Source: a virus. Taken from it: DNA of 36,613 bases. The notes below the pieces were generated by a model. The model saw only the letters and a list, made by a program, of their open reading frames with translations, searched no databases and was not told the origin of the DNA. The stretch lies in IMG/VR virus record IMGVR_UViG_3300022688_000007, positions 1-36,613 of that record; one strand, given 5' to 3'. The translations under genes and the position numbers were made by a program. Positions 1 through 36,613 of the stretch are shown here, one piece after another. Position 1 is the first letter of the stretch. Each line of letters opens with the position of its first letter.

Positions 1-99
1 CACCGTTAAGCCGGTATTGCACCGCTTCGATGAACCGGCCCCCGTTGTCGGGCAGCGCGGCTAGGGTCACGAGACCGGCCCCCGTCAGCGCCCAGTCGG
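1..99. repeat. Terminal direct repeat, left copy (circular overlap)
   Basis: Bases 1-99 are identical to 36515-36613. The shared stretch lies inside one open reading frame that stays in frame when the ends are joined, so the sequence closes into a circle of about 36,514 bp. A 99 base overlap is a usual k-mer size for short-read assemblers, so this is more likely an assembly overlap than a biological terminal repeat. Confidence 0.95.
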
Positions 100-1732
100 C
101 CAGAGTCATGGCGTGAGGAACGGTTAGCACTGACCACGACGCCTGCCAGTTTTCTGTGAAATACTGCGCAGCGTTTGTTGTAGCGGGGCTTGGATAATTG
201 TTTGTAGATGATGGGTAGTCTGAAAGGTGCGCAACCTCAAAATACCCGGTGACTGCTTCAATGTTTGCATCCGCCATGCCATGTGCGTGCAAAGCCATAA
301 GCTGCCCACCCCATGTGAGCGTCGATCTATAACCCGCGTCAAAGGAGGGGCTGACGCCGCCGCTGAACTCCTTGGTGAAGAAATCAAACGTCCCAAGCTG
401 AATTGGCTCTGCTACGGGCGGAAGTAAAACAATCTGGCCGCCCTCAGAGAAAGGGTTAGCGCCAGTCAACGGAATGTCGCTCGTGGTATTCCCGGTGACG
501 TTGGGTGTTTCGTATTTGTTGGCGAAGGTCGCAACCGTGCCATCGAAAGGATCACGGACAACTCGCGATCCTTCCGGCATAGCGGCATCGCGCTGCATGT
601 CGCCATCGCCCGACCCATCCAGCCCGATCAGAGGTAGCGTGAGGGTGTTAGCGACGGACTGCGCGGGCAGCGTTCGGCGGCGGCGGAACCAAGGCTGGAA
701 CAGACTGTCATGCGGCTCGTAGAGAGGCAGCTTCGTGCTGTCTATCTTAAACGGCTGCCCAAAGCCGCCAGAGTTGTCGGCCATAAAGTCGGCCACCTTG
801 CTTTGCAAGCCAAGAGCGTTTAGGGCGAAGATCGACGGGCCCGGCGTGAATTGAATGTGCCCTCCATTGGGCGGCGTTCGCGCTACGCCGCAATAAGCCA
901 ACGGAGTTCCCCACTCAATACCGTGCATCAGTACCGTGAGGATTGCATTTTTGATTTGCTGCTCTGTGAAATTGCTGCCAGCGGCAAGAGTAGTGACAAG
1001 CATCAGTTCTGAAATTGATGCCGATATTTCACGACCGTAGTTTGCGCCCGATTGGCCGCTGTCAGGCTCCCCAAAATAAATTGGAGACACCTGCTCGTAA
1101 CCCACCCGGTCGGCAATAGAAACATTCCCCGCGCTGAGTTGTGGGAATTTCGCGACTGTAGGCCAAAAGCGGTTGAGCCGTGTGTGTAGAGCGGAGAAAT
1201 TGCTCCACGTTATGTTATCGTCTGAATACGTTTGGCGCTCGGCGTAAAAGGTTTCGAGGTCAAAAGAATACAGTTGAGGCGTGGTGTCACCGGGCCACGT
1301 ATAGGTCGGCCCAAGAACCTCTGTGCCTGACGGGGCCGCGTTTACACAATGGAGGCAAGCAAACTCGGTAAAGTCTCCGCTTCTTGACCCGTAAGAAGAC
1401 CAGTTAGACTTGAGCAGCTTATCGCCGCCAGACAACGAGACGGAACCGGTTTCATTCAGAGCGGCGTCCCAGCCTCGATATCCCTCTCCAATGGCTTGAT
1501 CGCCCAGAACGTCGGGGTTTTTCTGCAAACCGTTGACGACACGTGCGGACCCGTCAACGGATTGCGCGGGGGTCACGCTAGTTACGGTCACATTGCCATT
1601 GTCTACGACATACGCTCGGCCGGTCTGATCCAGTCCGCAAGCGACGGGCGCAGAGAAGTTAAAGGTGACGCCACCCATTGCAACGCTGGTAGCGAAAGAG
1701 CCTTCAAATCTTTTGATAACAAAGTTCGCCAT
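1..1732 (-). CDS. Putative distal tail / host-recognition protein (main part of a 623 aa gene split by the window ends)
   Basis: A reading frame opens at ATG 1732 and has no stop down to base 1. Across the circular joint it continues to TGA at 36375-36377, giving 624 codons (623 residues). Its ATG overlaps the upstream stop by one base (TAATG), so it is translationally coupled to the fibre gene before it. The protein starts MANFVIKRF and is rich in Gly, Ser, Thr and Asn; I see no signal peptide, membrane segment or catalytic motif. I do not recognise the family. Its place after the tip protein and fibre, and before the lysis genes, suggests an adhesion or tail-tip role. Base composition is lower in GC than the J gene, which fits an exchanged host-range module. 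Confidence 0.85.
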   Translation of the reverse strand, partial: MANFVIKRFEGSFATSVAMGGVTFNFSAPVACGLDQTGRAYVVDNGNVTVTSVTPAQSVDGSARVVNGLQKNPDVLGDQAIGEGYRGWDAALNETGSVSLSGGDKLLKSNWSSYGSRSGDFTEFACLHCVNAAPSGTEVLGPTYTWPGDTTPQLYSFDLETFYAERQTYSDDNITWSNFSALHTRLNRFWPTVAKFPQLSAGNVSIADRVGYEQVSPIYFGEPDSGQSGANYGREISASISELMLVTTLAAGSNFTEQQIKNAILTVLMHGIEWGTPLAYCGVARTPPNGGHIQFTPGPSIFALNALGLQSKVADFMADNSGGFGQPFKIDSTKLPLYEPHDSLFQPWFRRRRTLPAQSVANTLTLPLIGLDGSGDGDMQRDAAMPEGSRVVRDPFDGTVATFANKYETPNVTGNTTSDIPLTGANPFSEGGQIVLLPPVAEPIQLGTFDFFTKEFSGGVSPSFDAGYRSTLTWGGQLMALHAHGMADANIEAVTGYFEVAHLSDYPSSTNNYPSPATTNAAQYFTENWQASWSVLTVPHAMTLADWALTGAGLVTLAALPDNGGRFIEAVQYRLNG

Positions 1733-3867
1733 TAAGACAACGCCACCGCAATACCGCATTTATTGAACAAGCCATTTGTGGCAGTGATTGTTGTGGTCCC
1801 CGCAGTTGCGCCCGTTACTGACGCAACGGCGAAAAATTCATCAGTTTGCGCGTCCCGCTCTGCATCTTCTGTTAGCCCGGACCATGACCAAGATGTTCCA
1901 TTTTGCACCAGTGCGGCAGCAATAACATCGTCACTTTCGGATGTCACAGTATCCAGTGAAAGGTCTGTTGAGCTTGTGTTTGACGTTGCCGTAACAGGCG
2001 TTCCCGCCGTTTTGCCATAAGCGGCATAAGCGGAGATGGCGACGTTAAAGCGAAGGTTTCCAATTACTTCAATGTCAGCGGTTTCTCCCGACGCCACGTC
2101 TAGGCTCCAAAGACTGAGGTGAACGGGGTTTCCTGGTATGGAAACTTCAGCCAGTTTGCTTGCAGAAACGCCGCCAATTTTTACATTTGTGGGCTGGTCA
2201 TATTGCACAACCACCGCGAAAACATAAATCGTCCGATCAGATGCGGCAGTTCCTATGTCCACAGAACTGAATGTGACATCGGAAGCATTTGCCGCATTTA
2301 TCGGGAGTGGCATTTCTGTGAAAGCAATAGATGTTGGAGGAGCGGCGGTCGTGAAGGTATCCGAGGACACCACGTCAGAGCGGTTGCCAAACGCATCCAC
2401 ATGCACCGCGTCCACTTGGTAATCCGTCGAATGAGTTAGGCCCGTGAAGCTGCCCGCGTTGTTCGCATCTGCGGTCGGGCTGGTGTCGCTGTCCCACGCC
2501 ACGCCTGCGCCGCCCGCACCCGCGATAAGCTGGTCATCGGTCAGCGCGGTTGCCGCCGAGGGACGCACGCCGAAGTAGATCGTGCCTCCTGCCTCATTCG
2601 ACGTGACCGCTGTCGTGGCTGTGCTTTCGCCAGTTTGCGTGCCGGTGAGGCTGGACAGCGTGGGCGCGGTCGTGTCGAGCGTGAGAGAACCGGCCTGCAC
2701 ATCGCCCACGTTGCCCGCTGCATCCCACAGGACAAGCTGCCAGTAGACCGTTCCGCTTTGACCGCTCGGCAATCCGTCTGTGAGCGTCCAAGGCCCGCCG
2801 CCGACTGTCACGGCCTGCGTCTCGGCAGATAGCTGGTCGGTTAGTCCCGCGCCGCCTTCTGCCGCCGTCTTGACCTGCGCCCGGGTTGCCGAGCTCTGGT
2901 CCGTGCTGGTCCAGACAACGCCAAGCGTACTGTCCTCGCTCAAACTGCCGACGCCGAGCGTCACGCTGCCGTCGCTGGCCTGCGTGCCCATCGTCAAAGT
3001 GCCGGTCGGAGCGGTTACGTCATTGGCTTCGGTGATCTGAAGCGTGAACGTGTCGCTGGTCTCGCGCCCGTACCCGTCCTCCATCGTCAGCGTGTAGGTC
3101 GCGTCTGCGGTGATGGTCGTGGGTGTGCCGGTCATGAGACCTGCGCTGCTGATGGACAGGCCAGCGGGCAGAGCAGGAGAGACAGATACGAATGTCAGCG
3201 TGTTGCCGTTGTCCGTCCAGTTCTGGAGCAGATCGGTCGAGGTAATTGCGCTATCTTCGGGGAACGACAGATCAAGGTCCGCACCGCCGGTTGCCTGCGT
3301 GCGGAGAAGCGCCGACCATGTGAACGTGTCTTGCAGCGCGCGCCCGTATTGATCGGTTGCCGTCACGGTCGCCGTGCCGCTCGATGCACTCGTGGGCGTG
3401 CCCGTGATAGCCCCGGTGCTGCTGTTGATCGAGAGGCCCGCAGGCAAGCCACTCGCGGCGTAGGTGAACGTCAGGTTCGCGCCGCTGGCCGAGGCGTCGA
3501 GCGTGGAAATCGCGGCGTCCACCGTCCATGCGGACTGGTCTGCGATAGAAAGCGTGCCGGGGGCGTAGCGCGCCGGAGCCGAGCGCGTGACCGTCTCGCC
3601 GCCGTCAGTGACATGCAGATAAAGCAAGAAGCCATCTGCCGACGTGTAGTCAGTGGGGCTGCTGCCAGTGCCGAAGGTTGCCGCCGCGGCCGGGTCGCTG
3701 GAGGCCGACCACTTGACCGTCTCAGTCGCGCTCACAGGGTCTGTGGTGTAGCCGATAGACGCATGGCTGCCGATCCGGGCTTCGCCATCGGTCAGGCCGG
3801 TCAGCGTGACGCCGAAGACTGCCGACACGCCGCTTGGACGTGTCAGCGAAAGGCTCAATCCGAGCAT
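1732..3867 (-). CDS. Tail fibre / structural protein with Ig-like (He_PIG) repeats
   Basis: This is a 711 residue protein. Its middle carries two clear putative-Ig repeats of the He_PIG type (about residues 130-185 and 225-280), recognisable by the pattern LPAGLSIS(S)..G.(I/M)TGTPT. Further Thr/Ser-rich beta repeats follow to about residue 505. Such domains are common in tail fibres that bind the cell surface. The last 200 residues look different in sequence and base composition and may be the receptor-binding end. A good ribosome site (GGAG) precedes ATG 3867. The gene sits 3 bases after the small gene at 3871 and overlaps the next gene by one base. Confidence 0.85.
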   Translation of the reverse strand: MLGLSLSLTRPSGVSAVFGVTLTGLTDGEARIGSHASIGYTTDPVSATETVKWSASSDPAAAATFGTGSSPTDYTSADGFLLYLHVTDGGETVTRSAPARYAPGTLSIADQSAWTVDAAISTLDASASGANLTFTYAASGLPAGLSINSSTGAITGTPTSASSGTATVTATDQYGRALQDTFTWSALLRTQATGGADLDLSFPEDSAITSTDLLQNWTDNGNTLTFVSVSPALPAGLSISSAGLMTGTPTTITADATYTLTMEDGYGRETSDTFTLQITEANDVTAPTGTLTMGTQASDGSVTLGVGSLSEDSTLGVVWTSTDQSSATRAQVKTAAEGGAGLTDQLSAETQAVTVGGGPWTLTDGLPSGQSGTVYWQLVLWDAAGNVGDVQAGSLTLDTTAPTLSSLTGTQTGESTATTAVTSNEAGGTIYFGVRPSAATALTDDQLIAGAGGAGVAWDSDTSPTADANNAGSFTGLTHSTDYQVDAVHVDAFGNRSDVVSSDTFTTAAPPTSIAFTEMPLPINAANASDVTFSSVDIGTAASDRTIYVFAVVVQYDQPTNVKIGGVSASKLAEVSIPGNPVHLSLWSLDVASGETADIEVIGNLRFNVAISAYAAYGKTAGTPVTATSNTSSTDLSLDTVTSESDDVIAAALVQNGTSWSWSGLTEDAERDAQTDEFFAVASVTGATAGTTTITATNGLFNKCGIAVALS

Positions 3868-3870
3868 GGC

Positions 3871-4221
3871 TTACTCCAAAGTCGCAGCGAGGATAAACAC
3901 GTCGTCAATCTGCTGCGACGTGGCTCCGAGCGCCGTGCAAAGCGCGATGAAGTCGGCGTTCGCACGCTCGATTTCCACGGCCAACTCCCAGTCTTCCTGA
4001 ACCTCTGGGTCTGCCGCAGCCAACGCCGCTTTCGCGTGGGTCCAAAGGTCGCTTTCGCCCCACGGCGTTTGACGGCAGGCGCGCACCAGCGCCAGCTTGC
4101 GGACCATCTGCGGAACCGGCGTGGGCGCGGCCAAAAAAGCATCCCACTCGGCCTGGATCTCCGCCTCTTCGGCGGGGGACAGTTCGACCGTCACCCCGTC
4201 CACGATCTTCGTCATCGTCAT
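3871..4221 (-). CDS. Small fibre-region protein, chaperone-like N-terminus
   Basis: This is a 116 residue protein starting MTMTKIVDGVTVEL. ATG 4221 was chosen because it overlaps the upstream TGA (TGATG); an upstream in-frame extension would run into the preceding gene. The N-terminal pattern (KIVDGV.VEL.PAEEAEI.AEW) resembles short proteins found beside tail fibres, some of which are fibre assembly chaperones. The rest is helical and acidic, with no Cys-rich or catalytic motif. The name rests on position and this short resemblance only. Confidence 0.75.
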   Translation of the reverse strand: MTMTKIVDGVTVELSPAEEAEIQAEWDAFLAAPTPVPQMVRKLALVRACRQTPWGESDLWTHAKAALAAADPEVQEDWELAVEIERANADFIALCTALGATSQQIDDVFILAATLE

Positions 4222-4979
4222 CAGGATGCCCTCATTCCGTACATTGTGATGGTCCCGCTTTGAATGTTGCCGGATCCGCAAAAGAACCGGATGCCATTGT
4301 GGACTTCATTCTGCGCGCGAACCCCCGCCACTTCGGTCAGGCGAAAGTTCGAGCTTGTGTGAACCGTGAAAGACCCCCGCATCGTCGTCCAATGCAGCGG
4401 CACGCCGGGGCTGGACAGGAACATGAAGCCCGAGACACCGGAAGCCACATCGTCCACGGTATCACCGATCATGATGCTCGTGCCGCCGGTGCTGGCCCCG
4501 GAAACGGTGGAGCCGACAACCGTCATGCGCGTGTAAACGTAACTCAGGGCAGAATTTATGAACGTCGATCCGCCGTTGGTGCTCAGCTGCACGTTGAACG
4601 TATTGTTGCCCGACGCCGGGCGCACGTTCTGAAAGGTGAAAAGATAGGACTCGAAGGTCGTCGAGCTGAATGAGGCTGACCCGAAAATGACTTCTGCCGC
4701 GCTGGTAATCCCGACCCTCTGGATCAGCTCGGTCCCGAGCGGGAGCCCGAACTGGTCCTCCGCCGTGCCCATCGTCAGCCACCCGTCGTCGGCGGCGTTG
4801 CGCATTTTCAGCGTGGCCGGCGTGGTGCTGGTGTCCATCCATTCCATGAACGGCACCGTGTCGGTCGGCTCGCTCGGCCCGGAATGCCGCGACACCTCCG
4901 CGCCGATCAGCGCGTTGAACCCGGTCCGAACGGCAAGGCCCGTGCCGTTCGCGACCGAGAGGCTTGAAACCTGGCTCAT
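4221..4979 (-). CDS. Putative tail fibre or appendage protein
   Basis: This is a 252 residue protein starting MSQVSSLSVANGTG. ATG 4979 overlaps the J gene stop by four bases (ATGA). The N-terminal third (about residues 1-65) has the look of the short fibre-attachment segment seen in many phage fibres, with N.LIGAEVSR then a WMDTST..LK.RNAAD.GW stretch. The C-terminal part is beta-rich and Gly/Ser/Thr-rich, as in trimeric fibre tips. It follows J directly, which is the usual place for a side or central fibre. The exact binding role cannot be read from sequence. Confidence 0.75.
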   Translation of the reverse strand: MSQVSSLSVANGTGLAVRTGFNALIGAEVSRHSGPSEPTDTVPFMEWMDTSTTPATLKMRNAADDGWLTMGTAEDQFGLPLGTELIQRVGITSAAEVIFGSASFSSTTFESYLFTFQNVRPASGNNTFNVQLSTNGGSTFINSALSYVYTRMTVVGSTVSGASTGGTSIMIGDTVDDVASGVSGFMFLSSPGVPLHWTTMRGSFTVHTSSNFRLTEVAGVRAQNEVHNGIRFFCGSGNIQSGTITMYGMRAS

Positions 4980-7540
4980 GGGGACACCTCGTCTGCATAA
5001 AGTCTGAGCTGGGACACGAAGGGCGTGATGCCGTTGTCGCTCGTAGTGAGCTGCGCGCGGGCTTCGATGCCGTGCGCCATCACTTCGGTCGCATCGACAC
5101 GCCGCCAATCGGACCACGTGGGAGACCCGGTCGGGTCATCCGTTGTCGTGCGAACCTCGATCCAGGCGTTGACCTCGCCGCCATCCGCGCCGTCGAAATT
5201 CAGCCAGCCATCCACCAGCCCGAGCCGCGCGTCGAAGTCATCAAACGGGTTGTATGCGTCGAGCGCAATTTGCGTCCGCAACCGCACCCGCTTCGCCGTC
5301 GTCAGGTTCAAGCCCGACGTGAATTCGTAGGTGCCGGACGCTCGCACGATGGCATCGGTCCAGTCGAAAGACAGAAGCGCGTCCACATCCGTCACGTCAT
5401 CGAAGTTTCCCGTGTCGCCCAGAAGGATGCCGGGCGTGGCCGAGATCGTGTCGAGATAGACGCCCGACTTCGCGCCGCTGAATTCATCGTCCTCCTGAAG
5501 CGACCCGGCTGGCGAAAACGCGATAACCTGTATGCCGTCCGTCGAAGCCTGAGAGACCGGCCCGAGATTGCCGGTGCTGTCGATGGGGCGCACGAAATAG
5601 GTGCCCGGCATCAGCGCCACCACGGCAAGCGTCGAAGCGCCGGGCACCGACCCTATGCCTCGGCTGGATGACCACTCTGCCCCGAACTGAGCCGGGGAGT
5701 GCCGAATAAGGATCTGCCCGCCCTCGCGCACGTCCAGCTCCGGGGCCTGCGTCCATTGCAGGATCGCCAGACCGCCCGCCTGCTGCACCGTCAGACCCGA
5801 AAGGGCGGCGGGCGGTGTCGAGAGACCGGCCAGTTCCACCTGGCGCGTCACGGGCGGGCCGACCGACCCCAGCGACGCCACGGCCCGAACCTCGAACGTC
5901 CACACGCCCGGTGCCGTGTCCAGAACGTCCATCGTCAGGCTGCGCGTCGTGCCCACGTCGCGCCAGTTGCCGCCGGGCGGCAAGGCGCGGACCCGGTATT
6001 CCGCCACGTAGGCCGACGGCGCGGCCACCCACGTCAGCGTCGCCATCGAGCGGACGCCCGCCCGCGTCGTGTAAAGGCTCTCCGACACTGAAATGAAGCC
6101 CGGCGCGGGCACGTTCCACGGCTCGGGCAGGTTCGTCTTCGGCGCGGCCGCGTAGATCTGCGCCTCGGTCGCGTCCCACGTGTAGACCAGCGGCGAGGTC
6201 TCGCGCAGGACGGCATCCACGAGGATCGCGTTTTCCTCGAAGCGCGCCGTCAGTTTCCTGACCTCGAACGGCTTCGCGGACCAGCCGTAGCGGCCAATCG
6301 TCAGGTTCACCACGTCTCCAGGCTGCACGCAGAGCCATTTCGCGGACCCGGTGAGCGTGACCGTGACCTGCCGCCGCGTGCGCTCCAGGTCGATCTTCGC
6401 GATCCGCTGCGCCATGCCCGGCGAGATCGTGAACGGCAGGTTGAGGTCGTGCCACGTCTCGACGCCTTCATCCTCGGCCAGGTAGACCGCCGACTGCACC
6501 GCCGGAAAATCGTCGGGCTGCCAGTCGTTCGTCGGGCTGACGAAAACGCCCCGCGCGCCGTTGCAGATCTGGTCGCCGGTCTCCAACGCCTGCACGCTGA
6601 TCGGCCCGCGCAGGTCGTCAAGGCCGAAGTTGAATTCCGGCGTGCGGTAGGCCCCTGCCCGGATGCGATAGGGCGCGGTGTCGGTGATGCTGCCCGCCAT
6701 GCTGGTCAGGAGCGCCCGGATGCGGTCCTGCGGCGTCGTGTCGGACGACAGCATCAGGACGCCGTGGCAGGAATACCTCGGCTCCGTCCCGCCGCCCGGC
6801 GTAGCAACGATCTCGTCGCAGATGTTCGCGGCTTCCACGAGGTCCGCCGTGTCGATACCGTCGGCGCTGTACGGGATGCCCAGACCACCGCGCTTCCGGT
6901 CCCATGCCATGTAGTCCGCGAGGCAGAGCGCGGGGTTCGTCGTGTACTTGAACTGACTGTCGCGCGGGTCGAAGATGTCGTTCTTCCCGACCACATCCGC
7001 CGAGACGTTCGGGATGCCCTGCGGGTCCTCGATGTCGTAGGCCATGCGCACGACGATGTAGGCGCAGCCCCGCAGCCGGTGGTTCGGCGTCCATGCCGGA
7101 TCGAGAATGGCGTCGGTCGCGGGTTGGTCGTCATTGCCCAGAAACCGCTGGACGAAGCCGCGCCCGTTCCATCGGCCCACAAGCTGGGATTGCCCGATCT
7201 CTGCCGCGAGCTGGCCGTCGAAATAGACGCGCCCGATGTTCTGAACCCTGTGCCCGGCCAGCACCACGATGATTTCGAGGATCGAGTTGTCCGTCCCGTC
7301 CTCGTTGATGAAGACCACCGCGCCGCCCTTGCGCGCCTCGCCGTAGACGAGGTCGCGGGGCGTGACGGGGTTCCGCGTCGTGAACGTCCGCGGATTCAGC
7401 CGCTGCTCCGCCTGCGGCATGAGCGCCTTCGCGGCGGCCCCCAGCAAGAGGCTCGCCCCGAGGTTCAACGCAACGCTGCCGATCCACGTCGTGGCCACCC
7501 ATCCGGCCACCGCGTTGACCGCCGCCGCGACGAAGGCCAT
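4976..7540 (-). CDS. J: Tail tip attachment protein J
   Basis: This 854 residue protein forms the tail tip or central hub in lambda-like siphoviruses. It starts MAFVAAAVNAVAGW at ATG 7540, which overlaps the previous stop by one base (TGATG). A hydrophobic N-terminal stretch (about residues 10-45) is followed by the conserved J-type region (LNPRTFTTRNPV.PR, then VYGEARKGG) and by hub and insertion domains up to about residue 540. Fibronectin-III-like modules follow at about 560-740 (for example V.EYRVRALPPGG and W.FEVRAVA), then a beta-rich end. The gene is strongly GC-rich. It is shorter than lambda J (about 1130 residues) but usual for alphaproteobacterial phages. Some long frames on the opposite strand are shadows caused by this GC bias. 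Confidence 0.93.
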   Translation of the reverse strand: MAFVAAAVNAVAGWVATTWIGSVALNLGASLLLGAAAKALMPQAEQRLNPRTFTTRNPVTPRDLVYGEARKGGAVVFINEDGTDNSILEIIVVLAGHRVQNIGRVYFDGQLAAEIGQSQLVGRWNGRGFVQRFLGNDDQPATDAILDPAWTPNHRLRGCAYIVVRMAYDIEDPQGIPNVSADVVGKNDIFDPRDSQFKYTTNPALCLADYMAWDRKRGGLGIPYSADGIDTADLVEAANICDEIVATPGGGTEPRYSCHGVLMLSSDTTPQDRIRALLTSMAGSITDTAPYRIRAGAYRTPEFNFGLDDLRGPISVQALETGDQICNGARGVFVSPTNDWQPDDFPAVQSAVYLAEDEGVETWHDLNLPFTISPGMAQRIAKIDLERTRRQVTVTLTGSAKWLCVQPGDVVNLTIGRYGWSAKPFEVRKLTARFEENAILVDAVLRETSPLVYTWDATEAQIYAAAPKTNLPEPWNVPAPGFISVSESLYTTRAGVRSMATLTWVAAPSAYVAEYRVRALPPGGNWRDVGTTRSLTMDVLDTAPGVWTFEVRAVASLGSVGPPVTRQVELAGLSTPPAALSGLTVQQAGGLAILQWTQAPELDVREGGQILIRHSPAQFGAEWSSSRGIGSVPGASTLAVVALMPGTYFVRPIDSTGNLGPVSQASTDGIQVIAFSPAGSLQEDDEFSGAKSGVYLDTISATPGILLGDTGNFDDVTDVDALLSFDWTDAIVRASGTYEFTSGLNLTTAKRVRLRTQIALDAYNPFDDFDARLGLVDGWLNFDGADGGEVNAWIEVRTTTDDPTGSPTWSDWRRVDATEVMAHGIEARAQLTTSDNGITPFVSQLRLYADEVSP

Positions 7541-7950
7541 CAGGCAACCCTCCAGGCTGCCACGGCATCCTGAAGCGGGACCATCACCAACCCGTCCTCG
7601 CCCAGAACCGCGACGGACTGACCGACCACGAGCCCCAGCGCATCGCCCGCCATCGCCACGTCGCCGCGCTGCGCTGCAAGCGGGGTCACGCGCGCGCCGA
7701 AGAGCGCATCGCCCATCTCGCCCAGGTCGGACCAGCCGAGCCTGCGCAGAACCTTCAGCGACCCCTTCGCCGTGGAATACCGCCCCCGCCACGCCTCCGC
7801 CGCGCTGGCGACCCTGGTCAGGTCCGCGACCGTATCGCAGACCCACGTCGCGCAGTCGTGCCGCCCCCACTCGAACGGGGCGCCCCGCGCGGCCTCCACG
7901 GCGGCGGCCAGGCGCTCGGGCCAGTCGAAGCGCCTCACGCGAGACCCCAT
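7540..7950 (-). CDS. Tail tip assembly peptidase-like protein (DUF6950 / NlpC-P60 position)
   Basis: This is a 136 residue protein with the motif FEWGRHDCATWV near residue 30. The Asp-Cys followed by a hydrophobic helix is the signature of the DUF6950 group and of NlpC/P60-like Cys peptidases such as lambda K. A second part (about 90-136) has an AAQRGDVAM pattern and a GL.VG hairpin, also typical. It lies between the hub protein and J, where lambda K/I and GTA g14 lie. ATG 7950 gives a 16 base overlap with the upstream gene; a GTG at 7938, in GTGA overlap with the stop, is a credible alternative start that removes four residues. Confidence 0.85.
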   Translation of the reverse strand: MGSRVRRFDWPERLAAAVEAARGAPFEWGRHDCATWVCDTVADLTRVASAAEAWRGRYSTAKGSLKVLRRLGWSDLGEMGDALFGARVTPLAAQRGDVAMAGDALGLVVGQSVAVLGEDGLVMVPLQDAVAAWRVA

Positions 7951-8495
7951 GTCACCTGCCGGTCGACGATGCTGGTGACGAACTCGAAGCCCAGATCGCC
8001 GGGGAAGATCCGCTGCTGCTCCTCGTGTGTGTAGCGGATCTCGTGCGAGGCCGTGATGTCCCGCAGATGCCCCTCATACGCGATGCTGATTGCGGAGGTT
8101 TCGCCATCGTCGGAAATGCTCGGCACGTCCAGCCGTCCTTCCGCGATCAGAAACGGGCTTGCGATCAGGCTGCCCGCGCCATCGAAGAAACCCATCCAGA
8201 CCTTGCCCGTCTTGCCCCTGCGAGCCTGCCCGAGCGCCGTTGACACAAGCGCCGAAGGAATGCCGGTGAGACCCAGCGTCCAGCCGGCCGCTTCCGCGTT
8301 GTTGCCCTCGGAAGGCGGTGAGAAGCCCGTGAAAAGCCCGTTGCCCACGAAGGTCCTGCCGTCCCACGTTATGTCCTGCCCGGTCGTCGTCAGACGCAGC
8401 GTCCCGTCTGCAAAGACACCCTCGAAAAGCAAGAGCGGTCGAACGTCGCCATTCGCAAGAGCGGCTGCGGCTGCGGGTGTCATGATGCGGGCCAT
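7935..8495 (-). CDS. Baseplate / hub minor tail protein (DUF2163-like, lambda L position)
   Basis: This is a 186 residue protein starting MARIMTPAAAAALANG. Features shared with the DUF2163 and lambda L-type hub proteins are an N-terminal helix, the segment LLLFEG.F.DGTLR, then FVGNGLFTGFS, and a C-terminal HLRDI....EIRYTHEEQQR.FPGD region typical of the adaptor that faces J. ATG 8495 overlaps the previous TAA by one base. Its position between the distal tail protein and the peptidase-like gene supports a tail-tip adaptor role. The assignment to DUF2163 is by eye. Confidence 0.82.
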   Translation of the reverse strand: MARIMTPAAAAALANGDVRPLLLFEGVFADGTLRLTTTGQDITWDGRTFVGNGLFTGFSPPSEGNNAEAAGWTLGLTGIPSALVSTALGQARRGKTGKVWMGFFDGAGSLIASPFLIAEGRLDVPSISDDGETSAISIAYEGHLRDITASHEIRYTHEEQQRIFPGDLGFEFVTSIVDRQVTWGLA

Positions 8496-9064
8496 TACAG
8501 CGCCTCTATCGCTCGGAAGTTGGCCTGATATTGGCCACTCGCTCCAATCATTACGGGCGCGGCGCTTTCCAACCGAAGCGCCACAACTGGGGCCGCAACC
8601 TCAACCGCCGCGCCATTGACGGGAGAGGATCGCAACCCAGGGGCAATCGAGAGCGTCAGCGTCGGCAGCGAACCTGAGACGCCCGTGATCTGATAGAGAC
8701 GTGCATCAACACCAGACCCGAGAGACACGAAGTCTCCGACCTCCGGTGCCGCGACCCAGCCAGTCGTCACAAGGCTTGCGCCTGTCTGGCCGCCGCCGCT
8801 CACCGTAACCGTTCCCGTTCCCACATTGTTGATTGTCGGGTCCGCCAACGTGAACACAGTCAGCGACCCGCCAAGCCCGGACAGAAATGCGGACAGCGCC
8901 TTGGCCGATGCTCCAATCGCGAAGACCTCGATGTCATAGACCCACTGCCTGCCACCCCAGTCGAAGTTCTGGCCCTGAAAGGTGAACGGGCTGGCCGTGT
9001 ATGCCGTCGCAGCGCGCAGGCTTCGGCTCACCATGCTGACCGCGCTTGTCGGGAAAACGCTCAT
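8495..9064 (-). CDS. Distal tail / minor tail protein
   Basis: This is a 189 residue protein starting MSVFPTSAVSMVSR. The pattern F..Q..DWGGRQW.Y.IE...... with ALSAFL..LGG....F.L.DP is seen in a common group of minor tail proteins that cap the tube and recruit the hub (the lambda M position). ATG 9064 overlaps the tape measure stop by four bases (ATGA). The middle is a small beta domain containing DFVSLG...DARLYQITG. No enzymatic motif is visible. Confidence 0.82.
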   Translation of the reverse strand: MSVFPTSAVSMVSRSLRAATAYTASPFTFQGQNFDWGGRQWVYDIEVFAIGASAKALSAFLSGLGGSLTVFTLADPTINNVGTGTVTVSGGGQTGASLVTTGWVAAPEVGDFVSLGSGVDARLYQITGVSGSLPTLTLSIAPGLRSSPVNGAAVEVAAPVVALRLESAAPVMIGASGQYQANFRAIEAL

Positions 9065-10797
9065 GCTACGCGCCCTCGCGAACGATCCGTGACGCTGCTG
9101 GCCTGCACCGCCGCAGTGATCTGCGGAAGCCGGCGCTGAATTTCCATCCCGATCTGCTCGGCAACGCCCATCTGCGCGCCGCGCGCATCAATGGAGATCG
9201 TCACGTTGCCGCCCGAAATCTTGTCATTCGGGATGACGCGGCCCGACGAAGACGGCGCGAAGATTTCTGGGCCACGCTCACCGACAAGATACGCCTTGCC
9301 CTGGCTCACCGGCCCGCCCTCGGCCCGAGCGCCGCCGAAGATGCCGCTGAATGCACTGCTCAGAAGACCAGTGCCGCCTACTGATCCGCCAAATGGCCCG
9401 GAGCCAAACAGCGCCGCCTCAAGCGCAGCCCGCGCGATGGACTTCGCCAGATTGGCGAACGTCTCGGAAAGATCGTCACCCGCCACGATGGCATCAAGAA
9501 TGCCGTCCTTGAGCGTCTGCGCCTGCTGATCCCAGAACTGCGCGGCCTCACCGACCTGCGTGTAGCGGTCGCGCGCCATCTCAAGAGCGGAGTTGTATGT
9601 TTCGAGGTTGATCGACCCCGCCGCCAACCGCTCGTTCAAAACCGCCTGCACGTCGCCAAATTGAACCGCAGCTTCTTGCGCCCGGCGGATGGCCTGATCT
9701 GCCGCCCGCATTTCTGCTGTAATTTCGCGAGCGCCTGATCCGCCCCCGCCACCGCCGCCGCTCCTGACGCTGGATGTGTAAGAACGCTGCGCCACCACGC
9801 TTTCCGCCCTGGCGTCCATCCCCGCGAAGCGGGCGGCATCAGGCCCGACAGCACCGCTATTCAACAAGGCGATGGCGTTGGCTGCTGCCCCTGCGTCATT
9901 CACGACGCGCCCTAGCTGTTGCGACGCAATGTCTGCAAAGCGAAAAAGCTCGGCAATCGCCGCGTCATATGTCGGGTCGTTCAGCGCCTCCAAAGCATCG
10001 GCCGCATCCAAGGCGCGATCACGTTGGACGCTTAGTTCTTCCTGCCCCGATGTGGCAAAATTCATAACGGCTGACGCCGCCTCACGAACAGAAGGTGAAA
10101 GAGACCCGAAAGCCGTTTCCACGGCGCGAAGGTTGCGCCCGCTGGATGTTTCAAGCCGCTGCAAGGCGTCAATCGCCGTCCCGACATCACTCTCCATTTC
10201 CGAGAACCCGGCAACCGCGCTTTCGACCTGATTGCGAAACTGGCTCAACGACACTTCGCGCAGCCCATCCACAACGCGCCTTATCTGCGTGTCCATGCGG
10301 CCATATCGTTCAATCAAAACCTCGACCGAAGCGCCCGCCAAATCTTGCGCGTCCCGCAAGCCCTTGAACGCACCTGACAAATCGTCCACTCTTTCGCTTA
10401 CGTCGCGCGTGTCCCGCTCTAGGTTGAAAAAACCGGAGACAAGCGGAATCAGAGCGCCCGCCGCAACACCGGCGAAGATGCCAATGGTGCCGAAGGCTAG
10501 GCCGATGTCTGCCGCCTGGATGGACAGCGCCCGCAAGACACCGCCGCCCGCCTGCGCCTGCTGGAAAACCTGCGAAAGCTGTAGCGACGTTTGGCGAAGC
10601 GCATTTGCGTTGAAAGACCGGCTTAAACCTTGAGCGGCGACGGCTGTCGTGGCCATGCCCCGGCTCATCTGCGTGGTGGCCTTTGTGACCTGACCGCCAG
10701 TAACCACGGCCTGATCACCCATGCGGTCAAGGGCAACCGTACCCTGCGCGACTTGACGGCTATCGACCCGAAGGCCAAGTGTGGCGATATCAGTCAT
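9061..10797 (-). CDS. Tail length tape measure protein
   Basis: This is a 578 residue protein starting MTDIATLGLRVDSRQV. It is mostly long alpha-helix, rich in Ala, Gln, Glu and Arg. A hydrophobic stretch lies at about residues 90-125 (AADIGLAFGTIGIFAGVAAGALIPL). A Gly-rich linker (about residues 345-355) precedes the C-terminal region, which has the usual tape measure ending FA.GG.V....A.LVGERGPEIF.P...G.VI. At about 0.15 nm per residue the tail should be near 85 nm. The ATG has no good ribosome site; the 13 bases upstream overlap the Shine-Dalgarno of the divergent plus-strand gene. This suggests the gene between GT and this one was inserted and disturbed the usual coupling. Confidence 0.93.
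   Translation of the reverse strand: MTDIATLGLRVDSRQVAQGTVALDRMGDQAVVTGGQVTKATTQMSRGMATTAVAAQGLSRSFNANALRQTSLQLSQVFQQAQAGGGVLRALSIQAADIGLAFGTIGIFAGVAAGALIPLVSGFFNLERDTRDVSERVDDLSGAFKGLRDAQDLAGASVEVLIERYGRMDTQIRRVVDGLREVSLSQFRNQVESAVAGFSEMESDVGTAIDALQRLETSSGRNLRAVETAFGSLSPSVREAASAVMNFATSGQEELSVQRDRALDAADALEALNDPTYDAAIAELFRFADIASQQLGRVVNDAGAAANAIALLNSGAVGPDAARFAGMDARAESVVAQRSYTSSVRSGGGGGGGSGAREITAEMRAADQAIRRAQEAAVQFGDVQAVLNERLAAGSINLETYNSALEMARDRYTQVGEAAQFWDQQAQTLKDGILDAIVAGDDLSETFANLAKSIARAALEAALFGSGPFGGSVGGTGLLSSAFSGIFGGARAEGGPVSQGKAYLVGERGPEIFAPSSSGRVIPNDKISGGNVTISIDARGAQMGVAEQIGMEIQRRLPQITAAVQASSVTDRSRGRVA
10753..10782 (+). promoter_or_regulatory. Candidate promoter for the plus-strand moron gene
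   Basis: A TTGACG -35 box lies at 10753-10758. The best -10 position after an 18 base spacer (10777-10782) is poor. Strong -35 with weak -10 is common in alphaproteobacteria. It lies inside the tape measure coding region and would give a leader of about 20 bases carrying the AGGAG site. Confidence 0.3.
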
Positions 10798-10810
10798 TCA
10801 GGAGAACCCC

Positions 10811-11095
10811 ATGAGAGGCATCATTCTTGCGGCTTGTGTCGCCGCTTCGCCCGCCGCCGCTGCGCCGACATGCGAACAGGTCGGAGAAATCGCGCGGATC
10901 GTGGCGGAAACCATGCAGGCGCTAAACGCACCAGTGATTGAGATTGCCGAGGTTGTCGCCGCCGACTACACCGCAGGCGGAAGCGAAGATGTGTTCAACA
11001 CAGTGATGCCAAATGCTACCGAGATCCGCTCGTCTCTTGCCGAACAGTCGGAGCGTCTCATGGCTGTCTTTTCCGAAACAGGCTGCGCGCCCTAG
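10811..11095 (+). CDS. Exported small protein (moron) inside the tail operon
   Basis: This is a 94 residue protein encoded against all its neighbours. ATG 10811 has a strong ribosome site (AGGAG at 10800-10804, six bases upstream). The N-terminus MRGIILAACVAASPAAAAP is a Sec signal peptide with likely cleavage near AAA-AP. The mature part of about 75 residues is predicted helical, with one Cys at each end (TCEQ and TGCAP) that could form a disulfide. It exactly fills the gap between the GT and tape measure genes, which usually touch. The likely role is a periplasmic moron expressed apart from late genes, for example in superinfection exclusion or host modification; that is inference. I do not recognise a named family. 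Confidence 0.8.
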   Translation: MRGIILAACVAASPAAAAPTCEQVGEIARIVAETMQALNAPVIEIAEVVAADYTAGGSEDVFNTVMPNATEIRSSLAEQSERLMAVFSETGCAP

Positions 11096-11475
11096 TCCGG
11101 TTCATAAGGCGCTTCGCCCTCGCTCGCCATGTTCATCTCGTCCGCATAAACCGCCGACAACCGCATGATCTGACGCCGCCAAAACGGCGCAACGTCCTGC
11201 ATCTGCGCGCCCTCGACCCACGCAACAATCTCGGACCAGTTGAGACCGCGATATGCTGCCCCCATGCCAAACTCGACCCCAACAGACCCCGCGTCGTGCA
11301 TCAGGTCCACCAGCCATTTCAGCGGCCCGACCTGCACATTGTATTCGGCCAATCTGGCCTCGCCTTTGTGGCGCGCGATCCATTCCCGCCGGGGCAGCGT
11401 AAAGTCTTTCGGCACCGCCCCAAGCCATGCCTCCTGCCGCAAGTACAAAGCCGCCTGACTTACGGCTTCGGCGTA
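11092..11475 (-). CDS. Tail assembly chaperone T part, made as GT by -1 frameshift
   Basis: The frame from 11475 to the stop at 11092 is open and lies exactly -1 relative to gene G. Shifting at the slippery site joins 121 residues of G to 127 residues of this frame, giving a fusion of about 248 residues. The T part begins YAEAVSQAALYLRQ and carries W-rich helices (WLVDLMHDAG, LNWSEIVAWVEG, FWRRQIMRLSAVYADEMN). In lambda the GT protein binds the tape measure and loads the tube subunit. An isolated TTG start at 11448 exists but has no convincing ribosome site, so fusion is the likely mode of expression. Confidence 0.85.
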   Translation of the reverse strand, partial: YAEAVSQAALYLRQEAWLGAVPKDFTLPRREWIARHKGEARLAEYNVQVGPLKWLVDLMHDAGSVGVEFGMGAAYRGLNWSEIVAWVEGAQMQDVAPFWRRQIMRLSAVYADEMNMASEGEAPYEPD

Positions 11476-11481
11476 AAATTT
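11448..11481 (-). promoter_or_regulatory. Programmed -1 frameshift signal (G to GT)
   Basis: On the minus strand bases 11481-11475 read A-AAT-TTT in the G frame, a perfect X-XXY-YYZ heptamer. After a six base spacer there is a stem, AAGCCG (11468-11463) with CGGCTT (11453-11448), around a nine base loop that holds the last base of CCG and most of the G stop region. Heptamer, spacer and stem are in the textbook order and distance for a bacterial -1 shift, and the product joins exactly the two chaperone frames. Confidence 0.85.
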
Positions 11482-11837
11482 GCCCTGTTGAACACCTCCG
11501 CAGCCACCGCCGCGCGTATCTCGGGAATGCCCATGACGATCTCCACGGCATCGCGGCTGAATGGCAATTTTTCACCTTTCACGGTGAAGTTGTCAGACCA
11601 TCCGCACACCGCCGCCCGAAGGACGCGCAGATCATTTTCCCGCACGTCCTTCGGCGTCTTGCCGGGATTGTTCAACCCCTTGAGGACCGCAGCATGAACG
11701 CCCTCGTCGTGCATCCCCTTCACGCGGAAGGTGATGGGCGCTCCGTCGTCGCCGTTGATGGTTTCCCCGTCGATAACAAGCGGCACGTCCACGCCGGCTT
11801 CTGCGGCCTCGCGGGTGTCAAACCGGCTCAGGTCCAT
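11460..11837 (-). CDS. Tail assembly chaperone G
   Basis: This is a 125 residue protein starting MDLSRFDTREAAEAG at ATG 11837, which overlaps the tube gene stop by one base (TGATG). It begins with a polar beta segment (VPLVIDGETI, PITFRVKGMHDEG) and ends in a helical domain (LPFSRDAVEIVMGIPEIRAAVAAEVFNR). It sits between the tail tube and tape measure genes, the fixed place of G-type chaperones. Most ribosomes should stop at TAA 11460; a fraction should shift to make GT. The family is recognised by context and by the shift signal rather than by strong sequence motifs. Confidence 0.87.
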   Translation of the reverse strand: MDLSRFDTREAAEAGVDVPLVIDGETINGDDGAPITFRVKGMHDEGVHAAVLKGLNNPGKTPKDVRENDLRVLRAAVCGWSDNFTVKGEKLPFSRDAVEIVMGIPEIRAAVAAEVFNRANFTPKP

Positions 11838-12304
11838 CAGACTTCGTTCCCTTCGGCCACCGTGCCCGGGATGGCGCGGATCGTCACCGACCGGCGCACG
11901 ATGTCGTTGGCCCCGCCATAGGACCGCGCCCACGAACTCACGTGAACCTGCATGGCGGTGTAGTTGCCCGTCTCGTCGCGGATGCGCATGGAAATGCGCG
12001 CTGCAGCCGACCCCTTAGCCGCGTCAAACGCCGCCTTCAGAATGACCTGCCCCGCGTCTGCCGGGTCGTCAGCCATTCCGGCCTCACCGCCGCCGGGGTC
12101 GAGAATACCACGAAACGGAATGCGCCCGTCTGTGATGCTGTCGAATTGCTGGTCTTCGTAACGGTTGCCGAAGTCGGGCACCTGATCGAAGCCGCCAACC
12201 GACGTGTACGTGAGAGCGTTGTATCCGGCTTCGTCAAAGGTTGCGGGTGCCGCCGCCGACACCTCGACCAGAACGCCCGCGACGGGCGTGAGAGTTACAG
12301 CCAT
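11837..12304 (-). CDS. Major tail tube protein
   Basis: This is a 155 residue protein starting MAVTLTPVAGVLVEVS. It is acidic and beta-rich, with the pattern Y.SVGG.DQVPDFG....DQQFDSITDGRIPFRG....GGGE.G...DPADAGQ.IL. It ends with a RDETG.YTAMQVHVSSW.RS.G..N.I.R..V.IR core typical of tail tube subunits of the lambda V / GTA type. The gene lies directly before G, as expected, and 29 bases after the tail terminator gene. These subunits stack as hexameric rings around the tape measure. Confidence 0.88.
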   Translation of the reverse strand: MAVTLTPVAGVLVEVSAAAPATFDEAGYNALTYTSVGGFDQVPDFGNRYEDQQFDSITDGRIPFRGILDPGGGEAGMADDPADAGQVILKAAFDAAKGSAAARISMRIRDETGNYTAMQVHVSSWARSYGGANDIVRRSVTIRAIPGTVAEGNEV

Positions 12305-12333
12305 TGTGGCCTCCTGTCAGTGATGGGTCGGCG

Positions 12334-12747
12334 TCAGGCCGAAGTGACCGCGTATTCAACGCGGATCTGGGTCATCCAATGGTCGCCAGTCGCGCGGCCA
12401 CCGATGGAATAGGTGCGCAAAACCGTGACACGGGCCGTGCCCTGCGTAAGCGTCAAGTCTTGCGGGAAATGGTCGACAATGCCTTGGGCGCGGTCGATAT
12501 AAACCGCCTCGTGCTGCCCCAACTCGTTCATCAAGTCGAGTTGAAGAATGCCCTGATGCCGAAGTGGCGTGGATGCGTTGACCCCAAGGCGATCGGGAAC
12601 GTTTGGAAGATGCGCGACGCGGAGCCAGTATCCCGTTTGCTCTGCTGGATACCCCGGCCAAACGATTGTTGGCGCAGGGGCAAGGCTCAGGCCCTCCACA
12701 CGCGCCATAAGCGCCCGGTGAATGTCCGTTTGCGCAATTTCAGGCAT
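12334..12747 (-). CDS. Tail terminator protein (DUF4128-like)
   Basis: This is a 137 residue protein starting MPEIAQTDIHRALMAR. The order is an N-terminal helix, then WPGYP.EQTGYWLRVAHLPNVPDRLG, then RHQGILQLDL..ELGQ, then helix IDRAQGIVDHFPQ and a last beta pair. This matches the DUF4128 / lambda U fold that closes the tail tube at the neck. The gene is separated from the next head-side gene by one base and lies just before the tube gene. Confidence 0.85.
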   Translation of the reverse strand: MPEIAQTDIHRALMARVEGLSLAPAPTIVWPGYPAEQTGYWLRVAHLPNVPDRLGVNASTPLRHQGILQLDLMNELGQHEAVYIDRAQGIVDHFPQDLTLTQGTARVTVLRTYSIGGRATGDHWMTQIRVEYAVTSA

Positions 12748-12748
12748 G

Positions 12749-13159
12749 TCAGCCCTGCGCCGCGATCTGCCGGATCACGGCATCCGCGATAGGCTGGAAC
12801 CGCTGCACCGTAAGCGCCACCATTCCGTTGGGCGCTTGGTTGGACCATCCGTTTTCCAAGCGGTCTGCATAAGGCAGGTTATTGACCATGTAGATCACGT
12901 CGCCTGCCTTTACATTTTGCGTCGCGCTCTGAACCTTCGCCGTCACAACTGCGCCGCTCGGGTCCACTGCCTCGATTATGCCGCCTTGTGCCCGCCCGAC
13001 CGCAGGCTGCCAGTTGCCGCGAAAGCGGCCAGTGTCTACCGGCGAAAGCAAGATCACGTTGGAAAACACGTCCAGCGTGATCTTCCGCACCGCCTGATCC
13101 ATCTTCTTTTGCGTCTTGTCCGACCACCGGCGAACCTGCGCCGAAAACTGCCCGCTCAT
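12749..13159 (-). CDS. HK97 gp10-like neck / minor tail protein
   Basis: This is a 136 residue protein starting MSGQFSAQVRRWSDK. ATG 13159 was chosen because it overlaps the preceding stop by four bases (ATGA). It has an N-terminal helix (KMDQAVRKITLDVFSNVI) followed by SPVDTGRFRGNW and a later Y...LENGWSNQAP.GMV segment. This pair is the hallmark of gp10-like neck proteins. They join the head-closure ring to the tail terminator. No unusual feature is seen. Confidence 0.87.
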   Translation of the reverse strand: MSGQFSAQVRRWSDKTQKKMDQAVRKITLDVFSNVILLSPVDTGRFRGNWQPAVGRAQGGIIEAVDPSGAVVTAKVQSATQNVKAGDVIYMVNNLPYADRLENGWSNQAPNGMVALTVQRFQPIADAVIRQIAAQG

Positions 13160-13518
13160 GCCCGCGCCACCATCTTGTAATGCGTCACCGTGCCCGCCGG
13201 GGCAAACCGGCCCGCATCCACAATGGCCAGCGTTCCAGCGCTGCAAACGACTTGGTCCGTGGTCATCGGCGTGATGCTCAACCCCTTGGCAGCGACAATC
13301 ACCCGAAAATCCCCAGACTTGATCGTCGTGCCATCAATGTCGCGCAGATCCACTGGAAACACAGCCAAGCGGCAAGGATAGTCTGCGCTCGCTGCGCTGC
13401 CCGCCGCCGGGTCGCTCGGGCTGCCACTGGTTACGGTCGTTCTGCGGATGGTTGCCGCTTCTCCGAAACTCTCAAGGAGCGACAGCGTCACGTCCGCGGC
13501 GCTCGTGTAGATGCTCAC
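13156..13518 (-). CDS. Head closure / stopper-like protein
   Basis: This is a 120 residue protein starting MSIYTSAADVTLSLLESFG. It is beta-rich, with TIRR.TV..G...DPA..S...DYPCRLAVFPVD, then TIKSGDFRVIVAAKGL, and ends in VTHYKMVARA. Size, order in the neck block and ending match head-closure proteins that sit between connector and tail terminator. It overlaps both neighbours by four bases. Confidence 0.8.
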   Translation of the reverse strand: MSIYTSAADVTLSLLESFGEAATIRRTTVTSGSPSDPAAGSAASADYPCRLAVFPVDLRDIDGTTIKSGDFRVIVAAKGLSITPMTTDQVVCSAGTLAIVDAGRFAPAGTVTHYKMVARA

Positions 13519-13997
13519 GCCCGCACCATCGGCGACTGACCCGGCGCGGCAACGGTGTAGTTGCGCAAAAGCCGATCAACCGCGTCATATCGCGGTCGGC
13601 CCTGCGCGCCGGCATATTCCACCTCAATCACGTCCACTTTTTGACGCTTGATTCCGCCCGTGTAGGTTGCAAGCGGGTCAGCGCCGCCTTGGATCAGGTA
13701 AGCCATTTCCATCTGAGCGCGCTTGATTGCATCGGGAACGGTGTCCGGGTCGATAGGCCAGTTATCCACAAGCTGATTGACCAAGCGCGGCCAGTCCATC
13801 GCTTGATCCTGATATTGCTTCATCCCGACCCACGAATAGGTTGCGTTGATCGCAATGGCCGCACGACGCAAATTGACTTCGTTTTCCCCATCCGTTGCCG
13901 CAAGCGTCCAGCCCAGCGAAGCCGCGCGCGCCTGATACTCCGCGAGCGTGGCGTAGCTGTCCGCGTCGGCGGCGCCGATGGTAACGGTCAAGGCCAT
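13515..13997 (-). CDS. Head-tail connector (DnaT-like family)
   Basis: This is a 160 residue protein starting MALTVTIGAADADSYATLAEYQARAASLGW. The pattern ADSY.TL.EY.....LGW....D...E..LRRA...I...Y.W.G....QDQAM.WPR matches the putative DnaT-like family that, in phages, occupies the connector position after the coat gene. The C-terminal helix binds portal-side proteins in related systems. It is called connector rather than DNA-binding because of its place in the head-neck block. Confidence 0.85.
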   Translation of the reverse strand: MALTVTIGAADADSYATLAEYQARAASLGWTLAATDGENEVNLRRAAIAINATYSWVGMKQYQDQAMDWPRLVNQLVDNWPIDPDTVPDAIKRAQMEMAYLIQGGADPLATYTGGIKRQKVDVIEVEYAGAQGRPRYDAVDRLLRNYTVAAPGQSPMVRA

Positions 13998-13999
13998 TG

Positions 14000-14155
14000 T
14001 CAGTCAGCTTTCTTGCGTGGTCGGCCAGGGCGGCGCTTTACCGCTTCTTCCCGCCCTTTTTCTTGTACGGCTTTGGCATTGCTCGCCCTCGGGTCATCTG
14101 CGTTCACGATCTTGCGCCGCCCATTGACGACGATTTCGATGGTCGGCAGTCGCAT
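14000..14155 (-). CDS. Small basic protein with AT-hook-like tail
   Basis: This is a 51 residue protein starting MRLPTIEIVVNGRRK. ATG 14155 overlaps the previous TGA (TGATG); the connector gene starts two bases after its stop. The C-terminus RRPGRPRKK contains the GRP core of an AT hook and is strongly basic. Small genes in this place are common between coat and connector in siphoviruses and are often head-associated. DNA binding is possible but not shown. Confidence 0.75.
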   Translation of the reverse strand: MRLPTIEIVVNGRRKIVNADDPRASNAKAVQEKGREEAVKRRPGRPRKKAD

Positions 14156-14397
14156 CAGAACGCCACTACAATACCCGTTGCGTCGGTGCCCGTACTGAGA
14201 ACGCGCCGAAAACCGACATGCGGATGAAGAACCCCCGCCACGCACGCAGGCCAGACGCAGGATGTGCCATCGTCATATTCAAGCGCCACCGCGCCAGCTG
14301 TTCCGACCTGAAAACCACGCGCCTCGCCTTCGATCTTCGCGGTGTCACTCGGGGTCCAGGCCAGCCCAAAGACCGCGCCCTGCGTTTGCTTGCTCAT
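14155..14397 (-). CDS. Small head-associated protein (spike-base or decoration-like)
   Basis: This is an 80 residue protein starting MSKQTQGAVFGLAWTPSDT. The layout PSDTAKI.GEARGFQVGTAGAVALEYDDG, then AGVLHPHVGFRRVLSTGTDATGIVVAF, is the small beta-sandwich pattern of GTA spike-base-like and head fibre-base proteins. It lies just after the coat gene, past a hairpin that may reduce its transcription. The role is inferred from this pattern and position. Confidence 0.72.
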   Translation of the reverse strand: MSKQTQGAVFGLAWTPSDTAKIEGEARGFQVGTAGAVALEYDDGTSCVWPACVAGVLHPHVGFRRVLSTGTDATGIVVAF

Positions 14398-14423
14398 GTT
14401 CGCCTCCGTTGGCTGGTCTCATG

Positions 14424-14449
14424 AAAGGGGCCGAGCGGACCCGGCCCCT
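14424..14449 (-). terminator. Hairpin after the coat gene, possible partial terminator
   Basis: On the minus strand the 60 base gap after the coat stop holds an eight base pair stem, AGGGGCCG (14449-14442) with CGGCCCCT (14433-14426), an eight base loop and then TTTC. The U run is short, so read-through is expected. It would keep coat mRNA abundant relative to the downstream genes, or protect its 3' end. Confidence 0.5.
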
Positions 14450-14457
14450 CGCTCAGA

Positions 14458-15612
14458 TCAGCCCATCAGGACCGCAGCGAAATCGCCCTTCCACACCTTC
14501 GCGGCGTAGAAAGTCGTCACGTCGATCATGGTCTTGCCATAGCCCTTGTAGACCGCGATCTCGTAGATCAGACCCGAGAATGGGTCCTGCACGGTCATAC
14601 GGTCAACCGCGGCGTCACCGCCGAACGGCTGCTCCGGGGCGCGCGCAACCAGTTCGACCGCGTTACGGTGGAATATGGCATTTGCCACGAAGTTGTTGCC
14701 GATGGTCATTTCCACCGTGTCGGCCAGGGTTTCCACAAGTCCGGTCGGGTTCAGCACGATATTGCCAGACGTCGCCGTCAGGCCGGTGCCGACGATGTAG
14801 TTGTTGCTGTCGCCAGCAAAGGTCACAACGTCACCGGCCTTGATGCCGGTCGTGTTGACCGTGCCGCCATCAAGCGCAATCGTGGTTTCACCGATCGGCT
14901 CACCGCCCGCTGCATCGTAGCCCACGCCAGCGCCCTTGACATGCGACGCAACGCCAGCGCTCTCCTTGAGCATGACGCCCTGAAGATCCAGAAGCGTGCC
15001 CTGGCGTAGAAGCGTGTCGCCGCCTGCCTCGTTGGCCTTCTGCAACTGCGCGAGGTTGCGCAGCTTGGTGCCGGCCGTGGTGCTAAGAACCATCGAGACT
15101 TGGCCATCCATCGGCGTGCCGTTGTCCACGAGAACTTGGCGCCCCTCAGCCACAACGTCGAAGTTCGAGCCAAACGGGGTCGTCCCCGCCGCACCAAACG
15201 CACGAGACGCGCCCTGGTACACCTTCGTTCCGACATGGGATTCGATGGCGTTCGTGATCGTCCGCATCGCCTGCGCGATCTGGTCGCCGTAGATGGTTTC
15301 GAAGCCCGAGCCGTTGTTGACGTGGCGAATGTCCTCGCCAGTCCATGGAATCTGAACGTTGGCCACTTGGTCGATGGTCATCGTCTTGTTGTCAACCGTT
15401 TGGTCGTCCCCTTCGGGGATGGTCATCGACGGGGTGTAAGACGTGTTCAGCGTCGGCTTGCGGGTGAAGTGCGAACGCACCGTGTCACCGAAAGCGGCCC
15501 GCTCGGAGCCTGCGTTGATGGTCACAGACGGGATGAACCCAACCTGCTCGCGACCCACGATGTCGGCGGCTTTATAGATGTCTGCCGCCAGATCAGTCAG
15601 AACATTTGCCAT
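14458..15612 (-). CDS. Major capsid protein (P22 coat-like, HK97 fold)
   Basis: This is a 384 residue protein starting MANVLTDLAADIYKAADIVGREQVG. The N-terminal layout and the core (GDQIAQAMRTITNAIESHV, VAEGRQVLVDNGTP, then a VMLKESAG segment) resemble P22 gp5-type coats. An inserted beta domain at about residues 235-305 (TGIKAGDVVTFAGDSNNYIVG) corresponds to the P22 insertion domain. A ribosome site AAGGGAAAG lies seven bases before the ATG. The gene follows the scaffold and is followed by a hairpin. The subunit forms the head around the scaffold and binds the portal. Confidence 0.9.
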   Translation of the reverse strand: MANVLTDLAADIYKAADIVGREQVGFIPSVTINAGSERAAFGDTVRSHFTRKPTLNTSYTPSMTIPEGDDQTVDNKTMTIDQVANVQIPWTGEDIRHVNNGSGFETIYGDQIAQAMRTITNAIESHVGTKVYQGASRAFGAAGTTPFGSNFDVVAEGRQVLVDNGTPMDGQVSMVLSTTAGTKLRNLAQLQKANEAGGDTLLRQGTLLDLQGVMLKESAGVASHVKGAGVGYDAAGGEPIGETTIALDGGTVNTTGIKAGDVVTFAGDSNNYIVGTGLTATSGNIVLNPTGLVETLADTVEMTIGNNFVANAIFHRNAVELVARAPEQPFGGDAAVDRMTVQDPFSGLIYEIAVYKGYGKTMIDVTTFYAAKVWKGDFAAVLMG

Positions 15613-15637
15613 GCTCTTTCCCTTGCTGGTTTGGCGC

Positions 15638-16345
15638 TCAGTCGTCTATGACCTTGCCGCCGGATTTGGAGAACTCGGCCCGCTCCGCGTGGTTCATTGC
15701 GTCCCAATCGCTTCGCTTGGCCGTCTTTGGTTCCGGCTTCCCGCCGTTTGATCCGGGCTGCTTCCCGCTGCCCCCCGCGCCCTTGTCAGCGACAAGATGC
15801 GGAATGGACCTGGCCAACTCTGCCGCCAAGTCGCTCAGGGTCGCACCGTGGTCGGCACCGCTGCCGATCATGGGCTTCCCGTCCGACGTGAGGACTTTCA
15901 CGCCCCCATCATCGGAAAATTCGATGCGCTGCCGCGCGTATGCCGCCATTAGGTCGAGACCTTCCGGCACGACACCGGCTTTCGCCAGTTCTGCCTTGAG
16001 GTCAGAAACAGCCTGCCGTTCCAGCACGCTGCGAAACCGCTTTTCGGCCTCGGTCAATTTGCCTTCGTATTCATTCGCCATCGCGTCCAGCTTGGCCTGC
16101 GCCTCTTCCGCGCCCTTGCCGGTGCCTTGCGCCGCTTTTTCCAGATCCGCGATGCGCTTGGCCACTTCGTCGGGCTTGCCGAGTTTCGACCACGCCGCCG
16201 CGTTTTCGCGCTCTTTCTGGAGGGCCGATTTCAACCCTGACACGTCTTCGGGCTGAGGAATTGCGGCGAGGTCCAACTTGCCGTCTGCAACGTGGCCTTG
16301 CATCCACTCGGGCAGGCCCGAGGGGTCTTCGATGGTGATTTCCAT
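15638..16345 (-). CDS. Head scaffolding protein
   Basis: This is a 235 residue protein starting MEITIEDPSGLPEWMQGHV; ATG 16345 was chosen because the upstream extension has no conserved features. It is highly charged and helical, with a long coiled-coil region at about residues 35-130 (for example LKSALQKERENAAAW, ADLEKAAQGTGKGAEEAQAKLDAM). A disordered Gly/Lys-rich part and a short C-terminal helix (DWDAMNHAERAEFSK) follow, the usual coat-binding end. Position just before the coat gene supports the call. No protease domain is present. Confidence 0.87.
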   Translation of the reverse strand: MEITIEDPSGLPEWMQGHVADGKLDLAAIPQPEDVSGLKSALQKERENAAAWSKLGKPDEVAKRIADLEKAAQGTGKGAEEAQAKLDAMANEYEGKLTEAEKRFRSVLERQAVSDLKAELAKAGVVPEGLDLMAAYARQRIEFSDDGGVKVLTSDGKPMIGSGADHGATLSDLAAELARSIPHLVADKGAGGSGKQPGSNGGKPEPKTAKRSDWDAMNHAERAEFSKSGGKVIDD

Positions 16346-16388
16346 GATGTTCGCTTCCCGCGATTGGTGGTGAGGCTTCCCGCCCCGG

Positions 16389-17489
16389 TCAGTTACGGAC
16401 CCGCGTCCGCAGTTCTTCAAGGCTCAACTCGCGCCCGTTCGCGTCGAGCAACTGCCTGAAAGTGATCTTGCCTTCGCGCCAAAGGTCAGCCCGCCCTGCT
16501 CCTAGCGCCGCGTCCTGTTCCGCCTTGGACCGCCGCGACAGCCAACCCTCGAATGTCGTATCTGCGGCAACCTCGCCGTTCATGCTGGCCCGCGTCTGCG
16601 GCGGCAGGTCGTCCACGTCGATCCCGAGATCTCGCCAGGATTTCGTCTCGGGTCGAGACGCCGAACGGCACCCCCAATGCAACGCCCCCGGCCCTTCCAG
16701 CCACGGCACATCGTGGCCAATCGGTTTCTTGTCTTCGAGCCGGTAGCGCAGCCCGTCACGCACCATGCATTGCAGCGTCGTGCGGCTGTCCAAGGTGCTA
16801 GTCCAGACCACGGCGCCAATGATGTCTGCGTTCTGTTCGTAAGTCGCCTGTTTTGCCTTCTCTGCGACCGCCTGCGTAGCAGAACGCACCAAACTGTCTG
16901 CATGGCGGCGGGCGATCTGCATGAACCCCATCACCGGCTCGCCGTCCTGCGTCCCGCCCCGAACCCGGCGGATCAGTTGCGCGCTCGTCTGCCCCTGCGC
17001 GATGCCCGCCCGCATTTCGTCAGTGAAGCGTTGCAGAGTGTCGCCGGCCTGCCGGCTCCACCACTCCGCAACGGGCGCACCCTGCACCAAAACCCCGTCC
17101 ACCAGCGCACGAAGCTGCGCCCGCGTGAAATTCGCCGCGGCAAGGTCAAACCGGACGCCATCATTGATCGCGCGCGCGACGAACTCGCCTTCTATGTCGG
17201 CCAGTTCGATCAGTTCGCCCCGCAACGCGGATGACGCCGACCTGTAACTTGCCCGGATGGTGTCGCGCACCTGTTCGAGAAGCGTTTGCAGACGCCTTTG
17301 CCTGTATGTCTCCCGCGCAACCCCGGTTGGGTCCACCCTGGCAATTTGCGCCACAAGTTCCCGCTCAAGATCAGCCAGAATGCGCCGGATCGCTCGCCGC
17401 TCACCTGCCTCAAGCCTCAGAAGATCAACCGCGTGCCGCGTGAACAGGTCCGCGATAACCTCGTTCGCACCACCTTCAGGCGGCGGCAT
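16389..17489 (-). CDS. Head morphogenesis protein (Mu F / SPP1 gp7-like)
   Basis: This is a 366 residue protein starting MPPPEGGANEVIADLF. The N-terminal two thirds are helical (LLRLEAGERRAIRRILADLE). The C-terminal third carries the conserved Mu-F core with SLVRSATQAVAEKAKQ, then VWTSTLDSRTTLQC, then PWLEGPGALHWGCRS with its Cys and His residues (about 230-280). It overlaps the portal gene by 14 bases. Such proteins enter the procapsid in low copy and help DNA packaging or ejection. Confidence 0.9.
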   Translation of the reverse strand: MPPPEGGANEVIADLFTRHAVDLLRLEAGERRAIRRILADLERELVAQIARVDPTGVARETYRQRRLQTLLEQVRDTIRASYRSASSALRGELIELADIEGEFVARAINDGVRFDLAAANFTRAQLRALVDGVLVQGAPVAEWWSRQAGDTLQRFTDEMRAGIAQGQTSAQLIRRVRGGTQDGEPVMGFMQIARRHADSLVRSATQAVAEKAKQATYEQNADIIGAVVWTSTLDSRTTLQCMVRDGLRYRLEDKKPIGHDVPWLEGPGALHWGCRSASRPETKSWRDLGIDVDDLPPQTRASMNGEVAADTTFEGWLSRRSKAEQDAALGAGRADLWREGKITFRQLLDANGRELSLEELRTRVRN

Positions 17490-18924
17490 CTTCTTCGTCG
17501 TCCTCCTGCTCGCCCAGGTTCATCGGGTCGCCCATCATTGAAGGCGGGTCCAAAGCAATCCGCTCGTTTTCTTCTTCCGGGTCAAGGTCCGACCGCAGAA
17601 CGCCGCGCCGCACCATTTCGGCAAGGAATGTCGAGCGCGACAGGTTGCCCGACTGCACCGCATTGAGCATCACGCCGACTTCCTGCGCCGTCATCATGGA
17701 CACGCCAAAGTCCTTGTTGACCGACACCGAAACCGTCGCATCACGCTCGCCCGCATATGCCGCCATCCAGACCAAGGCTTGCTCCAACGCATCCTGCAAT
17801 GCGTCCGCGATGCTCGCAAGCTGGCTGGTTTCCTTGGCTGCGTCCAACGCCTCGCCCGTTGCCGATTGCGCCCGAGCCGCGAGAAGTTGCAGACCGTGCG
17901 TTTCCATCTGAAACTCAAGATCTTTCAGATCCTGGCGACCTGCGCCAATCGCCTGCCCTGAATGCTCAACCCACATCACATTTGCATCTGGGGCCGAGAA
18001 ATCCATAGACCGCGCTGAACCTATGGCGATCGGGCTGGCTTCGCTGTCAATGCCCGTCCGAACAAGGATCGGCACGCGGGCAAAATGCAGAATGTTCCGC
18101 TGATCGCTTTGGCTCTGCCAGTGCGCAATGTTGATGTCGGCCAAGTCGTCCAGAAGCGGCTCGGCCTGCCAAAAGCCCTTTCGGTTTGCGTAGAACGGAA
18201 TGACCGTGATTTCGGTCATGTCGGAATAGGTTTCTTCCCCGAACTGCTCCCATTTGCTAACGCCTGTTCCGCTGGTTTTGCGATAAATCCGCGTGCGAAC
18301 CCGCCCGCCGTTTTCGCCGCGGATGTCCAGAACACGAACCTGCTCAATCTTGATGTCTGCGAACTCGTCCGACGGGTCGCGCTCGACCACCTCTTCCATC
18401 AAGCGAAGCATTGTCAACTTCGGCTGATTTCCGACTGTCTCAACGCGCCAACCGATGATATCTTCAACCTTTAAGTGAACGAGAAACGGGCGCAGGTTTT
18501 CCGCCCGCGCCTGAAACTGCGTCACCGTCCCGTTGCGCGGCGGCGCGTCCACCATGATCCACGACAGCCCGCAGCCCGAAAGCCCGTCCTCAAACACGTC
18601 TCGCGCCCATGTGGACAAATCGCGGCCCTGCAGATCCACGTTGTCCAGCATGTCTTCGATGGCGGACGGAGCTTCCACCGCCTCCACCGGCTTGTCGAAC
18701 ACGCGGCCCGTCATATCTCGCGCCGTCTTGCGGTAGCCATTGAACAGCCATGAACCGTTGAGCCGCGCCCGGTATGCTTCGTGGCTTTCGGCTTCGAACT
18801 TCGGTAGAAACCGCTCGCCGGCGTCGCGCATGGCATCTGTGCCGCCCATAAGCGCACGTCCCTTGCGGGAAGCGTCCAGCATCTTTTGAGATGCCTCGCT
18901 GCGCTTGGCTACGGTGTCGGTCAA
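17476..18924 (-). CDS. Portal protein (DUF4055-type)
   Basis: This is a 482 residue protein starting MTDTVAKRSEASQKMLDA. The N-terminal part (FLPKFEAESHEAYRARL.GSWLFNGYRKTARDMTGRVF) and the wing region are those of the DUF4055 portal family. A long helical stem follows (LEFQMETHGLQLLAARAQSATGEALDAAKE). The C-terminus is acidic (EQEDDEEDAAA), as is common where the portal meets DNA-packaging partners. It overlaps the terminase gene by four bases and the Mu-F-like gene by 14. It forms the dodecameric DNA entry ring. Confidence 0.92.
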   Translation of the reverse strand: MTDTVAKRSEASQKMLDASRKGRALMGGTDAMRDAGERFLPKFEAESHEAYRARLNGSWLFNGYRKTARDMTGRVFDKPVEAVEAPSAIEDMLDNVDLQGRDLSTWARDVFEDGLSGCGLSWIMVDAPPRNGTVTQFQARAENLRPFLVHLKVEDIIGWRVETVGNQPKLTMLRLMEEVVERDPSDEFADIKIEQVRVLDIRGENGGRVRTRIYRKTSGTGVSKWEQFGEETYSDMTEITVIPFYANRKGFWQAEPLLDDLADINIAHWQSQSDQRNILHFARVPILVRTGIDSEASPIAIGSARSMDFSAPDANVMWVEHSGQAIGAGRQDLKDLEFQMETHGLQLLAARAQSATGEALDAAKETSQLASIADALQDALEQALVWMAAYAGERDATVSVSVNKDFGVSMMTAQEVGVMLNAVQSGNLSRSTFLAEMVRRGVLRSDLDPEEENERIALDPPSMMGDPMNLGEQEDDEEDAAA

Positions 18925-20195
18925 AGGCGAAGCTCCGTCGTCGTGTGAACCGGCTTCACAACCGGCATCCGGTCGTATGCAAGATAACCGAGCGCATCAT
19001 TGGGGTGATCGTGCCCGGTCGTCTTGTCTGGTTCGCCGTTCTTGTCGTACGGCTGCTGCTCAAGCGCCTCGGCCAGTACCGGACAAGCCTTGTCGTTGAC
19101 CTTGAGCCGGTCTTTTTCAAACGCCGTGTTCACGGCAAGGATGCGGTTCTTCACTGGCGGGTTTGTCGGCTTGGCCCGCACGATGAACTTTGCCGCCTTA
19201 AGCAAAGCAATGTCGCTATCGCTTGCATTCACCGTCTTGCGCGAACCACCCGTCGCATCCGGATAGATGTAAATCGCGTGGCCAGGGTATCGCTCTCGAG
19301 TGGTCTCTATCAGCGCCGGCGTGTCGAGTATGTTCTTCAGTTCGTCCACCACGTGCCATTCCTCGCCGCGCTGCACCGTGACCGCAGAAAACATCTGCCC
19401 CACGTTGAAGTCCTGCCCGATGTGTAGCGGCTCGCTTGGCCTGATCGTCTCACCCGAACGGTGAGCTGCTCGATCGTAGCTGCGATAGACCGTTCCGGCC
19501 GTGAGATTGACAAAGCGCCCCTCAATATAAGCCGCGATTAGTTCTGCCGGGTAGCTGCTCCGCAGGTTGTCGATGTAGTCTTCTGGCAAAAATGGGTTTG
19601 AGTAAGTCGGAGCCTGGATGACTTCGTATCGCTCGTCGCCGTTACGCACCCATCGGTCATAAACGAACCGAAACCCCTCTGGCGTCGTGTAAGCTGAAAC
19701 GCGGTTCACCGGGCTTGCGATGCCTTCCGGCTTCTGCCGGTTTCGAGCGATGATCTTGTTCCACGCCTCTTTCGCGTGATCGGGTTTGAGCGTGTCCAAC
19801 TCGTCAACGTGGCTGCGGTATGTCTCATACCCGACGATGCGCGCCGGGTTTTCCATCGTTCGCAGCACGAAGTCACCGAAGCGGGGCCATGACGTGTAGA
19901 CAATGTTTTCTTGTTTATTCCACTTGTGCGGAACACCGATTTCGCTGAGTTTCTCCGTGATCCTCGGGCCGGTGATAAGCCGCACAAGGTCATATGTGGG
20001 CGCATATAAGCCGACTAGCGCCGTTGATGAATGCGCCGCGTCTCCCATTGCCGCGACTGCCATGATTTCCGACTTCCCCGCTCCGAACCCGGCGATAAAT
20101 GCCGGATAGGTTGCGCTCGATGTCAAAAGGCGCTCTTGCGGCTCAGTGAGTGTGACGCTGATCGGGTTGTGCGCGTTCAATATGCCACCCGTCAA
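18921..20195 (-). CDS. terL: Terminase large subunit
   Basis: This is a packaging motor protein of up to 424 residues. The ATPase domain has Walker A GFGAGKS (about residues 36-42) and Walker B with acidic pair HVDELD (about 129-134). The RNase H-like nuclease domain shows three spaced acidic residues: IGQDF (Asp 262), YPDATGG (Asp 313) and HDHPNDALGY (Asp 400). All catalytic elements are intact. The start is uncertain: the longest frame begins with TTG 20195, overlapping the small subunit gene by 53 bases, and another TTG at 20180 is possible; there is no ATG before residue 45. Confidence 0.93.
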   Translation of the reverse strand: MTGGILNAHNPISVTLTEPQERLLTSSATYPAFIAGFGAGKSEIMAVAAMGDAAHSSTALVGLYAPTYDLVRLITGPRITEKLSEIGVPHKWNKQENIVYTSWPRFGDFVLRTMENPARIVGYETYRSHVDELDTLKPDHAKEAWNKIIARNRQKPEGIASPVNRVSAYTTPEGFRFVYDRWVRNGDERYEVIQAPTYSNPFLPEDYIDNLRSSYPAELIAAYIEGRFVNLTAGTVYRSYDRAAHRSGETIRPSEPLHIGQDFNVGQMFSAVTVQRGEEWHVVDELKNILDTPALIETTRERYPGHAIYIYPDATGGSRKTVNASDSDIALLKAAKFIVRAKPTNPPVKNRILAVNTAFEKDRLKVNDKACPVLAEALEQQPYDKNGEPDKTTGHDHPNDALGYLAYDRMPVVKPVHTTTELRL

Positions 20196-20460
20196 ACGGC
20201 GTTGGAGCGTCCTGCGGAGCGTCCGGTGCTACCGGAACGGGCTTGCCATGAGCGCGATCAAGGATGCTATTTGCCGCCGCCACTCGCGCGGTTGCCGTTG
20301 CATCTCGGTCCTGCATGATTTCTGCCAATGTCAGCAAAGCCTGTGGGGTGTATTCCGCGGCCATTTGCGCCAGCGTTTTGCCGACCTTGCTGGTCGTCTT
20401 GTTCTTTATCCCAGGCTTCCGCCCGGCCCCAGGCCGCTTCCCGCCGCGCCCGTTAGCCAT
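20143..20460 (-). CDS. Terminase small subunit-like protein
   Basis: This is a 105 residue protein starting MANGRGGKRPGAGRKPG. This Gly/Arg-rich N-terminus is typical of small terminase-type DNA-binding proteins. A helical middle (AQMAAEYTPQALLTLAEIMQDRDATATARVAAANSILDRAHGKP) matches the common small-subunit core, and the C-terminus is Pro-rich, as in regions that bind the large subunit. The frame is open upstream to GTG 20676, but ATG 20460 is preferred because family members begin at this motif. It overlaps terL, as usual. It would recognise the packaging site. Confidence 0.82.
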   Translation of the reverse strand: MANGRGGKRPGAGRKPGIKNKTTSKVGKTLAQMAAEYTPQALLTLAEIMQDRDATATARVAAANSILDRAHGKPVPVAPDAPQDAPTPFDGWHIERAQPDQRHTH

Positions 20461-20848
20461 TTTGATTTCCGTTGATTGAAGGCTTCCCGCCTGTTTATGC
20501 CCACATCCCACATTCGCCGCAGAAGTAAACCATGCGCGCACGACGTTGACCCCAAAGGGCATGTAGGCTTTGAACGCTGGGGGCTGGGCGTTGATGAGAG
20601 GGCGCGCTGGATAGGGTAAGCCGTGCTCGGGATGTGTGATGCAGCGTTGGCAACAGTCAGCCTGAGCCCGTTTCACCTGTCATTCACGTCACACCACCGG
20701 AGAACGGCTTACGCACCGGCAGCCACTTGACCCCGGTGCATTTTTGCCGCCGTTCAACCGCCCTGCTACCAAGCTGCGACGATATCCCGGCGAGTTTGGC
20801 AAGTGCCATGTCTTGTGCGTGGATACCATATCTTGCGGGCGCGTTCAA
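20461..20848. other. Gene-poor region between the NusG-like gene and the terminase genes
   Basis: No convincing gene is seen here. It contains a 41 codon minus frame (20684-20809) and the upstream extension of the small terminase frame, both without a good ribosome site. The clear feature is a nested inverted repeat at 20702-20755. As the first large gap before the packaging genes it is the natural place for a late promoter or an antitermination site, but I cannot point to convincing -35 and -10 boxes. Confidence 0.6.
20702..20755 (-). promoter_or_regulatory. Nested inverted repeat ahead of late genes
   Basis: An outer seven base stem (GAACGGC 20702-20708 with GCCGTTC 20749-20755) encloses an inner six base stem (CACCGG 20714-20719 with CCGGTG 20733-20738) with a 13 base loop. 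On the plus strand the inner stem is followed by CATTTTT, so it could end plus-strand transcripts. On the minus strand it would form in the leader of the terminase mRNA. It could be an antitermination or attenuation element acted on by the NusG-like protein encoded just upstream; this is inference. Confidence 0.45.
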
Positions 20849-21370
20849 TCACCCTGCTTTTTTCACATCGCCCGGATTGATCTTCAATTCGCCCAGCGGG
20901 CCGTCTGCCTCGACGTGAAAGCCCTCGGCGTCCTCCACGATGCGCCGGAACCTGGCTGTAAGGCCAGCCAGCGGACCGCCGATAATTTCGAGCGCCTGAC
21001 CTACGTCAAAGGCGGGCGGGGCCTGCTCGCCGCGGTCCTTGGCCTTCTGGGCCGCTCTGTAAGCTTTGTCGGTCATGTCCTGAAATCTCCGCAGGTCTCT
21101 TTCCGCCGACCAACTCACCACAGTCATGGTCGGTGCGAGATATTTGATCTTGCGGCTTTCGTGGAACTGATGTGGCGACAGGCGGGCGAAAAGGTAGTTC
21201 GGCAGCGCCGGTCGCTCGTTCCAGATGGTGATGCTTTTGCGGCCGGCTCTTTTGGGGTCCGGCTTGCCTTCGAGGACCAGCCCGCACCAACAATCAGCGC
21301 CCAAGGCGCGCAACTCGTCGCGGACGCGGATCTCCTCGCCGCTCCTGGCGTAGCAAAGGTAAAGCGTCAT
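20849..21370 (-). CDS. NusG-family transcription antiterminator
   Basis: This is a 173 residue protein. The N-terminal NGN-like part reads LYLCYARSGEEIRVRDELRALG (residues 3-24), matching the opening WY.....G.E..V...L of NusG/RfaH, and later ALPNYLFARL corresponds to the conserved LFPGYLFV. A linker leads to a KOW motif at about residues 120-147 (FDVGQALEIIGGPLAGL) with a last beta strand ELKINPGDV. Members bind RNA polymerase and change its response to pauses and terminators. The gene lies just before the terminase genes, so late-gene antitermination is the likely role. It overlaps the DnaA-like gene by four bases. Confidence 0.85.
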   Translation of the reverse strand: MTLYLCYARSGEEIRVRDELRALGADCWCGLVLEGKPDPKRAGRKSITIWNERPALPNYLFARLSPHQFHESRKIKYLAPTMTVVSWSAERDLRRFQDMTDKAYRAAQKAKDRGEQAPPAFDVGQALEIIGGPLAGLTARFRRIVEDAEGFHVEADGPLGELKINPGDVKKAG

Positions 21371-21597
21371 TCCGCCGCCTCCTGCTGCCGGATGCCGTAG
21401 ATGACCGTTGTATGGTCGCGGCCAAAGATGTTGCCGATCTGTTTCAGGCTGTAGCCGAGGTCGCGCCGGATACGGGCGTAGGCTTCCATGCGGGCGCGGG
21501 CGACGGGAGCGCGCCGCGATCTGCCGAGCAGGTCACGCGGCGTCAGGCCGTATTCCTCGGCCACGTCGCAGACGATCATCATGGCGGGGCGCGTCAT
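21367..21597 (-). CDS. Stand-alone DnaA domain IV-like DNA-binding protein
   Basis: This is a 76 residue protein starting MTRPAMMIVCDVAEEYG. It covers only the C-terminal DNA-binding domain of DnaA: a first helix, then PVARARMEAYARIRRDLGYSL, then KQIGNIFGRDHTTVIYG, which is the DnaA signature that reads DnaA boxes. The AAA+ ATPase domain is absent. It could bind host or phage DnaA boxes to steer or block initiation, or act as a regulator. ATG 21597 overlaps the upstream stop by four bases. Confidence 0.87.
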   Translation of the reverse strand: MTRPAMMIVCDVAEEYGLTPRDLLGRSRRAPVARARMEAYARIRRDLGYSLKQIGNIFGRDHTTVIYGIRQQEAAE

Positions 21598-21911
21598 TCG
21601 GACACCAGCGAATAGCGCCAGAAGCCATACACCTTGCGGCGCGTGATCCGGCCCTGCGCCCGAAGCGCGCCCAAATAGTTGCTGGTCGTCGTCCTGGAGC
21701 ACCCGAGGGCCGCGGCCATGTCGTGCATCGTCGCCTCGGGGTGGCCTCGCAGATACTCGGTCAGTTCTTCCACGCGGCTCAGTCGGGTCGTGTGCCGGCA
21801 CTGGGCGGTGAAGTAGATGCGGGAGTGGTCCCAGTGTTCGGAACAGGCCGCGTTTTCAACGGGCGCGACCTTGGCGTGCAATTCGGCGTAGATGTCTTCG
21901 GGGTGCTTCAT
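21594..21911 (-). CDS. Winged-helix DNA-binding protein
   Basis: This is a 105 residue protein starting MKHPEDIYAELHAKV. The C-terminal half is a winged helix: LTEYLRGHPEATMHDMAAALGCSRTTTSNYLGALRAQGRI, with recognition helix around SRTTTSNYLGAL and a following wing (RRKVYGFWRYSL). ATG 21911 overlaps the previous gene by four bases. It is the first of two adjacent wHTH genes in the replication block. It could regulate early genes or help at the origin. Confidence 0.83.
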   Translation of the reverse strand: MKHPEDIYAELHAKVAPVENAACSEHWDHSRIYFTAQCRHTTRLSRVEELTEYLRGHPEATMHDMAAALGCSRTTTSNYLGALRAQGRITRRKVYGFWRYSLVSE

Positions 21912-22411
21912 GGCTTCCTCGTTGCAAGCGAAAACACGTAGCGGTTGCCCGCCTCGACGCGCTTGGACAGCACGCCCTCGGTCGTCAGGATTTTGCACCA
22001 GCGCAAAACGTTTTCTCGGCACCGGCCCGTCGCAGCCTGGATCGTGGCCGCGTCCGCCTCTCCGTGGCCGCGAATGATCGCGAGGATTTCAGCACGAACC
22101 GCATCGCCGCGATCCGCCAGCTTGATGTTCAGCGCCCGCAAATCGCTGTCCAGCGTGTTGTTCGTCAAATTGGGCATCAGTCTCATAACCTTGGCGCGGG
22201 TTGCGCCCATCGCCGCAAGTTGACGGATTTTCTCGCGCCGTTCCGTACGCTGACGCCGATTTTCCATGTTGCGCTGCTGGGTTTCGCGCTGCTGCGAGAG
22301 TTTTTCGGCGCTCAGCCTGCGATCCTCGGCCCAAGGCTCGCAGGGAAGTGACACGCGGGCGACAACGCTGATCCCGCTTTGGTCGGAGCGGATTTCGTGG
22401 TGACGGATCAT
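21908..22411 (-). CDS. DNA-binding protein with coiled region and winged helix
   Basis: This is a 167 residue protein starting MIRHHEIRSDQSGIS; ATG 22411 overlaps the upstream stop by four bases. A polar, Arg/Gln-rich helical part (RQRTERREKIRQLAAMGATRAKVMRLM) contains a likely helix-turn-helix. The C-terminus is a winged helix (EILAIIRGHGEADAATIQAATGRCRENVLRWCKILTTEGVL). Its final wHTH resembles that of the next gene, so the two may come from a duplication. Function is unknown beyond DNA binding. Confidence 0.82.
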   Translation of the reverse strand: MIRHHEIRSDQSGISVVARVSLPCEPWAEDRRLSAEKLSQQRETQQRNMENRRQRTERREKIRQLAAMGATRAKVMRLMPNLTNNTLDSDLRALNIKLADRGDAVRAEILAIIRGHGEADAATIQAATGRCRENVLRWCKILTTEGVLSKRVEAGNRYVFSLATRKP

Positions 22412-22836
22412 CCCAACCCCCTTTCGCGAAGCGTTGCCTTGTCCACCAGACCGCGCTGCACCATCTCGTCCAGAAGCGTCGGCGTGACAGTGAAGCGAGA
22501 TACCGCCCGCCCCTTGTTGATGTGATCTGCCCAATACGCCGCCCGATCCTTCACTTGCACAGTCTCGGACTTCGGCGCAAAAGCCTCGTCCTCCCATCGG
22601 CGTTGGTTGAGGTACGTCCCAGGGTGCAGCCAAGAGGCTTGCGGGTTCTGCTGGCGCCACCACGCATAATATGTGGCCACCTTGTCGCGGGCCTCCTTCC
22701 TGCGCGGCGGGGTCAGCTTGCGGTATGCCTTTTCGGCCACCGCCTTGCCGCTCTTGGCGCCTTGCGGAACTTGCGCCCAAAAATCGGCAAAGCCCGCGTT
22801 TCGAAGTGTGTCGCTTTCGGGGAAAAGATCAGTCAT
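22408..22836 (-). CDS. Replisome organiser-like protein (C-terminal domain type)
   Basis: This is a 142 residue protein starting MTDLFPESDTLRNAG. It contains the arrangement FADFWAQVP..AKSGKAVAEKAYRKLTP...., then WLHPGTYLNQRRWEDE. This pattern (FW..YP..GK..A.KAW.KL and PATWLN..RW.DE) is seen at the C-terminus of phage replication initiators and helicase-loading proteins. Here it forms nearly the whole protein. It probably helps recruit the host helicase, with DNA recognition supplied by the neighbouring wHTH and DnaA-like proteins; that link is inference. Confidence 0.78.
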   Translation of the reverse strand: MTDLFPESDTLRNAGFADFWAQVPQGAKSGKAVAEKAYRKLTPPRRKEARDKVATYYAWWRQQNPQASWLHPGTYLNQRRWEDEAFAPKSETVQVKDRAAYWADHINKGRAVSRFTVTPTLLDEMVQRGLVDKATLRERGLG

Positions 22837-24085
22837 GGAACATATCCACAGTTTCTGCCGCGCTTTGCACAGGCATCTGTCCTTTGCGTTTTTTCATTTC
22901 CTTAAACCTTTGCCATGCTTGGCTTTTCGGTTGAGTCTGGCCTAGACCCTTGCACCAATAATCATTCCGCAAAATGCACTTCGCCATGCGGCGCCAAGAC
23001 GGCGCCCATTGCTTCGCTTCAAGTTCTGGCGGGGCTTCGTCCGGTATTTCGTCATATCCTCGACGGTGCCAGCCGACTATAAATTTCTTGAACCGATCAA
23101 CGTAATGTTCCCTCGTCGTGGGCGGCAGAGTGCGCAAAAGCATGTTGGTAAAAGACTGCCACGTATGGCCGGGCGGTAACGTGACCTTGTTATAGCCAGT
23201 CATGTTTCCGCTTTCTTGAATGTAAAGCGAACCGCTGTTCGCTCCGTTCACGCGCGCAACCAGCTTAAACCAGGTTTCCGGTTCAAGAATGTGATAGAGC
23301 CAAAGCCCTCGGCGCTGATCGTCGCCAAACGGCTGGCACAAGCGTTGATCTGACAGCGGAACACCAGCCATGTGCATTTTGTCGTACACAGCATTGTGCG
23401 GCTTTTCTGGATAGGCGGCATGATATTTCCAAATATCATTAGTAAGCCAGTCGTATATCGGGTAAACATTGTAGACTTTGCCAACGACTTTCGTAGTCCA
23501 GCGCCAGCCGTTAAGGGTTAGATTGCGCTTTTCCCAAGTGGCAATAGCACAGTAGCGGTGAAGGCTTTCCTGCGCTCGAATGCCTATAAAGCCCGCCGTT
23601 TTCTTGCCTTGGCTATACCAGTCTCCAAATACATGGATAAACTCTTCAAACTCTATTCCGTCGCTCATTTTGTCCATAAGAAACGGATAATCTTCAACGC
23701 TCTTGCACCCGTGCGGCTTTGGCCTGATCCAATCGCTTTCTCGGTCAGGATCCCACGCAATCCATTGCGGCTCGTAGTTCGTCAAAGCATTTCGCAACCG
23801 CATTGGAACACAAATCCAATGAGGATCAATGTTTTCTCGGTATAGATGAAACATCTCTTTCGCGTGCTTGATCGTGTCAGCGTATTGCGCCTCAAGATCG
23901 ACAAACATGACGCCAACGCGCGCGCTGCGGCGCTGCGCTTCTTCCATCACAAGATGAAAGAGAACGCTGCTATCCTTTCCTCCTGAAAAAGCGATGTATT
24001 GGCGCTCTGTCGCGTCGAATGTCTGGCGGATACGCTCCCGCGCTGCATCCAGGACACTTTCGGTTAGGTAACGCTTGCCGCCCAT
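22829..24085 (-). CDS. IbrA-like PP-loop protein (PAPS reductase family, DUF3440)
   Basis: This is a 418 residue protein starting MGGKRYLTESVLDAARER. The ATP pyrophosphatase P-loop is SGGKDSS (residues 34-40), followed by VMFVDLEAQY, a segment typical of PAPS reductase-like enzymes. A DUF3440-type C-terminal region follows with several Trp- and Cys-bearing stretches (for example CILRNDYWCKGL). Such enzymes activate a substrate by adenylation; the true substrate of IbrA-type proteins is unknown. It overlaps the ParB-like gene by one base (TGATG), the conserved IbrB-IbrA pairing. Base composition is clearly more AT-rich than the structural genes, a sign of transfer as a cassette. Confidence 0.87.
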   Translation of the reverse strand: MGGKRYLTESVLDAARERIRQTFDATERQYIAFSGGKDSSVLFHLVMEEAQRRSARVGVMFVDLEAQYADTIKHAKEMFHLYRENIDPHWICVPMRLRNALTNYEPQWIAWDPDRESDWIRPKPHGCKSVEDYPFLMDKMSDGIEFEEFIHVFGDWYSQGKKTAGFIGIRAQESLHRYCAIATWEKRNLTLNGWRWTTKVVGKVYNVYPIYDWLTNDIWKYHAAYPEKPHNAVYDKMHMAGVPLSDQRLCQPFGDDQRRGLWLYHILEPETWFKLVARVNGANSGSLYIQESGNMTGYNKVTLPPGHTWQSFTNMLLRTLPPTTREHYVDRFKKFIVGWHRRGYDEIPDEAPPELEAKQWAPSWRRMAKCILRNDYWCKGLGQTQPKSQAWQRFKEMKKRKGQMPVQSAAETVDMFHD

Positions 24086-25272
24086 CAGTAGATATCCATC
24101 TGACGATTGGGGTTCGCCTGATCCATGCTGACAGGCTCACGCTCGTTACGCTCCATCCACTTGTTAAGAGCGCGCAAAGCCGCTTCATCCGCCGCAAGCT
24201 GCTGTTCTTCAGTCAGCAAGCCATATCCGCCGCGAAACTCAGAAGGGATGCCGTGAGCGTAACACAGTGCAGCCTGTCCCAACCAAGCGATCCGGTTCAT
24301 TGCCGCGTTTGTCAGGTAGTGTTCGCAGGAGTGCAACCATTCCGTTGTGACGCCCTCTAGCGCCGCTTCAAAAGCCGGAATATCGGAGAGCAGTTGGCGG
24401 TAGATGCTCCGACAGCTGTCAGCGGTCATGCCCTTCGGCGCGGTTGTGTTGTAAAACCCTGCCTTGGCGCACTCCCACTTTTCGTGAGTGTGGAAAATGC
24501 GGCTTTCGTCGTCTGTATTCGCGGTTTTTACCTGAATTTCTTCCGTTTCGTAATCTTCGCGACTACCAGACAAATCTTGAAAGTCATCAGGCGAGATACT
24601 GCCTTGAGGCTCCCAGGCGCACGAAAACTCGCCATCCGCGAAAATCTCCGCAAGCCCGGTGATCTGGCACAAGCGCAAAACTTCATCTTCGTCCATGCCA
24701 AGTTCTTTGCAAATCTTTTTGTTCGTCCAGTTCCTGCGCTTTAGTTCGATAACCATGTCTGACATGGCTTCGACCTTGTGCTTGCCGCGCGCGCGGTTGT
24801 GGCGAACCGTTGACGCCATGCGCTCTTCACGGCCAACCTGTTCGGCGCGAATTTGAACCACAGGCAAGAAACCCTTAACGCGCTGTTGAATGTCAGGACA
24901 CTCCTTGCCGACGCGATGGCGGTGGAAGCCATCTACCACAACAACGCGGCCGTCCTCTTCGTTGCCAACAATCGGCTGAGTGTATCCGTCCGCACGAATT
25001 GACGTTCGCAGCAATTCCATCTCGGGTGGAGCAACGCTGTTAGGGTTGTAATCGTTTGCCGTCACGTCCTCTGCCGAAACCCAACGGACAAAGTCCACTG
25101 GCTCAGAGGAAAACGGGCTAATCTTGTGCAGTTTTTCACGCACAGCGTTCAAAGCGTGAATTTTTGCCGTGCTGTGCATGTCCGCAATTTGCAAGCTGAT
25201 TTGATCAGCCAACGCGAGAATATACTTTGGAACGCTTTCCGATACTGACAGATCTAGATGGTCTTGCGTCAT
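24085..25272 (-). CDS. IbrB-like ParB-domain protein
   Basis: This is a 395 residue protein starting MTQDHLDLSVSESVP. A strong ribosome site, AAGGAGG, lies before ATG 25272. The ParB/sulfiredoxin-like domain (about residues 60-140) shows SPFSSEPVDFVRWV, TANDYNPN.VAPPEM, DGYTQPIV and VVDGFHRHRVG. A helix-turn-helix part follows (KVEAMSDMVIELKRRNWTNKKICKELGMDEDEVLRLCQI). The C-terminal third is unassigned. The DGxHR motif binds nucleotide in related proteins. IbrB and IbrA in E. coli prophages raise expression of eib genes, so regulatory and DNA-modifying roles are both possible. AT-richer than its surroundings. Confidence 0.87.
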   Translation of the reverse strand: MTQDHLDLSVSESVPKYILALADQISLQIADMHSTAKIHALNAVREKLHKISPFSSEPVDFVRWVSAEDVTANDYNPNSVAPPEMELLRTSIRADGYTQPIVGNEEDGRVVVVDGFHRHRVGKECPDIQQRVKGFLPVVQIRAEQVGREERMASTVRHNRARGKHKVEAMSDMVIELKRRNWTNKKICKELGMDEDEVLRLCQITGLAEIFADGEFSCAWEPQGSISPDDFQDLSGSREDYETEEIQVKTANTDDESRIFHTHEKWECAKAGFYNTTAPKGMTADSCRSIYRQLLSDIPAFEAALEGVTTEWLHSCEHYLTNAAMNRIAWLGQAALCYAHGIPSEFRGGYGLLTEEQQLAADEAALRALNKWMERNEREPVSMDQANPNRQMDIY

Positions 25273-25458
25273 GTACGCCCTCCTTGGCGCCTCCCTATGG
25301 CGCGCGGTCAGGCAGGGGGAGAACCTGCTTTTCGGTCGCTATCCTAGACCGCGCTTTGCCAGCGTCCGCGAATTTCCGCCAAAAGTCCAATCACGCTTTT
25401 CTGTAACATTTCATGGCGTTAGGCATAGTTCCGCTTTCCGCTCGGGTGGCCCACCGGC
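25273..25458. other. Short gene-free gap between HNH and IbrB-like genes
   Basis: No gene is seen. The gap holds the strong AAGGAGG ribosome site for the IbrB-like gene near its left end. It is long for this compact genome and may carry a promoter for the IbrB-IbrA pair, but I find no convincing -35/-10 pair or U-tailed hairpin. Confidence 0.6.
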
Positions 25459-25989
25459 CTACTCGTGCAGCAAGTTCGAAAACCAATCTTCAAGGGTGCG
25501 ATAGTCGTCCTCATGGACCGCGCCCTTCCCCATGTTGCAATCATTGCACAGGACCTGCATGTTCGCAACTTCCAATCCCAATTCAGGGAAACGGCGGCGC
25601 GGCTTGATGTGATCCACCACAAGATGTCCATGCGGTGTGTCGCCGGGCTGCCAGCCACAGCACTGGCACCGCCTGCCGTGAATTTTTAATGCTTCGTATC
25701 GAACTCGCTTCCATTCCCAAGATGCGTAGAACGCATCGGGCTTGTGCGCTGGCGCACGTTTCTTTTTTTGCGGTTTCCGCTCCGGTTTGTTTTCAACGCC
25801 AGGCTGCGCAAGCGCAAGATTTGCAGCTTCAACAAGCTGCGCACGTCTTTGGCGCTTTGACGCGACCAACGGCTTTCTAAGAAAAGGGGTCAATTTTTCA
25901 ATGACCAACTTTGTCGGCGGGTTTCCATATGGGTGACCAAAATGCCGCAAAGCCTTTGAAACGATGTTTCTGTATGTGTTTCCGTTCAT
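25459..25989 (-). CDS. HNH endonuclease
   Basis: This is a 176 residue protein starting MNGNTYRNIVSKALRHFG. The N-terminal 80 residues are basic and helical, ending in a Lys/Arg/Pro linker (KPERKPQKKKRAP). The HNH domain follows: CQCC (Cys 108, 111), VVDHIKPR (Asp 126, His 127), the Asn of VANMQVL (143) and CNDC (Cys 148, 151), so both zinc-binding pairs and catalytic residues are intact. It is a site- or structure-specific nuclease, possibly in packaging, homing or recombination. It is preceded by an unusually long untranslated region. Confidence 0.9.
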   Translation of the reverse strand: MNGNTYRNIVSKALRHFGHPYGNPPTKLVIEKLTPFLRKPLVASKRQRRAQLVEAANLALAQPGVENKPERKPQKKKRAPAHKPDAFYASWEWKRVRYEALKIHGRRCQCCGWQPGDTPHGHLVVDHIKPRRRFPELGLEVANMQVLCNDCNMGKGAVHEDDYRTLEDWFSNLLHE

Positions 25990-26464
25990 CTATCTTTTAT
26001 CCTGTTTCAAACCCTATCTAAGCCGTTCCAAAGGACAGAATGCGACTTAGGGCCGGGGATTAAACCCAGCCAGCCGCTCTGTCCTCCGGTATCTTGCCTC
26101 AAACCCTAGAGCCAGGCCGCACCTTACGGACACGACGCATAGCCTCTAGCTGCGCCGATGGCCCCCATTGCTCGCCGCCCTAGATGGCAGCGGGTGCTTC
26201 GACCGTGGGGGCACCCCATAGGGGAATGCGTGGCCGTGCGCTGGCACCCTTCCTAGTAGCGCGTCTTGAACCATAACCTAGCAAGTCGTCCCGCCGTTAT
26301 GGTCTGCATGGGGAAAATGTTGCGGGCAGACACAAGATGGTGTATCTAACCCTTGCGGCCACCGTCCTTCCCCAAGAACGTATGTGGTCGCATGGCGGCG
26401 GTTGAGTGTAGGAACTCCCGCCGCCGCTTTTCTTTCTAAGCGATGAAACCCGCCAAGGCAAGTC
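25990..26464. ncRNA. Gene-free structured region, candidate noncoding RNA
   Basis: These 475 bases contain no credible gene. They hold several inverted repeats: GGACAGA 26033-26039 with TCTGTCC 26078-26084, enclosing a hairpin GGCCGGG/CCCAGCC (26051-26071); GGGTGC 26192-26197 with GCACCC 26211-26216; and CCCC/GGGG at 26214-26224. They end, on the plus strand, in a strong intrinsic terminator at 26394-26435. No plus-strand gene lies upstream, so a plus-strand RNA of up to about 430 nt is the simplest explanation. The strand and the existence of the RNA are inferred. A long structured leader of the HNH mRNA on the minus strand is the alternative. Confidence 0.45.
26394..26435 (+). terminator. 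Strong intrinsic terminator on the plus strand
   Basis: GGCGGCGG (26394-26401) pairs with CCGCCGCC (26418-26425), and an inner GAG/CTC pair (26404-26406 with 26415-26417) extends the stem past a two base bulge. TTTTCTTTC follows at 26428-26436. On the minus strand the same hairpin has no U run, so it acts on plus-strand transcripts. It has no upstream plus-strand gene to serve. Confidence 0.75.
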
Positions 26465-26770
26465 TCAAGAAATTTCGCCGCGCTTCTCGATCACCCCAAT
26501 CGCTGCCAGCGCCGCCTGGGGGCTGTTCACAATGACCGCATGACCCCGCCAGTCGCGGTGCCAGTCCTTTTGTGCGGGGGTAAGCTTCTGCGCGCTCGGG
26601 GGCTTGGAACCGTCCTTTACTTCGAGAAGGTAGGTAACGCCCCGAAAACCCACGCACAGGTCAGGGCATCCGCCACCAACCCGGTGAAGGTGCATGACGG
26701 AAGCCCCCACGTCCTTCAGCGCGGCAACCACTTCGCGTTGATTGTCGTCTACCTTAGCCGCTTTCAACAC
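26465..26770 (-). CDS. VRR-NUC nuclease
   Basis: This is a 101 residue protein if started at GTG 26770 (TTG 26767 is the only close alternative); it overlaps the end of the preceding gene by 17 bases. The order DDNQREVVAALKDVG, then HRVGGGCPDLCVGF, then YLLEVKDG, then LTPAQKDWHRDWRG matches the VRR-NUC (PD-D/ExK) core, with catalytic Asp in CPD and Glu-x-Lys in LEVK present. Small VRR-NUC proteins of this size in phages act as Holliday-junction or replication-fork nucleases. It fits the recombination block beside ERF, NinB and YbcO. Confidence 0.88.
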   Translation of the reverse strand: MLKAAKVDDNQREVVAALKDVGASVMHLHRVGGGCPDLCVGFRGVTYLLEVKDGSKPPSAQKLTPAQKDWHRDWRGHAVIVNSPQAALAAIGVIEKRGEIS

Positions 26771-26936
26771 GGGCCTCCGCTTCCATAAGTCGAGCCTTTG
26801 CCTTGACCCATTCCTTGTGCGCATGATGCCGTGCACGGGTATCTCCGCGCTTCTCTGCGTCGGCATACTTGCGGCCGGCCAAGACCGCCTCACGGCGGCG
26901 CAGAAGGGCTATGTGCTGGCGCTCCGTGCGTGTCAT
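26754..26936 (-). CDS. Small basic helical protein, unknown
   Basis: This is a 60 residue protein starting MTRTERQHIALLRRR. ATG 26936 overlaps the upstream stop by four bases. It is almost wholly helical and very basic, with heptad-like spacing (LRRREAVLAGRKYADAEKRG....HKEWVKAKARLMEAEARV), so it may form a short coiled coil or bind nucleic acid. I do not recognise a family. Confidence 0.75.
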   Translation of the reverse strand: MTRTERQHIALLRRREAVLAGRKYADAEKRGDTRARHHAHKEWVKAKARLMEAEARVESG

Positions 26937-27232
26937 TGCTCTTGCTCCTGAATTTCGTCGGAGGTTTTGTCGTTCAGGGCGGCGAAGGACAAGGCACAAT
27001 CGGCGCGCACGGCACCCGCGTCTATATTGTCGCCATAGTCGCAATCTCCACACTTGGCGCAGACGTTTACAGGCACCGAACACACGCAGTCGTCCGCACA
27101 TCCGGCGTGCGCGCCGCCATAGAATTGCCAGTCGTGGCCATATTCACGGCATGGCCCCGCCGCTATCTCGCGGCGCAGCGCGGCAGCACGTGCTTCGACA
27201 GCCTCTAATTCCACAAACAAATCACTCATCAT
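26933..27232 (-). CDS. Small Cys-rich, zinc-ribbon-like protein
   Basis: This is a 99 residue protein starting MMSDLFVELEAVEARA. An N-terminal helix is followed by PCREYGHDWQ and then a Cys-rich stretch (CADDCVCS, CAKCGDCDYGD) that probably binds zinc. AGGAC before the double ATG supports starts at 27232 or 27229. This pattern (GHDW..YGG......C..CG.C) is common in small early phage proteins of unknown role. Confidence 0.78.
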   Translation of the reverse strand: MMSDLFVELEAVEARAAALRREIAAGPCREYGHDWQFYGGAHAGCADDCVCSVPVNVCAKCGDCDYGDNIDAGAVRADCALSFAALNDKTSDEIQEQEQ

Positions 27233-27242
27233 TCTTGTCCTC

Positions 27243-27485
27243 TTATGCGCGGAAGGCGGCGGCGATTTCATCCAGCAATTCACTATGAATTATGGAATTA
27301 TTAACCGCAGCTATAATGCGCCACCGCTCTGCCGCAACGGCCTCGGCCTTCTCGCGATCTGCTTCGGAGGCGAGGATGTATTCGCGGACGTTGCGTCGGT
27401 CGCTTGGCTGCCACGGCCATACGCCAGTGATGCAATAGCCCTTTATGTCAGGCTGCACCCATATCCGTGCCGGTGCTTCGCTCAT
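27243..27485 (-). CDS. Small early protein, unknown
   Basis: This is an 80 residue protein starting MSEAPARIWVQPDIKG. ATG 27485 overlaps the NinB-like stop by four bases. It has a short beta part followed by a helix, EADREKAEAVAAERWRII. The DNA for that helix (27324-27356) is almost identical, in inverted orientation, to part of the plus-strand gene at 33006-33596. Function unknown. Confidence 0.75.
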   Translation of the reverse strand: MSEAPARIWVQPDIKGYCITGVWPWQPSDRRNVREYILASEADREKAEAVAAERWRIIAAVNNSIIHSELLDEIAAAFRA

Positions 27486-27919
27486 TCGCCTTCCTCCGGT
27501 TCCGTCAGGTGAACGCCCTGCTGGCGGTAGTGCGTGTGCATGGCGTCCATGTATTCCTTGAGTTCCGTCGTCGTCATGGCGCTGGTCATCGCAAAAATGC
27601 CGCGCTCGAAAATGCGACATTGCTGCTCATAGGTGCGATCAGCCCCGACCTTGTTCCACACCCACGCGAAAGCCTCGTCTCGAAGCCGGATCGGCAAGCC
27701 ATAAACCTTGTGGCATTCGCCCTTGACCTGCATCGCGGTCTGATCGCCGTAGTGCTTGGCGATGTCGTCATACCAGCGATGAAGAAGGGCGTTCTGCGAA
27801 AGAGACCGCTTGCCGCCCCTTTGCCACGTCACCGTGTAGGGTTGTTCTGCCTGGGCGATGAAGGCAATGACGTTCGCCATGCCTTCACTGTCTGTCACGT
27901 GCCAGCGTTGGGGCTTCAT
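27482..27919 (-). CDS. NinB-like recombination mediator
   Basis: This is a 145 residue protein starting MKPQRWHVTDSEGMANVIAF. The central part YTVTWQRGGKRSLSQNALLHRWYDDIAKHYGDQ shows the RS..QN...W signature of NinB/Orf proteins, followed by helices (FERGIFAMTSAMTTTELKEYMDAMHTHYRQQGV) also typical of the family. Orf binds single-stranded DNA and SSB and helps load phage recombinases. It lies directly after ERF, the usual partner. The 3' end overlaps the next gene by four bases. Confidence 0.83.
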   Translation of the reverse strand: MKPQRWHVTDSEGMANVIAFIAQAEQPYTVTWQRGGKRSLSQNALLHRWYDDIAKHYGDQTAMQVKGECHKVYGLPIRLRDEAFAWVWNKVGADRTYEQQCRIFERGIFAMTSAMTTTELKEYMDAMHTHYRQQGVHLTEPEEGE

Positions 27920-28674
27920 TCGGAGCGCGACGCGTCTTTCTCGTCCGACATCATCTGATAAATGTCAAACAAATTGCTGTAGAGATCCGGGTGATTGTCG
28001 CGGAACTTCTCGATGAACATCGAATTGCGAGACCACACGCCATCCATGCCCGCTGAGGTTTTGACCTCGCGGAACTGTTCTTCAATGGCCCGCGCAGCTT
28101 CCTCGGCAAGCTGACGCGGCGACATCTTGGCGTCCCATTTTGCGCCACGCGGAAGTCGGATGCCGTCACCGCTCTGAAACTTGTCGTCAATCCTAGCGGC
28201 ATTGTCCCCGCCCGTGCGGGCATTGCCCTCAACAGTTTCTTCTGTTGTGATGCCAAGGGCTGCGGTCAGGGCATACCGCTTTGCCACCTGCACCGCCGCC
28301 TGAAAAGCCTGGGCGTCATCAAGGCCGCGCTGCGGCATGGGCTTGATTGGCCATGGCATCACCTCTTGCGCGCCATCCTTGTGGCTGATCCGTGTGTAAA
28401 GCGTTGCGCCCTCTGGCCACTGCGCCACGTCAAGCCCAAAGGCCGACAGGACCGGATTGATTGCCGCGAAAACGTCCGAAAGATCCGCGTAGCTGTACGA
28501 ATACGATCCGCCCGCCTTCATACGAACGGTAGCCACCCTGCGGCGCGGAATGTCGGGAAACTCGCCCCGCGCTCGTGCCTTGGCTGCGTATAGCGCCGCC
28601 ATTGGGTTCCCGGTCGGCGCCGATTGCTTCGCCCGCTCGAACTCACGCGGCGTCAATTTCTTGACTGTGCTCAT
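27916..28674 (-). CDS. erf: ERF-family single-strand annealing protein
   Basis: This is a 252 residue protein starting MSTVKKLTPREFER. ATG 28674 is preceded by GGAGG at ideal distance; a TTG four codons upstream is rejected. The ERF core is at about residues 25-145: P.AALYAAKA..RGEFP, then SYSYADLSDVFAAINPVLSAFGL, then HKDG....PWPIKP and DDAQAFQAAVQVAKRYALTAALGI. The C-terminal part is variable, as usual. ERF proteins anneal single strands and help circularise phage DNA that has terminal redundancy. Confidence 0.9.
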   Translation of the reverse strand: MSTVKKLTPREFERAKQSAPTGNPMAALYAAKARARGEFPDIPRRRVATVRMKAGGSYSYSYADLSDVFAAINPVLSAFGLDVAQWPEGATLYTRISHKDGAQEVMPWPIKPMPQRGLDDAQAFQAAVQVAKRYALTAALGITTEETVEGNARTGGDNAARIDDKFQSGDGIRLPRGAKWDAKMSPRQLAEEAARAIEEQFREVKTSAGMDGVWSRNSMFIEKFRDNHPDLYSNLFDIYQMMSDEKDASRSE

Positions 28675-28675
28675 C

Positions 28676-28960
28676 TCATCCTCCAATCTTCAAGTTGCCC
28701 ATAGCTTCTTGACGCATGAGCGTTTCTCCCATCGCGCGCAGAACGTCGTCAAAGCCCCATTCTTCGCTTGACCGCTTGTCGAGGGCGTCGTGGCACGCGG
28801 AACAGGCAAACACAGCGAGATAATCCGCGGGCTTTTGAGCCATCCCAGCCCATCCGAACATGCGAATATGCGCGAGCACGGTTGTCTCTGGATTGTGGTT
28901 GCAACAGGCGAGCCGCAACGTGCAGGTCTGACCGCGCGCGGCCTTGCGTAGCTTTGTCAT
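28676..28960 (-). CDS. YbcO-type nuclease (DUF1364)
   Basis: This is a 94 residue protein starting MTKLRKAARGQTCTLRL. AGGA lies six bases before ATG 28960. The pattern LRK.ARG..C.LR...CNHNPETTVLAHIRMFG..GM..KP.D...V.ACSACHDALD matches the DUF1364/YbcO nuclease family, with the zinc-binding Cys residues and the HNH-like ACSACHD motif intact. These are small single-strand or junction nucleases found in phage recombination blocks. Its stop overlaps the ERF ribosome site region. Confidence 0.88.
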   Translation of the reverse strand: MTKLRKAARGQTCTLRLACCNHNPETTVLAHIRMFGWAGMAQKPADYLAVFACSACHDALDKRSSEEWGFDDVLRAMGETLMRQEAMGNLKIGG

Positions 28961-29128
28961 ATCATCCTCAGAAAGCCCGCCCGCCGCCGAAGCGACGGAC
29001 GGCAGTTGCCGCCGTGGGACAGTGCAGAGCAACGGCGGGGGAAATTGTGCCGGGAGCGGGCGGGAGGAAGGGAGACCCGCCCCCGGCTCCGCGCGTGTGG
29101 GGATCGCGCGGGTTCTGTAAAGGCGCGC
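28961..29128. other. Gene-free gap between repressor and YbcO-like genes
   Basis: This is 168 bases with no credible gene. It is GC-rich and contains a hairpin with a UUCG loop at 28981-28998 (listed separately) and a smaller inverted repeat around 28995-29015. It is the first leader region of the leftward operon, where attenuation or antitermination would act. Confidence 0.6.
28970..28998 (-). terminator. Candidate attenuator hairpin with UUCG loop
   Basis: On the minus strand CCGTCGC pairs with GCGGCGG around a TTCG loop (28998-28981), with one G-T pair, followed by GCTTTCT. The stem is very stable but the U run is weak. It lies between the repressor stop and the YbcO start and could separate repressor from early-gene transcription. 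Confidence 0.4.
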
Positions 29129-29335
29129 TCACGACGCGGCCTTCGTTGATGTTGGCCAGCTTGCCGCGGGCACGGCGTCATCCGTCGCAATAGCAATCCG
29201 CGCCGCGACTCCTGGCGATGGATTGCGCCGGCCATAGCGCAAGTCCGTGATGTAAGGCTGCGACACCCCGACCGCTTCGGCCAAGGCTCGCGCCGTCATT
29301 GCGCTGGTGCGCAAATATTTGTCCAAGTGTGTCAT
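29129..29335 (-). CDS. Cro/YdaS-like helix-turn-helix repressor
   Basis: This is a 68 residue protein starting MTHLDKYLRTSAMTARALAEAVG. The helix-turn-helix TARALAEAVGVSQPYITDLRYGRR is followed by N.SP.VAARI..AT..AV, the usual layout of YdaS and Cro-like proteins. ATG 29335 has no ribosome site and lies where transcription from the -10 box at 29342-29347 should begin, so the message is probably leaderless. The three TTAGC-type sites upstream are its likely operators. It lacks the C-terminal dimer or cleavage domain of CI-type repressors. Confidence 0.88.
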   Translation of the reverse strand: MTHLDKYLRTSAMTARALAEAVGVSQPYITDLRYGRRNPSPGVAARIAIATDDAVPAASWPTSTKAAS

Positions 29336-29341
29336 GGGGCC

Positions 29342-29370
29342 AATATGCGTTAGCAAATTTTTCCCGTCAA
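29342..29370 (-). promoter_or_regulatory. Leftward promoter for repressor and early operon
   Basis: On the minus strand TTGACG (29370-29365; five of six matches to the -35 consensus) and CATATT (29347-29342; four of six matches to the -10) are separated by exactly 17 bases. Transcription would start at about 29335-29336, at the A of the repressor ATG. Operator 1 lies in the spacer. Confidence 0.7.
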
Positions 29371-29410
29371 GCGGAAATTAGCTATTGCCATTCCGCCGCG
29401 CCTTAGCTAA
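29350..29410. promoter_or_regulatory. Three operator-like TTAGC sites
   Basis: TTAGCAAA (29350-29357), TTAGCTAT (29378-29385) and TTAGCTAA (29403-29410, a perfect palindrome) are spaced 28 and 25 bases apart. The first lies in the leftward promoter spacer, the second between the two -35 boxes and the third over the rightward -10. The Cro-like protein encoded alongside is the likely binder. Confidence 0.65.
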
Positions 29411-29413
29411 CGT
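29385..29413 (+). promoter_or_regulatory. Rightward promoter for the plus-strand operon
   Basis: TTGCCA (29385-29390; five of six matches) and TAACGT (29408-29413; weak) are separated by 17 bases. A start near 29420 would give a leader of about 36 bases ending in the GGAGG site at 29444-29448. Operator 3 overlaps the -10 box, so bound repressor should block it. Confidence 0.5.
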
Positions 29414-29455
29414 CGCCCCATGCAGCGGCACCCCGCCGCCGATGGAGGACACAGA

Positions 29456-29830
29456 ATGACGGATGAACATGAAATCGGCGTTTGGAAGCGCCACGATGGA
29501 GGCAAAAGCCCCGTGCCAATTGGGACCATTGTAGATATTATGTGGTGCGACAAGACCCGCGCAGGTATCAGTGAGGGGCGCGAGAACACTGACAGCGGTG
29601 TAAAAATTGCATGGGGCAACGTCACCGCCTACTGCGTCGTCAAGCTTGCGCCGGTGACTGTGACGCGGACGGGCGATTGCTGGGCGTATCATTACAATGG
29701 ATCGCCGCCCGGTCTTTGCACGCAGGAGCTTGGTGATAAATGCGTTCTCGGAACGTACAGTGCCACAACCGTTGATGGACGGCCGACCCGCATCGTCTGG
29801 GAAGCTGACGTTTTGAAAGCAGACCAATGA
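29456..29830 (+). CDS. First gene of the plus-strand operon, unknown function
   Basis: This is a 124 residue protein starting MTDEHEIGVWKRHDGG; GGAGG lies seven bases before ATG 29456. It begins with a compact beta segment (GTIVDIMWCDKTRAG, then VKIAWGNVTAYCVVK) resembling small phage proteins that share a W...GDI.AYRVV pattern, and continues with a second W/Y-rich part. Four Cys are spread along the chain. Being first after the operator region, it is probably an early-expressed host- or regulation-directed protein; there is no further evidence. Confidence 0.78.
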   Translation: MTDEHEIGVWKRHDGGKSPVPIGTIVDIMWCDKTRAGISEGRENTDSGVKIAWGNVTAYCVVKLAPVTVTRTGDCWAYHYNGSPPGLCTQELGDKCVLGTYSATTVDGRPTRIVWEADVLKADQ

Positions 29831-30078
29831 CCATGTGCCCCAGCTTTCACCGCGTTGACATGGACCCGCACGCCTACGCCGGCGAACCCCCGACCATGAC
29901 CGCAATCCGTCTTGATGTGTCGGAGGCCCAAGCCTACCTCGCCCGCGCCGTGGATTACGCCGACAGCCATTGCATTGAGGACCACGCCGCGGCAGCCGAA
30001 AGCCTGCGGGACTTGGCGACATGGGCGAACGAGGTGGCGCAATCCATCGAAGACAGCGTGAAGGAGGCGGAAAGATGA
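29827..30078 (+). CDS. Small early protein, unknown
   Basis: This is an 83 residue protein starting MTMCPSFHRVDMDPHAY, in ATGA overlap with its neighbours. A second possible start is Met 24 (MTAIRLDVSEAQAYL). The C-terminal 60 residues are one long acidic helix (EAQAYLARAVDYADSHCIEDHAAAAESLRDLATWANEVAQ). I recognise no family. Confidence 0.72.
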   Translation: MTMCPSFHRVDMDPHAYAGEPPTMTAIRLDVSEAQAYLARAVDYADSHCIEDHAAAAESLRDLATWANEVAQSIEDSVKEAER

Positions 30079-30488
30079 ATGAGGAAAAAAACAACTGGCC
30101 GGACTGGCTAAAAAACGCCGACACGGAAAACGCTCAAGTTCAGATTACCGAGTATGGCCGTGTGATATGGCACGGTGGCGTCTGGCACGATGGCTTCTGG
30201 CACGATGGCGTCTGGCGCGGTGGCGTCTGGCACGATGGCTTCTGGCGCGGTGGCGTCGACAACCCGACGCGCTGCATGTTTCCTGTTCGCGGCAGCGGCG
30301 ACCGCATAATGATCGGATGTCTGGAGTTTGCCATATCCGAGGCTCGCGCGCTGTGTGATGGAGGCGACCTCCCCGACGAAGCGCCGCCACGGGATAGCGA
30401 GAACGGGCGGCTTCTGCGCGCTGCTGTGCTGGCTCAAATCGCTTGGCAAGAGGCTTTGCAAGACAATGTAACGGAGGCCGACCAATGA
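30075..30488 (+). CDS. Trp-Gly pentapeptide repeat protein
   Basis: This is a 137 residue protein starting MNEEKNNWPDWLKN. Residues 32-61 are six tandem five-residue units of the form W(H/R)(D/G)G(V/F), encoded by six 15 base DNA repeats at 30168-30257. Such regular Trp/Gly units resemble pentapeptide-type coils that form a short right-handed beta-helix. The C-terminal part (about 65-137) is a separate domain with a Cys and an acidic helix. It is joined by ATGA overlaps on both sides. Function unknown; binding to nucleic acid or to a host protein by a beta-helix surface is a guess. Confidence 0.8.
   Translation: MNEEKNNWPDWLKNADTENAQVQITEYGRVIWHGGVWHDGFWHDGVWRGGVWHDGFWRGGVDNPTRCMFPVRGSGDRIMIGCLEFAISEARALCDGGDLPDEAPPRDSENGRLLRAAVLAQIAWQEALQDNVTEADQ
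30168..30257 (+). repeat. Six tandem 15 bp coding repeats
   Basis: Units begin at 30168 and every 15 bases up to 30243, each of the form TGGCRCGRTGGCKTC. Units 2 and 5 are identical, as are units 4 and 6. The pattern points to recent in-frame duplication, so repeat number may vary between relatives. Confidence 0.9.
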
Positions 30489-30832
30489 CCCTGATCGAGA
30501 AGGTGGAGCGCGCCGCCGAGAACGCAACGCCGGGGCCTTGGGTTGCAAGGTTTTGGGACGGCGATAAGTGGCCAGAACGGCGATGGTCGGTCGGAGAGGA
30601 AGATACGGGCGCGGCAATATGCGTAAGCCCCAGATACGCTGATCCGACGGACCTTTCCGATGCCGACTTGATCGCCCTCGCCCCTGACATGGCCAACGCG
30701 CTGCTGGCTGCGGAGGAACTAATTTCGTGGGTTGAGGGCGCGCTTGAGGAGGGCCGTTTTCGCCCCACCGATGAGGATGACGTAGCGGCCGCCCTCGCCG
30801 CCTACCGCGCTGCGATGGAGGCCAGCCAATGA
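30485..30832 (+). CDS. Ea22-like early protein
   Basis: This is a 115 residue protein starting MTLIEKVERAAENATPGPW. The ATPGPW motif, the later DLSDADLIALAPDMANALLAAEEL and a helical C-terminus are the recurring pattern of phage Ea22-like proteins, whose function is unknown. The start has GGAGG upstream in the repeated junction sequence (30472-30488). It ends in EASQ, similar to the EADQ ends of its neighbours. Confidence 0.8.
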   Translation: MTLIEKVERAAENATPGPWVARFWDGDKWPERRWSVGEEDTGAAICVSPRYADPTDLSDADLIALAPDMANALLAAEELISWVEGALEEGRFRPTDEDDVAAALAAYRAAMEASQ

Positions 30833-31020
30833 TCTGCTTTCGAGACATGACGTTCTGTGATTCCGACTGCACGAACACCGCCTGCCATCGTCACTTCGGA
30901 CCCGACGACAGCGAAGCCGCCCGCGCATGGTGGGACCATGACCCCGACAACGCGCCGATCTTGTTCAGCGATTTCAGCGCGACGTGCCCTGGTTATACGC
31001 CACCGGAGGCCGACCAATGA
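30829..31020 (+). CDS. Small Cys/His protein
   Basis: This is a 63 residue protein starting MICFRDMTFCDSDCTNTACHRHFG. Cys 10, 14 and 19 with His 20 and 22 could bind zinc. The rest (AARAWWDHDPDNAPILFSDFSATCPGYTPPEAD) is a pattern seen in many small phage proteins. It sits in the ATGA-linked chain. Function unknown. Confidence 0.78.
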   Translation: MICFRDMTFCDSDCTNTACHRHFGPDDSEAARAWWDHDPDNAPILFSDFSATCPGYTPPEADQ

Positions 31021-31097
31021 CCCCGCGCGACTGGCTGTTCGACGCCCTCGGCGCGCTTGCGATCTTCGTGCTGCCGTTCGGGATTATGCTCCTATGA
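31017..31097 (+). CDS. Very small single-span membrane protein
   Basis: This is a 26 residue protein, MTPRDWLFDALG followed by a hydrophobic stretch ending GIMLL. One membrane span (about residues 8-26) is predicted. ATG 31017 overlaps the previous stop by four bases, its TGA overlaps the next ATG in the same way, and GGAGG lies nine bases upstream. Without it the chain of coupled genes would be broken, which argues that it is real. Function unknown. Confidence 0.7.
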   Translation: MTPRDWLFDALGALAIFVLPFGIMLL

Positions 31098-31699
31098 CCC
31101 GCAAATTGCGCGTTCTCGTCGCTTGTGAATACAGCGGGCGCGTCAGAGACGCTTTCCGGGCGCTTGGACATGAGGCTATTTCCTGCGACCTGCTGCCGAC
31201 AGAAGCGACAGGGCCGCACATGCAGGTTGACGCCTTGACTGTCTTGCATTGGGACGCATGGGACTTGGTGATTGCTCATCCGCCTTGCACGTATCTATGC
31301 AACAGTGGCGTTCGCTGGCTTTCGACTGATCCTGCGAGATGGGCCAAAATGCGCGATGCGGCAGTGTTTTTCATGCAGTGCCTTTCGATGCCGAAATGCC
31401 CTGTCGCCGTAGAAAATCCGGTAATGCACGGGCACGCCAACATCAGAAAGCCGGATTTCACCGTACAGCCGTGGCAATTTGGAGATCCGGCCAAAAAACG
31501 CACATGCTTCTGGACACGCGGCCTGCCGCCATTGAGGCCGACCAGCGACATGACCGCCGCCGATGCAAAACCCGATTGCCACCATGCAAGTCCTGGCCCG
31601 GATCGCTGGAAAGAACGCTCGCGGACTTACCACGGCATGGCCGCAGCCATCGCGCGGCAATGGTCTGCACACATTCTGCAAGCGGAGATCGCGCTATGA
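31094..31699 (+). CDS. DNA methyltransferase-like protein (C5-type fold)
   Basis: This is a 201 residue protein starting MTRKLRVLVACEYSGRVRDAF. The opening LRVLVACEYSG..RDAFRALGHEA.SCDLLP is an AdoMet-binding Rossmann motif. WDLVIAHPPCTYLCNSG supplies a PPC motif in the place of the catalytic Pro-Cys of cytosine-5 enzymes. CPVAVENPVM corresponds to the ENV-like motif, and a final part has RTCFWTRGLPPL. It is much shorter than full C5 methyltransferases, lacking a clear target-recognition domain. Phages often carry this type; substrate and activity are unproven. It is coupled to the PP-loop gene that follows. Confidence 0.82.
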   Translation: MTRKLRVLVACEYSGRVRDAFRALGHEAISCDLLPTEATGPHMQVDALTVLHWDAWDLVIAHPPCTYLCNSGVRWLSTDPARWAKMRDAAVFFMQCLSMPKCPVAVENPVMHGHANIRKPDFTVQPWQFGDPAKKRTCFWTRGLPPLRPTSDMTAADAKPDCHHASPGPDRWKERSRTYHGMAAAIARQWSAHILQAEIAL

Positions 31700-32574
31700 C
31701 CTACCCCTACCGCCTCGACGGCGACACACGGTCGGGATCGCCCTATCTGCTGCCAGAAGGAAACGTCGCCATCGCATTCAGCGGCGGCAGAACAAGCGCC
31801 TACATGCTGCACGAGATATTGCAGGCCAATGGCGACCTGCCCGAGCAGGTCATCGTCAGCTTCCAGAACACCGGGCGGGAAATGCCTGAGACGCTGGACT
31901 TCGTGCAGGAATGCGGCGAGCGGTGGGGCGTCAGGATCGTCTGGCTGGAATACCGCAAAGAGGAACCGCGATACGAGGTTGTCAGCCACAACTCAGCCAG
32001 CCGGAACGGGGAGCCGTTTGAGGCGCTGATCCGCAAGCGAAAATTCCTGCCGAACCGCGTCGCGCGCTTTTGCACGGCTGAACTAAAGGTTCATTGTCTG
32101 ACCAGATACCTGCGCAGTATCGAATGGGAGGGTTGGGCGTTAGCTCGCGGTTTGCGCGCCGACGAAGGGCATAGGCTCAAGTCGGCGGCGCCCAAAGAGC
32201 GTTACACTTTTTGGCATCCGCTGGCAGACGCTATGGTGTCCCGCCGCCACGTGTCGAAATTCTGGGCAAAGCAGCCGTTTGACCTTCGCTTGCCAAATGT
32301 GGACGGGCGAACGCAACTCGGCAATTGCGACGGGTGCTTTTTGAAGTCCGAGGCGGCCCGCGCTGCTCTGGCCCGCGACTACCCCGAGCGAGCGCAATGG
32401 TGGGCTGACATGGAGTCTCTGGCCCAGTCCATTAGCAGCCGCCCAGACGACGCTCGTTTTCGCGAAGACGGCACATGGGCGGCGCATATGGAGTTTGTAG
32501 ACCGGCAGGGCGATTGGATATTCGACACCGAAGGCGCGCTATGCCAAGCCGACGATGGGGAGTGTACGGGATGA
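31696..32574 (+). CDS. PP-loop (PAPS reductase-like) protein
   Basis: This is a 292 residue protein starting MTYPYRLDGDTRSG. The ATP-binding PP-loop is SGGRTSAYML (residues 29-38). NTGREMPETLDFV (58-70) is the second family motif. Cys 126 and 134 (RFCTAELKVHC) with Cys 211 and 214 (GNCDGC) form two pairs fit for a metal or iron-sulphur cluster. This phage family is annotated as PAPS reductase-like, but sulphate reduction is unlikely. A role in nucleic acid modification is possible because of the adjacent methyltransferase-like gene. It is distinct from the IbrA-like protein at 22829-24085. Confidence 0.87.
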   Translation: MTYPYRLDGDTRSGSPYLLPEGNVAIAFSGGRTSAYMLHEILQANGDLPEQVIVSFQNTGREMPETLDFVQECGERWGVRIVWLEYRKEEPRYEVVSHNSASRNGEPFEALIRKRKFLPNRVARFCTAELKVHCLTRYLRSIEWEGWALARGLRADEGHRLKSAAPKERYTFWHPLADAMVSRRHVSKFWAKQPFDLRLPNVDGRTQLGNCDGCFLKSEAARAALARDYPERAQWWADMESLAQSISSRPDDARFREDGTWAAHMEFVDRQGDWIFDTEGALCQADDGECTG

Positions 32575-32738
32575 CTTGCGACACACGCCCGCCTGAGCGC
32601 CCGGACCTTCACGCGCTGGCCCGCGATCCGAACGTGACCGACGAGCAGATCGCAGCGGTCGTCCGTGGTGCGCTCAACGCACCGGATCAATGGCTGGCGG
32701 ATGAAATCGTAAAAGCGGTGAAGGCGCGCAGGCCATGA
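32571..32738 (+). CDS. Small early protein, unknown
   Basis: This is a 55 residue protein starting MTCDTRPPERPDLHALARD. It is helical and charged (NVTDEQIAAVVRGALNAPDQWLADEIVKAVKA). ATGA overlaps on both sides tie it to the operon. No family recognised. Confidence 0.72.
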   Translation: MTCDTRPPERPDLHALARDPNVTDEQIAAVVRGALNAPDQWLADEIVKAVKARRP

Positions 32739-32854
32739 CTGCCTATTTTCGCGAATTGCGCCGTCGCTTTTGGGAAATCGTCTGGCGCTGGATTGTCGGC
32801 CCGGAGCGGATCGAAATCGAAGACCCCGAGGATGCGGAGGAGAAGTGCGAATGA
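32735..32854 (+). CDS. Very small amphipathic protein
   Basis: This is a 39 residue protein starting MTAYFRELRRRFWEIVWRW. The first half is a basic, aromatic amphipathic helix, the second half is acidic (EDPEDAEEKCE). Both ends are in ATGA overlap (32735-32738 and 32851-32854), filling exactly the space between two other coupled genes, which supports it as real. Membrane-surface binding is possible. Function unknown. Confidence 0.68.
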   Translation: MTAYFRELRRRFWEIVWRWIVGPERIEIEDPEDAEEKCE

Positions 32855-33009
32855 CCGACAGCATCGAACTCACGCTTCCCATGCGCTTGTGGCGCGAGCG
32901 CGAGGCGGAATGGACCGCCCAGGGCTGGATGATTATGCGCGTGGCCACCTACCGCTCGAAGGGCGAGCGATGGGCGAAGGTAACGCTGACAAAGGAGGAA
33001 AACAAATGA
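32851..33009 (+). CDS. Small early protein, unknown
   Basis: This is a 52 residue protein starting MTDSIELTLPMRLWRERE. It has a beta-helix-beta look (WREREAEWTAQGWMIMRVATYRSKGERWAKVTLTK). Its end contains the AGGAGG ribosome site of the next gene. No family recognised. Confidence 0.72.
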   Translation: MTDSIELTLPMRLWREREAEWTAQGWMIMRVATYRSKGERWAKVTLTKEENK

Positions 33010-33596
33010 GCGAGACCGACATAAGCCGGGAGGCGGTGGAGCGCGACGCGCGCTATTGGTCCGATTGGGCCGACGACGTAGAACGCGCGAATGGCGCTGG
33101 TGCCGATGTGGCGAACATGCGCGAAATGATGGCGCGAGTCTTGGCCCTCCGCGATGCCCTTGACCAGATGGAAGACAAATACATCGACATGATGGCTCAG
33201 CGGACCGCCGCAAATCGCGAGAAAGCCGAGGCCCAACTTGAAGCAAGCGCGGCGAAATTCCGTCTTGAGTTAGCGGAGAAGGCATTTGCCCCGGTTTTGG
33301 ACTGGTATCAGTCTGACGAAGAACACCTGCGCCCTCTTGACCAAAGAGTCGCAGACGCCATCACAGACCTTCAAGGAGACCGCGCTTCACTTCTTCAAGC
33401 CGAGCGCGAGAAGGTCGAGGCCGTGGCGGCAGAGCGGGAGAGGATCATCGCGCAATTTCATGACGTTGTAGACGTAGAACATGGGCTTCGAGACATCAAC
33501 CTTAACGCGGGTTCAGACGGTTGGAAGACGCACAGCTACACAGCCGAGCGAATTAATTTGACGATAGACGCCATCCGCTCGGAAGACACCGAATGA
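33006..33596 (+). CDS. Coiled-coil early protein
   Basis: This is a 196 residue protein starting MSETDISREAVERDARYWSDW; AGGAGG lies before ATG 33006. It is mostly helical with a long coiled coil (REMMARVLALRDALDQMEDK, EKAEAQLEASAAKFRLELAEKAF). Part of the helix EREKVEAVAAERERII (33405-33437) matches, inverted, the gene at 27243-27485. The C-terminal pattern is common in alphaproteobacterial phages. Function unknown. Confidence 0.78.
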   Translation: MSETDISREAVERDARYWSDWADDVERANGAGADVANMREMMARVLALRDALDQMEDKYIDMMAQRTAANREKAEAQLEASAAKFRLELAEKAFAPVLDWYQSDEEHLRPLDQRVADAITDLQGDRASLLQAEREKVEAVAAERERIIAQFHDVVDVEHGLRDINLNAGSDGWKTHSYTAERINLTIDAIRSEDTE

Positions 33597-33949
33597 CTGA
33601 CGATCTTTACGACCGCGCCAACGACGAAGCGCGCCATGCACATCGGGAACTGATCGAGCGCCTGCGCGCGGAGAACGAGAGGCTTAACGAAGTCATCTTT
33701 GGCGTTGGCGTCAATCTATGGGACCGGGCCGAGTTGTCCGAGCGCGATGAAGCCGGCAACCAAACCATCCTGCTTTGGCACCCGAGCGGGATGCCGTGCG
33801 CTACTCTGAGCGTTGCCCAGCACGCTCCCGGCCTCGGCGCTGCACATATCGAGCTTTTAATATCAGATCTTGCCGATGTGTTCATGGCACGAGAACGCGC
33901 CCGCGCCGCCCTGAACGAAAAAGCCCCCGCCGATGGCGAGGGCTTGTGA
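33593..33949 (+). CDS. Early protein whose 3' end encodes an antisense terminator
   Basis: This is a 118 residue protein starting MTDDLYDRANDEARHAHRE. It has an N-terminal coiled coil (LIERLRAENERLNEVI), a beta part with LLWHPSGMPCATLSVAQ and a helix (AHIELLISDLADVFMARERARA). The last residues (NEKAPADGEGL) are encoded by an inverted repeat that is an intrinsic terminator for opposite-strand transcripts. No family recognised. Confidence 0.78.
   Translation: MTDDLYDRANDEARHAHRELIERLRAENERLNEVIFGVGVNLWDRAELSERDEAGNQTILLWHPSGMPCATLSVAQHAPGLGAAHIELLISDLADVFMARERARAALNEKAPADGEGL
33918..33945 (-). terminator. Intrinsic terminator of the minus-strand late operon
   Basis: On the minus strand AAGCCCTCGCC (33945-33935) pairs with GGCGGGGGCTT (33931-33921) around a three base loop, with one mismatch, followed by TTTTTCG. 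It lies 230 bases past the last lysis gene and inside a plus-strand gene. On the plus strand no U run follows, so it acts leftward only. It should end late mRNA after passage through two plus-strand genes in antisense. Confidence 0.8.
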
Positions 33950-34161
33950 TGCTTGACAAATATCGAGGCGCGCGAACGGCTACTTGCCGCGCATGTCGGG
34001 GCAATGGGTATCGGTCTCGCAAGGGGGTGCGGGAGCTTTGCGATATGTGCGGCGGGACAGGACTAAAGCGGGAGTGTCGTCGCGCCGAGTGCGCCGAGTT
34101 TGGTTGCGGCGGATACGGTACTTGTTACGAGGATGGCCTGAGACCCGCGCCGAAATCTTGA
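33949..34161 (+). CDS. DnaJ-type zinc-finger protein
   Basis: This is a 70 residue protein starting MLDKYRGARTATC. Two CxxCxGxG motifs are present: CRACRGNG (residues 13-20) and CDMCGGTG (31-38), the zinc-binding repeats of DnaJ. Further Cys follow (ECRRAECAEFGC, GTCYEDG). It is the last gene of the plus operon, with a TGATG overlap at its start. Small DnaJ-finger proteins are frequent in phages; no chaperone domain is present. Confidence 0.82.
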   Translation: MLDKYRGARTATCRACRGNGYRSRKGVRELCDMCGGTGLKRECRRAECAEFGCGGYGTCYEDGLRPAPKS

Positions 34162-34178
34162 GCAATGACGAGGGTTGA

Positions 34179-34580
34179 CTACATCCCCATGAACAGCCCG
34201 CGCCGCAGCACGATCACGCCGCGTTCGCCGTCAGCGACATCGACGTGATATTCCTCAGCGATCCAGCCGGGCGCGACTTCATCGACCGTCACCCGCTCGC
34301 GTTCGCCGTCGATGTTGATCGTGGTGGATAGCGTCACCCAGGCTTCCCCGTCTTGAAGCGTGCCGCCCCACCCGTTCGACGCACGCGCGCTGTCGTTGAG
34401 GTATTCCAGCACGGCCATGTCCTCGCTCTCTTGGCGAAGCTGGTATTCGTCGCTACCGGCTTGCATGTAGGCGGGTGCGTCAATGGTCTGCGCGTGGGCC
34501 ACTGCGCCGGCGAGCACGATCAGCATAGCGATGATGGTGGCGCGGTATAGCAGCTCTCGTCCGAACCATTCGGGGGGCAT
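34179..34580 (-). CDS. Exported protein at the end of the lysis cassette, unknown
   Basis: This is a 133 residue protein starting MPPEWFGRELLYRATII. A hydrophobic stretch (about residues 16-29) ending AGAVAHAQ is a signal peptide or anchor. The exported part (about 30-133) is acidic and mixed helix/beta, with W.GTLQDGEAWVTLSTTI, and no Cys. It converges with the plus-strand operon, 17 bases from its last gene. It could assist lysis, but no motif shows this. Confidence 0.75.
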   Translation of the reverse strand: MPPEWFGRELLYRATIIAMLIVLAGAVAHAQTIDAPAYMQAGSDEYQLRQESEDMAVLEYLNDSARASNGWGGTLQDGEAWVTLSTTINIDGERERVTVDEVAPGWIAEEYHVDVADGERGVIVLRRGLFMGM

Positions 34581-34586
34581 GGTCAG

Positions 34587-34805
34587 TCACTCCCTTTCGC
34601 GCGGCAACCATCCACCGGCGAAGGTGGCTGCGCCGGTCAGAAGACTTGCGATTGCCGTTTCCAGCATTGAAGCGTTGGTGAACATGCCGAGCGCCGGGAA
34701 CTGCGCCAGGATGATCGGGGCGAGGAACGCGCCGAAGGTAGCGGCGAGCGCCGCGAACGAGACCTTGCGCGTGGGTGCGGAAGTCGGTTGGTCGATAAGT
34801 GCCAT
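34587..34805 (-). CDS. Holin-like protein
   Basis: This is a 72 residue protein starting MALIDQPTSAPTRKVSF. Two membrane spans are visible (about residues 15-35, FAALAATFGAFLAPIILAQF, and 45-65, MLETAIASLLTGAATFAGGW) with a charged C-terminus (RERE). Size and topology match small two-span holins, and it lies three bases after the endolysin gene. It would release the endolysin by opening the inner membrane. Confidence 0.8.
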   Translation of the reverse strand: MALIDQPTSAPTRKVSFAALAATFGAFLAPIILAQFPALGMFTNASMLETAIASLLTGAATFAGGWLPRERE

Positions 34806-34808
34806 GAT

Positions 34809-35405
34809 CTATCCTCCGAAGATGGCCGTGAAACGGCGCCAGAGCGCCGCTATGGGGTTGCTGGGTGTCGTCGGTGCCGCAGGGGCGGAAAGGCGCTCAG
34901 CGGCCATCTCAAGCGCCGCAGCGCGGATGTCGGCCACGCGGTTGCCCCAACCCGCGCCAAAGGTGTTCCACGTGTTCAGCCGCTTGAGGAAACCCAATCG
35001 CAGATCGAGCGCGAGGTTGATCGTCCGCAGCGGCGGGGAAGCCTTGGCAGCCGCGATGGTATGCGGCCCGATCTTGCCATCCACGGTCACGCCGAGCGCG
35101 CCTTGCAGCCACTCAGCGCCGCGCCGGGGGCCGCTGTTCACCGCGCCGTCAAAGGCCACAAGATCCAGACCGGGCGGCAGGTCATCGCCGCGCACCGCGT
35201 CCCAATAGCGAGCCTTGTAGATCGCCTTCGCCTCGGCTTCCGTCAGAGCGCGCACATCGGCTTTCGTCACCGGACGCCCGCGCCAGTCGGCAAGCGTCTG
35301 GTGCGTGATCCCCATGTTCGTCGCGCCGCCAGGGTCCCGCGGATGGTCCACGTAGCCACCCTCCCACCGGAGCGTGACGGCCATGCAGCGGTCGAAGCGC
35401 GTCAT
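34809..35405 (-). CDS. GH108 endolysin (N-acetylmuramidase)
   Basis: This is a 198 residue protein starting MTRFDRCMAVTLRWEGGY. The glycoside hydrolase 108 signature RWEGGYVDHPRDPGGATNMGIT (residues 13-34) has the catalytic Glu 15 in EGG. The second domain has the PG_binding_3 pattern (FDGAVNSGPRRGAEWLQGALGV.VDGKIGPHT) to about residue 165. The C-terminus has a Pro/Ala linker and a short aromatic helix (IAALWRRFTAIFGG). I see no signal peptide, so it needs the holin. It overlaps the upstream gene by four bases. Confidence 0.93.
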   Translation of the reverse strand: MTRFDRCMAVTLRWEGGYVDHPRDPGGATNMGITHQTLADWRGRPVTKADVRALTEAEAKAIYKARYWDAVRGDDLPPGLDLVAFDGAVNSGPRRGAEWLQGALGVTVDGKIGPHTIAAAKASPPLRTINLALDLRLGFLKRLNTWNTFGAGWGNRVADIRAAALEMAAERLSAPAAPTTPSNPIAALWRRFTAIFGG

Positions 35406-36043
35406 TCCCGCCTCCGTATTTCAAAGATCAGATGCGGGCTTTCCTCGAGCACCACCGCCCGCCCAAGGTAGGTCGGGTCACAGTCAGGATAGGTGATCTG
35501 CAGGGAAAACTCCGCGATGCCCTCCACAACGCGATTCGGGACGATGAAGGCGGAAGGCACGACGGCCCATTCGCCGGTGAGCCGCTGGGGGAAACGCTCT
35601 TCCCTCGCTTGCGGGAAATACGTGCGGCTCGATGCGTCCACCAACACGCGCTGCGCGGTTGGCGCTCCGCAGCTTTCCCCGGCGTCAGTGCGCCGCACGA
35701 CATAGCCATATTCGCAGGCTTCTCCCACATAGCAAACATCCTGGATGTATGACCGCAGCACATCGTATTCGGCCACCGCAGGCGACGGCTCCATCGCCGC
35801 CACACGCTCGCTCAGACCGTTGATCGCTTCGATGTTCTGTTGAAGTCGCTTGCCCTGCTCAATTTGCGTGGCGATGATTTCCTCAGTCCCGACCAATTCC
35901 CTAAGCGTGGTTTTGATCTGCTTGCCACCAAGCCACCACAACCCAGTGAGAACGAGACTGAGCGCGACAGACGCCGACACCACAAGGCGCAGGTGCTCGC
36001 CCAAGGCGCGAATGAAGCGTGCATATGGCGTCTCGTCGCTCAT
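35402..36043 (-). CDS. Inner-membrane anchored periplasmic protein, possible inner spanin
   Basis: This is a 213 residue protein starting MSDETPYARFIRALGEHLR. One N-terminal span (about residues 20-40, VVSASVALSLVLTGLWWLGG) is followed by a helical stretch (TQIEQGKRLQQNIEAINGLSERVAAM) and a beta-rich periplasmic domain with four Cys that may form disulfides. The place between a lipoprotein and the endolysin fits the inner half of a spanin pair, but the periplasmic domain is larger than in classical Rz. The role is uncertain. Confidence 0.72.
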   Translation of the reverse strand: MSDETPYARFIRALGEHLRLVVSASVALSLVLTGLWWLGGKQIKTTLRELVGTEEIIATQIEQGKRLQQNIEAINGLSERVAAMEPSPAVAEYDVLRSYIQDVCYVGEACEYGYVVRRTDAGESCGAPTAQRVLVDASSRTYFPQAREERFPQRLTGEWAVVPSAFIVPNRVVEGIAEFSLQITYPDCDPTYLGRAVVLEESPHLIFEIRRRE

Positions 36044-36046
36044 CGC

Positions 36047-36292
36047 TCACCCCGGCCGATCAAGCTGGCCAGCGCCTCGGCCCGAGCCCTGAAACGCGCC
36101 GGCGTTCGCACCCCGCGCGGTGGCACCCACGTTGGGGCTGTCGTCCGTCGCGGTTTCCTCTGCGGGTTCCTCGGTAGCGGCTTCCTCAGCGACAGGCTCG
36201 CGATCCGCCCCCGTATCGCTTGCAGGCCAGATCACGCCGCCGCCTGCGCATCCCGCCAGAAGTGAAGCGAAAATAACTGGTGTCAGTTTCAT
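36047..36292 (-). CDS. Small lipoprotein, possible outer spanin
   Basis: This is an 81 residue protein starting MKLTPVIFASLLAGC. The lipobox LLAGC sets acylation at Cys 15, followed by Ala-Gly-Gly and no Asp at +2, so an outer membrane destination is expected. The mature part is low-complexity, acidic (EPVAEEAATEEPAEETATDD) and then Gly-rich. GAGGT lies before ATG 36292. In this lysis context it may be an Rz1-like outer spanin, though it is less Pro-rich than usual. Confidence 0.75.
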   Translation of the reverse strand: MKLTPVIFASLLAGCAGGGVIWPASDTGADREPVAEEAATEEPAEETATDDSPNVGATARGANAGAFQGSGRGAGQLDRPG

Positions 36293-36374
36293 GGTACACC
36301 TCATTAGATCAGCGCGACTCCGTGGAGCAGGATGTGACTGGCGCAAGTGAAGCGGGCGTATGGGGGTTCGTGGG

Positions 36375-36613
36375 TCATGCTGCCTTCACGTCGCTGGGAT
36401 CGGCATTGCCCAAAGCATTCACGCAGCGCAGTTCGACGTTCTCGCCTGCGTAGCCGGGGATCGTAAAGTCATCGCCGTTGACGGGGTAGCTAAGGCCGCT
36501 GTCCGTCCATGCGCCACCGTTAAGCCGGTATTGCACCGCTTCGATGAACCGGCCCCCGTTGTCGGGCAGCGCGGCTAGGGTCACGAGACCGGCCCCCGTC
36601 AGCGCCCAGTCGG
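36375..36613 (-). CDS. C-terminal part of the 623 aa tail protein (continuation across the circular joint)
   Basis: The frame enters from the right edge of the window and ends at TGA 36375-36377, with C-terminus DVKAA. It is the 3' end of the gene at 1-1732, and bases 36515-36613 repeat that gene's first 99 bases. The end of the protein contains a short segment (about residues 575-620) resembling a small beta-sandwich or Ig-like fold, judged only by alternating hydrophobic residues. An internal GTG near the edge could be mistaken for a start; it is not needed once the circle is closed. The lysis lipoprotein gene follows after 82 bases. Confidence 0.85.
   Translation of the reverse strand, partial: DWALTGAGLVTLAALPDNGGRFIEAVQYRLNGGAWTDSGLSYPVNGDDFTIPGYAGENVELRCVNALGNADPSDVKAA
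36515..36613. repeat. Terminal direct repeat, right copy (circular overlap)
   Basis: This is an exact copy of bases 1-99. It should be counted once when the genome is described as a circle. Read on the minus strand it codes for the same part of the structural protein that occupies 1-1732. Confidence 0.95.

Follow-up and report, generated by a model that had tools for sequence, protein, structure and literature searches.

The DNA examined here, a 36,613-nt viral stretch hereafter referred to as the window, carries on its minus strand (25995-26427) a fold of approximately 430 nt, comprising hairpins P1-P10, that ends just before an HNH gene. Comparison of related sequences strongly supports the existence of a large structured RNA conserved in at least 12 phages, and the RNA family is apparently undescribed. 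With regard to its role, we consider it about an even chance (probability roughly 0.5), judging from sequence, that the RNA acts in cis as the leader of a middle/late transcription unit and controls the downstream operon in a manner resembling that of the put RNA of phage HK022.

The preliminary description of this DNA had pointed to the stretch at 25990-26464 as gene-free, and this is confirmed: it is situated between two minus-strand genes and wholly contains no open reading frame (ORF) of 60 amino acids on either strand. The upstream neighbour (26465-26893) is a nuclease gene whose syntenic counterpart is the VRR-NUC gene in phiGT1, a cultivated lytic Sulfitobacter phage, and the downstream neighbour (25459-25989) encodes an HNH endonuclease of 176 amino acids. 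In phiGT1, the same two genes flank a 640-base unannotated gap, in which the RNA lies; the stretch is thus a real, conserved gap and not a gene missed in one genome. Six-frame analysis of stop codons and comparison across members revealed no open frame common to them, and similarity among members is alike in all frames, as expected from DNA similarity; a conserved small protein spanning the region was therefore not found. It should be noted that in phiGT1 the start annotated for the HNH gene (4371-4470) looks too far downstream, as the ORF extends in frame upstream and an earlier start abuts the RNA and matches the window protein.

The family comprises 12 distinct members, namely the window, phiGT1 and ten IMG/VR contigs, which were collected by protein, motif and hairpin searches; 11 of the 12 come from metagenomic contigs, some of them fragmentary. 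Group 1 consists of the window, L004 (IMG/VR 3300005731_000047), phiGT1, L120, L177 and L002, and group 2 consists of L257, L272, L244, L273, L268 and L214. The first motif scans of IMG/VR returned mostly chance matches and two real members (L120 and L177), and a pattern based on P1 added six. A covariance model of the 5' part of the RNA, trained on these same members, scores them at 63-114 bits and other loci matching the P1 pattern at 21 bits at most. Because the model was trained on the members themselves, profiles were used as an independent check: one that covers the RNA beyond P1 and draws on group-1 sequences only recovers five of the six group-2 members at the expected position (E 3e-5 to 0.007), the sixth being weak, while the corresponding group-2 profile finds phiGT1, L120 and L177. 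BLAST against plasmids and phages yielded phiGT1 as the sole real match. A pattern scan of genomes gave six matches in unrelated phyla, all apparently due to chance, and host prophage copies were thus not found in that scan. A further locus, L012, has the promoter and P1, a short fold with a z-score of -6.1 and a model score of 16 bits; it is kept outside the twelve but makes up, with them, the 13 loci on which the promoter and terminator tallies below are based. At 3311-3480 (plus strand) of L012, the promoter and a P1-type hairpin are followed by a 150-nt multi-hairpin fold and then by a replication-like gene, and this fold may be the leader in minimal form.

The evidence favours the minus strand as the one that encodes the structured RNA, opposite to the strand suggested initially. 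The minus-strand fold of the region has a z-score of -3.7, with none of 100 shuffles as low, compared with -1.1 and 16 of 100 for the plus strand. An alignment of five relatives folds on the minus strand at -216.9 kcal/mol vs. -132.2 ± 7.0 for column shuffles (z -12.0, none of 60 as good) and on the plus strand with z -9.4. Within helices predicted on both strands, reading the minus strand gives 21 G-U vs. 9 A-C cells, and in the same reading the P6 loop of L120 and L177 is a UUCG tetraloop. Thus, an undescribed phage RNA, as had been proposed, is strongly supported, except that it runs on the minus strand, with the genes, and is not a plus-strand RNA ending in a terminator.

The proposed terminator owes its appearance to a GC hairpin (26394-26425) followed by CTTTTCTTTCT on the plus strand. 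The inverted repeats of the region are present, and this hairpin is real; it corresponds, however, to P1, the 5' hairpin of the minus-strand RNA beside the promoter, and the T-run is simply the A-rich -10/start region of that minus-strand promoter as read on the opposite strand. In most relatives, the plus strand shows just three to four T before the run breaks, and a mechanical terminator scan listed no plus-strand terminator at the hairpin. Plus-strand transcripts may be stopped there, but this is not the conserved feature. The suggestion that the region is a replication origin is likewise unsupported, since base pairs of the RNA type, including G-U, are kept and the region contains no DnaA-box-like site, no iterons and no GC skew switch. 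Taken with the strand evidence and the conserved minus-strand promoter, these results make either a plus-strand regulatory RNA ending in a terminator or an origin very improbable, despite the hairpin and T-run.

The stems are conserved with compensatory change. Across five full-length sequences, a structure of 135 pairs, which is somewhat favoured by having been derived from the same alignment, has 89.6% of its cells paired, whereas controls in which pairing partners were slid, which account for kinship, reach at most 44%. Double-changed pairs number 48 vs. 23.5 ± 3.1 in shuffles, which ignore kinship, and none of 500 shuffles is as good by any measure; imperfect alignment of P2 and P3 leads to an understatement of covariation. 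The six group-2 sequences have a significant fold of their own (z -14.4 forward, -11.5 reverse), and L002 alone folds with z -5.3. A 5' module of approximately 125 nt, consisting of hairpins P1-P3 and a covarying pseudoknot, is common to all 12 members, while the 3' parts of the two groups have no detectable similarity.

On the minus strand of the window, the RNA begins with P1 (26394-26425), a GC-rich 5' hairpin with a CAA bulge that is found in 12 phages with double changes in its inner stem. It is followed by hairpin P2 (26355-26391), whose loop region forms the pseudoknot, and by P3 (26324-26352), whose GGGT/GCCC arms are replaced in relatives by GCAA/TTGC, TGAATG/CATTCA or TTGAC/GTCAA. 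Hairpins P4 (ACCATAAC/GTTATGGT; 26270-26303; helix 8, five of seven pairs double-changed), P5 (GCGC arms; 26237-26263; helix 10) and P6 (CCCC/GGGG; 26214-26224; helix 13, with double changes) each have 100% of cells paired, and three of the seven pairs of P7 (CGCTGCC/GGCGGCG; 26171-26196; helix 16) are double-changed. The P9 region (26087-26120) contains the invariant GGCTCTARGGTTTGANGCAAGAT, and P10 (26031-26086; helices 19-20), a long terminal hairpin with GGACAGA/TCTGTCC arms, again shows double changes. The 3' tail (25995-26030) carries a second GGTTTGA, a near-repeat of that in P9, and extends to the ribosome-binding site of the HNH gene. The invariant GGTTTGA thus occurs twice in group 1, flanking P10 (26007-26013 and 26098-26108; TAGGGTTTGAGGCAAGATA / TAGGGTTTGAAACAGGATA), and these paired motifs are perhaps sites of protein or tertiary contact.

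In all 12 members, the loop region of P2 is complementary to the strand that immediately follows P3. In the window, the pseudoknot would pair TTGGGGAA of the P2 loop region (26368-26375, minus) with TTTTCCCCA of J3/4 (26309-26317, minus); the equivalent partners are TGTGGGAA/TTCCCACA in L004 and GACAGGTTA/TAACCTGTC in L214. When the pairing was compared with that of swapped partners in the 12 sequences, own partners averaged -13.3 kcal/mol vs. -8.6 for swapped ones (permutation p = 2e-5, or 6e-5 when swaps were kept within groups), the segments having been picked by eye, although their offsets vary little (43-53 and 101-115). Several members have a distal P2 stem that competes with the pseudoknot, and the RNA might therefore refold while it is being made. 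Two hairpins competing for the same bases had been described elsewhere in the region. The GGGTGC/GCACCC pairing is possible in the window but is not kept in phiGT1, L120 and L177, whereas its CCCC/GGGG rival (26214-26224) is conserved; the competition that is conserved instead is the one between the distal P2 stem and the P2-loop x J3/4 pseudoknot.

The RNA fits no catalogued family. An Rfam search of the window, L177 and phiGT1 with E values up to 5 gave chance matches only within the RNA, and the other members gave no match to the RNA at gathering scores; the comparison with GOLLD, ROOL and HEARO that had been recommended thus returned no match. A tRNA/tmRNA search of the window found none, tmRNA being absent by both ARAGORN and Rfam. 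Rfam did identify other RNAs nearby: in the window, an int-alpA RNA (RF02996, 43.4 bits) lies at 25290-25354 (minus), just upstream of a ParB-like gene, and L273 also has an int-alpA RNA after the large RNA (10611-10676, minus), which places two structured RNAs in one leader region.

A sigma70-like promoter is predicted on the minus strand directly upstream of the RNA (26461-26433). Its -35 element TTGCCT (26456-26461) and -10 element TAGAAA (26433-26438; TAGAAA, TAGAAT, TACATG or TACAAG within the family) are separated by a 17-nt spacer, and the predicted transcription start is at approximately 26426-26430. A TTG occurs 31-36 nt before P1 in 12 of the 13 loci (L012 included), where shuffles give an expectation of 1.5 (p = 2e-4), and the matches to TTGACA/TATAAT sum to 100 vs. 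77.4 ± 3.8 (p = 2e-4). As the pattern used for collecting loci covered only three A before P1, most of this signal does not stem from the way in which loci were selected. Downstream of the RNA, none of the 13 loci (L012 included) has a terminator-like site.

The genes on either side of the RNA differ in their constancy. A Holliday-junction resolvase or nuclease gene precedes it in seven of the 12 members, i.e., a RusA-type resolvase gene in L244, L272, L273, L214 and L002 and a VRR-NUC-like nuclease gene in the window and phiGT1. The gene behind it encodes an HNH protein in the window, L004, phiGT1 and L002, a ParB-like protein in L272, a DUF5131 protein in L273 and a helicase in L214, and is unnamed in L120 and L177. 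Given that an HNH gene directly follows the RNA in four members, the RNA might be the partner of the HNH protein, as in HEARO or the OMEGA guide RNAs (IscB, IsrB), which likewise are structured RNAs upstream of an HNH gene, or it might be a group I intron with an HNH homing endonuclease. The HNH gene was nonetheless rejected as a partner, other genes taking its place in L120, L177, L272, L273 and L214, and this neighbour is accordingly dispensable, with a different gene in at least five relatives. Conversely, such an RNA is absent from the HNH relatives L003 and L005-L010, so that RNA and nuclease gene are not consistently coupled. Furthermore, Pfam detects in the protein an HNH domain alone, with no RuvC-type domain, and the RNA has no match to Rfam HEARO or group I models; a group I intron is also opposed by flanking ORFs that are whole and differ between phages. 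This explanation is largely refuted, and its residual probability is very low. In L272, the order is RNA, ParB-like gene and PAPS reductase-like gene, which is the order of the window without HNH, and the HNH gene therefore looks like a later guest.

Farther downstream on the strand of the RNA, the window and phiGT1 have DnaA-C-like and NusG-like genes, followed by terminase, portal and head genes; L004 and L177 have a similar arrangement, as judged by ORF order alone. The adjacent DnaA-C-like and NusG-like (phrog_6386) genes of the window (20849-21801, minus) stand just before the terminase gene, in the same order as in phiGT1. The pair is an early/late module common to unrelated phages, phiGT1 being a podovirus whose structural genes differ. 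Of the ten records searched, just two yielded the NusG-like gene, and NusG is thus not a general partner of the RNA.

The promoter, the size of the RNA with no terminator and the co-directional block of genes behind it together make a cis-acting leader the reading that fits best. RNA polymerase would start at P1 and read through the RNA into the downstream genes, which would make the RNA the leader of the middle/late transcription unit. The nascent leader might then fold and, alone or together with a phage or host factor, set the extent or efficiency of operon transcription. The alternative pairings of P2, in its distal stem or in the pseudoknot, may allow a co-transcriptional switch, and the variable 3' domain may carry lineage-specific control. 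Because this domain differs between the two groups, the RNA as a whole need not have one single function. Cis action appears most likely, although it is argued from position and the missing terminator, and a longer transcript that is processed would look identical.

It is also conceivable that the leader acts more locally, controlling translation of the first downstream gene or responding to a ligand in the manner of a riboswitch. The tail directly includes the ribosome-binding site in the window, L004, phiGT1 and L120, but in L177 this site lies outside the conserved tail, and the first gene varies widely (HNH, ParB-like, helicase, DUF5131 or unnamed). We therefore regard this type of control as unlikely.

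A stronger competitor is a free RNA that acts in trans or forms particles in the manner of GOLLD and ROOL and that would be cut from the operon transcript or made together with it. Its size and complexity would suit such a role, as would its conservation as a unit while the downstream genes change. GOLLD and ROOL occur in phages, often near tRNA islands (PMC12286853), and tRNA genes adjoin two of the 12 members: five lie just upstream of the L120 RNA and a tRNA-Trp gene just upstream of that of L177, in divergent orientation. However, none lies near the other ten, and Rfam finds neither GOLLD nor ROOL. There is also no terminator or other visible 3' end, although processing could still occur, and group-1 RNAs run directly up to the ribosome-binding site of the following gene, whose ORF starts approximately 440-467 nt from P1, at the end of the RNA (L002 included). 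Like GOLLD, the present RNA is large and ornate, is sometimes found beside tRNA genes and has one conserved and one variable part; GOLLD, however, often exceeds 800 nt, and it is its 3' region that is universally conserved, whereas the members of the present family have the 5' module in common and vary in the 3' domain. ROOL, which assembles into cages made only of RNA, is likewise a large phage RNA with pseudoknots, but the present RNA is shorter and apparently co-transcribed with downstream genes. Overall, a free RNA seems possible but clearly less probable than the cis-acting leader.

The nearest precedent for a cis-acting leader is the put RNA of HK022 (putL/putR), which lies immediately after the PL promoter and alters RNA polymerase in cis, an influence that reaches at least 10 kb (PMC9378689). 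The likeness is one of position and kind only: in both cases, an operon opens with a sigma70 promoter followed directly by a folded phage RNA, with a co-directional block of genes behind it. Put RNA, which as a nascent transcript suppresses termination with no need of a dedicated protein, is approximately 70 nt long, i.e., six times shorter, consists of two stem-loops and belongs to early promoters, whereas the present RNA measures approximately 430 nt, has a pseudoknot in addition to about ten helices and stands after recombination genes. Lambda pR' similarly has its own promoter and a leader after recombination genes and ahead of late genes, but there the leader is short and antitermination requires the DNA-bound protein Q, of which no relative was identified here. 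More speculatively, the RNA might represent a new class of leaders in which a pseudoknotted 5' module of approximately 125 nt, combined with lineage-specific 3' domains, reprograms the polymerase in cis for the late operon and so replaces a protein of the Q/N type; this broader proposal, in which the 5' module is common to unrelated phages, is tentative and less likely than not.

To our knowledge, few large structured phage RNAs have been described, and what GOLLD and ROOL do is not yet known. The present family adds a further one, whose promoter, pseudoknot and constant position in the genome point to a testable job in middle/late operon control. As one member resides in the cultivated lytic phage phiGT1, the role of the RNA can be tested in the laboratory, and the contrast between a common 5' module and changing 3' domains means that mutants and swaps could tell their two roles apart. 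Two minor observations concern other elements of these genomes. In L002, Rfam identifies an abiF RNA (RF03085) at 1343-1379 (minus), approximately 1 kb upstream of the large RNA, and the window contains two different phosphoadenosine phosphosulfate reductase-like genes, at 22829-24085 (minus) and 31339-32574 (plus).
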